Below are positions 1 through 64,000 of a stretch of 64,000 nucleotides of DNA, in pieces. Made by a program: the position numbers and the translations under genes. Origin of the DNA: Acidobacteriota bacterium (GTDB lineage: Bacteria > Acidobacteriota > Vicinamibacteria > Vicinamibacterales > UBA2999); the NCBI GenBank assembly GCA_963169195.1, contig CAUJDN010000018.1:1-64000 (forward strand). Direction: 5' to 3'. Position 1 is the first letter of the stretch; each line of letters starts with the position of its first letter. Below the pieces are notes generated by a model. It was given only the letters and a program-made list of their open reading frames with translations. It was not told the origin of the DNA and made no database searches.

Positions 1-1016
1 GGGAAGTGCTTGGTGGGGTGCACCTTCGCGAACACCGCGAAGAAGTCGCCGTCGCGCGCCGCCGCGAACGGGATGCGCGAGTAGCCCAGGATCGTCGCGT
101 AGAGCGACGCCGCCGCCACGAAGAGGATGAGGCCCGTCATCAGCATGCCGGCGACGCGGCCCGTCCCCGAATCCGCAAACGTCCGCACGATGAACTCCGA
201 CGCGATGGTCCGGAGCTGGGCGGCCTCCTGCCACGGGATGAGCCCGAGCACCACGATGGTCATCGCCATGTACAGCGCGGCGACGATGACGATGGACAGG
301 ACGATGGAGCGGGGCACCGTGCGGCCGGGGTCCACGATCTCCTCGCCGATGTTGCACACCTGGTTGTAGCCGCCGTAGCTGTACATCGCCAGCACCGAGG
401 CGGCCCCCACGCTCGCCGCCAGCGAGGCGTCGAGGGAGTACGCCTCCGGCGGGAAGTCGAAGGCCATCGACGGCGAGAAGGTGGACAGCCCGACGACGAT
501 GACCCAGCCGACGGTGAGGAAGACGCCGGCGAGCATCACCACGGCCAGGCGGCCGATGGACTCGATGTCGCGCCACAGCAGCGCGCCCATGCCGATGCAC
601 ACCGAAGCCGCGAGCAGGTGGTGCTGGACGGGTGTCATCGACGTCCAGACGAACTGCAGGTAGTCGGAGAAGCCGACGGCGCCTCCGGCGATGGAGAGCG
701 GCGCCACCAGGATGGTCTGGAAGATGAAGAGAAAGCCCATCAGCCGGCCGAGACCGAACGGCTGGAACGCCTCGCGCAGGTAGAGATACCCGCCGCCGCT
801 CCCGGGCAGCGCCGCCCCGAGCTGCGCGTAGACGAGGCCGTCGGCCAGTGCCAGCACCGCGCCCGCGATCCATGCGTAGAGGACGTGCGGGCCGTTCATC
901 GCCTGGACCATGAACGGGATGGTGAGGAACGGCCCCACGCCGACCATGCTGATGATGTTGGTCGAGGTGGCCTGGAGCAGGCCCATCCGGCGATCGAGGC
1001 GCGGCCGGTCGCTCAC
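1..1016 (-). CDS. APC-family amino acid permease (3' end outside window)
   Basis: Integral membrane transporter of the amino acid-polyamine-organocation superfamily, probably importing an amino acid or amine. About 338 residues are visible, and the C-terminal part lies beyond the left edge. The start of the protein reads MGLLQATSTNIISMVGVGPF, the usual first helix of this family with an unwound G-x-G stretch, followed by several strongly hydrophobic segments and the motif PGSGGGYLYLREAF. The GTG start at 1014-1016 overlaps the TGA stop of the GH4 gene (GTGA), so the two are probably co-translated. This suggests uptake linked to the sugar-catabolism genes upstream, although the substrate cannot be read from sequence. 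The opposite-strand frame over this region is a shadow. Confidence 0.85.
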   Translation of the reverse strand, partial: MSDRPRLDRRMGLLQATSTNIISMVGVGPFLTIPFMVQAMNGPHVLYAWIAGAVLALADGLVYAQLGAALPGSGGGYLYLREAFQPFGLGRLMGFLFIFQTILVAPLSIAGGAVGFSDYLQFVWTSMTPVQHHLLAASVCIGMGALLWRDIESIGRLAVVMLAGVFLTVGWVIVVGLSTFSPSMAFDFPPEAYSLDASLAASVGAASVLAMYSYGGYNQVCNIGEEIVDPGRTVPRSIVLSIVIVAALYMAMTIVVLGLIPWQEAAQLRTIASEFIVRTFADSGTGRVAGMLMTGLILFVAAASLYATILGYSRIPFAAARDGDFFAVFAKVHPTKHF

Positions 1017-2308
1017 AGCGACAGCACCTCGACGAGCCTGGCAGCCGCCGCGCGGGTCGGCACCAGCGGGTTGAGCGCGAGCGCGTCGACGAGCGCTCCG
1101 CGCGTGCCGGCGCGCACCGCCTCAATGGTGGCGCGCTCGAACGCCTTCACACGCACGACCAGGTCGCGCACCTGCGGCGGCAGCGCGCCCACGTGCAGCG
1201 CGTGCGGGCCGTTCGCATTGACCACCGCCGGCGCCTCGATCACATCGTCATGGGCCAGCTCCGGGATGTTGCCCCGGTTCACCACGTTCAGAGGGATGAC
1301 CGCGTTCGAGTGCCGCACCATCGCCTGGATGGTGTTGAGCGCGATCTTGTCGTAGCCGGTGAGGTGCGCCCATGGCGCGGGCGTGGCGTGCCCGCCCTGC
1401 CCGCCGGACTCGAGCTGCATGTAGCCTGCGCTGCGCTCCGCCAGGTATCGCTCGTAGCGCGCCACCGGATCGGGCGTGCCCTTCGCCAGGTCATCGAAGA
1501 GCGCCCGCGTGAGCTGCGCGATCACCGCGCCGCGTGTCTCCCCCGCCGTGCGCAGGTTGGCCACCGCCCGCTCGGGCGAGTCGTAGTAGAAGACGTACTC
1601 CGTGGGCAGCAGCCGGATCTCCCGCAGCCTCGCCGGCGAGAAGAGCGGCGTGCGATACACGCCAGCCAGAGCCGCCTCGTCCTCCCACAGCCGCTCCAGC
1701 TGCGGCATCCCCCGCCAGAAGACCTCACGTACGAACCCGAGGTGGTTGAGCCCGACGTAGTCGAAGCGGCACTCGTCCGCCGGCACGTCCAGCGCGTGCG
1801 CCACTTCCTGGAACACCTCGGTGGGCGTGTCGCAGATGCCGATGACGCGGGCGCCGGTCCCGGCCGTCAGGGCCTGTGTCACGAGGCCGGCCGGATTGGT
1901 GAAATTGACAATCCACGCGCCCGGCGCGCGGCGTGCCACCTCGCGCGCGTACTCCAGCAGGGGCGGGATGGTCCGCACCGCCATGGCGAACCCGCCGGGG
2001 CCCACGGTCTCCTGGCCGACCAAGCCCAGCGAGAGGGCGGCCTGCTCGTCCCGCATGCGCGCCTCGATGCCGCCCACGCGGATGCTGGTGATGACGAACG
2101 ACGCCCCGTCGATGGCCGGGGACACGGTGGCATGGGTCGTCACCCGCGCCGGGCCCGCGCGGAGGGCGGCCAGGCTCGCCATCACCTTCAGCCGCGCCTG
2201 GTCCGGGTCGTAGAGCGCGAACTCGTCGATCCCGAGCGCCGCGCCGGCAAGCCCGTTCACGAGGAGCGGCGCGCGCACGCCCGCGCCGCCGATCACCGCA
2301 ATCTTCAT
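1013..2308 (-). CDS. GH4 family 6-phospho-glycosidase / alpha-glycosidase
   Basis: 431-residue member of glycoside hydrolase family 4, which cleaves glycosidic bonds by an unusual NAD- and Mn-dependent redox mechanism. It opens with a Rossmann motif (MKIAVIGGAGVRAPLLV). It carries NFTNPAGLVTQAL, then GICDTP with the metal-binding Cys, then VGLNHLGFV with the metal-binding His. Spacing and length fit the 6-phospho-beta-glucosidase branch (CelF/LicH type). The ATG at 2306-2308 overlaps the stop of the upstream PfkB kinase (ATGA); longer upstream reading in this frame is not convincing. With a sugar kinase next door, it probably hydrolyses a phosphorylated disaccharide or glycoside in the cytoplasm, but substrate is not assigned. 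Confidence 0.88.
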   Translation of the reverse strand: MKIAVIGGAGVRAPLLVNGLAGAALGIDEFALYDPDQARLKVMASLAALRAGPARVTTHATVSPAIDGASFVITSIRVGGIEARMRDEQAALSLGLVGQETVGPGGFAMAVRTIPPLLEYAREVARRAPGAWIVNFTNPAGLVTQALTAGTGARVIGICDTPTEVFQEVAHALDVPADECRFDYVGLNHLGFVREVFWRGMPQLERLWEDEAALAGVYRTPLFSPARLREIRLLPTEYVFYYDSPERAVANLRTAGETRGAVIAQLTRALFDDLAKGTPDPVARYERYLAERSAGYMQLESGGQGGHATPAPWAHLTGYDKIALNTIQAMVRHSNAVIPLNVVNRGNIPELAHDDVIEAPAVVNANGPHALHVGALPPQVRDLVVRVKAFERATIEAVRAGTRGALVDALALNPLVPTRAAAARLVEVLSL

Positions 2309-3192
2309 GAGGCCTTCCGCCTTCCGGCACCGCGCACGTCCCGTGAGAACGGCAGGGCATCCAGCCCGCCGGCGGCGCGCGTCGAGAGACTGCCCACCCT
2401 CACCCCCGCGCGCAGGCACGCGACGAGCGGACGGCCGCGAACCAGCGCGGCGAGGAAGCCGCCGTTGAACGCATCGCCCGCGCCGGTCGTGTCCACGACC
2501 CGCACGCCGGGCGCCGGCACGCGCACGATGGCGCCATTCACGAGCGCGAGGGCGCCGCGGGCCCCCTGCTTCACCACCACACCTCGCGCCGCGGTCCGCC
2601 ATCGCCGCAGGGCCCTGGCCATCGTCGTCGTGCCCGTGTAGAGCCGCGCCTCCCGCTCGTTGACGAAGATCCAGTCCGGCGCGCCCAGGAGCGTCTCGAA
2701 CCCGGGACGGCCGGGCAGCTCGTCGTGCCATCCGAAGTCCCACGACGTGGTGATGCCCCGCGCCCGCAGGCGCGCCAGCGTGCGAATCCAGCCCGCCAGG
2801 TTCCGCGGGCCAAGCGCGATGTGCAGGTGCGCCGTCGGCAGGCGACGCCGTGCGAGATCGTCGAGCACACGCGCCTCGAGGGCGTCGTTCACGCCGTCGA
2901 AGGTGACGAACGCCCGCTCGCGCCTCGTCGAGAGCGCCACGGAGACCGCGTGCGGCTCACCCGCGCGTCTCAGGTTCCGCACGTGGACGCCCTCGGCCCG
3001 CAACCGACGGGCCGCCTCCACGGAGAGTGCGCTGATGACTTCCACGCGGGCGCCCATCCGGGCGGCCGCCACGGCCGTGATCAGCGTGCCGCCCCCCATC
3101 GTGCGGGCGACGTTGGGTGTCCGCAGTTCCTCGCCGGCTCGAGGCAGGCGCCGGAGGCCGTGGAAGATCAGGTCCTCGAACGCCTCTCCCAC
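2305..3192 (-). CDS. PfkB-family carbohydrate kinase
   Basis: 295-residue ribokinase/PfkB-type kinase that phosphorylates a sugar or nucleoside. The C-terminal signature VVDTTGAGDAFNGGF contains the catalytic Asp of the GAGD motif and the anion hole. The N-terminal half has the MGGGT substrate-binding turn. The first conventional start is the GTG at 3190-3192. The same frame stays open back to the TAG of the upstream lipoprotein and reads ADIISVGEAFEDL, which is the normal first beta-strand of the family. The real start may therefore lie slightly upstream at a rare codon such as the CTG at 3211-3213. It is coupled to the GH4 gene by an ATGA overlap. Confidence 0.85.
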   Translation of the reverse strand: MGEAFEDLIFHGLRRLPRAGEELRTPNVARTMGGGTLITAVAAARMGARVEVISALSVEAARRLRAEGVHVRNLRRAGEPHAVSVALSTRRERAFVTFDGVNDALEARVLDDLARRRLPTAHLHIALGPRNLAGWIRTLARLRARGITTSWDFGWHDELPGRPGFETLLGAPDWIFVNEREARLYTGTTTMARALRRWRTAARGVVVKQGARGALALVNGAIVRVPAPGVRVVDTTGAGDAFNGGFLAALVRGRPLVACLRAGVRVGSLSTRAAGGLDALPFSRDVRGAGRRKAS

Positions 3193-3234
3193 GGAGATGA
3201 TGTCGGCGGACAGGGCGTGGATCCTCGAGGCGTG

Positions 3235-3732
3235 CTACTGGACCGTGACCGGATAGCTGACCGACCGGAGGGCCGCAGGGCCGGTGCCCTTCTTGAAGTC
3301 GAACGTGAGCGTGGTGCTCCCGGGCCTGACGGCCTTCAGGGCGAAGACCTCGACACCACCCGCGGACCCCTGCTCCGGGGCGGGCTCGGCCTCGAGGGCC
3401 ACGACGCCTCCATCGGAGCCGGCGCGCATGGACCATCGCGCACCGGCCGTGCGGTCGACCGCCAGCCGCGCGGTCATCCGCTGTCCCACTCGCAAGGCGA
3501 TGGGCCAGCCCGAGGCGAGATCCGTCACCATCGCCGCCGGCTGGTCGCCCAGCGAGGCGGGTGGCGTGCCGAGTGAGGCGGCACCCGGCGGCACCGGCAG
3601 CGCCGCGGGGTCGACGGGCTTGAAGACCGGCGCCTGCCGGGCGGCCGGCTGCTCCTTCGACCCTCCGCACGCGGCGGCCAGCATCGCGATGCAGACGAGG
3701 CGGCCCGCGGGGACCAGCCGTCGGTGATTCAT
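3235..3732 (-). CDS. Small lipoprotein, function unknown
   Basis: 165-residue protein with a lipoprotein signal peptide: basic start (MNHRR), hydrophobic stretch, and lipobox LAAAC with Cys near residue 22, followed by GGSKEQP. The mature part is beta-rich (alternating VTDLA, MTARLAV, WSMRAG, TTLTFDFKKG, SYPVTVQ) and resembles a secreted Ig-like or protease-inhibitor-like beta-sandwich. Chagasin-type inhibitors are one possibility, but no diagnostic motif was confirmed. Its stop codon is in the same frame as, and about 40 nt before, the PfkB start. A TAAGAT hexamer lies 6 nt before the ATG, so the transcript may be leaderless. Confidence 0.7.
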   Translation of the reverse strand: MNHRRLVPAGRLVCIAMLAAACGGSKEQPAARQAPVFKPVDPAALPVPPGAASLGTPPASLGDQPAAMVTDLASGWPIALRVGQRMTARLAVDRTAGARWSMRAGSDGGVVALEAEPAPEQGSAGGVEVFALKAVRPGSTTLTFDFKKGTGPAALRSVSYPVTVQ

Positions 3733-3738
3733 GCGCGT

Positions 3739-3744
3739 ATCTTA
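3739..3744 (-). promoter_or_regulatory. -10 element TAAGAT, leaderless-type
   Basis: On the minus strand TAAGAT is followed by 6 nt and then the ATG of the lipoprotein gene at 3732. A sigma70-type start site would fall at or next to the start codon. No Shine-Dalgarno sequence fits. Confidence 0.5.
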
Positions 3745-3791
3745 CCCGGGGCCGGCATCGCGCTCCATCGGCCCCCGCCGGTCGCGGCGCG

Positions 3792-4439
3792 CTACTGGAT
3801 GACGACGTAGCGCGCCAGCCGCTTCACCTCCTTGTCGTCCACGTACTTCCCGATCTCCTTGTAGAACTGCTCCATCGTCTTCCAGGGCCGGTACTCCTTG
3901 AACTCGCGCACCATGCGCTTGCCGGCGCCGGGGATGCTCAGGATGTCCTCGTCGGTGGCCGCGTTCAGGTTGACGGGGATGAAGCAGTACTGCGCGAGCC
4001 GCGCCGTCTCCTGCGCATTGACGTACTTGCCGATCTCCTTGTCGAACTGGCCCCATGTCCTCCACGGCCGGTACTCGGCGAACTCGCGCGCCATGCGGTT
4101 GCCCGCGCCGGGCACGAGGAGGATCTCGTCTCGCGTCGCGGTGTTCAGGTTGATGTGGATGAACGCCTTGCCGTAGAAGGCCGTCGCCTGCTCCTGCGTG
4201 AGCTTCTGCCCGAGCAGGAACGCGTTCAGGTCCACGATGCTCGCGAACGGCCGCGCGGCCATCAGCGCCTTGACGATGGCCGGCGTCATGTTCGGCGCAG
4301 CCAGCAGCTCGGCTTCGGTGGCGGTGTTGGCGTCCACGACGCCGAGCGACTTGCCCACCTGCGCGGAGGCGGCAACGGCCACCGCGCACACGAGCACGGC
4401 GGCAGAGAGCGACGAGACGAACAGGCGGCGGGTGGTCAT
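3792..4439 (-). CDS. Secreted protein with three helix-hairpin-helix repeats
   Basis: 215 residues with a Sec signal peptide (TTRRLFVSSLSAAVLVCAV..ASA). After it come three ComEA/T2SK-like helix-hairpin-helix repeats. Each starts with an N-x-N-T/A-A-T/A-x-x-E/D motif (VDANTATEAELL, INLNTATRDEILL, VNLNAATDEDILS). The second and third continue with PGAGxRM..REF.EYRPW and a partner segment F.KEIGKYV. HhH units of this type bind DNA non-specifically in ComEA, so an exported DNA-binding or scaffolding role is possible. The ATG lies 1 nt after the stop of the upstream membrane protein (TGATATG), with its GGAG ribosome site inside that gene. Confidence 0.8.
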   Translation of the reverse strand: MTTRRLFVSSLSAAVLVCAVAVAASAQVGKSLGVVDANTATEAELLAAPNMTPAIVKALMAARPFASIVDLNAFLLGQKLTQEQATAFYGKAFIHINLNTATRDEILLVPGAGNRMAREFAEYRPWRTWGQFDKEIGKYVNAQETARLAQYCFIPVNLNAATDEDILSIPGAGKRMVREFKEYRPWKTMEQFYKEIGKYVDDKEVKRLARYVVIQ

Positions 4440-4440
4440 A

Positions 4441-4893
4441 TCAACTCCGTGTGGAAAGGTCCCGTGACTCGAGTCGAGGATGGCGGAAGGTCCAGGCCAG
4501 GCCGAGGAGGCCGAGCTGCACCATCACGCCGGGCGCCAGCGCGGGCGGGGACTTGGCCTGCAGCGATTCGGCGAGGAGCGCCCACCCGGCCAGCGACGGG
4601 TCCACCTCGAGCTGGAACTCCCGGTTGGCCTGGAAGTGCAGCCAGCTGCCGAGCAGGCCCGCGGCCATGAACAGCACCATCGTGGCACGAAAGGCCAGGA
4701 AGGCCGGCCGGGCACCCGTGGCGGCCAACACGGCAAGCAGCCCGAGCGCGAGGCCGAAGAGCACGAGCGGGACGAACTGCGGCACGTCCTCGTCGTGCCC
4801 GATCAGGAGCAGCTCCGCAAACGAGCCCACCACGCCGAGCAGGAAAACGGCGAGAATACTCCGCCGCAGCACCACGACCGCTGGGTGCGCCAT
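4441..4893 (-). CDS. Small four-helix membrane protein
   Basis: 150-residue hypothetical inner-membrane protein with about four hydrophobic segments (around residues 13-30, 40-58, 66-85 and 125-138). No catalytic motif is recognised. It is translationally close-coupled to the downstream helix-hairpin-helix protein and is first in the minus-strand run that continues to the permease. A TAGACT hexamer lies 10 nt before the ATG and there is no ribosome-binding site. Confidence 0.6.
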   Translation of the reverse strand: MAHPAVVVLRRSILAVFLLGVVGSFAELLLIGHDEDVPQFVPLVLFGLALGLLAVLAATGARPAFLAFRATMVLFMAAGLLGSWLHFQANREFQLEVDPSLAGWALLAESLQAKSPPALAPGVMVQLGLLGLAWTFRHPRLESRDLSTRS

Positions 4894-4903
4894 GATTGGC
4901 GCG

Positions 4904-4909
4904 AGTCTA
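4904..4909 (-). promoter_or_regulatory. -10 element TAGACT, near-leaderless
   Basis: TAGACT on the minus strand lies 10 nt before the ATG of the membrane protein at 4893. It sits between two divergent genes. Confidence 0.4.
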
Positions 4910-4930
4910 CCGGAGGAAGATGTGAGCGAG

Positions 4931-5947
4931 ATGAGACATTTCCTGGGTATCGCCCTCGTTGCCGGCAGCCTTCAGGCGTGCGCGCCGCCCGCCTCGCCGC
5001 CGGCGCCCACCCCCGCCGGACAGGCCACGCCCGCCACGGCCGGCGCGGCCGCGGGCCGGGATCCCCTGCCCGGCACGAAACTCACCATCGAGCAGCTTCG
5101 CCAGCAGATGTTCCACGTCAGCGCGGGCCGCCGCATGAAGCCGGCAAGCTGGCCCGACGGCGCCCGCGTCGCGGTCGGGCTGTCGTTCGACGTGGACAAC
5201 GCCACCGCCACGCTCTCGACCGGGAACCTGGACTACGAGGTCATCTCGCGCGGCGAGTACGGCGCCGTCGACGGCCTGCCGCGCATCCTGCGCCTCCTCT
5301 CCCGGCAGCAGGTGCCGGCGTCGTTCTTCATCCCCGCGGTGAGCGCGCTGCTCCACCCGCAGATGGTCAAGGACATCCAGGCCGCCAACGCCGCTCACGA
5401 GATCGGCGTGCACGGGTGGATTCACGAGCGGCTGCCCCTGCTGAACGACGAGAAGGAGGAGCAGCGCCTGCTGAACCAGTCCATCGAGACGCTCACGATG
5501 ATGACGGGCAGGCGGCCCGTGGGCTACCGGGCGCCCTCGTGGAAGTTCAGCGGCTGGACGATGGGCCAGGTCAAGGCGGCGGGATTCCTGTACGACAGCA
5601 GCCTCATGGCGAGCGACGATGCCTACGAGCTGCTGCTGGACGGCCAGCCGACGGGCATCATCGAGCTGCCCATCGAGCGCATCCTGGACGACTTCCCCTA
5701 CTTCGGCGGCAACGCCGACGGCTCGAACCCGTCACTGGGCGATGTGTACGAGGTGTTCCAGTCGGAGTTCGACGTGGCGTACCAGGAGGGCGGCCTCTAC
5801 CTGCTGACGATGCACCCGCACCTCATCGGCCACCGCTCGCGCGCGGCCATGCTCGAACGGCTGATTGGCTACATGAAGGGCAAGCCCGGCGTCTGGTTCG
5901 CGACGCACGAGCAGGTTGCGCGGCACCTCGAGGAGGCCGTCAAGTAG
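4931..5947 (+). CDS. Polysaccharide deacetylase (NodB domain) lipoprotein
   Basis: 338 residues. A lipoprotein signal (MRHFLGIALVAGSLQAC, Cys at about 17) is followed by a Pro/Ala-rich linker and a NodB-homology carbohydrate-esterase-4 domain. Visible motifs are the first Asp region LSFDVDN, the metal-binding His pair in HEIGVHGWIHE, GYRAPSWKF, and TMHPH near the end. The arrangement resembles the PuuE/HpPgdA subgroup, which deacetylates peptidoglycan or acts on C-N bonds. It would act in the envelope facing the periplasm. ATG 4931 is chosen because it begins the signal peptide; a GTG at 4922 in the same frame would add three residues. It is divergent from the membrane protein gene at 4893. 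Confidence 0.85.
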   Translation: MRHFLGIALVAGSLQACAPPASPPAPTPAGQATPATAGAAAGRDPLPGTKLTIEQLRQQMFHVSAGRRMKPASWPDGARVAVGLSFDVDNATATLSTGNLDYEVISRGEYGAVDGLPRILRLLSRQQVPASFFIPAVSALLHPQMVKDIQAANAAHEIGVHGWIHERLPLLNDEKEEQRLLNQSIETLTMMTGRRPVGYRAPSWKFSGWTMGQVKAAGFLYDSSLMASDDAYELLLDGQPTGIIELPIERILDDFPYFGGNADGSNPSLGDVYEVFQSEFDVAYQEGGLYLLTMHPHLIGHRSRAAMLERLIGYMKGKPGVWFATHEQVARHLEEAVK

Positions 5948-5969
5948 GGTGCGGCGGGGGCCCGCACCC

Positions 5970-6407
5970 CTAGTCGGCCGCCCGCGATCCCTTCACGTGG
6001 CGGTGGCACTGGACGCACCGCACGGTCATGGCCGCGTAGTCCAGCGTGGCGCCGTTCAAGTCCCCGGCGCGGGCGGCGGCCGCGAGATTGTCGGTCTCGC
6101 GCAGGAAGTCCTGGCTGTGCCGGCGGTACTCCGGGGTCTTGAGGACGCCCCAGGCCGCGGTCTTCGTGAGCGCCCCCAGCTCGCTCGCGTGTCGCTCCAG
6201 GGCCGCATAGTCCTCCAGCGCCAGGGCCCGGAGCACGGCCTGGGCGTGATCCAGCTTCTGCTGCATCACCTTCGGCAGCGGCGAGGATTGGACATCGGCA
6301 TCGGGAGCCGCCCCGGTCCTGCCGGCCGCCGCGGCCCCGACGAGCGTGGCGGTGATGACGAGGGCGGCCATGAACCAGCCGTTGACGAGCGCGTGCCGCG
6401 AGGCCAT
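5970..6407 (-). CDS. Small periplasmic cytochrome c with C-terminal haem site
   Basis: 145 residues. A signal peptide (residues 1 to about 28) is followed by a mostly helical domain and one CVQCH haem-binding motif very near the C-terminus. A C-terminal CxxCH in a four-helix protein is the hallmark of class II (cytochrome c'-like) cytochromes. It may carry electrons or bind small ligands in the periplasm. Start 6407 is chosen over the longer frame because AGGAGGT sits 5-7 nt upstream and a good signal peptide begins there. It is convergent with the deacetylase gene. Confidence 0.8.
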   Translation of the reverse strand: MASRHALVNGWFMAALVITATLVGAAAAGRTGAAPDADVQSSPLPKVMQQKLDHAQAVLRALALEDYAALERHASELGALTKTAAWGVLKTPEYRRHSQDFLRETDNLAAAARAGDLNGATLDYAAMTVRCVQCHRHVKGSRAAD

Positions 6408-6531
6408 TCGGAACCTCCTGCCGACCAGTCTACGACACCCGGTCGGGCAATCCCCGCCGTTCCTCCGCCCCACATCCCCATCCAGGCGCGGATGTCAGCA
6501 GTTGTCTCGCCCGGGCCGGCGCGATCTTTAG

Positions 6532-6537
6532 TACTAT
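6532..6537 (+). promoter_or_regulatory. -10 element TACTAT, leaderless-type
   Basis: TACTAT is followed by 8 nt and the GTG start of the MoxR gene at 6546. There is no ribosome-binding site, so a leaderless mRNA is suggested for the whole Bat-like operon. Confidence 0.5.
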
Positions 6538-6545
6538 TCGCCATC

Positions 6546-7586
6546 GTGCATCCAGACCTCGAAGAAACCATCGCCTTTCACGAAGCCATCATCGCGGAAG
6601 GCGCCAAGGCCCTCGTCGGCTACGACCTGCCCAAGATCCTCGCGAACGTCGTCCTCCTGTCGGAGATCCCGACGACCTACGACAAGAAGGAGCAGCGGCA
6701 GGTGAACTCGGGCAACCTGCTGCTGCGGGGCGTGCCGGGCGTGGGCAAGACGTTCTTCGGCGTCATCCTGGCGGCCATCAGCAACGCGAAGTTCGCGCGC
6801 ATCCAGGGCCGTGCCGACATGCAGCCCACCGAGGTCGTGGGCTTCCAGATGATCAACCCCGCCACGGGCGAGCTCATCACCGAGTTCGGCCCCCTGGCCG
6901 AGGCCGAGGTCATCCTGCTGGACGAAATCAACCGGATCCCGCTCAAGTCGCAGAGCGCGTTCCTCGAGGGCCTGCAGGACCGCACGGTCACCGTCGGCAA
7001 GACCACCTACGAGCTGCCCCAGTTCAACTTCGCCATCGCGACGATGAACCCGGTGGAGCTGGGGCAGGGGACGTTCCCGCTCTCCGAAGCGGCGACCGAC
7101 CGCTTCGCGATGATGGTGAACATCGGCTACCTGCCCGCGGAGGAGGAGCGGAAGCTGGTGAACTTCGACTTCAAGCACATCCGGCTGAACCCGCTGATGT
7201 CGAAGGAGCGCATCATCCAGCTCCGCGCGGCGATCACCGAGCACGTCTTCCTGCACGATCGGCTGGGCGACTACATCCAGCGCCTCGTGGCGGCCACGCG
7301 CCCCTTCAACCCCGACACCGACTGGCACACGCACTCGCCGTCGGAGCTGGTGGAGACGGGCGTGGACCTCGGCGCCTCGCCGCGCGCCATCATCTGCTGG
7401 GGCCGCCTGGCCAAGGTGTACGCGCTGCTGGTGCGCCGGCGGGACGAGGTGTACCCGGAGGACATCCAGGAGCTGGCGCAGTACGTGCTCGGCCACCGCA
7501 TCTGGCTCGGCCCGCACGCCGCCAGCCACGGCCTGACGCCCGACGCCGTGGTGAAGGACGTGATCGAGAAGGTGGCGATTCCGTAG
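6546..7586 (+). CDS. MoxR-type AAA+ ATPase
   Basis: 346-residue AAA+ ATPase of the MoxR family, which acts as a chaperone for VWA-domain proteins encoded beside it. It contains Walker A (GVPGVGKT), Walker B (VILLDEINR) and a sensor-1 Asn in ATMNPVE. The segment ALVGYDLPKILANVVLL is the family N-terminus. The GTG at 6546 is preferred because the frame upstream is low-complexity and a -10 hexamer ends 8 nt before it. The gene overlaps the DUF58 gene (TAGTG). Operon order MoxR-DUF58-membrane protein-VWA-TPR-like-VWA matches Bat-type stress or envelope operons. Confidence 0.9.
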   Translation: MHPDLEETIAFHEAIIAEGAKALVGYDLPKILANVVLLSEIPTTYDKKEQRQVNSGNLLLRGVPGVGKTFFGVILAAISNAKFARIQGRADMQPTEVVGFQMINPATGELITEFGPLAEAEVILLDEINRIPLKSQSAFLEGLQDRTVTVGKTTYELPQFNFAIATMNPVELGQGTFPLSEAATDRFAMMVNIGYLPAEEERKLVNFDFKHIRLNPLMSKERIIQLRAAITEHVFLHDRLGDYIQRLVAATRPFNPDTDWHTHSPSELVETGVDLGASPRAIICWGRLAKVYALLVRRRDEVYPEDIQELAQYVLGHRIWLGPHAASHGLTPDAVVKDVIEKVAIP

Positions 7587-8509
7587 TGCGCACGCGCGAA
7601 CGGGAAGTCGAGCCGCTCATCAACCTCTCGGAGGTCACCGAGGTGGAACTGCTCATCCTCAAGCGGATGCGCGAGTTCACGCCCGGCGAGCACGCGAGCC
7701 TGTTCCACGGCACGGGCTTCGACTTCGTGGGCCTGCGCGACTGGCAGGCGGGCGACCGCTTCGAGACGATCGACTGGGCGCAGTCCTCGCTCACGAACTT
7801 CAGCCCGATGGTCGTGCGCGAGTTCGAGCAGCCGACCACGTCGGGCGTGATCATCGTCGCGGACGGGTCGGCCTCCACGCGCTGCGGGCTGGACGGCGTG
7901 CCCATCGCGGTCACCATCGCCCGCGCCATCGCCACCATCGGCATGTCGGCCGTGTTCTTCCAGGATTCGATCGGGCTCATCACGTTCGACGCCGGCACCA
8001 GCCAGATGGGCGCGGTGCGGCCGCGCATCGGCAAGGGCCAGGTCATCCACTGCCTCGAGGCCTATCAGCACGGCCGCGGTCTCCAGGACGTGCGGAAGTC
8101 CCCGGGCCTGAGCGCCACGCTCATCGGCTTCTCGAGGAAGACCTCGCTCGTCCCGGTGGTGTCGGACTTCCTCTTCGACGACCCCGATTCGGTGCTCCAC
8201 GAACTGGCGCTCGCCAACAACGTGCACGACGTGTTCGTCGTGCTGGTCGACGCGGCCTACGCGTTCGAGCTGCCGCACGTGACCGCCGGCTGGGTGGAGG
8301 CGTTCGACGTGGAGTCGGGGCGCACGCGGTTCCTCTCGCGCCGCGAGGCCCGCGGCCTGCGGGCGCGCGTCACGGCCTGGCAGGACACGGTGGCGAAGAA
8401 CGCACGCGACCGGGGCCTGGACGTCCTGCGCCTGGGCACCGACCAGACGAAGTTCGACATCGCGCTGCTGGAGTGGGTGCAGGAAAGACGGCTGCGCAAG
8501 AAGAGGTGA
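7586..8509 (+). CDS. DUF58 domain protein (VWA-like)
   Basis: 307-residue cytoplasmic protein with the DUF58 signature GTGFDFVGLRDWQAGDRFETIDW, here spread over roughly residues 48-70, followed by a VWA-like fold with an acidic DGSAST metal site. DUF58 proteins are regular partners of MoxR ATPases. The GTG start at 7586 overlaps the MoxR stop. The end of the gene is followed by a region of degenerate 8-bp repeats before the next member of the operon. Confidence 0.88.
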   Translation: MRTREREVEPLINLSEVTEVELLILKRMREFTPGEHASLFHGTGFDFVGLRDWQAGDRFETIDWAQSSLTNFSPMVVREFEQPTTSGVIIVADGSASTRCGLDGVPIAVTIARAIATIGMSAVFFQDSIGLITFDAGTSQMGAVRPRIGKGQVIHCLEAYQHGRGLQDVRKSPGLSATLIGFSRKTSLVPVVSDFLFDDPDSVLHELALANNVHDVFVVLVDAAYAFELPHVTAGWVEAFDVESGRTRFLSRREARGLRARVTAWQDTVAKNARDRGLDVLRLGTDQTKFDIALLEWVQERRLRKKR

Positions 8510-8588
8510 AGCATGCCCATTGATGATTGCTTATCGATGATCGGGCGATTCATTGGGCGATTGGTGAGTGCGGCATCGGGCATTCGTT

Positions 8589-8620
8589 GATTGAGGGATT
8601 GGGTGATTGGGTGATTGGGC
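8589..8620 (+). repeat. 8-bp tandem repeat, consensus GATTGGGT
   Basis: Four consecutive units (gattgagg, gattgggt, gattgggt, gattgggc) end 5 nt before the ATG at 8626. More degenerate GATTGGGC copies extend back to about 8520, filling the whole 116-bp gap between two operon genes. Confidence 0.7.
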
Positions 8621-8625
8621 GACCT

Positions 8626-9774
8626 ATGAGTGGTGAGCTTCGCGGCGGTCTCTCGGTAAGGCGGTGGGTGGCGACCCTTGGCCTGGTGGCGGCGGCGGCG
8701 GCGCCCCTGTCGGCGCAGGCGCCTGGCGAGATTGTGGACGTCGAGGTCGAGCCGATCACCTGCTGGTGGCGGAGCTCGACCTCCGCGGTGCGATCGGGCG
8801 AGCCGTTCACGCTCACGCTGACGTGCCAGGTCGTCGAGACCGAGAGCACGAAGGTCGTGCCCGACCAGTCGAAGCTCGACCCGGCGGTCGTGCAGCTCGA
8901 GCCGTTCGAGGTCATCGGCGGCTCGCATGCGCCCGACATGCGCGTGCCCGGCAAGCGCTTCTTCCAGTACGACTACCGCCTGCGCCTCATCAACGAGGGG
9001 GCGTTCGGCGCCGACGTGGACGTGCCGCAGCTCCAGATCAGCTACCGCATCGAGAGCCAGGTGGCGCGCGGCGAGGCGGTGCAGGGACGCGATTTGAACT
9101 ACAACCTGCTCCCCATCTCCATCCGCCTCGTCTCCATCGTCCCCGAGGATGCGATGGACATCCGCGAGGCGCCGGCCGCGGCGTTCCAGGCCGTCGAGGC
9201 GCGCGAGGCGCGCGCGGGCATGCTGCGGCTGGTCGGGACGATCCTGTTCGGGCTCGCGGGTGTCGTCCTGCTGGTGATGGCGGTGAGCGCCTTGCGCAGG
9301 AACCGGGTCAGGACGAAGGCGGACACGTGGCAGGTGTCGCTCCGCGCCGTGGCGGGGGCGGTGCAGAAGGAGCTGGCCGAGGTGCGCCAGCAGAGCCGCG
9401 GAGGATGGGACGACACCCTGGTGGGGCGCGCCCTGGCGGCCGCCCGGCTCGCCGCCACCATGGCCAGCGGCCACCAGGTGGGACAGACGCGCGCCACGGC
9501 CTCGTCGGCGCCGATCGAGGGGCAGCTGCTCATCCGCGGCCTGCTCGGGCGGGGTGGCGCGCTGGTGTCCGGATCGCTGACGCCGCAGAGCGCGCCGGAC
9601 GCCGGCGTGGCGAGCGCGCTCGCGATCTTCGCGCGCGCCCGCTACGGCCGTGACGGCGCCCTGGACAGCAGCGCCCTGGACGAGGCGCTCGACACGGCCA
9701 CGGCGACGGCGAAGCAGGCCGCGTCGGCGCACTCGTGGCTGTCCGATCTGCTGAAGCGAAAGGCGCGTGGCTGA
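8626..9774 (+). CDS. Membrane-anchored Bat-operon protein, function unknown
   Basis: 382 residues: signal peptide (to about residue 32, ending LSAQA), a periplasmic beta-rich domain with features of BatD-like proteins (RSGEPFTLTLTCQV, RLRLINEGAFGADVDVPQLQISY), one transmembrane helix (LVGTILFGLAGVVLLVMAV), then a cytoplasmic helical domain. Its place between DUF58 and VWA genes supports a role in the same MoxR-dependent envelope complex. The ATG at 8626 directly follows a tandem-repeat tract. Its end overlaps the next gene by 8 nt. Confidence 0.75.
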   Translation: MSGELRGGLSVRRWVATLGLVAAAAAPLSAQAPGEIVDVEVEPITCWWRSSTSAVRSGEPFTLTLTCQVVETESTKVVPDQSKLDPAVVQLEPFEVIGGSHAPDMRVPGKRFFQYDYRLRLINEGAFGADVDVPQLQISYRIESQVARGEAVQGRDLNYNLLPISIRLVSIVPEDAMDIREAPAAAFQAVEAREARAGMLRLVGTILFGLAGVVLLVMAVSALRRNRVRTKADTWQVSLRAVAGAVQKELAEVRQQSRGGWDDTLVGRALAAARLAATMASGHQVGQTRATASSAPIEGQLLIRGLLGRGGALVSGSLTPQSAPDAGVASALAIFARARYGRDGALDSSALDEALDTATATAKQAASAHSWLSDLLKRKARG

Positions 9775-10873
9775 ACGCATCCGGGCTCTCGTGTCGCTCG
9801 TCGAGGCCACCTGGGCCGACTGGCAGTCGATCCGCCTGTCGGAGCTGCTCTTCGCCCAGGGCGCCACGGCGCGCATGGCAGTGGTGACCCTCATCGGCGT
9901 GGCCATCGCCGTGTTCCTGCTGCGCGCGCTGTCCCGCGCGTCGGCCAGCCGCGGCCGCGTGGCGCTGCCCGCGCTGGTGGCGTTCCGGTCCCCGAACCGC
10001 GCCTCGCTCGTCCGCCACGGGGCGTTCCTGCTGGCGCTGGCGGGCCTCCCCTTCTTCATCCTCGCGCTGGCCGATCCGCGCACGGCCATCACGCGCCAGG
10101 AGGTGACCTACCCGGGCCGGCGGATCAGCCTGATGATCGACGCCTCGTCCAGCATGCTCACGGCGCTGCCGGCCAACCGCTTCGCCGAGGGCGCGCCGAA
10201 CAACGCCGCGTTCTTCACCACCGTCGGCGCCGCGCGGTTCTTCATCGAGCAGCGCATGAAGGGGCCCTACCGCGATCTGATGGCCCTCATCGAGTTCGGC
10301 GACGATGCGTACGTAATCACGCCGTTCACCACGGACTACGAGAACATCCTGCTGAGCACGGCGCTCATCGGCGACTGGCAGGAGTTCATGTCGTTTCCCG
10401 ACCAGGGCACCGTCATCGCGCGGGCCGTCGAGCAGAGCGTGGCGATGTTCGAGACGTTCAAGTACCTGGACGCCGCCGGCAACCTGATGGTGCTCTTCAC
10501 GGACGGCGCCGACGCCGAGGTGCTCGAAAGCGGCAAGACGGCGATGGACGTCGTCGAGGACGCACGCCGCGCGAAGATCCCCATCTACTTCATCAAGGTG
10601 GGCCGCGAGATCCCCGGCCGCGTGCAGATCGGCGACGACATCTGGCGGACGGCGGTGCAGCGCACGGGCGGGCACTTCTACCCCGGCGCAGACGAGGCCC
10701 AGATCCTGAAGGCGATCGCGGACATCGACCGCGCCGCGGCCGGGAGGATCGAGCTGAAGCAGTACAGCACCGAGCGGCCGCGCTTCTCGCCCTTCGCGAT
10801 GATCGCGGCGGGGTTCTGGTCGCTGGCGCTCCTGCTCAGGATGACGATGCCGGCGTTCCGGACGTTTCCGTGA
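9767..10873 (+). CDS. VWA-domain membrane protein (BatA/BatB-like)
   Basis: 368 residues with N-terminal hydrophobic segments near residues 36-52 and 84-100, a von Willebrand A domain, and a C-terminal transmembrane helix. The metal-ion-dependent adhesion site is intact (MIDASSSM, then the Thr/Asp of LFTDGAD). This is the usual Bat architecture: membrane-tethered VWA domain probably remodelled by the MoxR ATPase. The GTG start lies inside the end of the previous gene. The TGA stop is itself the first base triplet of a 10-bp repeat array. Confidence 0.85.
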   Translation: MAERIRALVSLVEATWADWQSIRLSELLFAQGATARMAVVTLIGVAIAVFLLRALSRASASRGRVALPALVAFRSPNRASLVRHGAFLLALAGLPFFILALADPRTAITRQEVTYPGRRISLMIDASSSMLTALPANRFAEGAPNNAAFFTTVGAARFFIEQRMKGPYRDLMALIEFGDDAYVITPFTTDYENILLSTALIGDWQEFMSFPDQGTVIARAVEQSVAMFETFKYLDAAGNLMVLFTDGADAEVLESGKTAMDVVEDARRAKIPIYFIKVGREIPGRVQIGDDIWRTAVQRTGGHFYPGADEAQILKAIADIDRAAAGRIELKQYSTERPRFSPFAMIAAGFWSLALLLRMTMPAFRTFP

Positions 10874-10910
10874 GGTGCGGGCAGGTGCCGGCGGGTGCGG
10901 ACAGGTGCGG
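10871..10910 (+). repeat. 10-bp tandem repeat, consensus xxAGGTGCGG
   Basis: Four 10-bp units (tgaggtgcgg, gcaggtgccg, gcgggtgcgg, acaggtgcgg) begin exactly at the stop codon of the VWA gene. The same repeat family occurs at 45971-46020. Confidence 0.75.
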
Positions 10911-10967
10911 TGGATAACGCGGCCGGGGCTTCGGTCCCGGCGCCATGATCGGGCGTAGGAGCGGACG

Positions 10968-11618
10968 ATGCGGGCAACGATTGGCTATCTGGTGGTGGCG
11001 GCCGTGCTGGGCGTGGCGGGGTTGCTGGCGTGGCGCGGCAGCGAGCTCGAGCGGCGCGTGGCCGCGGCCGAGCGGGATCTGGTGACGCTGCGCTACCAGG
11101 AAGCGGGCGCGCGCGCGGTGGAGCCGCCGCCGGCGTGGTCGTCGTGGCTGCCCGGCGCCAGCCAGGCCGCGGAGGATGCCCGCGCGCTCGGCGCCACCTC
11201 CAGGTACTGGGAGGGCGACTACGACGCCGTGGCCTCGGATCCGAACGCGAAGCTCCTGGCCGCCAACGCCGCCTATCGTGCGGTTCGCCGCGACGGCGGG
11301 AACTGGCAGACGGTGGTGGGCCGGCTCGACGGCGTGGTGAAGACCTACGCCGACGTGCTGCGCGAGAACCCGGACAGCGCCGAGGCCGCGTTCAACTTCG
11401 AGTACGCCACGCGCCTGCGCGCCGCCATCGCCGCGCGCCGGCGGGACGTGGCGCCGGTGGACTACAGCGCCAGCGGCAACACCATCCACGGCGGCATCGG
11501 CGAGGTGCCGGTGGACGCCGAGTCCAAGCAGTTCAAGATGATCGTCCCGATGCGCCCCGACGAGCGGCAGGAGGCCGAGAAGGCGGGCAAGGCCGGGGCG
11601 CGCATCCGCAAGGGCTAG
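10968..11618 (+). CDS. Bat-operon protein with one membrane anchor, function unknown
   Basis: 216 residues: N-terminal transmembrane helix (IGYLVVAAVLGVAGLLAW), a coiled-coil-like stretch, then a helical region containing a TPR-like pair (LLAANAAYRAVRR..., TYADVLRENPDSAEAAFNFEYA). It occupies the place of the TPR proteins BatC/BatE in Bat operons. The Lys/Glu-rich tail is low complexity. ATG 10968 follows a 94-bp gap that begins with the 10-bp repeats. Confidence 0.7.
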   Translation: MRATIGYLVVAAVLGVAGLLAWRGSELERRVAAAERDLVTLRYQEAGARAVEPPPAWSSWLPGASQAAEDARALGATSRYWEGDYDAVASDPNAKLLAANAAYRAVRRDGGNWQTVVGRLDGVVKTYADVLRENPDSAEAAFNFEYATRLRAAIAARRRDVAPVDYSASGNTIHGGIGEVPVDAESKQFKMIVPMRPDERQEAEKAGKAGARIRKG

Positions 11619-11630
11619 CCAGGAGGCCCG

Positions 11631-12752
11631 GTGCCCAAGGTCACGTTCGGCGAGCCGCAGTATCTCCCGCTCCTCGTCATCCCCGGCCTGCTGCTGCTCC
11701 TGTGGCTGCGCCAGGCATGGCAGCGGCGCGGGGACGTCACCGCCCTCCGTCGGCGCCGCACCCTGCCGGTGCGCGAGCGGATCCCCTTCCTCGGGGATCT
11801 GCTCGCCTGGCTCTGCCTGCTCGCCGCGCTCGCGCTCACGCTGGTCGCGCTCGCGCGCCCGCAGACCGCCACCGCCATCATCCGCACGGCCGGCGTGGAC
11901 TTCGTCGTGCTGCAGGACGGCTCGGCCTCGATGCACGTGGCCGACGCGGGGGCCCAGGCGGCCGGCGCAGCCGCTGCGGGCGAGGTGCGCCGCGGACAGG
12001 CCACGAATCGCTGGCGGCGCTCGATGCGCTTCCTCCGCATGCTCGGCGAGTCGCTGCGCTGGGAGGACGACCGCGTCGCCCTGGCGCTCTTCGCGCACAT
12101 CGCCACGCCCCAGGTGCGCCTGACGAAGGACCCGAACACGTACTTCTTCTTCCTCGATCACCTGGAGGACAGCTCCCCCTTCCGCCTCGAAGACGACGCG
12201 TCGTGGGACACGAACATCGAGCGCGGCATCTACTGGGGGCTGCGGCTCTTCGAGAAGGACGAGGAGCTGCAGGGCCAGTCGGCCAACGCGAAGGCGTTCA
12301 TCCTCATCTCCGACGGCCAGGCCTGGAGCGGCGAGGTGGCCAAGTCGATGCAGCTCGCCCAGGCCGCGGGCATCCCCGTCCACGTCGTCGGCGTCGGCAC
12401 GACGGCCGGCGGCATCATCCCCGACCCCAGGCGCGACGCCACGCAGGCGGCCATCCGCTCGGTGCTCGACCGCTCGTCACTCGCCGCCATCGCCACGGCC
12501 GGCGGGGGCCGCTACTTCGAGATGGACCGCGAGACGGATCGCGCGATCGCCAGCACCATCATCGACCTCACGCGCCGGCGCGCCGGAGGCCGGGGCGTCC
12601 AGGAGACGGCCGAAGACCGGTACCGCGAGGTCCTGGTGGCCGCGGCCGTCCTTGTGGTGCTCGGCGCCCTCTTCCTCCGTGACCAGGCGGCGCTCGTCCT
12701 GCAGATCGCCGCAGGCACGGCCGTGCTCGTCCTGCTCACCCGGATCCTGTGA
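11631..12752 (+). CDS. VWA-domain membrane protein (BatA-like)
   Basis: 373 residues, the second VWA protein of the operon. Transmembrane helices flank the domain (near residues 12-24, 57-78, and two at the C-terminus around 325-370). The metal site is present as LQDGSASM with a later LISDGQAW. It carries an Ala-rich insertion after the first motif (residues about 100-125) that is absent from the first VWA protein. GTG 11631 has an AGGAGG ribosome site upstream. Its TGA overlaps the GTG of the following methyltransferase. Confidence 0.85.
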   Translation: MPKVTFGEPQYLPLLVIPGLLLLLWLRQAWQRRGDVTALRRRRTLPVRERIPFLGDLLAWLCLLAALALTLVALARPQTATAIIRTAGVDFVVLQDGSASMHVADAGAQAAGAAAAGEVRRGQATNRWRRSMRFLRMLGESLRWEDDRVALALFAHIATPQVRLTKDPNTYFFFLDHLEDSSPFRLEDDASWDTNIERGIYWGLRLFEKDEELQGQSANAKAFILISDGQAWSGEVAKSMQLAQAAGIPVHVVGVGTTAGGIIPDPRRDATQAAIRSVLDRSSLAAIATAGGGRYFEMDRETDRAIASTIIDLTRRRAGGRGVQETAEDRYREVLVAAAVLVVLGALFLRDQAALVLQIAAGTAVLVLLTRIL

Positions 12753-13966
12753 GCGCGCGAGGCCCCGTGATACGCCTCGACGCCGTGCGGCGACGCGTCC
12801 GGCAGGCCTACGACGACCACCCGTATCCCGGAGCGGGGCACGTCTGGGCCGAGTGGCGGCTCGCGCCGATGGCGTGGATGCAGGCGCTGTGGCGACCGGG
12901 GGCGGAGGCGGCGCCGCCGCGGCGGATTCTGGTGGCAGGCTGCGGCACGGGTGCCGAAGCCTTCGCCCTTCGGCGGGCGTGCCCGAACGCCCACATCGTC
13001 GCCTTCGACTTCAGCGAGCGTTCCATCGCGGAGGCGCGGCGCACCCGGCCTGGACGCCGGGGGGCTCCGGTGGAATTCGTGGTGGCGGACCTGTCGGACC
13101 CGCGGCTGGACCGGACCGTCGGCCGCGACTTCGACCTCATCACGTGCCACGGCGTGATGACCTACGTGCCGGAGCCGCGTCGCGCGCTCGGCAGCCTGGC
13201 CCGGTGCCTCGCGCCCGACGGCGCGCTCTACCTCGGCGTCAACGGGAGCCGCCACCGGAGCGTCAGGCTCCGTCAGGCGCTGCCGCTGTTCGGGATCGAC
13301 CCGCGCCGCTTCGTGGAGAGCCCGGCCACGCGAGACGTCCTCCGCCTGCTGGACGCGCTGCTGCCCGCGTGGGAGCGCATGGTGCGCCCCTCGGCGCCCT
13401 ACCTGGCCTCGGATGTCTTCGGGCTGCTCTTCCACAACTGGCCGCTGGCCCGGTGGGTGGACCTCGCGCGCCGCGCGGGGCTGCACTTCCAGGGCAGCGA
13501 CGCGACGCATCGCCAGTTGCGGCCGCTCGTGTTGAAAGGATTCTCGGAACGGCTCGCGCCGCGCAGCCGCGCCGAGGTGAGCCTGTTGATCGAGGCCGCG
13601 CAGCCGGCGGCCTTCCACCGGCTGCTGTTCACCAGACAGCCGCCCGCGAGCCCCCCATGGGCCGACCCGGAACGGCTGCTCGCGTGGCGACCGGTGCGGA
13701 CGCGATTGTTCGCCTCGCGGCTGCCCGCTCGTGTCGCGCCAGGGCCACGGACCGTGACCTTCCGGAGCCCGGCCCTCAACGCGCTCGTCAGCACGGACCT
13801 GCCTTCATGGGCCGTCAGGTTGCTGCCGCAGGCCGACGGCGCGCGGTCGATTCGCGCCATCCTGCGGCGCACCGGGGGACACCCCGAGCCTCACGAGCTG
13901 GGCTCGCATCTGTACCTGCTGCACCAGCTGCTGATCCTGAACCTGCTGCCCCCGCGAGCAGCCTGA
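12749..13966 (+). CDS. Class I SAM methyltransferase with C-terminal regulatory-type domain
   Basis: 405 residues. A Rossmann methyltransferase domain occupies roughly residues 20-170: YDDHPYPG near the N-terminus, the SAM-binding motif ILVAGCGTGAEA at 60-71, acidic FDFSE loop, and VADLSD. A long C-terminal part ends in a winged-helix-like segment (SIRAILRRTGG...LLHQLLILNLL). This layout resembles methyltransferases with a 'methyltransferase regulatory domain', the group that includes some protein-lysine methyltransferases; that link is inference. The gene overlaps the Bat operon (GTGA) but also borders the peptide cluster, whose precursors are Lys-rich, so either context may be the functional one. 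Confidence 0.75.
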   Translation: MSARGPVIRLDAVRRRVRQAYDDHPYPGAGHVWAEWRLAPMAWMQALWRPGAEAAPPRRILVAGCGTGAEAFALRRACPNAHIVAFDFSERSIAEARRTRPGRRGAPVEFVVADLSDPRLDRTVGRDFDLITCHGVMTYVPEPRRALGSLARCLAPDGALYLGVNGSRHRSVRLRQALPLFGIDPRRFVESPATRDVLRLLDALLPAWERMVRPSAPYLASDVFGLLFHNWPLARWVDLARRAGLHFQGSDATHRQLRPLVLKGFSERLAPRSRAEVSLLIEAAQPAAFHRLLFTRQPPASPPWADPERLLAWRPVRTRLFASRLPARVAPGPRTVTFRSPALNALVSTDLPSWAVRLLPQADGARSIRAILRRTGGHPEPHELGSHLYLLHQLLILNLLPPRAA

Positions 13967-14007
13967 CCCGTGTGCGGTCAGGCGTCGCCCGTGCTCGAGC
14001 CTTCCCG

Positions 14008-14106
14008 CTACTTGTAGGTCGATTTGCGCAGCGCCCCGCCCTTGGGGTTCTTTGCCGGCTTCAAGTCCTTGACCTTCGCCTTCGGCTTCTTCGCGGATTT
14101 GGCCAT
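14008..14106 (-). CDS. Putative RiPP precursor peptide 1 (32 aa)
   Basis: 32-residue Lys-rich peptide. The leader contains VKDLKPAK and a double-glycine (NPKGG), then an eight-residue C-terminus ALRKSTYK. A GGAGAGG ribosome site lies before the ATG. It belongs to a family of four such peptides in this locus (14121-14240, 19864-19971, 22740-22868). Gly-Gly plus a C39 peptidase in the neighbouring transporter suggests cleavage after GG and export of the octapeptide. There is no Cys; Ser, Thr and Tyr are the only hydroxyl residues in the core. It could instead be a small basic nucleic-acid-binding peptide, but its context and the shared motif argue against that. Confidence 0.75.
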   Translation of the reverse strand: MAKSAKKPKAKVKDLKPAKNPKGGALRKSTYK

Positions 14107-14120
14107 CGTGTCCTCTCCGG

Positions 14121-14240
14121 TTAACGTTGTCTCCTGATCAGCATGGTCAGGCCGGCCGTGGGATCCTTCTTTGGTTTCAGATCCTCCACCTTCGTCCGCG
14201 GCTTCCTGGCCTTCGTGGCGGCCTTCTTCTTCTTCGCCAT
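14121..14240 (-). CDS. Putative RiPP precursor peptide 2 (39 aa), Ala-Gly variant
   Basis: 39-residue peptide, first of the tandem precursor pair on this strand. The Lys-rich start is followed by TKVEDLKPKKDP, matching the leader motif of the other three peptides. It then diverges: TAG replaces KGG and the tail LTMLIRRQR has nine residues. Ala-Gly is still compatible with C39 cleavage, which needs Gly at -1 and Gly, Ala or Ser at -2. GGAGG precedes the ATG by 5 nt. It lies 14 nt upstream of peptide 1 and downstream of the HlyD gene on the same strand. Confidence 0.72.
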   Translation of the reverse strand: MAKKKKAATKARKPRTKVEDLKPKKDPTAGLTMLIRRQR

Positions 14241-14343
14241 TCGTCCTCCGAGATCTCAGCGCCCGGTGAGTGGCGTCCAGGCGATCCTGTCTCGACGAAC
14301 CGCACGTCCCTTGCGTGCGCCACATTATCACGAGTGACGACGT

Positions 14344-15531
14344 TCAGCGCTTCATGTTCTCGCGCAGCTGCCGCAGCGGCTCGAAGGCGTACTCGATGAG
14401 CCTCCGGCGTCCGACGACGATGCGGGCTTCGCCCTTCATGCCCACCTGCAATGGCCGCCGTTCGCCGTTCGCCATCACGTGGTCCTGGTCCGTCGACGCG
14501 AAGGCGACGAACGTCGCGCCCGCCGGATCCGAGACGGCGGCGGGGCTGATCCAGTCGAGCCTCCCGGTGAGGGTGCCGTACCGCTGGTAGGGGAACGCCT
14601 CGAAGAACAACCGCACCTGCTGCCCGACGGCCAGACGCGGCAGCCCCGTCTCGCCAAGCTCGATGCGCGCGCGCGGCACATCGGCGGCGGGCGCGATCTG
14701 GCACAGCTCCTGGCCGGCCTCCACGGAGTTGCCGGCGCTGCGGTGCGCGAGCGCAATGACCACACCGTCGTACGGCGCACGAATCGACAGGAGGTCGCCG
14801 GTGGAGTCGTTGAGCGGGGTCTCGAGGGCCGCGATGCGGGTCCTGAGCTTCTCCACCTCCGCGGCGGCATCGGCCCGCCACGCGGCCTGGTCCGCCTCCA
14901 TGCGCTGGATCTCCATCTCGGCAGCTTCCAGCCGGCGCTCGGCCAGCGTCAGCTCCTTCTCGGCCTGCTCCATCTCGAGCTGCTCGGCGATCAGCGTGGT
15001 CTTCGGGACCAGTTCGGCGGCGGCGAGCGACCGGGTGCGCGCCAGCAGGTCGCGCCTGGTCGCGACCGTCCGCTGGCGGAACTCGACGTCGCGTTTGGCC
15101 TGGTCGATCTCGTTCCGCTCGATGGCGAGCCGCTCCTGGTAGGCCGCCTCGGTCTTGGCCATGCTCGCGGTCCGGCTGCTCACGTCGGCACCAGCCGTCA
15201 TCAGCTCCGTCCGCCAGGTCCTGATCTCGTCCGAGCGCAGGACGAACAGCTCGGCCCCGGCGGTGACCCGCTGGCCCTCGGTCACTCTCACTGCCGCCAC
15301 GACGGCGAGCCGAGGCGACCGGATGGGGTCCGCGCCTCCGGTGGGGGCGAGCACGAAGGGGCTGCGGACCGTCTCGGGCACCTCGACGACGATGAGGGCC
15401 GCCAGGGCCGTGGCGAACAGCAGCACGAGCAGCCAGCCGATGGCCCGGACGACGGCCGGCGGCGGGTCCTGCGGCAGCATCGCCGAGGGCGTGTCGAGCG
15501 AGGATCCGCTGGCCGGTCCTTCGGTGCTCAC
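14344..15531 (-). CDS. HlyD-family periplasmic adaptor of the peptide exporter
   Basis: 395 residues: cytoplasmic N-terminus, one transmembrane helix (about residues 31-50), a biotinyl-lipoyl-like segment (IRSPRLAVVAAVRVTEGQRVTAG), a long coiled-coil hairpin (about 110-235), the returning half-motif LSIRAPYDGVVIAL, and a beta-barrel domain. This is the membrane-fusion component that links an inner-membrane ABC transporter to an outer-membrane exit duct. It starts 7 nt after the stop of the ABC transporter and is followed by two precursor-like peptides, so the strand encodes cargo and exporter together. Confidence 0.88.
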   Translation of the reverse strand: MSTEGPASGSSLDTPSAMLPQDPPPAVVRAIGWLLVLLFATALAALIVVEVPETVRSPFVLAPTGGADPIRSPRLAVVAAVRVTEGQRVTAGAELFVLRSDEIRTWRTELMTAGADVSSRTASMAKTEAAYQERLAIERNEIDQAKRDVEFRQRTVATRRDLLARTRSLAAAELVPKTTLIAEQLEMEQAEKELTLAERRLEAAEMEIQRMEADQAAWRADAAAEVEKLRTRIAALETPLNDSTGDLLSIRAPYDGVVIALAHRSAGNSVEAGQELCQIAPAADVPRARIELGETGLPRLAVGQQVRLFFEAFPYQRYGTLTGRLDWISPAAVSDPAGATFVAFASTDQDHVMANGERRPLQVGMKGEARIVVGRRRLIEYAFEPLRQLRENMKR

Positions 15532-15538
15532 GGTGTCC

Positions 15539-18500
15539 TCAGATGCCCAGCTGCTGGCTGGACAGGTGGAAGTAGAGGCCGCGCCGGGCCATGAGCTCGT
15601 CGTGGGTGCCGACCTCCGCCACCTCGCCCTGCTCGAGCACGACGATGACGTCGGCGTCGCGGATGGTGCTCAGGCGATGCGCGATCACGAGGGCCGTGCG
15701 GCCGGCCATCATCCGTCCGAGGTTGTCCTGGATGGCGCGTTCCGATTCCGTGTCGAGCGCGCTCGTGGCCTCGTCGAAGATGAGGATCGGCGGGTCCAGA
15801 TAGAGCGCACGGGCAATCGCGATGCGCTGCTTCTGGCCGCCGGACAGGCTCAGCCCCGACTCGCCGATCCGGGTCTCGTACCCCATCGGCAGGCGCATGA
15901 TGAAGTCGTGCGCGTTGGCGGCCTGGGCGCTTCGCAGCACGCGCTCGGCGTCGGGCTCGTGATCGCCGAACGCGATGTTCTCGGCGATGGTCGCGTCGAA
16001 CATGTGGTTCTCCTGCAAGACCATGCCAATCTGCCGCCTGACGTCGCGGTAGTTCAGCGTCCTGAGATCGACGTGGTCGACCAGGATGGTGCCCGCCGTC
16101 GGCTCCAGCAGCCCCGCGATCAGCTTGATCAGGGTGGTCTTCCCGCTGCCGCTCCGTCCGACCAGCGCCGTGGTCCTGCCGCGCGGGAACTCGAGATCGA
16201 TGCCCTTGAGGATGTGCGGCGCCTCCGGCCCGCCGTACTGGAAGCCGACCTGGCGGAGCTGGATGTGCCCCTCGATCGACGGCACGGGCTTGAGCCGCGT
16301 CCGGTCCCGTCCCTGCTCCGGCTCGGGCTCGAAGATGTCGTTGAGCCGGTTCATCAGGACGGAGATGAGCTGGAACTGGTCCCAGACGCCGAGCGCCCGG
16401 ACGATGCTGCTCGACGCCATCGCGGTCAGCGCGCTGAAGGCCACGAAGGCGCCGACCGTGAGCCGGCCCTGCATCACCTGCGTGGCGCCGACCCACAGGA
16501 AGAGCGCCGTTGACACGAGGCCCACCGTCTGCAGAACGCTGTCGTACGACATCAGGATGAAGTTCGCCCGGAACATCTTCCGTGACACGCCGAGGAACTC
16601 GTGGAGCATGGCGTCGCGAAAGGCGAGTTCGCCCGAGGCGGCCTTCACCGCCTCGATGCCCTTGATGGCATCCACCTGGTGCGAGGCGTACTTGCCCTGG
16701 CTCTCCTCGATGTCCGCGAAGAGCGGGCGGAGCACGCGGACCGAGAACCACATCAGGCCCACATAGGCGGGGACGGTGGCGAGGAAGACCAGCCCGAGGA
16801 ACGGGCTGTACACCATCATCAGCACGATCGCGCCCAGGGCCGTCAGCAGCGCCAGCATGCCGCCGATGCCGTGCTGCACCATGAACTGCCGGATCTGCCG
16901 GGCCCCGTCCAGCCGCCGTTGAATGTCGCCGGTCCGGCGGCTGCTGAAGTACAGGAGCGGCAGCGACAGGAGCTGTCGCGTCAGGAAGTCGAGCAGCGAG
17001 GCGTCGATCCGGACCGCCACGAAGCTGAGCAGGTACTCCTGCGCGAGGCTGGCGGCCTGCACGAAGATCACCGTCACCGCCATCGCGATCAGGATGATCC
17101 GCAGCAGCCCGACGTCGTTCTCGACGATGACCGTGTCCACCACCATCTGCGTGAAGATCGGGAACAGCAGCTGGAGGAGCGTGACCGTGACGGCGAGCAG
17201 CAGCGCCAGCGTCAGCGGGCCGCGGTGCTTCGTGACGAACGGCACCAGCCACGACAGCGACGACCGACCTTCCGGCGCCTGCTCGAACGCCTCGGTGTAG
17301 TCGAAGAGGGCCGCGTAGCCGGACCACTTCTCCTCGAACTCGGCCCGCGCGATGCGGCGCGTCCCGACCGCGGGGTCGGCCACCTTGACGCGCGTCTTCC
17401 CCACGTCGAAGAGCACCATCCAGTGGTTGCCCTCCCAGTGGACGATGGCGGGCAGCGGCATGTCGGGGAGGTGGCGGCGCGACACCTTCAGCGCGCGCGC
17501 CGACAGTCCCAGCTCGGTCGCGGCATGGCAGAGGGCCCGGAGGCTCGTCCCGTCGCGTGAGGTGTGGCACAGCTGCCGGATGTGCGCGAGGCTGACCTTG
17601 CGCCCGAAGTGGCGGCAGATCATGGCCAGCGACGCCGCCCCGCAGTCCATCTCGTCGATCTGCTGCACGTGCGGGAAGCGCCGGATGCGCCGGCGCCGCG
17701 TCCTGAACCACCCGTCCTCCTCGTCCGCCGGCCCCTCCCCCTCCGGCGGCGCGGGGCCGAGGGCGACCTTGTCCTGGACGCTCGCCTCGGCGGGCAGCTG
17801 CTCGACCGCGAAGTCCACCGGCACCCGTGCCTCGACGTCGGCCCTGTACTGCGCGAGACGCTCCTGCAGCAGCGCGTGGAACTCCGGGAAGCGCGCCTTC
17901 AGGTCGCGCACGGCGTCGGGCGTGAGGGCCAGCAGCCGGACCGGCGTCACGGCGACGGCCGACGCCGCCCGCGGTGAATCGTTCAGGATGGACAGCTCGC
18001 CAAAGAAGTCACCCTCGCGGTAGAAGGCCAGGTTGCGCGACCGGCCGTCCCGTTCGGCAAACACCCGGACCTTGCCCGACTCGACGACGTACATCGGGCC
18101 CGGAGGGTCCCCCTCACGCAGGATCAGCGCGCCCTGCGGCACGTCCACGACGCTCAGGCGCTCGATGAGCGCCTGCAGCACGCGGGCGGGGAGCCGCCCG
18201 AAGTTGGAGAACTCGTAGAGAAAGCCGTGCAGCGTGCGCAGCCGGGCGGTCCCCTCGAGAGCGTGGCGGAGCTCGGGGTGCCGCTCGAGCAGCGCCAGGA
18301 CGTCGCCGCGATCGAACCGCAGCACGTGCACCGCCGTGCTGCACCGGACGGTCGCGGTCCGCGTGCCGCCCGAGAGCAGGGCCGCCTCTCCGAACACATC
18401 ACCCGGCCGAAGCGTGGCGAGCGCGATCTCGCGGCGGCCATCCGCTTCCTTGACCACGCGGGCGCGGCCGAGCGTCAGCAGGTAGAAGGCATCGACCTCG

Positions 18501-18637
18501 TCACCCTGTTTGACGATCACGTCGCCGAAGTCGAAGCGCTCTTCCTGTGCGAGGGCGCTCACCTGCGCGAGCTGCTCGTCCGGCAGGATCCGGAAGACGG
18601 GCGATCGCCGCAGCGCCTCGTCGAGCGGCAGGTTCAC
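15539..18637 (-). CDS. Peptidase C39-containing ABC transporter with tandem cyclic-nucleotide-binding domains
   Basis: 1032 residues. Two N-terminal cNMP/CRP-type beta-roll domains (about 10-125 and 135-260) each have PGDVFGEAALL-type phosphate-binding cassettes. Next is a C39 leader-peptidase domain (about 320-445) with an apparently intact triad: Cys332 in DEMDCGAAS, His405 in GNHWMVLF and Asp421 in VADPAVG. Six transmembrane segments and an ATPase domain follow (Walker A GRSGSGKTT near 827, LSGGQ near 931, Walker B LIFDEATSA). C39 domains cut after double-glycine leaders while exporting the peptide. The GTG start at 18637 overlaps the stop of the upstream parvulin-like gene (GTGA). The longer open frame upstream is a shadow of that gene. 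Confidence 0.92.
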   Translation of the reverse strand: MNLPLDEALRRSPVFRILPDEQLAQVSALAQEERFDFGDVIVKQGDEVDAFYLLTLGRARVVKEADGRREIALATLRPGDVFGEAALLSGGTRTATVRCSTAVHVLRFDRGDVLALLERHPELRHALEGTARLRTLHGFLYEFSNFGRLPARVLQALIERLSVVDVPQGALILREGDPPGPMYVVESGKVRVFAERDGRSRNLAFYREGDFFGELSILNDSPRAASAVAVTPVRLLALTPDAVRDLKARFPEFHALLQERLAQYRADVEARVPVDFAVEQLPAEASVQDKVALGPAPPEGEGPADEEDGWFRTRRRRIRRFPHVQQIDEMDCGAASLAMICRHFGRKVSLAHIRQLCHTSRDGTSLRALCHAATELGLSARALKVSRRHLPDMPLPAIVHWEGNHWMVLFDVGKTRVKVADPAVGTRRIARAEFEEKWSGYAALFDYTEAFEQAPEGRSSLSWLVPFVTKHRGPLTLALLLAVTVTLLQLLFPIFTQMVVDTVIVENDVGLLRIILIAMAVTVIFVQAASLAQEYLLSFVAVRIDASLLDFLTRQLLSLPLLYFSSRRTGDIQRRLDGARQIRQFMVQHGIGGMLALLTALGAIVLMMVYSPFLGLVFLATVPAYVGLMWFSVRVLRPLFADIEESQGKYASHQVDAIKGIEAVKAASGELAFRDAMLHEFLGVSRKMFRANFILMSYDSVLQTVGLVSTALFLWVGATQVMQGRLTVGAFVAFSALTAMASSSIVRALGVWDQFQLISVLMNRLNDIFEPEPEQGRDRTRLKPVPSIEGHIQLRQVGFQYGGPEAPHILKGIDLEFPRGRTTALVGRSGSGKTTLIKLIAGLLEPTAGTILVDHVDLRTLNYRDVRRQIGMVLQENHMFDATIAENIAFGDHEPDAERVLRSAQAANAHDFIMRLPMGYETRIGESGLSLSGGQKQRIAIARALYLDPPILIFDEATSALDTESERAIQDNLGRMMAGRTALVIAHRLSTIRDADVIVVLEQGEVAEVGTHDELMARRGLYFHLSSQQLGI

Positions 18638-19755
18638 GAGACGCCCCCGGCGGGCATGGGCCACTGGACCCAGCGGCCCGCCAGCTGGTCGAAATGCTGA
18701 TCGAGGAGCCGCTGTTCGACCCGCGCGCGCACCGCGCCGTCCGCCGGATCGGGATCGGTGCGGCCGACGAGGCGGTGGACGTGGTACCCGCCTTCGTGCG
18801 GCGCGACGTCGAGCATCTCGCCGGGGACCGCGCGCAGCACCTGTTGCTGGACCTCCGGCCGCAGCTCCTCGAAGAACGCCTCCGTGCGTTCGAAGGAGTA
18901 GCCCCCCTCCGAGGCCACCTCCTCCATCGAGAGGCCGTCGGCCGTCACGCACATCGCGGCCTCACGCGCGGCGTCGAGCGTGTCCACGTCGATCGTCTCG
19001 AGCACGACGAGGCTGAGCGGAAGCCGCCGCAGCGCCAGGGCGTCCGCAAGACGTTCGGCCGTGAGGAGCCTCGCGCGCTCCTGCTCGAACGCGGCCTCCA
19101 GGCCGGGGAGCTCGGCGAGCCACCGCGGATCGGCGCCAATCCGGGCGGCCCAGGCCGCGGTCATCGCCTCGTCTTCGGCGTCGGCGTGGTCGTCCTGCGC
19201 CGGGCCGTCGTCGCCGGCGAGCCCGATCTCGACACCACCGGCCTGCGCGGACGGCTCCGCGGCCCGGGCACGGGCGGCGGCGATCCGCCAGCCGAGCGCG
19301 CGCGCCAGCCGATCGAGGTCGCCCGAGAGCGTCAGCTCGGTCAGCAGCAGCACGAGCAGGTCATCCGTCGCCGAGCGATAGTCGGCCGGCCCGGGCTCGA
19401 CCGGCTCGCCCAGCACGTCCGCCCAGTGGTGCCGGAGGAAGTGGGCGTCGAAGTCCTCGAGCGTCAGGCCGTGATGCTCCAGCCACCGCTCGGTCTCCTC
19501 CGCCGTGATCAGATCGCGGTCGTAACGAAACTGCTCCGACATCGACTGCACGGCCCCTTCATCGGCCGAGATCTCTCCTGACTCCACGAGTGCGGCGGCC
19601 CGCTCTTCGCACGCGACCAGCCGGAGCAGCCGCGACCATGTCGCCTGGAGGTCGCCACGGGCATGCGCCGCGACGACCACGTCCGCCACCGCGAGCGCCC
19701 GTCCGCCGGCGCTGAACACCAGTCGGTTCCACGCGCCCTGGCCCGCGTCTGCCAT
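18634..19755 (-). CDS. Parvulin/SurA-like peptidyl-prolyl isomerase of the peptide cluster
   Basis: 373 residues, no signal peptide. The N-terminal half is helical and SurA-like; residues about 245-365 match the parvulin fold pattern (LSMEEVASEGGY, LRPEVQQQVLRAVPGEMLDVAPHEGGYHVHRLV, then a final helix with ARVEQRLLDQHFDQLA). Several canonical parvulin active-site residues are not obvious, so it may act as a chaperone only. The acidic central linker (AGDDGPAQDDHADAEDE) could attract the Lys-rich precursors. It is first in the minus-strand export operon, overlaps the ABC transporter gene, and is divergent from the precursor-YcaO operon. Confidence 0.72.
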   Translation of the reverse strand: MADAGQGAWNRLVFSAGGRALAVADVVVAAHARGDLQATWSRLLRLVACEERAAALVESGEISADEGAVQSMSEQFRYDRDLITAEETERWLEHHGLTLEDFDAHFLRHHWADVLGEPVEPGPADYRSATDDLLVLLLTELTLSGDLDRLARALGWRIAAARARAAEPSAQAGGVEIGLAGDDGPAQDDHADAEDEAMTAAWAARIGADPRWLAELPGLEAAFEQERARLLTAERLADALALRRLPLSLVVLETIDVDTLDAAREAAMCVTADGLSMEEVASEGGYSFERTEAFFEELRPEVQQQVLRAVPGEMLDVAPHEGGYHVHRLVGRTDPDPADGAVRARVEQRLLDQHFDQLAGRWVQWPMPAGGVS

Positions 19756-19766
19756 CGGTGCGGGAC

Positions 19767-19772
19767 AGTGTA
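19767..19772 (-). promoter_or_regulatory. -10 element TACACT of the export operon
   Basis: TACACT on the minus strand lies 11 nt before the ATG of the parvulin-like gene. The -35 region is weak (TTCGCC at 17 bp). It shares the 108-bp divergent region with the promoter at 19816-19844. Confidence 0.4.
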
Positions 19773-19815
19773 GAGCGAAAGGGGAGAAAGGCGAAGCCGT
19801 GGGGATCGCGGGGCC

Positions 19816-19844
19816 TTGTCACACCCCGACCCCGGCTGTAGAAT
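19816..19844 (+). promoter_or_regulatory. Sigma70-type promoter of the precursor-YcaO operon
   Basis: TTGTCA (19816-19821), 17-bp spacer, TAGAAT (19839-19844). The predicted start is about 19851, leaving a short leader with GAAAGGA before the precursor ATG at 19864. This is one of the best promoter matches in the window. Confidence 0.65.
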
Positions 19845-19863
19845 CGCCGCGAAAGGACGGTCC

Positions 19864-19971
19864 ATGGCGAAAAAGACTGCGAAGTCCTCCAAGGTGAAGG
19901 TGCGGGATCTCAAGCCCGCCAAGAGCGGCGCGGTCAAGGGCGGCGCGGCGAAGAAGCGGGCGGAGAAGTAG
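19864..19971 (+). CDS. Putative RiPP precursor peptide 3 (35 aa)
   Basis: 35-residue Lys-rich peptide immediately upstream of the YcaO gene. It contains VKVRDLKPAK, then AVKGG and an eight-residue tail AAKKRAEK. The leader motif, the position of Gly-Gly and the core length match peptides 1 and 4. This core has no Cys, Ser, Thr or Tyr, so any modification of it must target backbone amides, Lys, Arg or Glu side chains, or the termini. GAAAGGA precedes the ATG, and a strong sigma70-type promoter lies 20-48 nt upstream. It is too short for most gene finders. Confidence 0.78.
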   Translation: MAKKTAKSSKVKVRDLKPAKSGAVKGGAAKKRAEK

Positions 19972-19996
19972 CGCCTGGCAGGTTCACGGGCGGGTC

Positions 19997-21139
19997 GTGG
20001 CCAGGTACGATCTCGGCGGAACGCTGCGCGAGCGCGACGCGGCCGCCACCCTGGCGTGGGTCCGCCCGTTCCTGCCGGCCTGCGGCATCACGCGACTGGC
20101 CAACGTCACCGGCCTGGATCGCATCGGGATCCCGGTCTGGATGTGTGTGCGGCCCAACGGCCGATCGCTCGCGGTTTCGCAAGGCAAGGGCACGACGCAC
20201 GAACTGGCACAGGCTTCGGCCGTCATGGAGGCGATCGAGAGCTTCCACGCGGAGCACGCCCCTCCACCGGTGCTGGTCGCCTCCTGCCGCGCCGCGCGCC
20301 GGCGCCATGCCGTGCTCGGCCCCAGGCGCTTCACGCCCGGGCTGCGATGGCGCACCTTCAGCGACGATCGGGACCTGTGCTGGAGCGCCGCCACCGATCT
20401 CGCCAGCGGCGAGCCGCTCCTCCTGCCCCACGTCCGCGTCACCCTGGACTGGAGCCACCCGCATCCCGACGCCGGCCTGCTCCAGGTCACGAGCACGGGT
20501 CTCGCCTCCGGGAACTCACGGGCCGAGGCGCTCTGCCATGCCCTGTTCGAAGTGATCGAACGCGACGCCGAGTGGCGGTGGCAGCGGTCGTCGTCGGCCG
20601 CGGAGCGTGCCGGGGAAATCGACCCCACGACCGTGGACACGCCCCACCTGCGCGCCATCCTCGACCGGCTGGCGGCCGCCGAGGTCCAGGTCCGCATGCA
20701 CGACATCACGTCCCGCGTCGGCATCCCGGTCTTCGCCTGCGAGATCCACGACGCCGGCCCCGTCGGCCGAATCGGCCCCTTCGGCGGGTACGGCTGCCAC
20801 CTCTCGCCCGAGATCGCGCTGTCGCGCGCCGTGACCGAGGCGGTGCAGTCACGCCTGACCTATATCGCCGGATCGCGTGACGACATGTACCCGGCGAGCT
20901 ACGAGCCCGGGAACCCGGCGGCCGCCGGCACGCCGGCCGCCTCACCCACCAGGGACTTCCGCCGGGCCGTCACGCCCCCGATGGGCACGACCTTCGAGGA
21001 GGACCTGCAGATCACGCGTGGGCTGCTCCGTGAGGCCGGCATGGACCGGGTGGCCGCCGTCGATCTCACCCACCCCGAGATCGGCATCCCGGTCGTGATG
21101 GCCGTCGTCCCCGGGATGCGCGAAACCGATGGGCACTGA
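19997..21139 (+). CDS. YcaO-domain protein (RiPP cyclodehydratase / thioamidation enzyme)
   Basis: 380 residues. YcaO enzymes use ATP to phosphorylate a backbone amide oxygen and so drive azoline, amidine or thioamide formation. The ATP/Mg-binding signatures are present: SQGKGTTHELAQASAVMEAIE (Glu78, Glu81) and the TSTGLASG...ALFEVIERDAE region (Glu185, Glu188). SRLTYIAGSRDD follows later. No fused E1-like domain is seen, so this is the stand-alone type, and the overlapping downstream gene is TfuA, its partner in thioamide systems. The GTG start at 19997 is 25 nt after precursor 3. Because the precursors lack Cys, thioamidation seems more likely than thiazole formation (inference). Confidence 0.92.
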   Translation: MARYDLGGTLRERDAAATLAWVRPFLPACGITRLANVTGLDRIGIPVWMCVRPNGRSLAVSQGKGTTHELAQASAVMEAIESFHAEHAPPPVLVASCRAARRRHAVLGPRRFTPGLRWRTFSDDRDLCWSAATDLASGEPLLLPHVRVTLDWSHPHPDAGLLQVTSTGLASGNSRAEALCHALFEVIERDAEWRWQRSSSAAERAGEIDPTTVDTPHLRAILDRLAAAEVQVRMHDITSRVGIPVFACEIHDAGPVGRIGPFGGYGCHLSPEIALSRAVTEAVQSRLTYIAGSRDDMYPASYEPGNPAAAGTPAASPTRDFRRAVTPPMGTTFEEDLQITRGLLREAGMDRVAAVDLTHPEIGIPVVMAVVPGMRETDGH

Positions 21140-22868
21140 CGACACGGTCGTGTTCCTGGGCCCGTCGCTGCCCGTCGCGGAGGCGCGCCGGATCCTCCCC
21201 GCCCGATACCTGCCGCCCGTCCGCTGTGGCGATGTCCTGCGCGTGCGCCGCATGAAGCCGCGCGCCGTGGCCATCATCGACGGGGTCTTCGAGAGTGTCG
21301 GCGCCGTCTGGCACAAGGAAATCCTCCTCGCGCTCGAGGACGGCATCGCCGTCTACGGTGCCGCCAGCATGGGCGCGCTCCGCGCGGCGGAACTGGCCCC
21401 CTTCGGCATGGTCGGCATCGGCGCGATCTTCGAGGCCTATCGGGACGGGGTCTATACCGACGACGACGAGGTCGCGCTCCTGCAGGGGCCGGCCGCCTTC
21501 GGGTACCCGGCCATGTCGGAGGCGATGGTGAACGTCCGGGCGACGGCGGCACGGGCCGTGGAGGCAGGCGTCATCGCCCCCGGCTCGGCCGACCGGCTGG
21601 TCCGGGTGGCGAAGGGCATCTTCTACCAGGAGCGCTCCCTGGACCTTACCGTCGAGGCGGCGTGGGGACAGGGCACGGACCGTGGCGAGGCCGCGCGCTT
21701 CCGGCGCTTCCTCGAGGACGGCGGGTACGTGAACCAGAAGCGGCTGGATGCGGAGGCGCTGCTCCGCCACGTGGCGGCGTCCCTGCCCGCGACGCCCCGT
21801 CCATCGGCCGGCGTGCCGGGGGTCAACCGTTCGTCGTTCATCCTGCGTCTCCAGCACCAGGCCATGTGCGGCCCATTCGACCTGCCGGCGCCGGACCTGC
21901 CGCGCGAGGAGCAGGTGGCCGCGGCGGCCATGCAACGGGGACGCCGCTCGAGTCAGCTGCGGCGGCTCGCACAGATGCTCGCGGCCGCCTACGCGCTGGC
22001 GCGCGTGCGACAGGTGCCGGTCACCGACACCCATCGGCAGCGGGTCTTCACGGCCGGGGATCTCGGGCTCGGACCCGCCGCGCGGACGAAGCGCTGGGCC
22101 GTGGCGCGGGACCTGACCGGCGAGGCGTGCGCGGCCCTGGTCGACCGGCTGGGCGTGATCCAGGCGCTCCAAGCCTCGTTCGAGCATCGCGTCGGCCGGC
22201 ATGAGGCCAGGCGCCGGTACGACGCACACCTGCTCGACATGATGCGGATCGAGGGACGGTACGCCTCGTACCGTCCCCGGGGGCGGGCGTCCGGGCGGGC
22301 GGTCGATCGGGCCGTGCTGCGAAACGCGGCCAGGCGGGACGGCGCGGCATTCGCGCTCGATCGGCGTGCAGGCGTGCTGCGGTGCCTCGTCGCCGACGTC
22401 GTCGCGTCGATGGGCGTCGCGCCGTGCCGGCGGCCGCAGGAACTCTCCGACGACTTCCGGCGTGCGCGTGGGTTGGAGCGGCGGGCGGCGACGCTGGCCT
22501 GGCGGCGGGCGAACAACCTCGATGCCCCCCGGTACGAGGCGCTGGTCGAGGGTGACGCTCGCGTGGCCTCCGTCTTTGGCGCCGACGAGCCCCACGTGCT
22601 CGGGCTCTACCTGCTGGCCGATCCGGTCTGCTGGCTGCTCGATGCCATCCGGATCGCGGGAATGTATGGTCGGCTCGCGCGACGGCTGTGCTATGGTTCG
22701 CTCGAGTACGAGCCGGCTACTCATTCCGGGAGGACCGTGATGGCGAAGGCAAAGGCGGCCGCCAAGAAGGCGGTGAAGAAGGCGGCGAAGAAGGCCGCGA
22801 AGGACCTCGCACCGAAGAAGGCCGCGAACGTCAAGGGCGGGGCCGTGCGCAAGAAGGTGTACGAGTAG
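21129..22868 (+). CDS. TfuA-like protein reading in frame into a precursor peptide
   Basis: The open frame is 579 residues. Residues 1 to about 215 are a clear TfuA core (VFLGPSLPVAEARRILP; DGVFESVGAVWHKEILLALEDG; VYGAASMGALRAAEL; AIFEAYRDGVYTDDDEVAL). TfuA proteins assist YcaO in thioamidation, probably by handling sulfur. Residues about 250-520 are a helical region of unknown role. There is no stop codon before the precursor-like segment at 22740-22868: the frame continues through EYEPATHSGRTV into the peptide's Met. A ribosome site (GGGAGG) precedes that ATG, so internal initiation is likely, but a full-length TfuA-precursor fusion would also be made unless a stop has been lost. ATG 21129 overlaps the YcaO end by 11 nt. 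Confidence 0.85.
   Translation: MGTDDTVVFLGPSLPVAEARRILPARYLPPVRCGDVLRVRRMKPRAVAIIDGVFESVGAVWHKEILLALEDGIAVYGAASMGALRAAELAPFGMVGIGAIFEAYRDGVYTDDDEVALLQGPAAFGYPAMSEAMVNVRATAARAVEAGVIAPGSADRLVRVAKGIFYQERSLDLTVEAAWGQGTDRGEAARFRRFLEDGGYVNQKRLDAEALLRHVAASLPATPRPSAGVPGVNRSSFILRLQHQAMCGPFDLPAPDLPREEQVAAAAMQRGRRSSQLRRLAQMLAAAYALARVRQVPVTDTHRQRVFTAGDLGLGPAARTKRWAVARDLTGEACAALVDRLGVIQALQASFEHRVGRHEARRRYDAHLLDMMRIEGRYASYRPRGRASGRAVDRAVLRNAARRDGAAFALDRRAGVLRCLVADVVASMGVAPCRRPQELSDDFRRARGLERRAATLAWRRANNLDAPRYEALVEGDARVASVFGADEPHVLGLYLLADPVCWLLDAIRIAGMYGRLARRLCYGSLEYEPATHSGRTVMAKAKAAAKKAVKKAAKKAAKDLAPKKAANVKGGAVRKKVYE
22740..22868 (+). CDS. Putative RiPP precursor peptide 4 (42 aa), nested in the TfuA frame
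   Basis: 42 residues starting at the ATG at 22740, in the same frame as TfuA. The leader is an Ala/Lys repeat (AAKKAVKKAAKKAAK) that resembles histone H1 tails, then DLAPKK, ANVKGG and the eight-residue tail AVRKKVYE. GGGAGG is 6 nt upstream of the ATG, and a TGA in another frame overlaps it (TGATG), which is how a normal coupled start would look. The final residues K/R-V/T-Y are similar to peptide 1. It is followed by a strong hairpin at 22885-22911. Confidence 0.75.
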   Translation: MAKAKAAAKKAVKKAAKKAAKDLAPKKAANVKGGAVRKKVYE

Positions 22869-22884
22869 GATTCGCGGGCGATCG

Positions 22885-22911
22885 GGGACCGGCGCCGCGC
22901 GTGCCGGTCCC
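22885..22911 (+). terminator. Hairpin after precursor 4 (possible attenuator or RNA-stability element)
   Basis: GGGACCGGC (22885-22893) pairs perfectly with GCCGGTCCC (22903-22911) around a 9-nt loop. No T-run follows, so full intrinsic termination is unlikely. It may cap the precursor part of the mRNA and lower expression of the next two enzymes. Confidence 0.5.
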
Positions 22912-22952
22912 GTTCATCGAGCCCACCCCCAGGGCATGAGGATTCCCGGGCG

Positions 22953-24395
22953 ATGGCGGTCCTCCCATTCCGCGGCGAATTCGGCGATCCCCTGGACCTG
23001 GCCGCCCTGGCCGCGATCAATCACGACGGCGACGCGTCGCCGCTGCTCGAGGGCGTGCTCCGGGACCCGCACCTCGCGGCGCTCGATTCCGATCTGGACT
23101 TCGCAGCCGCGGCCCGCCAGTCGCGATCGGGCCACTTCGACGAGCGCGCCTTTCTCGATTCCGGGCAGCAGGCCATCACCCGGTACATCCGCCGGTCGCG
23201 GGCACCCCTGCGGCTCGTGTTCACGCGCCACGCGGACCCGGAGCGGCTGTTGCGGCAGAAGCTCGTCGCCGTGGCCGCAGCCCTTCGGAACGAGCCGACC
23301 GCGCCTCGCCCCGGGATTCGACCGTCCTGCCGGGTGGAAGCCCTGTTCGGCCGGCTGGCCCGTCGGCTGCCTCTCGCCCACGTGCCGATGGCACGGCCAC
23401 TCGCCATCGACGAGGCCTTTCCGGGCGCCAGCCGGTACGCCTGGCGCGTGGCCACCGCGCATGGATCCGGGCGGCGCGCCGCCGGCACGGCGCGGATCGA
23501 GGTCGGGCGGGCCGTCTTCGTGGACGACGTGGACGTGGACGCGCGCACGGGCGCGGTGCGGATCGGCGGCGCCGGGGCCGGCACCCGCATCCGCACCGAG
23601 GTGGTCGTGAAGGGCGTCGGGGCCACCCCGTTTACCGCCAATCGTTTCAGCGCCCGCGCATCCGGTGTGCTCACCATGCTGCAGGGTGAGCGCGACTGGC
23701 GCCACAGCACCATGCTCGCGCGCGGCGGTGTGCCCGTCTACCGCCCGCTGGAGTTGACGCTGCTCCCGTACTGTCACTGGCATCCCACAATGGGCTGGCG
23801 GCCGATGGTGGTCTACGCGCGCCTGCCCCTCGAGAACCTGCGCGTCTCCGACCTCGAGCTGCTGCCGCCCTCGCGCGGGCGTCACGCGCTCGACGGGGTG
23901 CGCCGCAAGCTGGCGACCCTCGCCGGCGTCGAGCCGGCGGACATCGACCCCACCATCCTGGTGCGCGTCGTCGTGGCACGCCTCGGCCGGATCGCCGGCC
24001 TGTGCCAGGGGGGGACCACGCTCGGCGGACGGCCGTTCTTCCATGGCTTCCTGCACTGGCAGAACGTCAGCCTGCTCGGCGAGCTCGTCGACCTGGGAGA
24101 AGGACGGTTCGTGGACGACCGCCGCGCCCTGCAACGCGCCTACGCACGGAGCGGCTACGTGGACCCCGCGAAGGCGTGGACGGCGAGCGTGCGGGCGGCC
24201 CGGGACGAACTGGCGGTGTTCCACCAGGTCGCCCGGCGCTTCGCACGAGTGACCAACGGCCTGCTGCGGCCCGGGCGGCGCACGCCGCCCGGCCTCGATC
24301 GGTTGTTTGCACGCACGCACGCGGAGGGCCGGGCCGGGACGCGGGCCGACGATGTGGCGGAGCTGGTCCAGGCCGCGATGCGGGGGACGCCGTGA
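22953..24395 (+). CDS. Divergent SelO-like (AMPylase-fold) protein in RiPP cluster
   Basis: 480 residues. Two regions match SelO, the pseudokinase-fold enzyme that transfers AMP to proteins. One is VVVKGVGATPFTANRFS (Lys220 in the position of the LKGAGxTPxxR lysine). The other is FFHGFLHWQNVSLLGELVDLG (residues 363-382), which aligns with the SelO HGxLNTDNMSxLGLTIDYG motif. The metal-binding Asn371 and Asp380 keep the 9-residue spacing, but the catalytic-base Asp is replaced by Gln370. It may adenylylate the peptide, a partner, or act in another ATP-dependent reaction. ATG 22953 has only a weak ribosome site. Its TGA overlaps the radical SAM gene (GTGA). The assignment rests on motif reading only. 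Confidence 0.65.
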   Translation: MAVLPFRGEFGDPLDLAALAAINHDGDASPLLEGVLRDPHLAALDSDLDFAAAARQSRSGHFDERAFLDSGQQAITRYIRRSRAPLRLVFTRHADPERLLRQKLVAVAAALRNEPTAPRPGIRPSCRVEALFGRLARRLPLAHVPMARPLAIDEAFPGASRYAWRVATAHGSGRRAAGTARIEVGRAVFVDDVDVDARTGAVRIGGAGAGTRIRTEVVVKGVGATPFTANRFSARASGVLTMLQGERDWRHSTMLARGGVPVYRPLELTLLPYCHWHPTMGWRPMVVYARLPLENLRVSDLELLPPSRGRHALDGVRRKLATLAGVEPADIDPTILVRVVVARLGRIAGLCQGGTTLGGRPFFHGFLHWQNVSLLGELVDLGEGRFVDDRRALQRAYARSGYVDPAKAWTASVRAARDELAVFHQVARRFARVTNGLLRPGRRTPPGLDRLFARTHAEGRAGTRADDVAELVQAAMRGTP

Positions 24396-26053
24396 TCGAC
24401 TGCCTCTTCATCGGCCACAACGACGGCTCGTTTCCCGAGTACGTCGATCAGGTGCGGGCGATGGGACCCGACGCCGGGCCCTGGCGTCGAGTGAACCTCT
24501 CCTTCGTGGAGCTGGACGGCGTGCCGCACCGGGCGATGGACGTGCTGAATCGCGTCAACGGCCGCGATGGGCGACGGCGACCGACGCTGAACAACATGGA
24601 GGGCCTCTCGCCCACCATCGCGTACCTGGCCAGCCATGTTCGCCGTCACGGCTTCTCGTTCGACTTCGTGACGCTGTTCCAGGACGAGCGGCGCCGCCTG
24701 GCCCGCCTGCTGCGGGGTGGGGACGTGATGGCCGTGGCCATCACGACGACGTTCTACGTCGGCACGTGGTGGATCGAGGAGATCGTCCACTTCGTCCGCC
24801 GCCTCAGCCCGTCCACGCGCATCATCGTGGGCGGCCCGTACCTGTACAACCAGTCGGTGCTCGCGCCGGAGCGAATGGACGAGCTCTTCGCCGAGCTCGA
24901 CGCGGACGTGTACGTGATCAGCCGCGAGGGCGAGCTCGCGCTCACCCGCGTCCTCGACGCGCTGAAGGGCCGCCGGAGCCTCGGCGCCATCGACAACATC
25001 GCGTACCGGCGTCGCGGGCGGTTCGTGCGCACGACGGCGTCACCCGAAGTCAACCCGCTGGCCGCGAACCCGGTGGACTACGACCTCTTCCCGTCGCGCA
25101 TCGGCGAGTTCGTGGCCATCCGCACATCGAAGTCGTGCCCGTTCGCGTGCGCGTTCTGCTCCTATCCGCAGCAGGCCGGCGCCTATGTCTACGAGGGCAT
25201 CGACGCCGTGGAGCAGGAGCTCGATCGGATCCGGCGGGTCGGGACCGTGACCACGCTCGCGTTCATCGACGACACCGTCAACGTGCCCAGGGGCCGGTTC
25301 AAGGACCTCCTCCGGATGATGATCGGCAAGGGCTACCGGTTCCGCTGGAACGCCAACCTGCGCGCGGACCACGCGGACGCCGAGTGCATCGACCTGATGC
25401 GACGGAGCGGCTGTGAAGGCGTGTTCCTCGGCGTCGAGTCGGGCAGCGACGCGATGCTGAAGCGGATGAACAAGACCTCGCGATCGGCGGACTACCGCCG
25501 CGTGATTCCTCAGCTCAGGGACGCCGGGATTCTCACCCACTGCAGCCTCATCATCGGATTCCCTGGCGAGACCAGGGACACGGTGCGGGAGACGATCGAC
25601 CTCATCGAGGAGGCGCGACCCGACACCTACCGGGCGCACCTCTGGTATTGCGACCCGACGACGCCCGTCTGGCGGAAACGCCACGAGCTGGGCCTGGAGG
25701 GCGCGCAGTTCGACTGGCGGCACTCCACGATGGACTCGGCCATGGCCGCCGACCTCGTGGACGAACTGTTCCTGACGGTCCAGAACTCGACATGGCTCCC
25801 GCAGCACGGCTTCGATTCCCGGTGCCTCTTCTACCTGCAGCGGAAGGGCATGCCCCTGCCCCAGATCCTGCGGTTCCTGCGGGCGTTCAACGACGCGGTC
25901 CGGTTCAGGCTCCGGCACCCGGACGCCCCCGGGATCGAGCCGTCGCTGCTGGCGCAGCTGGAAGAGTGCGGCCGGTTCGAGCCCGTCCGCGCGGGCGCAC
26001 GGCCCTCCAGGACGGACGCCGCTCCTCCGGCGCTCTCAGCCGCCCGCGCCTGA
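24392..26053 (+). CDS. PhpK-like cobalamin-binding radical SAM protein
   Basis: 553 residues. The start IDCLFIGHNDGSFPEYVDQV and the segment AVAITTTFYV...RIIVGGPYLYN follow the pattern of the PhpK family, whose founding member methylates phosphorus in phosphinothricin synthesis. An N-terminal B12-binding domain (about 1-215) precedes a radical SAM barrel with CxxxCxxC at Cys249, Cys253 and Cys256 (SKSCPFACAFC). Later GVESGSDAMLKRMNK and IIGFPGETRDT are typical of class B enzymes. It probably methylates an unactivated position of the peptide product. The GTG start overlaps the SelO-like gene. Its 3' end overlaps the convergent LigT-like gene by 18 nt. Confidence 0.85.
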   Translation: MIDCLFIGHNDGSFPEYVDQVRAMGPDAGPWRRVNLSFVELDGVPHRAMDVLNRVNGRDGRRRPTLNNMEGLSPTIAYLASHVRRHGFSFDFVTLFQDERRRLARLLRGGDVMAVAITTTFYVGTWWIEEIVHFVRRLSPSTRIIVGGPYLYNQSVLAPERMDELFAELDADVYVISREGELALTRVLDALKGRRSLGAIDNIAYRRRGRFVRTTASPEVNPLAANPVDYDLFPSRIGEFVAIRTSKSCPFACAFCSYPQQAGAYVYEGIDAVEQELDRIRRVGTVTTLAFIDDTVNVPRGRFKDLLRMMIGKGYRFRWNANLRADHADAECIDLMRRSGCEGVFLGVESGSDAMLKRMNKTSRSADYRRVIPQLRDAGILTHCSLIIGFPGETRDTVRETIDLIEEARPDTYRAHLWYCDPTTPVWRKRHELGLEGAQFDWRHSTMDSAMAADLVDELFLTVQNSTWLPQHGFDSRCLFYLQRKGMPLPQILRFLRAFNDAVRFRLRHPDAPGIEPSLLAQLEECGRFEPVRAGARPSRTDAAPPALSAARA

Positions 26054-26611
26054 TGGCCGGCCCGGCCGCGTCGCGCGGGGGCGGGCGAGCGGCAGCCGGG
26101 ACACCAGCCGCCAGCGCGCCTCGCCGGCGCGCATGCGCCAGAGCAGCACCTCGCGGCAGATGAAGCGCCCCGCGAAGCGCCGGCGACAAAGCGCCTGCCA
26201 GGCCGCGCCGGCGCGCTCGGGCGCGAGGCGCCCGGCCAGCGTGATGTGCGGGTGCGAGAAGGGGACGTGCCGGTCGCCCGGATCGAGCCGGCCCGCCACG
26301 GCGCGCGCACAGGCGCGCTGGCATCGGACGAGCGCGCGCGTCCGATCGACCGGCACGTAGATGAAGTCCCTGTCGCCGAAGTACGACACGCCCGTGTAGC
26401 CGATCGGAAAGGCCTCGAGACGCCCGATGGCCGCGCGAAGCGCGCGCACGAGGTCGCGCTCGCGGCGCCCCTTCCCGAGCCTGCGGGGAATGACCAGCGT
26501 GATGTGGGGCGCGGACCGGGCGTCGGATCCGTAGCGGCGCCCGATGGCCGAGACGCGCCGGGAGAGGGCGGCGGGGACCGCGATGTGCAGGTAATATTGC
26601 GCCGCGCGCAT
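26036..26611 (-). CDS. 2'-5' RNA ligase / cyclic phosphodiesterase family protein
   Basis: 191 residues from ATG 26611. The two HxT-type motifs of the 2H phosphoesterase superfamily are present, as APHITLVIP and HPHITLAGR, spaced about 80 residues apart. Members include LigT/ThpR, which open 2',3'-cyclic phosphates or join RNA. An ATG at 26623 in the same frame would add four residues. The start overlaps the divergent PHP gene: the sequence CATG serves both start codons. It ends 18 nt inside the convergent radical SAM gene. Confidence 0.82.
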   Translation of the reverse strand: MRAAQYYLHIAVPAALSRRVSAIGRRYGSDARSAPHITLVIPRRLGKGRRERDLVRALRAAIGRLEAFPIGYTGVSYFGDRDFIYVPVDRTRALVRCQRACARAVAGRLDPGDRHVPFSHPHITLAGRLAPERAGAAWQALCRRRFAGRFICREVLLWRMRAGEARWRLVSRLPLARPRATRPGRPSGAGG

Positions 26612-27476
26612 GACGGCACCCATTCTCTACGATGCGCACATGCACACGCCGTTGTGCGGCCATGCCATCGGCCAGCCGGAGGCCTACGCGAGACAGGCCC
26701 TGCGTGTGGGGCTCGGGGGCGTCGTCTTCACGTGTCATGCCCCGATGCCGGACGGCTTCTGGCCGGGCGTGCGGATGCGCGAGGACGAGCTCGACACCTA
26801 CGTCGCGATCGTCGCCCGCGCGGCGGACCGCTTCCGCGGCCGGCTCGACGTCAGGCTCGGCCTCGAGAGCGAGTACTTCCCGGGCTTCGAGCGGTACCTG
26901 GCCCGGCTCCATCGCCGCGCCCGCTTCGAGTACATCCTCGGCTCCGTGCACTGGCAATCGCCCGAGTACCGGGCGCGCTTCGGGGCGGGCCCGCTCGAAT
27001 CGTTCCGGCGCCGGTACTTCACCCACCTGGCCGACGCCGCGGAGACGGGCCTCTACGACTGCCTCAGCCATCCCGACCTGATCAAGAACCATCGTCCGGC
27101 GTCGTGGCGCTTCTCGCGCCTGGCCGATCACGTGGGCCGGTGCCTCGATCGGATTGCCGCCACCGGTGTCGCCATGGAGCTGAACACGTCCGGGCTCCGG
27201 AAGCCCTGCGCCGAGATGAACCCGGGCCACGAGATGCTCGCCCTGATGGCCGCGCGAGGCATCCCGGTGGTCGTGGGCTCCGACGCGCATCGCCCGGAGC
27301 GCGTGGGCGCGCACTTCGTCGAGGCGCTCGAGGCGCTCGAACGCGCCGGCTACGCGGAGGTGCACGTGTTCGCGCGGCGCCGCCGGCGGGCGCTGCGCAT
27401 TGCCGACGTCAGGGCCTGCCTGCGCGCCGTCCCGGGCGCGGTGGGGCCCGCACGACGGTCGCGGCGACCCGCGTGA
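26610..27476 (+). CDS. PHP-domain phosphatase (histidinol-phosphatase-like)
   Basis: 288 residues. PHP-fold metal-binding motifs are clear: DAHMHTPLCGHA at the start, TCHAPMP, LESEYFPG, GSVHW, SHPDLIK and GSDAH near the end. These match the HisK/HisJ type histidinol-phosphatase, which makes histidinol in histidine synthesis. The neighbour downstream is a HisC-like aminotransferase, which supports a histidine-related role, but that enzyme carries an export signal. Translation starts at an ATG overlapping the divergent LigT-like start. Confidence 0.82.
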   Translation: MTAPILYDAHMHTPLCGHAIGQPEAYARQALRVGLGGVVFTCHAPMPDGFWPGVRMREDELDTYVAIVARAADRFRGRLDVRLGLESEYFPGFERYLARLHRRARFEYILGSVHWQSPEYRARFGAGPLESFRRRYFTHLADAAETGLYDCLSHPDLIKNHRPASWRFSRLADHVGRCLDRIAATGVAMELNTSGLRKPCAEMNPGHEMLALMAARGIPVVVGSDAHRPERVGAHFVEALEALERAGYAEVHVFARRRRRALRIADVRACLRAVPGAVGPARRSRRPA

Positions 27477-27591
27477 CTCGCCGGCCTGTCTTCGTTTGTC
27501 ACCAGGCCCCATTCCCGTTCACGCGTCACCCCCTTCGGGACTACAATCAGCGTCCACGGTTCGTGGTCGACGGGAGTCGTCTGGAGGAAGC

Positions 27592-28782
27592 ATGGGCAAG
27601 CACGTGTCGCGACGCAACTTCATGGGTGGGATGGCGGCGGCGGTGGGATATCTGAGCACGCGGCCGAGCGCCGAGCTGTGGGCCCAGGGCGGCCCCGCGG
27701 CCGTCGCGGCACAGCGCGCGCGCGGGCGGATGACGCCCGAGCAGTACGACCGGATGGCCAAGCTCGCCAACAACGAGAACAACTTCGGGCCGCCCGCGTC
27801 GGTGATGAAGGCGATGAACGCGGCGTGGAAGTACGTCAACCGCTACGGCTACCCGGACGGCAACATCGTCCAGGTGATCGCCGACCATCACGGCGTCAAG
27901 CCCGAGAACATCCTGCTCGGCGCCGGCTCCGGCGAAATCCTCGACGTCGTCGGGACCACGTTCCTGCTGGGCGGCAAGAAGGCCATCGGCTGCGACCCGT
28001 CGTACGGATCGGTGTACCAGCACGCGACGGCCATCAAGGCCGACTCGATCCGCGTGCCGCTCAAGGCCGACTACAACCTCGACACCAACAGGATGATCGA
28101 GCTGGCCAACCAGCGCGCCAGCGAGATCGGCTTCTACTACCTGTGCAACCCGAACAACCCGACCGGGCTGATCGTGCCGAAGCAGGAGGTGAAGGCCATC
28201 GTCGAGAACCTGCCGAAGGGCATGCCGATCCTGATCGACGAGGCGTACCACCACTTCGTGAACACTCCGGACTACGAGACCTCCGTTCCGTACGTCCTCG
28301 AAGGCCGGCCGGTCATCGTCGCGCGCACGTTCTCGAAGATCGCGGGCCTGGCGGCCATGCGCCTGGGCTACGCCGTGGCGCCGCGCGAGATCATCCAGCA
28401 GATGCGGCCGTTCTCGATGGGCAGCATCAACGTGCTGGTGAAGCACGGCGGCGTGGCGTCGATCCAGGACACGGCCGCGCAGGCCGACGTGAAGGACAAG
28501 ATCATCACGCTCCGCACGAAGACCGCCGGCGAGCTGAAGGCGCACGGCTACGACGTCATCCCGTCGGAGACCAATTTCTTCATGGTGCACCTGGGCCGCC
28601 CGGTGCAGCCCGTGATCGAGGAATTCCGCCAGCGGGAGGTCCTGGTGGGCCGTCCCTTCCCGCCGATGCTCGAGCACCTGCGCGTGTCGGTCGGGACGGC
28701 CGAGGAGATGGATCGCTTCATGGCCGCCTTCAAGCAGATCTTCCCGGCAAAGACCCGGCAGACCAGCCTCGCGGGGCGGTAG
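27592..28782 (+). CDS. Tat-exported HisC-like PLP aminotransferase
   Basis: 396 residues. The N-terminus has a twin-arginine signal (VSRRNFMGGMAAAVG...LWAQ), so the enzyme should fold with its cofactor in the cytoplasm and be exported to the periplasm. The rest is a fold-type I aminotransferase of the histidinol-phosphate type: ANNENNFGPP, GAGSGEILD, the CNPNNPTG motif, IDEAYHHF, and the PLP lysine in RTFSKIAGLAAMRLGYA. Substrate in the periplasm is unknown. GGAGGA precedes ATG 27592. A hairpin follows the gene. Confidence 0.88.
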   Translation: MGKHVSRRNFMGGMAAAVGYLSTRPSAELWAQGGPAAVAAQRARGRMTPEQYDRMAKLANNENNFGPPASVMKAMNAAWKYVNRYGYPDGNIVQVIADHHGVKPENILLGAGSGEILDVVGTTFLLGGKKAIGCDPSYGSVYQHATAIKADSIRVPLKADYNLDTNRMIELANQRASEIGFYYLCNPNNPTGLIVPKQEVKAIVENLPKGMPILIDEAYHHFVNTPDYETSVPYVLEGRPVIVARTFSKIAGLAAMRLGYAVAPREIIQQMRPFSMGSINVLVKHGGVASIQDTAAQADVKDKIITLRTKTAGELKAHGYDVIPSETNFFMVHLGRPVQPVIEEFRQREVLVGRPFPPMLEHLRVSVGTAEEMDRFMAAFKQIFPAKTRQTSLAGR

Positions 28783-28827
28783 GGCCGGCGGCAGGCCTCC
28801 GGTGGGCCTGCGGCGGGAAGCATCAGG

Positions 28828-28858
28828 GAAGGGCCGGGGGCGTCACCTCCGGCCCTTC
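28828..28858 (+). terminator. Terminator-like hairpin after the aminotransferase
   Basis: GAAGGGCCGG (28828-28837) pairs perfectly with CCGGCCCTTC (28849-28858) around 11 nt. No T-run follows, so termination efficiency is uncertain. Confidence 0.5.
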
Positions 28859-28916
28859 GCACGTACGCTCGGGGTCACGAGGAAGCCCTCAGCCCCCCAA
28901 GCCCCAAGCCCCTTGC

Positions 28917-28922
28917 TATATT
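28917..28922 (+). promoter_or_regulatory. -10 element TATATT, leaderless-type
   Basis: TATATT lies exactly 8 nt before the GTG start of the DUF1684 lipoprotein at 28931. It follows a short degenerate CAAGCCCC repeat. Confidence 0.5.
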
Positions 28923-28930
28923 GGATCCCG

Positions 28931-29530
28931 GTGACACGCCACGCTCTGCAGCTGATCCTCATGGCCACCGTCCTGTCGGCCTGCGCGCCGGGACCCGGGG
29001 CGGAGGACTACGCGGCGACGGTCGCGGAAGACCGCGCGCTGAAGGACGAGAGCTTCCGCTCGGCGCCCGACTCGCCCATCCCGCCCGACCGGAAGGAGGT
29101 CCTGCTGCCGCTCGCCTACTTTCCGGTGGACGAGAACTACGCGGTGCCCGCCGAGCTGGAGCCGTCGCGGGACCGCTCGCGCCTGCAGATTCCCACGTCG
29201 ACCGGCAAGCTCCGGGACTACGAGCGCATCGGCACGCTGCGCTTCAGCCTCCAGGGTCAGCCGCTGCAGTTGACGGCGTTCGCCGAGGTGGGACAGCCGA
29301 TGTCGCGCCTGTTCGTCCCGTTCGCCGACACCACGAGCGGTGACGAAAGCTACTCCGCCGGCCGCTACATGGAGCTCGATCCGACGGCCACCGGCATCTA
29401 CGTCGTCGACTTCAACGGCGCGTATCACCCGTACTGCTACTACAACGCCGAGTACGACTGTCCCTTCCCGCCGGCCGAGAACCGCCTGAAGGTGCCCATC
29501 CGCGCCGGGGAGCGGCTGCCTGAAAGGTGA
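28931..29530 (+). CDS. DUF1684 family lipoprotein
   Basis: 199 residues. A lipoprotein signal with lipobox VLSAC (Cys about 18) is followed by a DUF1684 domain, recognised by DYERIGTLRFSLQGQPLQLTAF, FVPFADTTSGDESYSAGRYMEL, VVDFNGAYHPYCYYN and CPFPPAENRL. The family binds small molecules or forms part of envelope proteins; its biochemical role is unknown. GTG 28931 is chosen from the signal peptide and from the -10 hexamer directly before it. Confidence 0.88.
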   Translation: MTRHALQLILMATVLSACAPGPGAEDYAATVAEDRALKDESFRSAPDSPIPPDRKEVLLPLAYFPVDENYAVPAELEPSRDRSRLQIPTSTGKLRDYERIGTLRFSLQGQPLQLTAFAEVGQPMSRLFVPFADTTSGDESYSAGRYMELDPTATGIYVVDFNGAYHPYCYYNAEYDCPFPPAENRLKVPIRAGERLPER

Positions 29531-29589
29531 AGGGCGTCCATTGATGACTCGGTCGGCGTGATGCACTCCCGACGCAGTTCGCTCCCGAC

Positions 29590-30276
29590 ATGGTTCTTCA
29601 GGCGATAGTTTTCGACTTCGACGGTGTCATCGCGGACAGCGAGCGGCTGCACCTGCGCGCGTACCAGGAGATTCTCGCGCCGGAGGGCGTCGTGCTCTCC
29701 GAGCGCGACTACTACGATCGCTACCTGGGCTACGACGACGTCGGGGTGTTCCGGGAGCTGGGGAAGGACCGCGGCCTGGCGATGGACGAGGGCCGGATCG
29801 CCGCGCTCATCGAGCGGAAGGGCCGTCGCTACGACGAGCTGGCGTCCGCCGGTGAAATGCTCTACCCCGGAGCGGGGGACTTCATCCGCGCGGCCGCGGC
29901 GGCGGTGCCGATTGCGATCGCCTCCGGCGCGCTCACGCATGAAATCGAGGAGATCCTCGATCGCGCGGGGCTCCTCCCGCTCTTCCCCGTCATCGTCGGG
30001 GCCGACCAGACGGCGCGCAGCAAGCCGCATCCGGAGCCGTACGTGACGGCGTTCGCGCGGCTCAGGGCGCACGCCGGGCGCGAGCTGGAGCCCTGGCGGA
30101 GCGTCGCGATCGAGGACTCGAAGTGGGGCCTCGTGTCGGCGCGCGGCGCGGACCTGCGCCTGGTGGCGGTGACCAACACCTACAGCGCCGCGGAGCTCCG
30201 CGAGGACGCGGAGCTGGTGTGCGAGGGCCTGTCGCACCTCACGCTGGAGCGGCTGGACCAGCTGGTAGGGGACTGA
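29590..30276 (+). CDS. HAD-superfamily phosphatase (beta-phosphoglucomutase-like)
   Basis: 228 residues. The HAD catalytic motif I FDFDGVIADSE, motif II (IASGAL), motif III Lys in ARSKPHPEPY and motif IV IEDSKWGL are all present. A four-helix cap lies between motifs I and II, which places it with the phosphoglycolate phosphatase/beta-PGM subgroup. It probably acts on a small sugar phosphate. Its TGA overlaps the ATG of the SirB1-like gene (TGATG). Confidence 0.88.
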   Translation: MVLQAIVFDFDGVIADSERLHLRAYQEILAPEGVVLSERDYYDRYLGYDDVGVFRELGKDRGLAMDEGRIAALIERKGRRYDELASAGEMLYPGAGDFIRAAAAAVPIAIASGALTHEIEEILDRAGLLPLFPVIVGADQTARSKPHPEPYVTAFARLRAHAGRELEPWRSVAIEDSKWGLVSARGADLRLVAVTNTYSAAELREDAELVCEGLSHLTLERLDQLVGD

Positions 30277-31163
30277 TGGCGACGAAACCCCGCACGCTGG
30301 CCGAGCAGATCGCGGACGCGGCCGACCGGCCCGGCCCGGACCTCGCCGCGCCGGCGTTCCTCGTCGCGAGGCTCGAGTACCCGCACCTGGATCCCGGGCC
30401 GTACCTCGATCGCATCGACGACATGGGCCTGACGGCCTCGCGGCGCATTGCCGCGGAGCCCGGCCACGACGCCCCGCTGGGCGCGCGCGTGGACGCGCTG
30501 AACAGGTACCTCTTCGGGGAGCTGGGCTTCCTCGGCAACCGCGAGCACTACGACGATCCCCGCAACAGCTGCCTCAACGAGGTGCTGGACAAGCGGACGG
30601 GCATCCCCATCACCATGGCGCTCGTCTACATCGAGGTGGCTCGGCGCGCCGGCATCCGCACCGAGGGCGTGAACTTCCCGGGCCACTTCCTCGCCCGCGT
30701 GCTGCAGGACCTGCACACCGACGACCCCGACGAGGGGCTCATCGTGGATCCGTTCCACGGCGGCGCCATCCTGGACGAGCAGGACTGCCGGGCGCTGCTG
30801 CACCGCCACGTCGGGGAGGACGCGGCCTGGGCGCCGGCGCTGCTCGCGCGCGCGACACGGCGGCAGATCCTCGTGCGGATGCTGCTCAACCTCAAGCGGC
30901 TCTACGTCCGGATGCGATCGTTCCCGCAGGCGCGGCAGGTCACCGACATCCTGCTGGCGCTGCAGCCCTCGTCGCTGGCGGAACTCCGGGACCGCGGGCT
31001 GCTGGCCTACCACATGAACGACGTCTACCACGCGCTCAGGGACCTCGAGGCGTACCTCGGAATGGCGCGCCTGGCCGACCAGGACGAGGAGCAGCGCAAG
31101 GAGACCGAGCAGGTCTGGGAGCACGTGAAGACCCTCCGCCGCCGCGCCGCCCAGATGAACTGA
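30276..31163 (+). CDS. SirB1-family transglutaminase-like/TPR protein
   Basis: 295 residues. The SirB1 N-terminal domain is recognised by YDDPRNSCLNEVLDKRTGIPITMALVYIEVARR, spread over about residues 90-122, with the Cys and the later FPGHFLARV matching the transglutaminase-like core. The C-terminal half carries TPR-like helices (NLKRLYVRMRSFPQARQVTDILL). The family's role is not settled. It is coupled to the HAD gene by a TGATG overlap and is convergent with the TonB receptor gene. Confidence 0.85.
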   Translation: MATKPRTLAEQIADAADRPGPDLAAPAFLVARLEYPHLDPGPYLDRIDDMGLTASRRIAAEPGHDAPLGARVDALNRYLFGELGFLGNREHYDDPRNSCLNEVLDKRTGIPITMALVYIEVARRAGIRTEGVNFPGHFLARVLQDLHTDDPDEGLIVDPFHGGAILDEQDCRALLHRHVGEDAAWAPALLARATRRQILVRMLLNLKRLYVRMRSFPQARQVTDILLALQPSSLAELRDRGLLAYHMNDVYHALRDLEAYLGMARLADQDEEQRKETEQVWEHVKTLRRRAAQMN

Positions 31164-31179
31164 GCGTCACGGGACACCA

Positions 31180-31216
31180 CGAGGGCACGAAGGGGGCGTC
31201 GTCCTTCGTGTCCTCG
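31180..31216. terminator. Strong hairpin between convergent genes
   Basis: CGAGGGCACGAAGG (31180-31193) pairs with CCTTCGTGTCCTCG (31203-31216), 14 pairs with one G-T wobble and a 9-nt loop. It lies between the ends of the SirB1-like gene and the TonB receptor gene, so it can serve both directions. Confidence 0.6.
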
Positions 31217-31258
31217 CGGTGGCCTGTCGTGGCGCGATCGGTGGCCCGCCAGGCCAGA

Positions 31259-34189
31259 TCAGAACTGATAGCGGACCCCGACCTGCGCCTGACGCGGGAA
31301 GCCGCCGCCGCCGCGCAGGTTGGTCAGCACGAGGAACGTCGCGGGGATGCGGCGATCGCCCGAGGGATTGTCGAAGTTGGCGCGGTTGGTCACGTTGAAG
31401 ATGTCCAGGAAGATGTTCAGCGCCTGGTTCTGCCTGGCCCGGATGCGCCAGCCTGCGCGGATGTCGAGCTGGAGGTAGTCGGGGCCGCGGGCGCCGTTGC
31501 GGCCGCCGTCGCTCTCGACGTCCGTCATCGCGTTCAGGGCGCTGCCGCTGTAGGTGCCGGAGGGCAGCGGGTCGAACAGCTCGCCATTCTGGTTGGCGTC
31601 GATGCTCGTGTCGTGGATGGTGAACGGCGCGCCGCTCATGTAGCGCAGCGTCGCCGAGACGTTCGCGCCGAAGGTCTTCGGCACGTCCACCTGCCCGCTC
31701 ACCGCGAGGATGTGGCGCCGGTCGACCTGGCTCGGGCCGTACCAGTCGTCCAGCCTGAGATCGGTCAGCACCTGGAGCTGGTTCTTGTCCGCCTGGTTCT
31801 CGGCCGTCCCGCGTGAATAGCCCAGCGAGTAGGAGATGCGGCCCGACCAGTTGTTCGACATCCGCTTCTCGAGCTGCAGGTTGAGGGCGTCGTAGTCGTT
31901 CTCCCCCGTGTTCTCCATCACCCAGACCTGCTGGTTGTAGGTCTCACCGAGCACGCCGAAGGCATCGACACGCGTGATGGGGCCGGTCCGCGACGTGTTG
32001 GCACGGATCATCGGGTTGAGGTTCCGCGCCAGGAACATGTCCCGGTTCGCCGAACGCACGTAGTCGGCGCTGACGGCCATGCTCGCCCCGATCTGGCGCG
32101 TGTAGCCGACGGTCATCTGGTGGGCGTACGGCGTCCTCCGGTCGGGCGAATCGAAGATCACCACGCCGCGGTTCCGCCGCACCGACCCGGGCGGATAGAG
32201 CGCATTGAGCAGGGCGGTGTTGATGACCGGGCCGTTCACCAGGAACGGGTCCGTGGGGAACTGCCCGCGGCTCGGGCCCGGATCGGCCGCGTCGTTCGGG
32301 AACTGGACCACCGCCGAGGAGGTGAACTTCGAGAACTCCAGCACGTCGTCAATGGCGCCGAGGAGCGTCCGGTTGTAGAAGATGCCGTACCCGCCGCGGA
32401 TCACCGAGCGTCCCTGGTCGTCGAGGGAGCGGGTGAAACCCACCCGAGGCGCGAAGTTGTTCTTGTCGACGGGGTAGCCCTGGCCCGACGCGAAGAGCGG
32501 ATTGTCGCCCTCGGGGAGCGGAATGATCTCCAGGTCGTAGCGGAGGCCGAGGCTGAACGTGTTGCGGCCCACGCGCCACTTGTCCTGCGCGAAGAACTCC
32601 ACGGTGTGGTTCTTGATGTACTCCTCGAAGGTCCCGGCGCGGATCGTCAGGCGCTCGGGATAGGTTCGCGGGTTCGTGGGGTCGAAGGCGAGGTCGGTGT
32701 TGAAGCGGAAGGTGCCGTTGCGATTGATCTGCGACTCGCGCCGGAGTTCGGTGAAGTTGTAGCGGGCGCCGAACTTCAGCTCGTGATCCCCGCGCTCGGT
32801 CGGGATGAACCACGACAGATCGTCCTCGATCTGCCAGTTGGAGTCCCACGGGCCCTGCAGCTCGGTGCTGGCCTGGCCCAGGAAGCTCAGTTGATCAAGC
32901 TGCGGCGGGCACAACGACTGGTCCTGCACGTCCTCATCACCCTGCGCCCGCGCGCAGGCGTTGGCGTGCCACCAGTGCTCCCAGGTCCTGGCCACGCGAA
33001 CGGTGTTGACCCGCGAGTTGCCCAGAACGCTCGTCAGCGTGAAGACCGCCGTATGATCGATGTCCGTCTCGTCCTGGAACGACTCCTCGGTCTGGCGGGT
33101 GCCGACCACCGGGAACTGCGGTGCGCTCTCGCGCAGCCAGCGGACGGCCCACGTGTGGTTGCCCGTCAGCTGGTGATCGAACCGGATGAGGGTGTTCCAG
33201 TCGGACCGCTTCTCCACCACCGAGAAGTCGTACTCCGGACGTGTCGGAAACACCCGGGAGCGATTGGGGTTGTCCACCTGCCGCTCGAGACTGAAGAAGA
33301 AGTGCGCCTTGTTCCTGACGATCGGCCCGCCCACCACGCCGCCCCAGTCGCGCTTGGTCGTCTGCGGCTTCGGCAAGTCCCGCTGCTTGACGAAGAAGTC
33401 CTTCGACGTGAGCGCGTTGCTGGCCGCATAGCCGAACACGACGCCGCGGAACTCGTTGGTGCCCGACTTGGTCACGGCGTTGACCACGGCGCCGCTGGCG
33501 CGCCCGAACTCGGCGTCGTACATGCTCGTGACGACCTGGAACTCCTGGATGGCCTCGAGCGGCGTCCGCACCTGCGCGCCCGCGCTCGTGCCGAGCGCAT
33601 CGTCGGCGTTGTAGCCGCCGTCCACCGACACGTTGGTGTTCTGCGAGGTCTGGCCGCCGGCCACGATGGTATCGTTGCCCATCTGGTTGGACGGCGTGAA
33701 CTGGACCCCCGGCAGCAGCGCCACCGCCGCGAAGTAGTTCCGGTTGATGGCGGGCAGCGTCGACAACTCCACCGTGCCGATGTTGCCGCCGACGCGGGCG
33801 CTCGTGGTGTCCACCAGCGGCGACTGGCCCGTCACCTCCACGCGCTCCTCGAGCCCCCCGACCTTCAACGTGAGATCGACGGTCAGCGTGTTCCCCACCT
33901 GCAGGACCAGGCCGGTCCGCTCCAGGGGGCTGAACCCGTCCATCCGGGCGCTCACCTTGTAGCGCCCCGGCACGAGCTGCGACACGAAGTAGCTGCCGGA
34001 GGCGCCGGTGACCACCTCCCGGAAGATGCCCGTCTCCTCGTTGGTCACCAGGACGGCAACGCCGGGAAGGATGGCGCCCTGCTCGTCGGTCACCTTCCCG
34101 GCCAACTGAGACGTTCCCTGTTGGGCCCACAGCGACGCCGGGACCAGGAGCACGACGACAACCGCCAGAACCACTCGTGTGAAGCGCAT
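31259..34189 (-). CDS. TonB-dependent receptor, Oar-like with carboxypeptidase-regulatory-like domain
   Basis: 976-residue outer-membrane protein. A signal peptide (ends SLWAQ) is followed by a carboxypeptidase-regulatory-like Ig fold (about 27-110: LAGKVTDEQGAILPGVAVLVTNEETG), a plug domain (VSVDGGYNADD, IQEFQVVTSMYDAEFGRASGAVVNAVTKSGTNEF), and a large beta-barrel that ends in aromatic VGVRYQF. This type of long receptor is abundant in Acidobacteriota and myxobacteria and takes up oligosaccharides, peptides or other large ligands. The ATG at 34189 has GGGAGG upstream; the longer open frame before it is not real. No substrate can be assigned. Confidence 0.92.
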   Translation of the reverse strand: MRFTRVVLAVVVVLLVPASLWAQQGTSQLAGKVTDEQGAILPGVAVLVTNEETGIFREVVTGASGSYFVSQLVPGRYKVSARMDGFSPLERTGLVLQVGNTLTVDLTLKVGGLEERVEVTGQSPLVDTTSARVGGNIGTVELSTLPAINRNYFAAVALLPGVQFTPSNQMGNDTIVAGGQTSQNTNVSVDGGYNADDALGTSAGAQVRTPLEAIQEFQVVTSMYDAEFGRASGAVVNAVTKSGTNEFRGVVFGYAASNALTSKDFFVKQRDLPKPQTTKRDWGGVVGGPIVRNKAHFFFSLERQVDNPNRSRVFPTRPEYDFSVVEKRSDWNTLIRFDHQLTGNHTWAVRWLRESAPQFPVVGTRQTEESFQDETDIDHTAVFTLTSVLGNSRVNTVRVARTWEHWWHANACARAQGDEDVQDQSLCPPQLDQLSFLGQASTELQGPWDSNWQIEDDLSWFIPTERGDHELKFGARYNFTELRRESQINRNGTFRFNTDLAFDPTNPRTYPERLTIRAGTFEEYIKNHTVEFFAQDKWRVGRNTFSLGLRYDLEIIPLPEGDNPLFASGQGYPVDKNNFAPRVGFTRSLDDQGRSVIRGGYGIFYNRTLLGAIDDVLEFSKFTSSAVVQFPNDAADPGPSRGQFPTDPFLVNGPVINTALLNALYPPGSVRRNRGVVIFDSPDRRTPYAHQMTVGYTRQIGASMAVSADYVRSANRDMFLARNLNPMIRANTSRTGPITRVDAFGVLGETYNQQVWVMENTGENDYDALNLQLEKRMSNNWSGRISYSLGYSRGTAENQADKNQLQVLTDLRLDDWYGPSQVDRRHILAVSGQVDVPKTFGANVSATLRYMSGAPFTIHDTSIDANQNGELFDPLPSGTYSGSALNAMTDVESDGGRNGARGPDYLQLDIRAGWRIRARQNQALNIFLDIFNVTNRANFDNPSGDRRIPATFLVLTNLRGGGGFPRQAQVGVRYQF

Positions 34190-34335
34190 CGATGCCTCCC
34201 TGACAATCCGAGATGGACCAGGAGCGACGAGAATGGCGCCGAGCGAATTCGGTATGAGCGACGTTGTGCCGTGGGGAGCGGCTATTACACCGCGGTTCAG
34301 GTGGGAAAGCAACAGGCAGGCGGCCCGCAGGAACC

Positions 34336-34380
34336 CCGGAGGCGAAGGACCCGGGGCCGTGACTCGGGCCCTTCCGCCGG
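34336..34380 (-). terminator. Imperfect GC-rich hairpin after M20 dipeptidase gene
   Basis: CCGGAGGCGAAGGACCCG and CGGGCCCTTCCGCCGG can pair with a bulge and a mismatch. It lies in the 247-bp gap between the M20 stop and the TonB receptor start. No T-run is seen, and nothing else in the gap is recognisable as a gene. Confidence 0.35.
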
Positions 34381-34436
34381 CCGATGCCTCGCGTGACTTC
34401 GAGGCGCCAGGGTTCGTTTGTCTCCTGTTGTCTTGC

Positions 34437-35810
34437 CTATCGCGGAGCCTGGCCGATCTCCTCGTACAGGTGCGCCGCCGACACGATGCCGCCGTGGAAG
34501 TTGCCGAGATCCAGCTTCTCGTCGGGGGCGTGGGCGTTCTCGTCGGGCAGGCCCACGCCAAAGAGTACGCAGGGCAGGCCGAGCTCCTCCTGGAACGTCG
34601 AGACCACCGGGATCGATCCGCCCTCGCGGTTGAACACCGGACGCTTGCCGAAGCCCGCCTCGATGGCGCGGCCGGCCGCCTGCACGTAGGGGTTGTCGAA
34701 CGCGGTCATCCACGGCTTGCCGCCGTGCATGCGGGTGATCTTCAGCTCCACCGTCTTCGGCGTGACCTTCTTCAGCCATGCCTCGAAGAGGTCGCCAATT
34801 TTCTGCGGATCCTGGTTGGGCACCAGGCGCATGCTCACCTTCGCCATCGCGACGGCGGGCAGCACCGTCTTCGCGCCCTCGCCCGTGAAGCCCGAGAGCA
34901 GCCCGTTCACCTCGAAGGTCGGACGCGCCCACACGCGCTCCAGCGTCGTGTAGCCGGACTCGCCGAACAGCTTCGGCGCGCCGAGGTCCTGGCGGTATTT
35001 CTTCTCGTTGAACGGCAGCTTCGCGAACTCCTCCCGCTCCTCCGGCCTCAGCTCCACGACATCGTCGTAGAAGTTCGGGATCTTGATCCGTCCGCCCTTG
35101 TCCTTCGCCTGCGCCAGGATCTGCGCCAGCACCATCGCGGGGTTGGCAACCGCGCCCCCGAACGACCCGGAGTGCAAGTCGGTCTTCGAGCCGCGCAGGT
35201 CGATCTGGAAGTATGTCAGCCCGCGCAGGCCGTAACAGATGGACGGGATGCCGCGATCGAACATCGGCGAGTCGCTGATGACCACGACATCGGCCTTCAG
35301 CAGGTCCTTGTGCGCGCGGATGAAGTTGTCGAGGTTGGCGCTGCCCACTTCCTCTTCCCCCTCGATGAGGAACTTCATGTTCACGGGCAGGCGGCCGTTC
35401 TGCTTCATGTGCGCCTCGACGGCCTTGAAGTGCATGAAGACCTGCCCCTTGTCGTCGGCCGCGCCGCGCGCGTAGATCTCGCCGTCGCGCACGGTGGCCT
35501 CGAAGGGCGGCGAGGTCCAGAGGTTGAGAGGGTCCACGGGCTGCACGTCGTAGTGGCCGTAGAAGAGGATGGTGGGCGCGTCCGGAGCGCCCAGCCACTC
35601 CGCGTAGACCACGGGATGGCCCGGCGTTTCCTCGAGGCGCGCGTTCTGGAGCCCGATCCGGCTCATCTCGTCGCGCGTCCACTCCGCGCACCGGCGCACG
35701 TCGGCGGCGTGCGCGGGCAGCGCGCTCACGCTCGGGATGGCCAGGTACGTCTTCAGCTCCTCGACGTAGCGGTCGCGGTTGACGTGGATGAAGTCGATGA
35801 CGTTGTTCAT
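34437..35810 (-). CDS. M20-family dipeptidase
   Basis: 457-residue zinc dipeptidase of the M20/M25/M40 family. Metal ligands and catalytic residues are visible in LFYGHYDVQPVDP, YARGAADDKGQ and IEGEEEVGS (catalytic Glu next to metal Glu), and a terminal LGNFHGGI. A dimerisation lid domain lies about residues 200-370. There is no signal peptide, so it acts in the cytoplasm on dipeptides or small amides. A TAGACT hexamer 6 nt before the ATG suggests a leaderless mRNA. Confidence 0.9.
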   Translation of the reverse strand: MNNVIDFIHVNRDRYVEELKTYLAIPSVSALPAHAADVRRCAEWTRDEMSRIGLQNARLEETPGHPVVYAEWLGAPDAPTILFYGHYDVQPVDPLNLWTSPPFEATVRDGEIYARGAADDKGQVFMHFKAVEAHMKQNGRLPVNMKFLIEGEEEVGSANLDNFIRAHKDLLKADVVVISDSPMFDRGIPSICYGLRGLTYFQIDLRGSKTDLHSGSFGGAVANPAMVLAQILAQAKDKGGRIKIPNFYDDVVELRPEEREEFAKLPFNEKKYRQDLGAPKLFGESGYTTLERVWARPTFEVNGLLSGFTGEGAKTVLPAVAMAKVSMRLVPNQDPQKIGDLFEAWLKKVTPKTVELKITRMHGGKPWMTAFDNPYVQAAGRAIEAGFGKRPVFNREGGSIPVVSTFQEELGLPCVLFGVGLPDENAHAPDEKLDLGNFHGGIVSAAHLYEEIGQAPR

Positions 35811-35816
35811 GGGTCT

Positions 35817-35822
35817 AGTCTA
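35817..35822 (-). promoter_or_regulatory. -10 element TAGACT, leaderless-type
   Basis: TAGACT on the minus strand is followed by 6 nt and the ATG of the M20 dipeptidase at 35810. Confidence 0.5.
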
Positions 35823-35930
35823 TGTCGGGAGGGATGGAGGCGTTCGGCCCTTCCTGCGCCACGAGCCCGTGTCGGTGGTATAGTCGATTTGGTCCCTCTA
35901 CGAACGTGTTCGTCGAGAAAGGAGTCCATC

Positions 35931-37386
35931 ATGTCTCGGACTCGGACTCATCGTTTCCCCGGCATCCGTCCGGCGGCAGTCGTTCTCTCCTCGGCGCTCG
36001 TGTTGGCCCTGAGCGCCCCCCCCAAGCAGTAACCATCCCAGAGGCGCAGCGAGCGCCCGCGGATAGAGCGGCGGCGCTGGCCATGGGCTTCCCGGCAGTC
36101 GGGGGTGACGTCTGGTGTGCACCCGGCGCGCTGTCCATCAACAACGGGGTCTTTGCGTTGAACGGCGTGCGCAAATTCCTCATGTTCGGTTCGTACTTCG
36201 GCGGTCTCAGAGACGCGATCCTCCATCCCGACTGGTTGATCGCCAACTTCGACAACGCCAGGCAGTTGGGATTCGATGGCATCCGCGTCTTCCCGAACTG
36301 GTGGTGGGAGCTCGACCGGACCTGCAACCCGGGGACCACTATCCCCTGATCAAGGGAAACGGGTTGATCAACTTCGACCCCCTGTCCGGCGTGCCCGCGA
36401 TTCCGGCGAGCTGGCTCTACCAGCCTCCCGGCGGCTACTCGAATTCGGTCGCGGGCCGACTCCAGCTCCTGCTGGACGTCGCGTGGGAGAAGGGGCTGGT
36501 CGTGGAGCTGGCCTTTGCGGGCGAGCCATCGGCGACGGGTGGCGTGAGACTCTGGGACGCCAACAACGTTCCCGGATCGACGCTCAAATACCGAAATGCC
36601 CTCAAAGCCGTCAACGTGGGACTGAGCGCGGCGCAGTTCTATGGCGACAACACGGTCTCGCCGCCCATCCCGCCCCAGAAGGGGTATCGCCATGTCATCT
36701 TCGACGTATGGAACGAAGCGAATGTGGCGTTCGGCAACTGCAAGCCCTCGATGCCCGGCCGAATCCCGATCAACCCGGATCTTCCCTTGGACACCACTCA
36801 GCCATCCATCGCCAACTTCGCAGCGGCGGTCAGGGAAGGGGATCCGCCAAACCAGCCCGCTCGGTTGGTGACGGGCTCGCTTGCCAACGACGTGATCCCG
36901 GCGCGAGCCGCGACCGATTGGGCCAATTCTGGCATCAATTACGCGGGCCACCATGAGCCAAGAGGTCTCGTCCATGGCACCCCCTGGTGGCAGGCAATGC
37001 CGTATCACATCGTCGGATACCCACCCCTGGGCTATCTCGGGTGGCGGCAGCTGCCAATCGCCGGCGTCGGAGGCGTGGACGCGTTCCCCGTGTTCTTCAG
37101 CGAGCCGGAGCGGCACCAATTCGTTCCGGTCCCGCCGAACACCTACTGCTATCAGGGTGCGTACTTCCCCCTTCCGGGTTTCTGCAACAACAACTACGAA
37201 ACGTCCATGTTCATCTCGGCCGTGACCCAGGCGAAGTTGCGAGGAGCCGCCGCCTGGACGTTTCACACCGAGAAGCTCTTCCGGCTGGGCAGCGACTACA
37301 CGCGGGGCATGTCGCAGGTGGAAGACCAGTTCCTGCAGCAGGTCCGGGCCGCCCTCCCTCGAGATGAGGATTGGCCACGGCGGTAA
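35931..37386 (+). pseudogene. Secreted glycoside-hydrolase-like gene broken by two frameshifts
   Basis: Three consecutive frames make one protein. Frame 1 (from ATG 35931, good AAAGGAG site) is a signal peptide ending LALSA-PP and stops at 36032. Frame 2 continues from about 36018 (QAVTIPEAQR...FPNWWWELDRTCNPG) and stops at 36349. Frame 3 continues from about 36340 (HYPLIKGNGLINF...) to 37386. Both breaks are at homopolymers: a run of eight C near 36010-36020 and GGGG near 36335. Adding one base to each restores the frame. The fused product has TIM-barrel traits (FDGIRVFPNW; VWNEAN with a likely acid/base Glu; FHTEKLF late) like clan GH-A hydrolases. Sequencing error and real decay are both possible. 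Confidence 0.7.
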
Positions 37387-37411
37387 CGACGCGGTTCTCC
37401 GGAGGTACGAC

Positions 37412-38782
37412 ATGGCACGGCACCATCGAGCGGTCAGTGCAATGGCCGCCGGCGCCCTGACGATGGTCTGCAGTGTGGCCATCGCGCAGGATTTCGTGTT
37501 CGAGCCCGGCCGACCCCCGACGTATGAAACGCTTCTCATCCAGGTCGGAGACACCGCGTCGACCGTCGCCCGCCACCTGACGCCCGGTGGCGGGGTGTTC
37601 GTCATGGGGTCGAGATACATCATCGGCTCGTTTTTCGACCCCACCACTCAGACGCAACGGGTCCACTTCTACGACATGCGCACGGGGCAAAGGGGATGGG
37701 TCCCTGGCATCGTGCTGGAGGGGACGGTCGAGGAGAGCAGTTGGATCCCCAGTCCACGCCTGGTGGCCGACGACCTGCACCCGCGCGTGTTCATCTGGCA
37801 CCGGCACCGCGTCAGCGTGCTCGACTGCGAGACGCTCCAACTGCGCGACCTGCTCACGGCCGACCCGCTGCGGTGGACGCTCCCCGACGGGACGGTGGTC
37901 GAGATCGCCCGCGACCTCACCTTCGCTCCCGAGGCCAACCTCCTCTTCCTCCGCCGCACCAACCCCGACGACGGCTCGTTCGAAACGGCCGTCGTCGATG
38001 CCGACTCGGGCGCGGTCGTCCGGCGCATCCCCGCCACGGCCGCTCACATGTCGGTGAACCGTGCCGGCACGCGCCTGCTGCTTTCGTCGTACCCGATCGA
38101 GCTGCACCTGGTGAATGTGACCGATGGCACGTTCCTCCGCGTCCCGTACCCCCCGGACATCGAGTCGTGGCCGTTCTCGGAGGACCTGCCGCGGCCCGCC
38201 GTCCTGGACGAGGCCCGCAGCCGCATCATCGTCCCCGTGTCGGGCGGCTTCTACGCCCTGAACCTGCAGCTCGAGGTCCTCACGTCGGTCGGGCTCCCCC
38301 GCACCACGGATTACTGGCCGCTGATCACGAGCGCGTTCGTCAGCCGGGCGACCGGCCGGACGTTCCTGCGTTGGACCGGGCCGCGCCGCTCCGGCGCGTG
38401 GGTGCCCGGCCCGTGCTTTCAGGCGGTGCTGCGCCCGGACGACAGTCTGGCGCGCATCGAGGACCTGTCCACGCTCGGCGCGACCCGGATTGAAGGATGC
38501 GGCGGCTATTTCGGCAGTGTGCCGGCCACACCCACCGCCCTCCACGCGACGGTGGAAGGCCGTCGGGCCACACTCACGTGGGTCAACCCCGGGGACGTGG
38601 CCGGTTTCGAGATCGAGGTCGGCACTGCGCCGGGGCGCACGGATCTCCGCGTGCCGATCGGCCCGGTAACCACCGTGAGCGTCGACGACGTGCCCGCCGG
38701 CACGTACTTCGTGCGCGTGCGGGGCGTCAACGAATTCGGACCGGGCGTGGTGTCGGACACGCTCACCGTCTCGGTCCCCTGA
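37412..38782 (+). CDS. Secreted beta-propeller-like protein with C-terminal fibronectin III domain
   Basis: 456 residues. A signal peptide (ends SVAIAQ) is followed by repeated beta-rich units with patterns such as VFIWHRHRVSVLDCETLQL, LLFLRRTNPDDGSFETAVVDADSGAVV and LLLSSYPIELHLVNVTDGTF, typical of WD/YVTN-like propellers. Residues about 370-456 form a fibronectin type III domain (PTALHATVEGRRATLTW...VSVDDVPAGTYFVRVRGVNEFGPG). It probably mediates binding outside the cell. GGAGG precedes the ATG, and it follows the broken hydrolase gene by 25 nt, so they may form one transcript. Confidence 0.78.
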   Translation: MARHHRAVSAMAAGALTMVCSVAIAQDFVFEPGRPPTYETLLIQVGDTASTVARHLTPGGGVFVMGSRYIIGSFFDPTTQTQRVHFYDMRTGQRGWVPGIVLEGTVEESSWIPSPRLVADDLHPRVFIWHRHRVSVLDCETLQLRDLLTADPLRWTLPDGTVVEIARDLTFAPEANLLFLRRTNPDDGSFETAVVDADSGAVVRRIPATAAHMSVNRAGTRLLLSSYPIELHLVNVTDGTFLRVPYPPDIESWPFSEDLPRPAVLDEARSRIIVPVSGGFYALNLQLEVLTSVGLPRTTDYWPLITSAFVSRATGRTFLRWTGPRRSGAWVPGPCFQAVLRPDDSLARIEDLSTLGATRIEGCGGYFGSVPATPTALHATVEGRRATLTWVNPGDVAGFEIEVGTAPGRTDLRVPIGPVTTVSVDDVPAGTYFVRVRGVNEFGPGVVSDTLTVSVP

Positions 38783-38899
38783 CCGCCCGCACGGCTGGCG
38801 TCGAGCGGGGCCGAAGTTCCTCGCGTGGCTACGTCGGGAGTCGGAAGTCGGGATCGCTGTCTGCAGTCCGCTCCGGCGAGACCGTGCCGGACACTGCGC

Positions 38900-38939
38900 G
38901 AACCTCAGAACCCGAGAACCTGAGAACCCGAGAACCTCA
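38900..38939 (-). repeat. 8-bp tandem repeat GAACCxGA
   Basis: Five 8-bp units (gaacctca, gaacccga, gaacctga, gaacccga, gaacctca) end 5 nt before the stop codon of the MBL gene. Read on the minus strand the unit is TCxGGTTC, the same family as the arrays at 39740-39827 and 41704-41751 in inverse orientation. Confidence 0.75.
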
Positions 38940-38944
38940 CCCCC

Positions 38945-39739
38945 CTACGTCACCAGCTGCCACCGCGCGCCGTCGCGGCGGGCGACGAGGCCGTCGTGCT
39001 CCAGCTTCACCAGGTGCGCCAGCACGTTCTCCCTGGCCAGCGGACACAGCTTGAGGTCCAGGCCCGTGTAGATGCGCGCGGCGATCGCGTCCACGGTGTC
39101 GAGCCCGCCTTCGAGGGCGGTGAGGATCTGCACCTCGCGGTGGTGGCGATGCGCGAGGTAGTGATCGATGAGCGCGAGCGGGTCCTCGATGACCGGCCCG
39201 TGCGCGGGAAGGACCCGCGCGGGCGCCAGGGCCTGCACGCGCTTCAACGAGCGGAGGTAGGCCGCGAGGTCGCCGCCCTTCGAGGCGGGAATGGCCACGG
39301 TGTTACCCACCTGCAGCAGGTCGGCCCCGAAGAGCGTCCGCGACGAGGCATGCCACAGCACGACGTGGTCCGGCGCGTGGCCGGGCGTGTGCACGACCTC
39401 GAGGTCGCCCTCGCCCGTGGCGATGCGCGCGCCATCCGCCAGCGGTTCCCACCGCACGCCCCACCGCGCGTCCTCCTCCGGCCATGGAAACTTGGCACAC
39501 CCCGCGGAAGGCCACCGCGCGGCCAGCGCCGGTGCACCCGACGCGTGGTCCGAGTGCGCGTGCGACACGATCACGCGCGCCGGCCCCTCCGGGACGGCCG
39601 CCGCGATCGCCTCCAGGTGTTCCCCGTTCCCGACACCCGCGTCGATCAGCAACGGCTCGGCACCCGGGACGAGGTAGGTCCAGTTGCCGGCGCCGGTGAT
39701 CGGTCCGGGGTTCGCGGCGTGCAGGGGGATTGGGTTCAC
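38945..39739 (-). CDS. MBL-fold metallo-hydrolase (LACTB2-like)
   Basis: 264 residues. The metallo-beta-lactamase motif HAHSDHASG, the second metal His in HTPGHAPDH, the Asp of LFGADLL and HGPVIED are all present. The C-terminal winged-helix-like segment (HHREVQILTALEGGLDTVDAIAARIY...AHLVKLEHDGLVARR) places it near the LACTB2/YhfI-type hydrolases, some of which act on RNA or thioesters. The GTG at 39737-39739 directly abuts the 8-bp repeat array. The frame continues through the repeats to 39886, giving a repetitive RTPEPPN tract that is unlikely to be translated. Repeats bracket the gene on both sides. Confidence 0.85.
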   Translation of the reverse strand: MNPIPLHAANPGPITGAGNWTYLVPGAEPLLIDAGVGNGEHLEAIAAAVPEGPARVIVSHAHSDHASGAPALAARWPSAGCAKFPWPEEDARWGVRWEPLADGARIATGEGDLEVVHTPGHAPDHVVLWHASSRTLFGADLLQVGNTVAIPASKGGDLAAYLRSLKRVQALAPARVLPAHGPVIEDPLALIDHYLAHRHHREVQILTALEGGLDTVDAIAARIYTGLDLKLCPLARENVLAHLVKLEHDGLVARRDGARWQLVT

Positions 39740-39827
39740 GGTTCTGGGGTTCGGGGGTTCGGGGGTTCGGGGGTTCGGGGGTTCTGGGGTTCGGAGGTTC
39801 GGGGGTTCTGGGGTTCTGAGGTTCTCA
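39740..39827 (+). repeat. 8-bp tandem repeat array GTTCGGGG, eleven units
   Basis: Eleven successive 8-bp units of the form GTTCxxxx fill the whole space between the stop codon of the MFS gene and the start codon of the MBL gene. GTTCGGGG and GTTCTGGG are the main variants. The last unit contains the MFS stop codon. Confidence 0.9.
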
Positions 39828-40997
39828 GGGCCGAGACTCGGCGTGCAGCGGGGGCGCCGAGTGCAGCGAGGCCACGGCCACCGCAACCGCGACGAACATG
39901 AGGGCCGCGGCGCTCAGATAGGGGGATGACATGCCCCACGCATCGAACAGGAAGCCGCCCCAGGCCGGGCCGACCACGCGCCCCAGGCTGGCGAGCGAGG
40001 AGGCGAGGCCTAGCATCCCGCCCTGATCGTCCGCATGCGTCAGGCGCGAAACCATCGCCGACAGCGCCGGTCCGTTGAAGCCCATCCCGACAGCCAGCGT
40101 GCCCACGGCCACCAGCAGCGCCGGCAGCGTCCACGCCAGCGGGACGAGGCCGAGGCCGACGCCGATGACCGCGATGGCGATCGGAATCAGCCGCGCCTCG
40201 CCCACGCGCTTCACCACACGGCCGACGAGCAGGCCCTGGATGACGGCCAGGGTCGCGCCGATGAAGGCGAACAGGTAGCCGATGGTCGCCACGGTGAACC
40301 CGAAGCGCCGCTCGCTGAAGAGCGCGAAGGTCGCCTCGAAGCCCGAGAACGCCGCCGTGACGATGAAGTAGAGCGCCAGCAGGAGGACGAGGCGGCGGTC
40401 CACCATGGCGCGGCGGAGGGCCTCGATGCGGCCCAGCGTCGGCCGGGCCTGGTCCACCGACCGTGACTCGGGCAGCAGGAAGTACGCGGCCACGAGATTC
40501 GCCCCGCAGAGCGCCGAGGCCGACCACATCGGCGCCGACGGCCCGAAGTGGCTCAGGATGCCCCCGATGGCGGGCCCGAAGATGAAGCCCAGCCCGAAGG
40601 CCGCCCCCACCAGCCCCATCCCCTTCGCCCGGTTCTGCGGCGTCGTCACGTCCGCGATGTAGGCCTGGGCCGTCGGGATGTTCGCGCCCGCGATGCCGCC
40701 GACGATGCGCCCCAGGAAGACCACGGCGAGCGAGGACGCCACCGCCAGCACGAGGTACGACGCGCAGGACCCGGCCAGCCCCAGCAGGATGATGGGGCGC
40801 CGGCCGATGCGGTCCGACAACCGCCCCCAGACAGGCGAGAAGAGGAACTGCATCAGCGAGAAGCTGGTACTCAGCAGGCCCACGACGAAGGCGTTCGCGC
40901 CGAACGACTCCGCATAGAACGGCAGCAGCGGGATGATGATGCCGAAGCCGAGCAGGTCGATGAAGACGGTCAGGAAGATGATGGCCAGCGGTGACAC
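39825..40997 (-). CDS. MFS transporter, TetA/TCR-like 12-helix antiporter
   Basis: 390 residues with about twelve transmembrane helices. The loop-2 motif GRLSDRIGRRPIIL and the early segment FIDLLGFGIIIPLLPFYAESFG are typical of the TetA-like drug:H+ antiporters, as is VGAAFGLGFIFGPAIGG (motif C of exporters). It probably expels a small drug-like molecule or metabolite. The GTG start has TAGGAT 9 nt upstream, overlapping the stop codon of the phosphatidylcholine synthase gene. Confidence 0.88.
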   Translation of the reverse strand: MSPLAIIFLTVFIDLLGFGIIIPLLPFYAESFGANAFVVGLLSTSFSLMQFLFSPVWGRLSDRIGRRPIILLGLAGSCASYLVLAVASSLAVVFLGRIVGGIAGANIPTAQAYIADVTTPQNRAKGMGLVGAAFGLGFIFGPAIGGILSHFGPSAPMWSASALCGANLVAAYFLLPESRSVDQARPTLGRIEALRRAMVDRRLVLLLALYFIVTAAFSGFEATFALFSERRFGFTVATIGYLFAFIGATLAVIQGLLVGRVVKRVGEARLIPIAIAVIGVGLGLVPLAWTLPALLVAVGTLAVGMGFNGPALSAMVSRLTHADDQGGMLGLASSLASLGRVVGPAWGGFLFDAWGMSSPYLSAAALMFVAVAVAVASLHSAPPLHAESRP

Positions 40998-41006
40998 GAG
41001 CCTTCG

Positions 41007-41012
41007 ATCCTA
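41007..41012 (-). promoter_or_regulatory. -10 element TAGGAT, overlaps upstream stop codon
   Basis: TAGGAT on the minus strand lies 9 nt before the GTG of the MFS gene. Its first three bases are the TAG stop of the phosphatidylcholine synthase gene. Confidence 0.4.
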
Positions 41013-41696
41013 GCCCGTGTCCCGGCCATGGAGCCAGAGGGACAGCCCCGTGTAGTACACGGGGAACACCAGCGAGAGCCCGATCCACGGCCCGTCGGTC
41101 GCGGGCAGCCGCCAGATGATGAACGCGCCCAGCACCGACCAGGCCGCCACCAGGATCAGCGTCGGCACGCGCAGGGCCACCGTCCGCGACGGGTAGACGT
41201 AGCGGATGGGCACGAAGACCAGCACGGCCAGCACGAGCAGCATCACCGCGTTCACGACGGCCGGCAGCCGCAGCAGGTACAGGTACATGGCCACGACGTT
41301 CCAGTACGACGGAAACCCGGTGAAGAAGTGATCCGTCGTCCGGATCTTGGCCTCCGCCTGCGCGAAGCCGTAGGCGCTCGCCACCAGCACGACGCCTCCC
41401 ACCCACAGTTCCCACCCCGCTGGCAGGAGCCCCGCCTCGATGATCAGCAGGACCGGAACGAAGGTGTAGGTGAGGTAGTCCACGATGTCGTCCAGCCGCG
41501 CGCCATCGAAGCCGGGCAGCACCTCCTTCACGCGCAGGGCGCGCGCCAGCCAGCCGTCGGTGCCATCCACGACCACCGCCGCCGCCAGCGCCACGATGGC
41601 GGCCTTGAACGCGCCGTCGAAGACGGCGAGCGTCGCGTACAGGGCCAACGCGGCGCCAAGGGCGGTGTAGAGGTGGGCGAGCCAGGCGAGGGGCAC
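41010..41696 (-). CDS. pcs: Phosphatidylcholine synthase (CDP-alcohol phosphotransferase)
   Basis: 228 residues from GTG 41696. The CDP-alcohol phosphotransferase motif is complete: DGTDGWLAR, then GARLDDIVD. The start AWLAHLYTALGAALALYA and the segment RVKEVLPGFDGARLDDIVDYLTYTFVP match bacterial Pcs, which condenses choline with CDP-diacylglycerol. About seven transmembrane segments are seen. The same frame is open upstream through a tandem-repeat array to an ATG at 41756, which would add an NPRTSEPQ-type repetitive N-terminus; the shorter start fits the family better. Presence of the gene predicts phosphatidylcholine in the membrane if choline is available. Confidence 0.85.
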   Translation of the reverse strand: MPLAWLAHLYTALGAALALYATLAVFDGAFKAAIVALAAAVVVDGTDGWLARALRVKEVLPGFDGARLDDIVDYLTYTFVPVLLIIEAGLLPAGWELWVGGVVLVASAYGFAQAEAKIRTTDHFFTGFPSYWNVVAMYLYLLRLPAVVNAVMLLVLAVLVFVPIRYVYPSRTVALRVPTLILVAAWSVLGAFIIWRLPATDGPWIGLSLVFPVYYTGLSLWLHGRDTG

Positions 41697-41703
41697 GGTC
41701 TGG

Positions 41704-41751
41704 GGTTCTGGGGTTCTGGGGTTCTGGGGTTCTGAGGTTCTGGGGTTCTGC
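41704..41751 (+). repeat. 8-bp tandem repeat array GGTTCTGG, six units
   Basis: Six 8-bp units with only two variant bases, between the thyX stop and the pcs start. Same family as 39740-39827. A partial unit extends it to about 41699. Confidence 0.88.
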
Positions 41752-41761
41752 GCCATCCTCT

Positions 41762-43309
41762 TCAGAGTCGGCGCTGGGCGTTGGGGAAGGACTGCCACAC
41801 CGGGACGCCGCAGAAGTGCGTGCCTTCGGTGCACCGGGGCGAGACGATCCGGTTGCGCAGCACGCAGGGCGGGCCGAGGAACGCGCCGAGCTGCGGGTGG
41901 ACGGCCTGCACCTGCGCGATCTCGTCCATCGACGCGAGGTAGATCTCCTCCTGCGCGTTGAAGCAGGTGCGCAGCGTCCACTTGTGCTGCAGCGAGATGA
42001 ACGAGCCGGACTCGACCATCCGCAGCGCCTTCGCGTTGGGCAGCAGGTAGAGCGCGAACTCGAGCGGCACGCCGAGCGCGAGCAGCCGGTTCTTCGAGGC
42101 CCAGGCCTCCCGGACGGCGCGATCGAACACGGCGCGGGCCGCCGGGTTCTGACGGATCAGCCGCGGCGCGATCACGTCCGGCTCGACGGTGTCGGCAAAC
42201 GTCATCATCGGCCGCGAGGCGGGCACCATGCGGTGCCGCTGGTCCTGCGAGTCGGCCGTGTGGCTCAGGCGCTTCTCGAACACGTAGGACGGGTGGTTGA
42301 GCGCACGCATCAGCGGCGAGTGATGCGACACGTTCAGCATGTCGATGCGATAGGGATTCCGCGCCGGGTTCATCACACGGTCGATGGCCTCGGCGTCGTG
42401 CATCTCGGCGGTCGTCAGGCCGAAGGTGGCCCGGACCGCGTCGGCCACCACGCGCTCGGCGCCGGCCGACCAGTCGCGCAGCCGCGACACGCGGTTCCCC
42501 AGCCGCCGGTCGAACTCGCGGGCGAACGCGTCGCCGGAGGACGCCGGCCGCGGGATGGCGGTCTCGGGCAGCTGCGCGTGGTCGAGGGTGGCCAGGCCGA
42601 CCTTGTCGAAGAACATCGGGTCGGCTTCCTTCACGAGGTCCACCATCGCGCCGATGACCATCTGCGCCTCGTACGGCGTGTCGCCCGCGTTCGCCATCCG
42701 GTGCAGGCGGTGCAGCACCAGCCCCGACACGGTGTGCACCATCGACGTGAAGGCGCCGATCGGGATCACGTACCGCGCCGTCTCGATGGCCTTCTTCTCC
42801 GCCTCGCGCTCGATGGCCTTCAGCCGCGCCGGCGTGTTGGTGGGCCGCACGTACCGCAGGTCCTTCAGGATGGCCCACGCATCGTCCTTGAGCAGCGCCG
42901 ACAGCTCGACGTAGGCGTCCCACGCGCGGAGCACGGCCTGCTCGTACACGTCCCGGGCCTCGCCCTCCAGCGGCGGCACGAAGGCGCGGGGCTCGTCGAG
43001 CTTCACGTAGCGCTGGCTGGACTGCTCGGAGTTGTAGAAGGGATAGGCGTGGAGAATGCTCCACACGAACTGCCGCGAGACGTGCTCGAGCCCGAACTCG
43101 AAGTGCGCGTGCTGGAAGACGGTGTGGTGGCCGCCCTCGAAGGTCAGGGGACCGATCGAGTCGCGCTGGCGATCGGTGACCTCCTCCCGCGCGATCACCC
43201 GCGGCGAGTAGCACGTGCGGGCGGCCGCGATGGCCCCATCGTAGGGCGCCCGCGGCGCGCTGATCAGGGTGACGCGTGGAGGGGCGGTGCTGAGTGCGAC
43301 GGCGGGCAT
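41762..43309 (-). CDS. thyX: Tandem FAD-dependent thymidylate synthase (ThyX-like, double length)
   Basis: 515 residues, about twice the size of ordinary ThyX. The N-terminal half keeps the ThyX motif in altered form (SRQFVWS...NSEQSSQRYV); the C-terminal half has QRHRMVPASRP and LQHKWTLRTCFNAQEEIY. ThyX makes dTMP from dUMP with FAD and methylene-tetrahydrofolate, and normally forms a homotetramer, so a fused dimer is plausible. ATG 43309 has a TATACT hexamer 9 nt upstream and no ribosome site. It is divergent from the histidine kinase gene, with only 63 bp between them. Confidence 0.85.
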   Translation of the reverse strand: MPAVALSTAPPRVTLISAPRAPYDGAIAAARTCYSPRVIAREEVTDRQRDSIGPLTFEGGHHTVFQHAHFEFGLEHVSRQFVWSILHAYPFYNSEQSSQRYVKLDEPRAFVPPLEGEARDVYEQAVLRAWDAYVELSALLKDDAWAILKDLRYVRPTNTPARLKAIEREAEKKAIETARYVIPIGAFTSMVHTVSGLVLHRLHRMANAGDTPYEAQMVIGAMVDLVKEADPMFFDKVGLATLDHAQLPETAIPRPASSGDAFAREFDRRLGNRVSRLRDWSAGAERVVADAVRATFGLTTAEMHDAEAIDRVMNPARNPYRIDMLNVSHHSPLMRALNHPSYVFEKRLSHTADSQDQRHRMVPASRPMMTFADTVEPDVIAPRLIRQNPAARAVFDRAVREAWASKNRLLALGVPLEFALYLLPNAKALRMVESGSFISLQHKWTLRTCFNAQEEIYLASMDEIAQVQAVHPQLGAFLGPPCVLRNRIVSPRCTEGTHFCGVPVWQSFPNAQRRL

Positions 43310-43318
43310 CCGTGGGAA

Positions 43319-43324
43319 AGTATA
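43319..43324 (-). promoter_or_regulatory. -10 element TATACT, leaderless-type
   Basis: TATACT on the minus strand is followed by 9 nt and the ATG of thyX. Confidence 0.5.
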
Positions 43325-43357
43325 AAGTTTCGACGCACCCGCGCACCAAAGAGAAAG

Positions 43358-43363
43358 TAGGAT
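43358..43363 (+). promoter_or_regulatory. -10 element TAGGAT, leaderless-type
   Basis: TAGGAT is followed by 9 nt and the GTG start of the histidine kinase at 43373. Confidence 0.45.
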
Positions 43364-43372
43364 GACGTCGCC

Positions 43373-45391
43373 GTGTCCCCCGAGCGCCAGATCGAGGCCG
43401 TCGCCCAGTTCGGGCGATATCTCTGGCAGGACCCGTCCATCGAGGACCTCGTGCAGGAGGCGACGCGCCTGGTCGCCGACGGCACGCGCGCCGACGCAGC
43501 CCTCGTCCTGGAGCGGACGGTCGGCAACCGCCTGTCCACGGCCCGGGCCAGCATCGGGTTCGCCGAGCCCCCCGGCGTCCGCGACCTCGCGCTCGGCACC
43601 GCCTGGCACGGGCCAATCGTGCTCGAGACCCCCGGCCGCATCGCGATCATCGACGACCTGCGCGACCAGCCGGGCGAGCCGCCGGTCTTCGCCGCCCAGG
43701 GGCTCAGGGCGGCCGCCGCGGCGCTCATCGGCGATCCGGCCCGTCCGTACGGCGTGCTGGCGGTGTACAGCCGCGCGCGCGGGGCGTTCGACGCCGGCGT
43801 CGTGCCCTTCCTCTCGAGCCTGGCGACGGCGCTGGGGCTGGCCATCCGCCGCACCCAGCTCACCGCGGAGCTCAACCGCGAGCGCGAGGAGCGGTTTCGC
43901 CTGGGCTCACTCGTGGAGGGCTCCGACGACGCCATCATCACGGCGACGCTGCAGGGCACCATCCTCTCGTGGAACCCCGGCGCCGAGCGCCTCTACGGGT
44001 ACGCCGCGCACGAGATCGTGGGCCAGAACCTCTCGAGGCTCGCGCCGGCCGGGCGCGATCCCGCCGCCAGCTACCTAATGGAGCGCGTGCGGGCCGGCGA
44101 GCGCATCCCCGCCTTCGACGCCGAGCACCGGCGGAAGGACGGCTCCCGCGTCACCGTGTCGCTGAGCCTGTCGCCCGTGCACGGGCGGGAAGGCGAGATC
44201 GTGGCGCTGGCCGGGATCGCGCACGACGTCACCGAGACGCGCCGCCTCGAATCTCACGTGCGCCAGTCGGCGAAGATGGAGGCCGTCGGCCGCCTCGCCG
44301 GCGGCGTGGCGCACGACTTCAACAACATGCTCACCGTCATCGACGGCTACAGCGAGCTGGCGCTCCTGAAGCTGCCCGCCGACAGCCCGGTGCGGCCGCT
44401 GGTCGAGGAGATTCACAAGGCCGGGGAGCGCGCCGGGGACCTCACGCGCCAGCTCATGGCGTTCAGCCGCAAGTCGATGGCCGAGCCGCAGGTCCTGGAC
44501 CTGAGCGCGGTGGTCGCGGCCACGGCGGCCACCCTCACCCGCATCATCGGCGAGGACATCCGGATCGAGACGCGCCTGGCCCCGGACCTCCAGAACGTGA
44601 TGGCCGACCGCTCGCAGCTCGACCAGGTCCTGTTCAACCTGGTGATCAACGCGCGCGACGCGATGCCGCTCGGCGGCACGATCGCCATCGAGACCGCCAA
44701 CGTCGCGTTCCACGCGGCGCACGGCGTGGGCCCGCGCGAGGTGCCGCCCGGCCAGTACGTGCTGCTGGCCGTCACCGACACGGGCGTGGGCATGGACGCC
44801 GCCACGCGCGCGCGAATCTTCGAGCCGTTCTTCACCACCAAGGGCAGCGGGCGCGGCACGGGCCTCGGCCTCGCCACCGTCCAGAACTTCGTCATGCAGA
44901 TCGGCGGCCACCTCGCGGTCTACAGCGAGCCCGGCCACGGCAGCACCTTCAAGATCTACCTGCCGACCGTGGCGCTCCCACTCGCCACCGCCCGCGGCGA
45001 AAACCCCGCCGACGCCCCCGCCGGCACCGAGACCATCCTGGTCGTCGAAGACGACGATGCCGTGCGCCTGTTCACGGAAGGCGTGCTGAAGGCGGCGGGA
45101 TACGAGGTGCTGACCGCCTCGAACGGCGCCGAGGCCCTGGACCTGGCGCAGGGAACGGCCACGCCCATCCACCTGCTGATGGCCGACGTGGTGATGCCCG
45201 TCCTCGGCGGCCACGCGCTGGCCGAGCAGATGCACCCGCTCCACCCCGAGACGCGTGTCCTCTTCACGTCCGGATACACGCCCGACGCCGTGAGGGGCAA
45301 GGGAATGGCGATTCCCTCGGCGCGCTTCCTGCAGAAGCCGTACGCCCCGGCCGCGCTGTGCCGCAAGGTGCGCGGGGTGCTCGACGGCTGA
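43373..45391 (+). CDS. Soluble hybrid sensor histidine kinase (GAF-PAS-HisKA-HATPase-REC)
   Basis: 672 residues with no membrane segment. Domains in order: GAF-like (about 15-165), PAS with a PAC-like end (about 180-300; SWNPGAERLYGYAAHEIVGQ), HisKA with the phosphorylated His in GGVAHDFNNML, HATPase (N box LVINARDAM, G boxes DTGVGM and GRGTGLGL), and a C-terminal receiver domain with Asp in MADVVMP and Lys in LQKPYAP. It should sense a cytoplasmic signal and pass phosphate internally; no partner regulator is adjacent. GTG 43373 is preceded by a -10 hexamer rather than a ribosome site. Confidence 0.9.
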   Translation: MSPERQIEAVAQFGRYLWQDPSIEDLVQEATRLVADGTRADAALVLERTVGNRLSTARASIGFAEPPGVRDLALGTAWHGPIVLETPGRIAIIDDLRDQPGEPPVFAAQGLRAAAAALIGDPARPYGVLAVYSRARGAFDAGVVPFLSSLATALGLAIRRTQLTAELNREREERFRLGSLVEGSDDAIITATLQGTILSWNPGAERLYGYAAHEIVGQNLSRLAPAGRDPAASYLMERVRAGERIPAFDAEHRRKDGSRVTVSLSLSPVHGREGEIVALAGIAHDVTETRRLESHVRQSAKMEAVGRLAGGVAHDFNNMLTVIDGYSELALLKLPADSPVRPLVEEIHKAGERAGDLTRQLMAFSRKSMAEPQVLDLSAVVAATAATLTRIIGEDIRIETRLAPDLQNVMADRSQLDQVLFNLVINARDAMPLGGTIAIETANVAFHAAHGVGPREVPPGQYVLLAVTDTGVGMDAATRARIFEPFFTTKGSGRGTGLGLATVQNFVMQIGGHLAVYSEPGHGSTFKIYLPTVALPLATARGENPADAPAGTETILVVEDDDAVRLFTEGVLKAAGYEVLTASNGAEALDLAQGTATPIHLLMADVVMPVLGGHALAEQMHPLHPETRVLFTSGYTPDAVRGKGMAIPSARFLQKPYAPAALCRKVRGVLDG

Positions 45392-45412
45392 CGGGGGGTC
45401 TGGGGGGGCCCT

Positions 45413-45949
45413 TCACTCGTCGTCCTCCTCCCGCCGTGCGTGGTAGCGCGCGTACTCCTCCATGAACGTGAGGGACTCGAACGCGCGCATGCGGTCGAAG
45501 AAGAGGATGCCATCCAGGTGGTCGGTCTCGTGCTGGATGACGCGCGCCGGGAAATCGCGCGCCTCGATCTCCACGCGCCGGCCCTCGCGGTTGAGCGCGG
45601 TCACGCGGATGTGCGGGGAGCGCGGCACGCGGCCGCGGATGTCGGGCACGCTGAGGCACCCCTCCCAGCCCTCCACCAGGTCCTTCCCGATCACCGTGAT
45701 CTCGGGGTTGATGAGCGTGGACGCCTCGCCCTCGCCCCGGCCCTCCGGATCCAGCACGGCCACGAACAGGCGCAGGCTCTCGTGCACCTGCGGCCCGGCC
45801 AGGCCGATGCCCGAATACTCGTCCATCGTGTCGATCATATCGTCGATGAGCTTCTGGAACGCGGGCGTGCGGATCTCGTGCTTGTCCACCGCGCGGGCCC
45901 GCTGGCGCAGCACGGGGTGGCCCATGCGGGCCACTTTCAGGATCGACAT
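45413..45949 (-). CDS. def: Peptide deformylase
   Basis: 178 residues. All three active-site motifs are present: GIGLAGPQV, EGCLSVP (metal Cys) and QHETDHLDG (two metal His and catalytic Glu). It removes the formyl group from nascent proteins in the cytoplasm. The Glu/Asp-rich C-terminus (ARREEDDE) is an extension seen in some homologues. A TAGAAT hexamer 6 nt before the ATG suggests leaderless expression. Confidence 0.95.
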   Translation of the reverse strand: MSILKVARMGHPVLRQRARAVDKHEIRTPAFQKLIDDMIDTMDEYSGIGLAGPQVHESLRLFVAVLDPEGRGEGEASTLINPEITVIGKDLVEGWEGCLSVPDIRGRVPRSPHIRVTALNREGRRVEIEARDFPARVIQHETDHLDGILFFDRMRAFESLTFMEEYARYHARREEDDE

Positions 45950-45955
45950 TTCCGG

Positions 45956-45961
45956 ATTCTA
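45956..45961 (-). promoter_or_regulatory. -10 element TAGAAT, leaderless-type
   Basis: TAGAAT on the minus strand is followed by 6 nt (CCGGAA) and the ATG of def. Confidence 0.5.
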
Positions 45962-45970
45962 TACTGTGCC

Positions 45971-46020
45971 GACGGGCGCGGGCGGGTGCGGACGGGTGCG
46001 GACAGGTGCGGGGAGGTGCG
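45971..46020 (+). repeat. 10-bp tandem repeat, consensus GACAGGTGCG
   Basis: Four clear 10-bp units ending GGTGCG plus one degenerate unit, between def and the Nudix gene. The last unit supplies a GGAGGTG ribosome site for the Nudix TTG start. Same family as 10871-10910. Confidence 0.8.
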
Positions 46021-46023
46021 GCG

Positions 46024-46530
46024 TTGAGGAGTGTCGTCTTTCGCTACTGCCCGGTCTGCGGATCGCCGCTCGAGCCACGCGTGCTGCGCGCGGGCGAGCC
46101 GTCGCGCCTCGTGTGTACCAACGCGGCGTGCGGGTTCGTGTTCTACCTCGACCCCAAGGTGGCCGTCGGCACCATCATCACCGGGCCCGAGGGCCGCATC
46201 GTCCTCGTCAGGCGCGCCATCGAGCCCGGCTACGGCAAGTGGGTGTTCCCCGGCGGCTACGTGGACCGCGGCGAGGAGGTGATGATGGCCGCCATTCGCG
46301 AGGCGCGCGAAGAGACCGGCCTCGACGTCCGCATCGACCGGCTCATCGGCATCTACTCGTATGCCGGCCGCACGCCCATCATCATCGTCTACGCCGCGAC
46401 GATGATGGGCGGCGACCTCGCGGTGGACGAGGAAGGGCTCGAGGTGCAGTGGTTCGAGTCCTCGGCGATTCCCTGGGACGACCTCGCGTTTGCCAGCACG
46501 CGCGAGGCCATCAGGGATTACCTGGGCTGA
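46024..46530 (+). CDS. Nudix hydrolase with zinc ribbon
   Basis: 168 residues from TTG 46024. A four-Cys zinc ribbon (YCPVCGSPLE...LVCTNAACGFV) is followed by a Nudix box (GGYVDRGEEVMMAAIREARE, then ETG), as in NADH pyrophosphatase-like hydrolases. It probably cleaves a nucleoside diphosphate linked to another moiety. TTG is chosen because GGAGGTG lies 5-6 nt upstream. A GTG at 46006 would start inside the tandem repeat. Confidence 0.82.
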   Translation: MRSVVFRYCPVCGSPLEPRVLRAGEPSRLVCTNAACGFVFYLDPKVAVGTIITGPEGRIVLVRRAIEPGYGKWVFPGGYVDRGEEVMMAAIREAREETGLDVRIDRLIGIYSYAGRTPIIIVYAATMMGGDLAVDEEGLEVQWFESSAIPWDDLAFASTREAIRDYLG

Positions 46531-46573
46531 GCGGGGCCGCGCCCGCCAGCGACGGGTCGGGCCGGATGCAGCC

Positions 46574-48595
46574 CTACGGCTGCCCGGCCAGCTTGCGCCG
46601 CTCGTCCAGCACGTAGGCGCGCAGGGCCGCCACGGCCGCGCCGTCCAGGTACTCGAAGCGTGGCATGCCGCGCTCCGCGAGCGCGCCGTCGATCAGGATC
46701 TTCTCGTAGGACCCGTAGATGGCGGGCGACGAGGTCCGGAGATCCGGCAAGACGGTCGCCCCGCCGTGGCACCGCTGGCAGTGCGTGGCGTAGAGCTTCG
46801 CGCCCGCGGCAATCTCCTCGGGTCGTGCGCCGCTCGCAATCACCGTGGCCGGCCGCGGCCGCGGCCGCGGGGGCAGCGGCGCCTTGCCGTCCAGGACGAA
46901 CGTCAACAGCCGCCCGGTGGTGCGTGCCCGCCGGGCGAACGCGCCGCCCCAGCCCGCCATCACCGACACGTATTGACGGCCCTCGCGCTCGTAGGTGATG
47001 GGCGGCGCCACGATGCCGGTGCCAGCCCAGGCCGACCAGAGCTTCGCGCCGTCGGTGGCGCGGTACGCGTAGAACTCGCCCGCCGCCGTGCCCTGGAAGA
47101 CCAGGTTGCCCGCGGTGGCCAGCGTGCCGCCGTTCCAGTAGTTGCCGTATTCCACCGTCCATCGCGGCCGCCGCGCCACCGGATCCCAGGCCAGCAGCCG
47201 CCCCGCCGAGGGAATGTCGAAGCGCTCGACGTTGCGGCCGACGGTCGCCAGCCCGAGGTTGTACTCGAGGGGCTTGAACTCGAAGGTGTCCGGCTGCTCG
47301 AAGTAGCGCCCGTTGTCCTGGGCCGGCAGGTAGACCAGCCCGGTGATCGGGCTGTACGACATGGCCTGCCAGTTGTGGCCGCCCAGAGGACCCGGCCGGA
47401 TGTAGGCGCCCTTCGTGGCGTAGTCCGCGCCCGGAATCTCCACCGGGCGTCCCGTCTCGAGATCCACGTGCGAGGCCCAGGTCACCGTCACATAGGGGTC
47501 CGCCGACAGCAGCTCGCCGGTGGCGCGATCCAGCACGTAGAAGAACCCGTTCTTCGGCGCCTGCATCAGCACCTTGCGCGCGCGCCCCCCGATCGTGAGT
47601 TCGGCCAGCATCATCGGCTGCACCGCCGTGTAGTCCCACGTGTCGCCGGGGACGGTCTGGTAGTGCCACACCAGCTCGCCGTTGTCGGGATTGATAGCGA
47701 GGATCGAGGCGAGGTACAGGTTATCCCCGCCGCCGGGGCTGCGCAGGTGGCGGCTCCACACCGAGCCGTTCCCGGTGCCGACGTAGAGCAGGTTCAGCTC
47801 CGGATCGAAGACGATGGAATCCCACACCGTGCCGCCGCCGCCGTACTTCCACCAGTCGCTGCCCTCCCACGTCGGGAGCGCGCGCTCGAGGGCTTTGGAT
47901 TCCTGCGGCTTCGACGGATCGCCCGGCACCGTGTAGAAGCGCCAGGCGAGCTTCCCCGTCCCGGCATCGTAGGCGGAGACGAAGCCACGCACCCCGTACT
48001 CCGCGCCGCCGTTGCCGATGATGATCTTGCCCTTCACCACCCGCGGCGCGCCGGTGATGGTGTAGGGCTGCGCCTGGTCGACGGTGGCCGTCTGCCAGGC
48101 CACCTTGCCGCTCTTCGCGTCGAGCGCGACGAGCCGGCCGTCCAGCACCCCCACGTACACCCGCCCCTCGTGGAACGCCGCGCCCCGGTTGACGACATCG
48201 CAGCAGGCCAGGGCGTCGTACTTGCGGTGCACCTCGGGGTCGTACTTCCACAGCTCCCGCCCGGAGGCGGCGTCGATGGCGTAGACGACGCTCCAGGATC
48301 CGGTGGCGTACATCACGCCGTCGACGACCAGCGGCGTGGCCTCGAGGCCCCGATCGGTCTGGGTGTCGAACGACCACGCGAGCCCCAGCCGGCTCACGTT
48401 GCCGTCGTTGACCTGGGTGAGCGGGCTGAACCGCTGCTCGTCGTAGGTGCGTCCGTAGGACAGCCAGTCCTGGGGTCGCGCTGTCGCCCCGGCCAGCGCG
48501 GCCGCATCGACACGCGGAGGCGGCTGCTGCCCGTGCAGGAGCGTGACCGCGGCCATCAGGATCCCGGCGCTGGCGGCGACGAGCGGGCGAGTCAT
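46574..48595 (-). CDS. PQQ-dependent alcohol dehydrogenase with C-terminal cytochrome c
   Basis: 673 residues. A signal peptide is followed by an eight-bladed propeller that binds PQQ; the vicinal disulfide (ACCDVVNRG), the tryptophan-docking repeats and WGGAF near residue 570 are visible. A C-terminal domain has haem motif CQRCH. This is a quinohaemoprotein that oxidises alcohols or aldehydes in the periplasm and passes electrons to the respiratory chain. AGGAGG lies upstream of ATG 48595. The remaining ORF extension upstream is not needed. Confidence 0.92.
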
Positions 48596-48679
48596 GGGGC
48601 CTCCTGTCGGATGGGACCGGTCGGCCGACAAGGTATCACGCCCCGGCCGTGCGGCGTCGCCCTCCCCAGTGGACGAGCC

Positions 48680-50059
48680 TCATCGCACGAGGTGCAGCTC
48701 CGTCTGGCGCCGCAGCGACCACTGCATCACGCCGTCGGGGCGCACCTCGGCCTCCTCCTCGAGCGCCATGCGCACCTTCTGCCCGTTCCACTCGGGCACG
48801 GCGGTGGTCACCTGCAGCTCGGTGGAGAACCACATGTTCGGCAGCACCGGCACGTCGCCGCGGCCCGGGACGCCCTCCTGGTAGTCCCACAGCCCGATGA
48901 GCGGCCCCGCGCCGTGGCCGTGATCGCCAATCGGGTGCGAGTACATCGTCCCCTCGAGGCCCTCGGCGCTCATCTGCCCGAGTACCTCGCGGAGGACCTG
49001 GTTGCCGCTCTTCCCGGGCGTCGTCTTCTCGAGCAGGATGTCCTGCAGGCGGTTGGCGCGGGCGAGCGCGGTCCCGAGGCCCGCGGGCGCGTCGGTCTCG
49101 CCGTCGCGCAGCACGTAGGCCATGTGCTGCGTGTCGGTGTTGAGCCCCATCGCCGTGATGCCGAAGTCGCAGTGCAGCACGTCGCCGCGCTGGATGACCG
49201 GGTTGTCGCCGAGGTCCTTCTCCGTGGCGCCCATGCGCTGCACGTCCACCGACGGCTGGAACCAGGTGCCCAGCCCCATGTCGTTCACGCGCTGGCGCAT
49301 CCACCACACCACGTCCTCGGTGGTGGTCACGCCCGGCGTGATCACGAGGTTCGAGAACGCGGCGCCGATCACCTCGTGCACGATGGCCTGCAGGCGGCGA
49401 TACGTCGGCGCCATGCCGGGCACGCGCAGGGCCAGGTAGTCGATGGCCAGGCGCGGGTTCCGGACGACACGCCGCTCGAGATCGGGGCCGAGGGCCTCTT
49501 TCATCTGCTCCCATTCACCCGCCGTGAGGCCGTCGGCGAAGTTGTGATCGGCCGAGATGTTCACCGCAATCGCCTTCGGATTGCGCTGGGTCACGAGCCG
49601 GGCGAACAGGCGCCACTGCTCCATTCCCCAGAGCTCGGCCTTCTGCGTCGTGGAGGTGGACTGCTCGCCGCGGTAGACCTCGTACAGGCCGCCCTGCGAG
49701 GTGCCCCCGAGCGCCAGGCGCTCCACGCCCTTCGCGGGCCCGCGGTCGAAGAAGATGTAGATGGAGCGGCGGCGCGCGGCGAAGGTCGTGGCCGAGACGA
49801 GGCCCCGGAACACCGGGTCCTCGTTGTACTCGCGCATCGTCACGACCCACATGTCCACGCCGTGGGCGCGCATGACGGCGGGGAGATTGACCTCGAGGCG
49901 CTCCTTCAGCCACGCCTGCTGGACCTCGGCCTGCCGGCGGAGCGTGCCGAAGGGACGGGCCGCGGAATAGGGGCCGGTCTCCTGCGCGGCCGCGGTCGTG
50001 GCCACGGCCACGAGCAGGAGCAGCGAGACGGCGGCGCGGGCGGAAGCCTGGTGACGCAT
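48680..50059 (-). CDS. Exported M24-family metallopeptidase (Xaa-Pro aminopeptidase-like)
   Basis: 459 residues with a signal peptide (ends TTAAAQE). The pita-bread fold is recognised by metal ligands in LHCDFGI (Asp), LNTDTQHMAY (Asp), HPIGDHGHG (His), STELQV (Glu) and EEEAEV (Glu). M24 peptidases remove N-terminal residues, often before proline. It should act in the periplasm or outside. GAGGAG precedes the ATG. Confidence 0.85.
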   Translation of the reverse strand: MRHQASARAAVSLLLLVAVATTAAAQETGPYSAARPFGTLRRQAEVQQAWLKERLEVNLPAVMRAHGVDMWVVTMREYNEDPVFRGLVSATTFAARRRSIYIFFDRGPAKGVERLALGGTSQGGLYEVYRGEQSTSTTQKAELWGMEQWRLFARLVTQRNPKAIAVNISADHNFADGLTAGEWEQMKEALGPDLERRVVRNPRLAIDYLALRVPGMAPTYRRLQAIVHEVIGAAFSNLVITPGVTTTEDVVWWMRQRVNDMGLGTWFQPSVDVQRMGATEKDLGDNPVIQRGDVLHCDFGITAMGLNTDTQHMAYVLRDGETDAPAGLGTALARANRLQDILLEKTTPGKSGNQVLREVLGQMSAEGLEGTMYSHPIGDHGHGAGPLIGLWDYQEGVPGRGDVPVLPNMWFSTELQVTTAVPEWNGQKVRMALEEEAEVRPDGVMQWSLRRQTELHLVR

Positions 50060-50209
50060 GCGTTCTCCTCGTCGACGGGGGGCCTCACGGCGACGCTCGA
50101 GGAGCGGGCCGTCGGGCGATCGCATCATAGGCGAGGTGCGAGGACCATGTAACATGGGCGCCGCGGGGCCGGCTGAGTAAGCGGTGTGCCCGCCTGGGAG
50201 GTGAGCACC

Positions 50210-50314
50210 ATGTGGTTCGTCCGTGCTGCCCTGGCCGGTGCGATGGGACTTGCCGTCGTGGCGCCGCCCGAGGCGGGCGCCTGCTCCGGATCACCCCGCG
50301 CTCCCCATCGATGA
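50210..50314 (+). CDS. Short ORF with signal-like sequence (34 aa)
   Basis: 34-codon ORF ([20 protein letters not shown]...) with an excellent GGGAGGTG ribosome site. Its TGA overlaps the ATG of the next gene (ATGA at 50311-50314). It may be a leader peptide that couples translation, or the remnant of a longer exported protein. No homologue is recognised. Confidence 0.4.
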
Positions 50315-51189
50315 CCGGCCTGACACGGCGCGCGTTCCTGTCCCGGTCGGCGGCCCTCGCCGGCGCGGCCCGTCTTGCCGCGGCCCAGGAGCCGCCCTTC
50401 AGGATCTCGCTGGCGCAGTGGTCGCTGCACCGGGCCCTCCAGGCCCGGCAGCTGGACCATCTGGACTTCGCCGCCGTCGCCCGGCGCGAGTTCGGCCTCG
50501 AGGCCGTGGAATACGTCAACGTGTTCTTCAAGGACAAGGCCACCGACGCCGCTTATCTGGCCGAGATGAACCGGCGCGCGGCGGGCGAGGGCGTCTACCA
50601 GCACCTCATCATGTGCGACGACGAGGGGCGGATTGGCGACCCGGACGCCGCGCGGCGCCGCCAGGCGGTGGACAACCACCGGAAGTGGATCGACGCGGCG
50701 ACGACGCTCGGGTGCGCCACGATTCGGGTGAACGCCGCCAGCGACGGCTCGTACGAGGAGCAGCAGAAGCTGGCCGCCGACGGCCTGGCGCGACTCGTCC
50801 AGATCGGCGCGGCCGCCTCCATCAACGTCGTCGTCGAGAACCACGGCGGCCTGTCCTCGAACGGACGCTGGCTGGCGGGCGTGATGCGGATGGTGAATCA
50901 CCCCCGGTGCGGCACGCTGCCCGACTTCGGCAACTTCTACGAGTACGACCGCTATGAGGGCGTGGCCGAGATGATGCCGTTCGCCAAGGCCGTGAGCGCC
51001 AAGTCGCACGACTTCGATGCGGAGGGCAACGAGGCCACCAAGGACTATCGACGCCTGCTCGGGATCGTCGCGGATGCCGGCTACCGGTCGTGGATCGGGA
51101 TCGAATACGAAGGCGAGGTCCTGCCGGAGCGCGAGGGGATCGCCCGCACCCTGCGGCTGCTCGCACGCCTGCGATCCGGGATGCGGTGA
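50311..51189 (+). CDS. Tat-exported sugar phosphate isomerase/epimerase-like TIM barrel
   Basis: 292 residues. A twin-arginine signal ([22 protein letters not shown]) precedes a xylose-isomerase-like TIM barrel (AP endonuclease 2 superfamily): [57 protein letters not shown] and WIGIEYEGE carry the usual Glu, His and Asp metal ligands. Such exported members are common in Acidobacteriota and Planctomycetota and their substrates are generally unknown. ATG 50311 overlaps the small ORF. Confidence 0.82.
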
Positions 51190-51206
51190 TCGAATAATAC
51201 CAGTAA

Positions 51207-51235
51207 TTGACATAAGTGTCGTTTATTAGTACTGT
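51207..51235 (+). promoter_or_regulatory. AT-rich leaderless promoter of the AbiE-like pair
   Basis: TTGACA (51207-51212), 17-bp spacer, TACTGT (51230-51235), then 8 nt to ATG 51244. A short GACA/TGTC inverted repeat (51209-51220) overlaps the -35 box and could be an operator. The 50-bp AT-rich patch stands out from its GC-rich surroundings. Confidence 0.6.
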
Positions 51236-51243
51236 GTGCTCTC

Positions 51244-52008
51244 ATGGACGCGTTGGGAGCCGTCCAGATCGTCGAGCAGTTCCACCTGCTGTTCCTCGCC
51301 CAGCTCGGGCGCCGGCTCGACAAGACGCTCTACGTGGTCAAGGGCGGGTGCAACCTCCGGTTCTTCCACCGCAGCGTCCGGCTCTCCGAGGACCTCGATC
51401 TGGATGTCGCCGGCATCGGCCGTGACGCCCTCCGGGACCGGATCCGGCTGCTCGCTCGGTCGGCCACCTTCACGCAGGTGCTGCGCGCCAGGGGCATCAC
51501 GCTCGAGCGCATCTCCGAGCCGAAACAGACCGACACCACGCAGCGGTGGAAGATCGGCCTCGGCTGGGGCCGCGGGCACGCTCCGCTGCCGACCAAGATC
51601 GAGTTCTCACGCCGGGGTCTCGACGACGACGTGGGGTTCGGGAGCGTGGATCCGCGACTGATCCAGGCCTATCAATTGCCGCCCTTCATGGCCAGCCACT
51701 ACCGCGCGAGCGCCGCGCTGCGCCAGAAGGTCGGCGCCCTGGCCCATCGGCGCGAACCGCAGGCGCGCGACGTGTTCGACGTCCACCACCTGATCGCGGG
51801 CGGAGCCGGCGCGGAGGCCCTGCACGGCCTGGATCAGCGAGAGCTCGAGCGGGCCCGAGCCAACGCACTCGCCACCGATTTCTCGATGTTCAAGGGCCAG
51901 GTGCTGGCCTTCCTGGCGCCGGACGATCAGGCGCACTACGACTCCCAGGCCGTGTGGGACACGCTCGTGCTGGAAGTGGTCGAGTTCCTGGACAGGATCC
52001 GGCGGTGA
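51244..52008 (+). CDS. AbiEii/AbiGii-type nucleotidyltransferase toxin
   Basis: 254 residues. The GSx-type nucleotidyltransferase core is visible as YVVKGGCNLRFFHRSVRLSEDLDLDV (KGG plus the SEDLDLD acidic pair), with a later LRQKVGALAHRREPQARDVFDVHHL. This is the toxin of type IV AbiE systems, which transfers nucleotides and gives abortive phage infection. Here the toxin gene is first, opposite to the usual antitoxin-toxin order. Its TGA overlaps the antitoxin GTG. Confidence 0.82.
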   Translation: MDALGAVQIVEQFHLLFLAQLGRRLDKTLYVVKGGCNLRFFHRSVRLSEDLDLDVAGIGRDALRDRIRLLARSATFTQVLRARGITLERISEPKQTDTTQRWKIGLGWGRGHAPLPTKIEFSRRGLDDDVGFGSVDPRLIQAYQLPPFMASHYRASAALRQKVGALAHRREPQARDVFDVHHLIAGGAGAEALHGLDQRELERARANALATDFSMFKGQVLAFLAPDDQAHYDSQAVWDTLVLEVVEFLDRIRR

Positions 52009-52646
52009 GACTGATCGACGCGCTCGCGACGCTTTCCGCCATGCAGGCGCCCGTGTTCGACACCCGGGACGCGGCGGCGCACCTCCGTGTCGACGCCGCC
52101 CACGCGAGCACGGTGCTCGCCAGGCTCTCGGCCTCGGGCCACATCGTCCGGCTGCGCCGCGGCGTGTGGGCGTTTCGTGACCGCGTCGACCCGCTCGCGT
52201 TGCCCGAGTACCTGACGTCGCCGTTTCCGAGCTACGTGTCCCTGCAGAGCGCGCTGTACCTGCACGGCATGATCGACCAGGTGCCCGCCGTCACCTACGC
52301 CGTCTCGTTGGCGCGCACGCGCCGGTACACCACGCCGCTCGGCACCGTGTCGATTCATCACGTGGAGCCCGGGTTCTTCTTCGGCTTCGACAACGCCGGC
52401 GCCTCCGGCGGACGGCTGGCGACGCCCGAGAAGGCGCTGGTCGACTTCCTGTACCTGGCACCGGCCCGATCGAGGCTCTTTCGCGCGCTCCCGGAACTCG
52501 AGCTCCCCGCGCGATTCAGTCCACGCCGCGCCCGCGCCATCGTGGCCCGCATCGGATCCGCGAGGCGGCGCACGATGGTGTCTCGCGCCCTGACCGCCGT
52601 CATCCTCGGGGCGCGGCACCGGCGGAGAACGGCCACACGCAGGTGA
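52005..52646 (+). CDS. AbiEi-type antitoxin
   Basis: 213 residues. An N-terminal winged helix (FDTRDAAAHLRVDAAHASTVLARLSASGHIVRLRRGVWAF) and an AbiEi C-terminal domain (YLTSPFPSYVSLQSALYLHGMIDQVP; TPEKALVDFLYL) identify it. It would neutralise the toxin encoded just upstream and bind the operon promoter. GTG 52005 overlaps the toxin stop codon (GTGA). Confidence 0.82.
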   Translation: MRLIDALATLSAMQAPVFDTRDAAAHLRVDAAHASTVLARLSASGHIVRLRRGVWAFRDRVDPLALPEYLTSPFPSYVSLQSALYLHGMIDQVPAVTYAVSLARTRRYTTPLGTVSIHHVEPGFFFGFDNAGASGGRLATPEKALVDFLYLAPARSRLFRALPELELPARFSPRRARAIVARIGSARRRTMVSRALTAVILGARHRRRTATRR

Positions 52647-52765
52647 TCTCGCCGTCGGGAGTCGGCGGCCGAGCGCTGGCGTCCACCGCGTCGGCCGTCT
52701 CCGCTCGGAGGTCCCGCGGCCCGCCACGTCGTCCCACCGACCATGGCCCGGGAGCGCGACCCCGC

Positions 52766-53671
52766 TCAGCGATCCCGGGCGCCCAGGCCCGACAGGTGGC
52801 GAAGGCAGCGCCGGTGCGCCAGGCCGACGCTTCCCGTCATCTGCTGTCCCGCCGGCACGTCGCCGATGATGGTGGTGCCGAGCGAGATGCGCGCGCCATC
52901 CCCGATGGCCACCCGATCGCGAATCGTGCTGCCCGGGCCCACCCACGCGTTCTCCCCGATGGTCACCCCGCCGTTGACGACGGCCAGGTGGCCGATGAAG
53001 GACCGGCGGCCGATGCGCACCGAGTGCGAGACGAACGCGAGATTCCCGACGTGACAGTCGTCGCCGATCGTCGTGTCGTCGTGAAAGACGCCGGACGCCA
53101 CGACCGCGTTCGCATGGATCGCGGCGCGATCGCCGATCCGGATGCCGCCGGCGTGTGCCATGTCGAGCACGCGGTCCGGGAACCGCGTGAGCTGGAACCC
53201 CCGGCCGCCGATCACGGCGCCCGGATGGATCACGACGTCGGCGCCGATGTGGCAGCGCCCCCGGATCGACACGTGCGGTCCAATCGCCGTCCGCGGGCCG
53301 ATGCGCACGCCGACGGCGGCGATGCTGGCCGTGGGGTCCACGTCGGCCGTCGGATCGATGCACGTGGGCTCGTGCGCCCCGTAGAAACCGGTGGCCCGGG
53401 CCAGGTGGTTGTGGACCTCGAAGAAGGCCCGGCGCGGATCGGCGGCGATCGCCATCCCGCTCACGCCGGAGAGGGCCGGGGCCAGCGCCGCGCACGTGAT
53501 GACACTGAGCGGGCGCGGCGCGGCCCGCAGGGGCTTGAGCGCCCCGCGCGACTCGACGAACGTGAGCATGTGGGGCCGGGGCATGGAGAGGAAGCCGAGC
53601 GTGGAGAACTCGGCATCGGCGACGACCTCGAACAGGGCGAGCGGACCGAGCGTGGCGAGCGACAGCGTCAT
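52766..53671 (-). CDS. lpxD: LpxD-like UDP-acylglucosamine N-acyltransferase (hexapeptide repeat)
   Basis: 301 residues. The N-terminal part resembles the LpxD uridine-binding domain, followed by many hexapeptide repeats forming a left-handed beta-helix (about residues 105-285: VRIGPRTAIGPHVSIRGRCHIGADVVIHPGAVIGG). The catalytic-type His appears in LAFVSHSVRIG or near HAGGIRIGD. LpxD adds the second acyl chain in lipid A synthesis. A second-copy or sugar-modification acyltransferase is also possible, as no other lpx gene is beside it. Confidence 0.75.
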   Translation of the reverse strand: MTLSLATLGPLALFEVVADAEFSTLGFLSMPRPHMLTFVESRGALKPLRAAPRPLSVITCAALAPALSGVSGMAIAADPRRAFFEVHNHLARATGFYGAHEPTCIDPTADVDPTASIAAVGVRIGPRTAIGPHVSIRGRCHIGADVVIHPGAVIGGRGFQLTRFPDRVLDMAHAGGIRIGDRAAIHANAVVASGVFHDDTTIGDDCHVGNLAFVSHSVRIGRRSFIGHLAVVNGGVTIGENAWVGPGSTIRDRVAIGDGARISLGTTIIGDVPAGQQMTGSVGLAHRRCLRHLSGLGARDR

Positions 53672-53845
53672 ACGGACTCGACGGGACGTGCGCCGCCGCC
53701 CGGCGTCGGGAATCACTCCCGGCTCCTGGGCGGCGGGCAGGCGCATTGTACCCGGTCGGTGGGCCACGTCCGGTTCGGCGGGCGGGCGCCGCCGGTGGCC
53801 GGGCCGGCCGCGCCCGGGGTAGACTGTGGGCCGCATTCTGGTGAC

Positions 53846-54988
53846 ATGTCGCTCCGGGTCCTGATCACCAACTTCAAGCTGTCGGGCCGGTCGGGATCCG
53901 AGCTGTACGTGTGGGATCTTGCGACGGCCCTGCTCGCCCGCGGCCACCGGCCGATCGTGTTCTCGCCCGTGCTCGGCCGGCTGGCCCGGGAGCTGCGGGA
54001 GGCCACGGTCCCCGTCGTCAGCGACCTGCGGGGCGTGTCGGCGGCGCCGGACGTGATTCACGGCCAGCACAACCTCGAAACCATGCGGGCCGTCCTGCAC
54101 TTCCCCGGCGTGCCCGCCGTGCGCGTGTGCCACGGGTGGTCCGACGAGCGCCCCGTGCAGTTCCCCCGGATCCGCCAGTTCGTCGCGGTGGACGACACGG
54201 TCAGGGACCGGATGATCGGCGAGTGGGGGGTGCCGGCGGCGCGCGTCCAGGTGCTGCTCAACTTCGTCGACCTGACACGGTTTCGGCCGCGCGATGCGCT
54301 TCCCGCGACGCCGGCGCGCGCGCTGGTCTTCAGCAACGCCGCCGCGCGGCACGTCGACATCGTCAACGCGGGATGCGCGGACCGGGGCGTCGCGGTGGAC
54401 GCGGCCGGGGCGAGCGTGGGCGCCGTCGCGACGGCGCCGGAGCACCTGCTCGGCCGGTACGACCTGGTCTTTGCCAAGGCCCGGTGCGCGCTGGAGGCGA
54501 TGGCGTGCGGCACGGCGGTCATCCTGTGCGACGAGGCGGGGCTCGGGCCGCTCGTCACCGCGGCCAACGTGGACGGGCTGCGGCGGTTGAACTTCGGCAT
54601 CCGGACCCTCGGGCGCCCGCTGACCAGGGCCGGCGTGTCCCGGGAACTGGCGAAGTACGACCCGATCGACGCGGCCGAGGTGACCCGGAAGGTGCGGAGC
54701 ACGGCCGGGCTCGATGCCGCCGTCGACGGGCTGATCGGCATCTACGAGGACGTGATCGAGGAGCACCGGCGCGACGGCCCCGCCGACGCTGCCCTCGAAC
54801 TGCGGGCCGCGGCCGACTATCTGGCGGATGCGGGTGCGGGCCTGCGAACCGCCCACAGCGTCCGTTCGCACGCCTACGGACTGCTCCGCCAGGTCTACTT
54901 CGAGTGCGAGCGCTCTGCGGTCCTGCGTGCCGCGCTGCCGCGGCGCTCGGCGGCGAGACGCCTGGGCGCGAAGCTGTGGTCCCGCTGA
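53846..54988 (+). CDS. GT4-like glycosyltransferase
   Basis: 380 residues. The GT-B fold start [25 protein letters not shown] and the C-terminal donor-binding segment [33 protein letters not shown] are typical of family 4 glycosyltransferases. It probably adds a sugar to an envelope polysaccharide or lipid. A TAGACT hexamer lies 20 nt upstream. It is divergent from the LpxD-like gene. Confidence 0.78.
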
Positions 54989-55043
54989 CCTGATGCGACC
55001 CCAGGTCACGGGGAGGAGATCGCTGAGTCCGATCCGGGCGCCG

Positions 55044-55072
55044 CCGACACGGCGCGAGGATGGGAGTAGAAT
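55044..55072 (+). promoter_or_regulatory. Leaderless promoter of fbaB: CCGACA-17-TAGAAT
   Basis: CCGACA (55044-55049), 17 bp, TAGAAT (55067-55072), then 7 nt to the GTG start at 55080. Confidence 0.55.
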
Positions 55073-55079
55073 CGGCAAC

Positions 55080-56128
<1,049 letters not shown>

Positions 56129-56132
<4 letters not shown>

Positions 56133-57940
56133 CCTCGCGCGCCGCGCTCCGCGTCATCGTCGCCCTTGCGGCGGTGGTCGTCGGGATCGGCGCGCTGTCA
56201 CTCTTCCGGCCCGGCTACACGCCGGACGAGGAATACACGCTCTTTGCCGTGCGCGGCATCGGCGCGCACGGCGTGCCTCTCCTTCCCTCCGGCCTCCTCT
56301 ACGATCGCGGGATCGCGTACTCGTACCTCTCGTGGCTCGCCACCGAGCTGAGCGACCTGGACCTGCCTGCCTTTCGCGCGCTGAGCCTGCTGTGCGGCGC
56401 GGCTGTCCTGGTGGTGGGGTACACGCTCATCCGCGCGACAGTGTCGGCCACGGCCGGAGTTGCGGCCGCCCTGCTCGTCGCCGCGTCTCTGCCCTTCTGG
56501 GCCGCCATCACCACGGGCCGCTTCTACGCACCGTTCCTGCTGACGTGCGTGGCGATCCTGGCGGTCGTGTCCCGCCTTCGCTCGCCCGGCATCCCCGAGC
56601 GTCGGCCAGGCCAGCCCGCGCCCGTTCGCACCTGCCTGGCTCTCGCGTCCCTTGCCTTCCTCTCGCGCCTGACACACGAGCTCGCCTTCACGCTGATGGC
56701 GATTCCCGTGGCCGGCCTGCTTCTCGACGGGCGACCGAGGCCCACTCCGGGCGATCTCGACGATCTGGGCCATCTGCGGCTCCGTAATCTCCCCCATCTG
56801 CGGCTGTGGTCCGGCATCGCCGCGTCAATCGCCATCGGTGTGCTCGGCGCCCAGTCGGCGTTGACTGCCCTTCATTACGCGATGCCCTCGGGCGAGGCCG
56901 GCGGCGGCGTCATGATTCGGCGTTTCTTCGTGTGGCAGGTGCTGAACCTCTTCGAGCGGCCGCAGGGCGCGCCGCTGGGCCTCGTCTGTGCCGCGCTGGT
57001 CGTCGCGTGGCTCGCGGCGCCCCCGCGAGCCCTGCACAGCGCCAGGATCGCGGTCGTGGCCGCATTCGCGGCGCTGGGCGCCGGCCTTGCGGTCGCGGTC
57101 GCATCAGCGCCCGGACCAGCCGTCGCAAGCGTGTTCCAGAACAGCCTCGCCTATCCCCTCGACATGTTCTGGCATCTCGCCGGCGCCCACCCCGTCATGG
57201 TGGGGGCGGCCGTCTCGCTGCTCGTCGCACGGCTGTGCCGCGCGGGCGGCGACTGGCACGCGGGCGAGCGGGCGGCGCACCTCGGATGGGTGGGCTGGAC
57301 CCTGTGGTTCGGCGTCATCGAGTCGGGCATCACCATCAACTACGTCCTGCTGCCTGCGGTTTTCATGCTGGCCGCCATCGGCGTCGACCTCGTCGCCATC
57401 GGCGAGCACACCGGCGCGATCTGGCCCGGGCGCCGCGCGCAGCTGATTCGCGCCGGCCTCGTCGGTCTCGCCCTGGCCGTGGCGGTCGACCAGTGGCCGG
57501 GAGTCGGAACGCCGGGGGAGCGCCTGGCCGACGCCCGCCCGACCATCCAGGTCGAGGGCATCGACGCCGTCAGGGCCGGGCTCGGCCCATCCGACGTCGT
57601 GGCCTGCACCGACGAACTGGCCTGCCTGCTGCTCGTCGGGCGCGTGGACGCCTGGCTGGCACTGGACGATTACGTCCGCGAGCGCTTCGTGGTGGAGCGC
57701 GGCGCCGGTCGGGTCGGCGTCTACGCAGGCGCGCCAGCGATCTTCACCATCGACGCCCTCTTCGCGCGGGCCCGGCCACAGGTCAAGGCGTCCCGCGTGA
57801 TCGTCATCGACGTCTTCAAGGAGTACCCGGTGGGCAACTCGATGACGTGGCTGCCCCGTTCAATCGATGCCGGGGGCTACGTCGGCGAGACCCTCTTGAG
57901 CAACCGACACGCGCGGGTGGTCGAGCTCAGGGTGGAGTAG
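56129..57940 (+). CDS. GT39/ArnT-like membrane glycosyltransferase
   Basis: 603 residues with about ten hydrophobic segments. The first periplasmic loop has [16 protein letters not shown], matching the catalytic Asp-Glu loop of polyprenyl-phosphate-dependent mannosyl/ArnT-type glycosyltransferases. The C-terminal part is a soluble periplasmic domain. It would transfer a sugar from a lipid carrier to a protein, lipid A or glycan. A CATCTGCGGCT repeat occurs twice inside a cytoplasmic loop ([17 protein letters not shown]). It is translationally coupled to the aldolase gene. Confidence 0.72.
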
Positions 57941-57951
57941 CCCCCAAGACC

Positions 57952-59148
57952 TCAAGACCCCTCGACCGCCGGCCAGGTGACGTGCTCGCGGACCGACGCC
58001 CGGAGCGCGGTGTCCACGAACTCCCCTGTCGGCAGCCCCCGCTCGGCGTCCTCGATCTCCCCGTGGCGCGCGCGCGTCACGGGGTGCCGCGGCGTGAACA
58101 GCGTGCAGCAGTCCTCGTCCGGGACGATGGAGATGCGGTAGGTCCCCAGGCGCTCGGCCTCTGCGACGATCTCGTCCTTGTCCATGCCGATGAGCGGGCG
58201 GAACAGGGGCATCGTGACCGCGGCGCCGGTCACGGCCATGTTCTCGAGCGTCTGCGACGCGACCTGGCCGAGCACGTCGCCGGTGACCAGCCCGTGCGCG
58301 CTCGACCTGAGCGCGATGCGCTCGGCGATGCGCAGCATCAGCCGCCGATAGAGGATGACGCGCAGCGCGCCGGGCACCGACAGGGTGATCTGCCGCTGGA
58401 TCTCGCCGATGGGCACCAGGTGCAGCGTGACGCGGAGCTGATAGCGGGCGAGCACCCGGGCCAGCTCCCGCGCCTTGTCCTGCGACGCGCGCGACAGGAA
58501 CGGCGCGCTGTGGAAGTGCACCAGCGTGGCCTGGCAGCCGCGCCGCATCATGCGCCACGCCGCCACCGGCGAGTCGATGCCGCCCGACAGCATCGCCACG
58601 ACGCGCCCGCCGGTGCCCGTCGGGAGCCCGCCGGCGCCGGGCTCCTTGCCGAAGGAGTAATAGGCCTCGCCCGGCACGATCTCGACGCCGATGGTCAGCG
58701 CGGGATCCGAGAGATTCACGGGCCAGCCGCGCGCCTCCACGATGCGCCGCCCGATTTCGCGCTCGATGTCCGGCGTCCGAGCCGGGAACTGCTTGTCCGC
58801 GCGCCGCACGCGCACGCGGAAACCGGCCGGGGCCTCGCGCGGCAGGTCCTTCAGGATGCCGGCGGCGATCGCCTCCATCTCGGGCGCCACCCGCACGGCC
58901 ACCGAGTAGTTCGCCAGGCCGAACACGTACTGCAGCCGCTCGCGCACCTCCGCCATCGCGGCATCGCGGCCGAGCACGACTTCCAGTCGCCCCATCGGCA
59001 CGCGGATCTCGCGCACGCCGAGCCCCGCCAGCGCCCGGTGCAGGTGCCGGATGAGGTGTCGCTGGAACCACGGGCGGTTCCGGCCCTTGAGCGCCAGCTC
59101 CTGGTAGCGCAGCAGCACGGACACGCCCACGGGCGACTCATGATCCAC
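57952..59148 (-). CDS. thiI: tRNA 4-thiouridine synthase ThiI
   Basis: 398 residues from GTG 59148. An N-terminal ferredoxin-like domain (LLRYQELALKGRNRPWF) and THUMP domain lead to a PP-loop ATPase with SGGIDSPVAAW. ThiI adenylates U8 of tRNA and transfers sulfur. The rhodanese domain of the E. coli protein is absent, as in many bacteria. The frame is open to 59271 through a tandem repeat that would give a QTxQMAQT-type N-terminus; the shorter start places the first strand where the family expects it. Confidence 0.88.
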   Translation of the reverse strand: MDHESPVGVSVLLRYQELALKGRNRPWFQRHLIRHLHRALAGLGVREIRVPMGRLEVVLGRDAAMAEVRERLQYVFGLANYSVAVRVAPEMEAIAAGILKDLPREAPAGFRVRVRRADKQFPARTPDIEREIGRRIVEARGWPVNLSDPALTIGVEIVPGEAYYSFGKEPGAGGLPTGTGGRVVAMLSGGIDSPVAAWRMMRRGCQATLVHFHSAPFLSRASQDKARELARVLARYQLRVTLHLVPIGEIQRQITLSVPGALRVILYRRLMLRIAERIALRSSAHGLVTGDVLGQVASQTLENMAVTGAAVTMPLFRPLIGMDKDEIVAEAERLGTYRISIVPDEDCCTLFTPRHPVTRARHGEIEDAERGLPTGEFVDTALRASVREHVTWPAVEGS

Positions 59149-59233
59149 GGTGCGTTCGGCTCCTTCGCCCCGAGCCGGCGGAAGGCCGCCCTCAGCCAAC
59201 GCTGGCTGACCCCCCAACCCGATCCCCTGACCT

Positions 59234-59278
59234 GTCTGCGCCATCTGCGTCGTCTGCGCTATCTGCGTCATCTGCGGC
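59234..59278 (+). repeat. 9-bp tandem repeat ATCTGCGTC, five units
   Basis: Five 9-bp units (gtctgcgcc, atctgcgtc, gtctgcgct, atctgcgtc, atctgcggc) upstream of thiI. The motif CATCTGCG also appears at 56768, 56791 and 60217. Confidence 0.8.
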
Positions 59279-59390
59279 TCGGGCCGTCCGCGCCATCCCG
59301 GCCGGCAGCAGGCCCTTCACAGCCGTGACATCAAGTCGACATGGTGACGCCAGTCTCGCTGCGGCGATCGTCGAGCCGTCGCCGCGCCGA

Positions 59391-59729
59391 TCAGGTTCGT
59401 CTGTCCGCCAGCCCCATGACGAATGCCAGCGCGACGTCGAGGCGCCCGATGTCGTCACCGTCGAGGCGGCCGATCGTCTGCCGGATCCGCGCCCGCCGGA
59501 CTGTGACCGGTTTGTCGGCCATCACCTGAGAGCGCACCAGCAGTCCATTGGACCTGCTGGGTTCAATCGTGACTCGAAAGTCCGGAGCCGCGACAATCTC
59601 GGAGGTCATCTGGCAGATGACGACCGAGGCATGGGTCCGGGGGAATGCGTCGGTTTGAACGATCACCGCTGGCCGGGGCTTGCCATAGTCGCCGGCGGCC
59701 GCGACGACCACCACATCACCACGTCTCAT
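59391..59729 (-). CDS. mazF: MazF/PemK-family endoribonuclease toxin
   Basis: 112 residues. The MazF start RRGDVVVVAAAGDYGKPRPAVIVQ, then VVICQMTSEI and a late VMADKPVTVRRARI match the toxin fold. It would cleave mRNA when not bound by its antitoxin. The gene overlaps the upstream antitoxin gene by 4 nt (ATGA). Confidence 0.9.
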   Translation of the reverse strand: MRRGDVVVVAAAGDYGKPRPAVIVQTDAFPRTHASVVICQMTSEIVAAPDFRVTIEPSRSNGLLVRSQVMADKPVTVRRARIRQTIGRLDGDDIGRLDVALAFVMGLADRRT

Positions 59730-59947
59730 CGCTTCAGAGGAACGTCGCGAGCGTCGAACTCGGAGACCGATTCGATCCAGTTCAAGGCGTCGTTCTCGTC
59801 GGCCTTGCCGAGATGCGCCACCTGCGCAGCGACTCGTCGCCGAACCGATGGCGAACGGGAATCCGGCACGACGAGACGCAGTTCGCGCAGGCCTCGCGCC
59901 CGCCGCCGCTCACGCATCATCCTCATTCGTTCCGCCGGTGCAGGCAT
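59726..59947 (-). CDS. mazE: MazE-like antitoxin (DUF3018 type)
   Basis: 73 residues. MRERRRARGLRELRLVVPDSRSP, here split around residue 12-34, matches the DUF3018 antitoxin family; the Arg-rich helix probably binds DNA and the C-terminal ALNWIESVSEFD contacts MazF. GAGGAG precedes ATG 59947. A perfect palindrome lies 40-53 nt upstream. Confidence 0.8.
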   Translation of the reverse strand: MPAPAERMRMMRERRRARGLRELRLVVPDSRSPSVRRRVAAQVAHLGKADENDALNWIESVSEFDARDVPLKR

Positions 59948-59986
59948 GTTGCTCCTCGTCTCGCAGGTCCGATGGGACACACCGAG

Positions 59987-60000
59987 CGTAACGCGTTACG
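59987..60000. promoter_or_regulatory. 14-bp perfect palindrome, likely MazE operator
   Basis: CGTAACGCGTTACG is fully self-complementary and lies upstream of the mazE start. Antitoxins of this class repress their own promoter by binding such palindromes; that role here is inferred. Confidence 0.5.
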
Positions 60001-60217
60001 GCTCCGGGATCAAGCCGGGCGAGTCTCTCGGGCGCCGGCGATCCCGCCGGCCACTTCCGTGCGCGTGGCCCGTGCAGCCGACATAGTGGAGCAGGGCCAC
60101 CCAGTACGTGGCGTCGCGCTCGGCCCGGCTCGGTCCGGCCTCGGCGAGCGTCGTGGCAGGCGGCTCGACACGGACTGCCGCATCGTCTTCGAGGTGAATC
60201 CGCGCAATCGGCGTCAT
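59996..60217 (-). pseudogene. Possible HD-domain protein remnant
   Basis: A 73-codon frame contains DATYWVALLHYVGCTGHAH, a pattern seen in HD-domain phosphohydrolases (YYVALLxxxGCTxxAHE). Flanking sequence is Arg/Pro-rich and not coherent. It may be the leftover of a deleted gene between mazE and hpnE. This 277-bp gap holds no other recognisable gene. Confidence 0.3.
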
Positions 60218-60224
60218 CTGCGGA

Positions 60225-61568
60225 TCAGCCCCTCCGCGTAATCGCAGCCGCGGCACGGTGACCCGAGACGACCGCTCCTTCGATGGTCGCCGGCAACCCG
60301 GTATCCACCCAATCCCCGGCCAGCAGCAGGCCCTTCACCCCTGTCTCGGTGCCCGGTCGCGCGGGCTGGCCCGGCGCCAGCGAGAACGTGGCCCGGCGCT
60401 CGCGCACGGCCGAGGCGTGCACCAGGCGCGCGGCCGCGGCGCGCGGCAGGGCGTCGTGCACCTCGCGCGTGGCCCGCTCGACGAGCGCCTCGTTGCCCAG
60501 CGCCACGATGTCGGCCGCGCCGCTCGACACCAGCGACAGGTGCGACGTCCCGCGCCCGAACACGACCGACTTGTCGAACACCCACTGGAACGCGCGCCCG
60601 GGCAGGCCGACCAGCATCTCGTCGAGCACGGGCCGGTCGTACCAGAGGTTCACCGTGACGATGGGCGAGCTGTCGGTGGCGGCGGCGCGCGGGAGGAGAT
60701 CGCCGAGCGCGGGCGGCGCGGGCGGCGCGAAGATCCCCGGCAGGGCATGCCAGGCCACGGCCGCCACGACCACCGGTGCGTCGACGGTCTCGCCGCGCAC
60801 GTCCACGCCCACGACCCGGTCGCCCTCGACGCGGACGCGCGCCCGGGCCTGCGTGCGGACCTGCGATCCGCGCGCCTCGATCCACGCGCGCGCCGGTTCC
60901 GCATACAACTCGTCGAGCGGCACCGCGGGCACCACGAGCGACGCGCGCTCCGCGTCCGGGCCGAACGTGCGCGAGAGCACCTCGATGAACGTATCCGCGG
61001 CGGCCACGCCGATGGGCTGGTTCAGCGCGGCCAGCGCCAGCGGTTCCCAGAGCAGCTCGATGAGCCGCGGCGCCTGGCCGTGGCCGACGAGCCAGTCGTA
61101 CACCGTGACGGCGGCCGCACCGGAACGGTCCGGCAGGGTGTGGCGGTCGCGGCCCGTCACGGCGGCGCCGACGCGCATCACCGACACCTTCTCGCGCCAT
61201 GACAGCGCGTCCCATGCCAGCACGCCCGCCAGCAGGTGCAGCGGCGCCGGCAGCGGGGGCAGCCGCAGTGTGGACCGCCGGCCGCCGCGCTCGATCGTCG
61301 TGACGGCCAGGCCGGCCTGCCGGTGCACGCGGTCAGGCGTGCCGATGCGCGCGAGGAAGCGGAACGTATCGTCGTAGCACCCCATCAGCACGTGCTGGCC
61401 GTTGTCCAGCGTCTCGCCCGTCGCCGCGTCCCTGACCGCCGACGCGCGGCCGCCCGGCACGGGGCGCGCCTCCAGCACCAGCACGCGCGCGCCCCGCTCG
61501 ACGAGGGCCGTGGCCGCGGCGAGCCCGGCGAAGCCGGCGCCGATGACGATGACGTCGGGAGCGGTCAC
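60225..61568 (-). CDS. hpnE: Hydroxysqualene dehydroxylase HpnE
   Basis: 447-residue FAD-dependent amine-oxidase-fold protein. The dinucleotide motif VIVIGAGFAGLAAATAL and the second motif PGGRASAV are at the N-terminus; LLLAGDWVDTGLPATIEGAVVSG ends the FAD site. HpnE reduces hydroxysqualene to squalene, completing the HpnC-HpnD-HpnE route from farnesyl diphosphate. GTG 61568 overlaps the hpnD stop (GTGA). Confidence 0.92.
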   Translation of the reverse strand: MTAPDVIVIGAGFAGLAAATALVERGARVLVLEARPVPGGRASAVRDAATGETLDNGQHVLMGCYDDTFRFLARIGTPDRVHRQAGLAVTTIERGGRRSTLRLPPLPAPLHLLAGVLAWDALSWREKVSVMRVGAAVTGRDRHTLPDRSGAAAVTVYDWLVGHGQAPRLIELLWEPLALAALNQPIGVAAADTFIEVLSRTFGPDAERASLVVPAVPLDELYAEPARAWIEARGSQVRTQARARVRVEGDRVVGVDVRGETVDAPVVVAAVAWHALPGIFAPPAPPALGDLLPRAAATDSSPIVTVNLWYDRPVLDEMLVGLPGRAFQWVFDKSVVFGRGTSHLSLVSSGAADIVALGNEALVERATREVHDALPRAAAARLVHASAVRERRATFSLAPGQPARPGTETGVKGLLLAGDWVDTGLPATIEGAVVSGHRAAAAITRRG

Positions 61569-62413
61569 GTGCGTGGGGCGGGGCCGAGGCGCATGCCGGC
61601 CAGGCCCATGCGGCTCCGCATCCAGACAGCCAGTGCGATGCGGGCGCGCACGGGCTTCGGCACGCGGACGCGCGCCGAGAACACGTCGTAGCCGCGTCGC
61701 TCGATGCGCTGGAGGATCTCGAAGTAGACGCCGCCCATGATCTCGGCGGCCACGAGCCGCCGCGCCGAGCCCCGCGGCATGGCCTCGGCGGCACGGGCGT
61801 AGGACTCGCGCGCCCGTGCGCACTCGAACGCGAGCAGGCGCCGGACCGGCCCGGTCACGCGCCCCGCCGCCAGGTCGGCTTCCGTGCAGCCGAACCGCCG
61901 CAGATCCTCCTGCGGCAGGTACACGCGGCCGCGCGCGAGGTCCTCCTGCACGTCACGGATGATGTTGGTGATCTGCAGCGCCAGGCCGAGGTGATGCGCG
62001 TACGCGCGCGCCTCCGGCCCGCGACACCCGAAGATCTCGACGCACATCACGCCCACGGCCGACGCGACGCGCCGGCAGTATTCCACCAGCTCGCCGAACG
62101 TCTCGTAGCGCGCGCGCCCGAGGTCCATCTCCACACCCTCGACCAGCGCGTCGAACGGCTCGCGCGACAGATCGAAGCGCTCGACCACCGGGCGCAGGCG
62201 ACGCCCCTGCGGCGTGGCGGGCGGCTCCGAGCCGAACAGCCGCGCGACCTCGGCGCGCCACTCCGCGGCGCGCTCGGCCGCCCGTACCGGATCCGGCTCC
62301 TCGTCCACCGCATCGTCCACGGCGCGGCAGAACTCCCAGACCGCGATCACGGCCTGGCGCTCGGCCGCGGGAAGGACGAGAAACGAGTAGGAAAAGGAGG
62401 TATCGCGCGACAC
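61565..62413 (-). CDS. hpnD: Presqualene diphosphate synthase HpnD
   Basis: 282-residue trans-isoprenyl diphosphate synthase (squalene/phytoene synthase family). The aspartate-rich motifs are CRAVDDAVDEE and QITNIIRDVQEDLARGRVYLP. It condenses two farnesyl diphosphates to presqualene diphosphate. The GTG start lies 8 nt after hpnC and its end overlaps hpnE. Confidence 0.92.
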   Translation of the reverse strand: MSRDTSFSYSFLVLPAAERQAVIAVWEFCRAVDDAVDEEPDPVRAAERAAEWRAEVARLFGSEPPATPQGRRLRPVVERFDLSREPFDALVEGVEMDLGRARYETFGELVEYCRRVASAVGVMCVEIFGCRGPEARAYAHHLGLALQITNIIRDVQEDLARGRVYLPQEDLRRFGCTEADLAAGRVTGPVRRLLAFECARARESYARAAEAMPRGSARRLVAAEIMGGVYFEILQRIERRGYDVFSARVRVPKPVRARIALAVWMRSRMGLAGMRLGPAPRT

Positions 62414-62421
62414 GAAGTGAA

Positions 62422-63384
62422 CTACGAGGCTCGCCGCCAGGCGAGCGTCCTACACGCTATCACCATCGCGTCGGCCATGCCGAGCGACGGGCGCGCGCGG
62501 AAGGCATCGTAGCCGCCCTCGTCGAGCCGGTCGAGGATGCGCGTCCCCCCGAGCCACGTGGCACGCAGCTCGTGGCGCAGCCGGCCCTGCACGCCGTCAC
62601 AGACCGTGCGGCCCCGCTCGAACAGCGCGCGGGTGCGCGCGCCGCTGTCCTCGAGGGCCGCACGCCACGCCGGCGTCCAGGCACCCCGATCCAGGTCCGC
62701 CAGGCTGGCGCCGTGCCCGCGCCACGCCTCTTCGGGCACGTACAGCCGGCCGCGCGACCAGTCCACCGCCAGGTCCTGCCAGAAGTTCGTCAGCTGCAGC
62801 GCCGTGCACACCGCGTCCGAAGCCTCGTCCAGCACGTCGCTCCGATAGCCGCTCAACCGGAGGACGATGCGCCCCACGGGATTGGCCGAGCGGCGGCAGT
62901 AGTCGAACACCTCGTCCCACGTGCCGTAGCGCGTCGTCGTCACGTCCTGCGCGAAGGCGCTGAGCAGATCGGTGAAGAGGGGGACGGGAAGATCGAAGCG
63001 GTCGATGGTGTCGTGAAGCGCGGGGAAGATCATGTCGGGAGGGGGGGCGGAGCGTCGGGACGGGATCGCGTCGGGAGCGGGCTTCGCGCGTCGGGAGGTC
63101 AGGCGCTGCCGGTAGTCCTCCAGCAGGGCCAGGCGTTCCGCCGCATCGCGGCCGGGCTCGTCGGCGATGTCGTCCGCGGTGCGCGCGAAGGCGTAGACGG
63201 CCGCCACGTGCGGACGCAGGTGCCGCGGCAGCAGCCACGACGCCACCGGGAAGTTCTCGTAGTGCGATCGCGCCAGCTGCTCGCACGCGGCGTAGGAGGC
63301 AGGAAGCACGGGGGTTCGAAGCACGGAGGTTCGAAGCACGGGGGTTCGAAGCACGGGGGTTCGAAGCACGGGGGTTCTGTGCAT
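62422..63384 (-). CDS. hpnC: Hydroxysqualene synthase HpnC with repetitive N-terminus
   Basis: 320 residues from ATG 63384. The catalytic domain starts with YENFPVASWLLP and has RTADDIADE and QLTNFWQDLAVDWSRGRLYVP. HpnC converts presqualene diphosphate to hydroxysqualene. Before it lies an N-terminal tract of about five RTPVL/RTSVL pentapeptides encoded by a 15-bp tandem repeat. An AGAGG ribosome site 6 nt upstream supports ATG 63384, whereas GTG 63309, which would omit the repeat, has none. A Pro/Ser-rich insertion (residues about 100-120) separates two helices. Confidence 0.88.
   Translation of the reverse strand: MHRTPVLRTPVLRTPVLRTSVLRTPVLPASYAACEQLARSHYENFPVASWLLPRHLRPHVAAVYAFARTADDIADEPGRDAAERLALLEDYRQRLTSRRAKPAPDAIPSRRSAPPPDMIFPALHDTIDRFDLPVPLFTDLLSAFAQDVTTTRYGTWDEVFDYCRRSANPVGRIVLRLSGYRSDVLDEASDAVCTALQLTNFWQDLAVDWSRGRLYVPEEAWRGHGASLADLDRGAWTPAWRAALEDSGARTRALFERGRTVCDGVQGRLRHELRATWLGGTRILDRLDEGGYDAFRARPSLGMADAMVIACRTLAWRRAS
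63306..63380 (+). repeat. 15-bp tandem repeat GCACGGGGGTTCGAA, five units
   Basis: Five 15-bp units with few changes. The unit length is a multiple of three, so copies can be gained or lost without shifting the hpnC frame; on the minus strand each encodes RTPVL. Confidence 0.9.
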
Positions 63385-63401
63385 CCGCGGCCTCTGCGTT
63401 C

Positions 63402-63941
63402 TCACCACTGGGTTTCCGGCACGCCTTGCCGGTGGTTGGCGGCCCGCGCCATGGTGAACAGCAGGTCCGACACGCGGTTGAGGTAGATGACCAGGACGGG
63501 CTCCACGGCCCCTTCGCCGATGGCCAGCACCGCCCGCTCCGCGCGGCGGCAGATCGCGCGGGCCAGGTGCAGTTCGGCGCCGGGCGCCGTGCCGCCGGAC
63601 AGGATGAAGTGCCGGAGCGGCGGCAGCTCGGTGTCGAGCCGGTCGATCCAGCCCTCGAGCCGCGCGACGTGCTCGTCGGTGACGACCGCCTTCGCCACGC
63701 GCGCCGCGATCGTCCGCGACGGATCCGCCAGCCGCGCGCCCACGGCGAACAGGTCCCGCTGCATGGTCACGCACATCTCGTCGAGATCGGCGTCGAGGCC
63801 GGCGGCGCGCGCCACGCCGAGGGCGGCCTGCAGCTCGTCCACCTCGCCGTACGCCGCCACGCGCACGTCGGTCTTCCGCACGCGCGTGCCGTCGAAGAGG
63901 CTGGTCTCGCCGGCATCGCCGGTCTTCGTGTAGATCTTCAC
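63402..63941 (-). CDS. Cob(I)yrinic acid a,c-diamide adenosyltransferase, PduO type
   Basis: 179 residues. The ATP-binding start KIYTKTGDAGETSLFDG, then DELQAALG, SGGTAPGAELHLAR..CRRAER and YLNRVSDLLF identify a PduO-type adenosyltransferase, which makes adenosylcobalamin. Start at GTG 63941 with TATAAT 8 nt upstream. It lies 17 nt upstream of hpnC on the same strand. The window also encodes a probable cobalamin-dependent enzyme at 24392-26053, though that one is expected to use methylcobalamin. Confidence 0.92.
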   Translation of the reverse strand: MKIYTKTGDAGETSLFDGTRVRKTDVRVAAYGEVDELQAALGVARAAGLDADLDEMCVTMQRDLFAVGARLADPSRTIAARVAKAVVTDEHVARLEGWIDRLDTELPPLRHFILSGGTAPGAELHLARAICRRAERAVLAIGEGAVEPVLVIYLNRVSDLLFTMARAANHRQGVPETQW

Positions 63942-63949
63942 GTGAGAGA

Positions 63950-63955
63950 ATTATA
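63950..63955 (-). promoter_or_regulatory. -10 element TATAAT, leaderless-type
   Basis: A consensus TATAAT on the minus strand lies 8 nt before the GTG of the adenosyltransferase gene. It may drive the adenosyltransferase-hpnCDE run. Confidence 0.6.
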
Positions 63956-64000
63956 CGGGCGCGGCGCCGTCGTCCCGCCCCGACCTGCGTGCCGCGACGC

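Follow-up and report, generated by a model that had tools for sequence, protein, structure and literature searches.

Among the genes of what looks like a peptide-modification cluster in a soil bacterium lies one whose product recalls SelO, and the question is what such a protein does there. Members of the SelO superfamily have a kinase fold and move AMP, not phosphate. In the window (the whole analysed stretch of 64,000 nucleotides, to which all positions refer) a first-pass annotation had read this open reading frame as SelO-like on account of two landmarks, KGVGATPF (context VVVKGVGATPF) with K220 and the segment HGFLHWQNVSLLGELVDLG with Q370, N371 and D380. It had further proposed that the gene, coupled by a GTGA overlap to a radical-SAM gene, provides a new RiPP step. 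The coordinates and both landmarks were found as given there, and the GTG at 24392 with which the radical-SAM gene begins does lie inside the stop codon of the SelO-like gene (Table 1). Because codon positions 1, 2 and 3 differ at 37, 30 and 57% of the aligned codons between this gene and its homologue, the reading frame is real.

Table 1. Features of the SelO-like locus, in window coordinates.
Feature	Position	Strand	Evidence or remark
HlyD-type membrane fusion protein of the exporter	14344..15531	-	TIGR01843 E 2.8e-45; PF13437 E 1.3e-17
Peptidase C39 / ABC exporter with two cNMP-binding domains	15539..18952	-	PF03412 E 3.3e-38; PF00005; PF00664; PF00027
Weak TIGR04500 (PpiC-related peptide maturation) match	18634..19755	-	E 8.3e-6, far below the family cut-off
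Candidate precursor peptide 1	19864..19971	+	MAKKTAKSSKVKVRDLKPAKSGAVKGGAAKKRAEK; sequence, scan, locus-unique pattern
YcaO-domain protein	19997..21139	+	PF02624 E 1.5e-77; TIGR00702 182 bits, above cut-off
TfuA protein	21129..22868	+	PF07812 E 7.4e-46; NF033432 207 bits; TfuA part is residues 1-216
Candidate precursor peptide 2	22740..22868	+	MAKAKAAAKKAVKKAAKKAAKDLAPKKAANVKGGAVRKKVYE; scan, locus-unique pattern
SelO-like protein, 480 aa	22953..24395	+	ATG 22953, TGA 24393-24395
Key codons of the SelO-like gene	K220 23610-23612; Q370 24060-24062; N371 24063-24065; D380 24090-24092	+	
B12-binding radical-SAM protein, PhpK family (TIGR04479)	24392..26053	+	629 bits, cut-off 600; CPFACAFC motif; GTG start
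2H phosphoesterase (LigT-like)	26036..26623	-	both HIT motifs; reciprocal-best match of the L002 copy

Similarity to SelO

Judged from sequence profiles, the window protein is almost certainly a remote relative of SelO/YdiU within the SelO superfamily. On its own it gives sub-threshold matches, to Pfam SelO (PF02696, curated cut-off 22.8 bits) with 11.1 bits and E 0.17 over residues 217-270 and to the YdiU model with E 0.038 over residues 362-389, and these two weak matches are collinear, N-lobe and then catalytic loop in the correct order. The sole close homologue in the searched sets, P0003 (53% identical, locus L002 of an Acidobacteria soil MAG), lies narrowly above the Pfam cut-off (22.9 versus 22.8 bits, E 4.4e-5, in a single stretch 224-396) and matches the YdiU model at E 5.9e-6. 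Searched with a profile of these two proteins, 193 genomes of the class yielded a single non-self match (E 2.6e-4), and this protein is a genuine SelO carrying HGVMNTDN. Comparison of the same profile with six genuine SelOs by hhalign yielded a score of 55.5 (E 1.6e-6), the maximum for 60 column-shuffled profiles being 25.0. The relationship to SelO that the first-pass annotation had suggested is thus borne out by profile comparisons with shuffled controls.

Further homologues are rare. A search of 396 genomes of the phylum returned P0003 again, the searches within the class added none, and none was seen on the viral contigs searched. In 72,556 plasmids tblastn found six weak places (E 0.06-0.5), two of them annotated as SelO/YdiU and the remaining four unannotated, from the same genus as one of the annotated places. 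Against the PDB the window protein gave no match with phmmer, and the two-sequence profile reached SelO 6eac at E 0.93. An ordinary SelO gene (378 bits) is present elsewhere in the window's genome. Six viral contigs of IMG/VR (L053-L058) encode ordinary SelO genes as well, which are probably host DNA at provirus edges.

An AlphaFold model computed with the two homologues only had a pLDDT of 44 and no fold match. When SelO rows were added to the alignment, mean pLDDT was 47 and pTM 0.50, and Foldseek returned nine matches below E 0.001, all nine of them SelO/YdiU, for this model that is not independent of SelO. VIA-align gave Z values of 12.4-14.0 for SelO and 8.1 for the next structure, NiRAN, on a scale where non-SelO kinases at about 7-8 are indistinguishable from background. 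The model agrees with a SelO fold, though not independently, since SelO rows were part of its alignment.

The altered active site

In an alignment with five SelOs the residues R186, K220, R290, H364, G365, N371, D380 and G382 are invariant. The window protein and SelO/YdiU (PF02696; PDB 6eac, 6lna, 6k20) are therefore alike in the Lys, the two Arg, the HG, the metal Asn and the DxG Asp, and the +9 interval between Asn and Asp is identical, as the first-pass annotation had read it. The two conserved Arg positions suit the flipped ATP of SelO. K220, N371 and D380 are all kept in P0003 too. The Asp just before the metal-binding Asn (D252, human D338), which from the SelO structure papers we take to be the catalytic base, is Gln370 in the window protein and likewise Gln in P0003, so that the exchange noticed at first reading is real. 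Since the human SelO mutant D338A, altered in the residue preceding N339, has been used as an inactive mutant (PMC12375108), this change hits a residue needed for AMPylation. Modelling of the human protein assigns metal binding to N339 and D348 (PMC3281104).

Other differences were found in the alignment. The alpha-C Glu of SelO is Asp248 in the window protein and also Asp in the homologue, and the Asn three residues before the metal Asn is His368 in both homologues. Where SelO reads GETIDYGPCAF, the window protein has GELVDLGEGRF. At the C-terminus some 170 residues of SelO, among them the conserved IPRNH and the Cys region (TFCGT), have no counterpart, whereas an additional helical extension of about 80 amino acids is found at the N-terminus. 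Unlike SelO, the window protein stands in a peptide cluster.

The peptide cluster

The two candidate precursor peptides are paralogous, small and Lys-rich, and have DLxPxKxxxVKGGA in common with identical spacing. Scanning 192 genomes of the class for DNA that could encode DLxPxKxxxVKGG gave exactly two matches, each of them at the window locus, and no peptide of this type was found near the remaining YcaO-TfuA pairs in the class. The segments after VKGG (AAKKRAEK and AVRKKVYE) contain no Ser or Thr and a single Tyr, so the classical targets of SelO are scarce there. Peptide 2 is in frame with the TfuA open reading frame with no stop between them, and its ATG at 22740 is preceded by a ribosome-binding-like sequence of its own, GGGAGGACC; it may be translated by itself or fused to TfuA.

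In sequence, the YcaO protein is nearest to the archaeal YcaO of McrA-glycine thioamidation (202 bits against TIGR03266, below the cut-off of 365), and the YcaO-TfuA pair as a whole is nearest to the archaeal glycine-thioamidation pair. TfuA carries a long C-terminal extension of about 320 amino acids, by which it differs from known YcaO-TfuA systems and in which residues 417-481 match TIGR04500 weakly (E 1.7e-9). The protein encoded at 18634-19755, with a weak match to this same family, is a possible maturation partner; one graspetide pathway depends on a TIGR04500 protein as partner (PMC13097080). For the C39/ABC exporter the best NCBIfam model is TIGR03796.

In thioamidated RiPP clusters of the YcaO-TfuA type, too, the YcaO and TfuA genes stand next to each other and are accompanied by small precursors and export genes. 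What sets the window cluster apart are the Lys/Ala-rich DLxPxKxxxVKGG peptides and the SelO-like and PhpK-family partners. The gene content is that of a RiPP-like cluster of thioamide type, with a thioamide as predicted product. No defence system was matched by PADLOC, and a reading of the locus as such a system was dropped. At 26610-28782 a gene for a PHP-type histidinol-phosphatase-like protein follows, and then one for a class I/II aminotransferase with a twin-arginine-like signal.

SelO relatives in microcin clusters

SelO-fold proteins in peptide maturation are already known. MchC and MceJ were recognised as remote SelO homologues in 2012 by Dudkiewicz et al. and are needed for siderophore attachment to the microcins H47 and E492 (PMC3281104). 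Thus, of the new RiPP step that the first-pass annotation had proposed, the RiPP-like cluster stands but the novelty of a SelO relative in peptide maturation does not. MceIJ joins a glucosylated siderophore to the C-terminal carboxylate of the microcin (PMC7680869), while the exact roles of MceI and MceJ were called unknown in a review (PMC7472721). In the literature searched, which left most subscription journals outside, we found no system that pairs SelO with YcaO/TfuA or with a RiPP.

For comparison we used MchC of E. coli Nissle (L065:15652-17202) and six plasmid relatives. Each of the seven reads Ser-Asn at the loop, the Asp being lost, and keeps the Lys, the Glu and the +9 Asp; two of them pass the Pfam SelO cut-off. 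In three of the clusters the MchC-like gene adjoins radical-SAM and HlyD export genes, in one case C39-ABC too, and the radical-SAM gene is of another kind than that of the window. MchC/MceJ and the window protein are SelO-superfamily proteins in secreted-peptide clusters with HlyD and C39-ABC, in which the same Asp is lost, the Asn-Asp spacing of +9 is kept and, in some MchC relatives, a radical-SAM gene is near. However, the Asp position is occupied by Ser in MchC/MceJ and by Gln in the window protein, and the microcin proteins have a HlyC-type acyltransferase as partner and no YcaO/TfuA, whereas in the window cluster it is the reverse: tblastn with six such acyltransferases found no match at E 0.01 in the window or at L002.

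By hhalign the window protein scored 22.8 against the MchC profile, which is below the shuffled maximum of 27.1, though the motif columns line up. Direct membership in the MchC group is not supported by this score, nor by the absence of the acyltransferase partner. Because the similarity to MchC is not demonstrably above chance and this partner is missing, the window protein is best seen, from its sequence and neighbours, as a lineage apart from MchC with a parallel role. In work of Nolan and Walsh, the carboxylate activation by MceIJ is said to pass through a peptidyl-AMP. A second precedent is the polyglutamylase pseudokinase SidJ, in which the kinase fold is used for glutamylation (PMC6858067), a non-kinase, AMP-related chemistry modifying a carboxylate. 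SidJ also has a Gln at a catalytic-loop position, but this Gln replaces the HRD Asp and not the residue before the Asn, SidJ belongs to another family, and the likeness is drawn from papers only.

Three of the plasmid loci (L067 of Klebsiella sp. PL-2018, L069 of Photobacterium damselae, L070 of Vibrio alginolyticus) are bacteriocin-like clusters with an MchC-like SelO, a HlyC-type acyltransferase, a radical-SAM gene and HlyD export, C39-ABC being seen in L067. No description of these three was found in the literature searched. Candidate precursors in L068-L070 start with MxxLxxxEIxxVDGGG.

Partner genes and the second locus

At L002 a gap of 10 bases separates the SelO-like gene from a downstream PhpK-family radical-SAM gene (its protein 62% identical to that of the window), and a 2H phosphoesterase gene adjoins. 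Exactly these three genes are common to both loci, with gene order changed. Each genome has two members of the 2H phosphoesterase family, one of which is found at the SelO-like locus; the two locus-linked proteins are reciprocal best matches, at 118 bits where the other copy scores 31, and each has retained two HIT motifs. That this linkage persists despite the altered gene order suggests phosphodiester or nucleotide chemistry. The radical-SAM protein scores above the cut-off of the PhpK P-methyltransferase family, and a role in phosphinate chemistry was considered here and rejected: since PEP mutase (TIGR02320) of the C-P bond pathway had no match in either genome (G000, G330), the substrate is probably not a phosphinate from this pathway.

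The shared trio could also be a small-molecule tailoring module, for nucleotidyl or phosphorus chemistry, that merely lies beside the RiPP genes and does not act on the peptide. At L002 (4720-8860) the SelO-like/radical-SAM pair is followed by genes for a HAD phosphatase, an O-methyltransferase and a second B12 radical-SAM protein (KedN5-like). Neither YcaO nor TfuA nor a precursor was seen on this contig of 9.3 kb, where small open reading frames in the gaps gave no convincing precursor, so that the tie of the SelO-like protein to peptide, YcaO and TfuA comes from the window genome alone. Elsewhere in the phylum (L034, L036, L038) PhpK-family radical-SAM proteins adjoin NRPS genes. However, the L002 contig is short and a precursor may lie beyond its end, and in the window the SelO-like gene begins 85 bases past candidate precursor 2 on the same strand, with peptides, YcaO and TfuA upstream all in the same direction. 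We regard the small-molecule module as unlikely, and it is likely that the SelO-like protein works in the peptide pathway.

Possible chemistry

A catalytically dead protein serving as binding partner or scaffold, for instance by presenting the precursor to YcaO or to the radical-SAM enzyme, would agree with the loss of the Asp essential in human SelO and with the change of the alpha-C Glu to Asp. There is a parallel in the suggestion of Dudkiewicz et al. that MchC is possibly an accessory of its acyltransferase (PMC3281104). But Lys, both Arg, Asn, Asp, HG and G, none of which a scaffold needs, are kept between two proteins of 53% identity, and SelO itself was formerly believed dead, which makes a dead protein rather improbable.

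An ordinary AMPylator of Ser, Thr or Tyr, acting on the peptide leader or on a cluster enzyme, would have to do without the Asp. His368, present in both homologues where SelO has Asn, might replace it as base, and targets exist in the Thr and Ser of the peptide 1 leader and the one Tyr of peptide 2. Yet peptide 1 has no hydroxyl residue after VKGG, and general AMPylation is already served by the normal SelO of the genome, so we think this improbable. A kinase that phosphorylates the peptide or some metabolite of the cluster, for which the fold and the phosphatase genes near both loci (PHP in the window, HAD at L002) could be quoted, is very improbable, because the canonical HRD Asp is absent and the retained Arg pair favours AMP transfer.

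The explanation we favour, and hold tentatively, is that this divergent SelO-superfamily enzyme is a maturation enzyme of the thioamide-type RiPP cluster; it draws on two homologues, the only ones in the searched sets, and on a poor fold model (pLDDT 47). The protein would bind Mg-ATP in the manner of SelO and move AMP to the precursor, at a group for which an Asp base is dispensable; a carboxylate (the C-terminus or Glu) is the likeliest such group. Two peptide-linked lineages keep the residues for ATP and metal and lose the Asp, which fits a nucleophile with no need of deprotonation, such as a carboxylate. It is this Asp loss, the precedents of MceIJ and SidJ and the lack of Ser and Thr downstream of VKGG that lead us to favour AMP-dependent carboxylate activation. 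By analogy, transfer of AMP to a carboxylate, or by another base-free route, is possible but somewhat doubtful. The AMP might be retained on the precursor, or it might activate its acceptor group for a subsequent reaction, which is what MceIJ and SidJ seem to do. The role of the 2H phosphoesterase would be to remove or trim a nucleotide phosphodiester.

In a bolder version, a short Lys-rich thioamidated peptide would be adenylated by the SelO-fold enzyme, either at its C-terminus or on the carboxylate of a side chain. The resulting nucleotide-peptide or activated peptide would next be methylated by the PhpK-family enzyme, and the 2H phosphoesterase would act in editing or self-protection. We consider this full scheme a long shot; if true, it would define a previously undescribed RiPP class with AMP-dependent tailoring.

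Significance

What is new at this locus, although partly anticipated by MchC/MceJ, is a separate lineage without the usual catalytic Asp and with unusual enzyme partners. It brings to three the separate SelO lineages associated with gene clusters for peptides or natural products; together with MchC/MceJ it indicates that loss of the Asp beside the metal-binding Asn accompanies a peptide-linked role. As candidate substrates the locus offers two small peptides specific to the cluster, and its set of partners (radical SAM, 2H phosphoesterase) is compact. AMP activation of carboxylates by such proteins is thus testable, and the outcome would settle the role of MceJ/MchC in the siderophore microcins.
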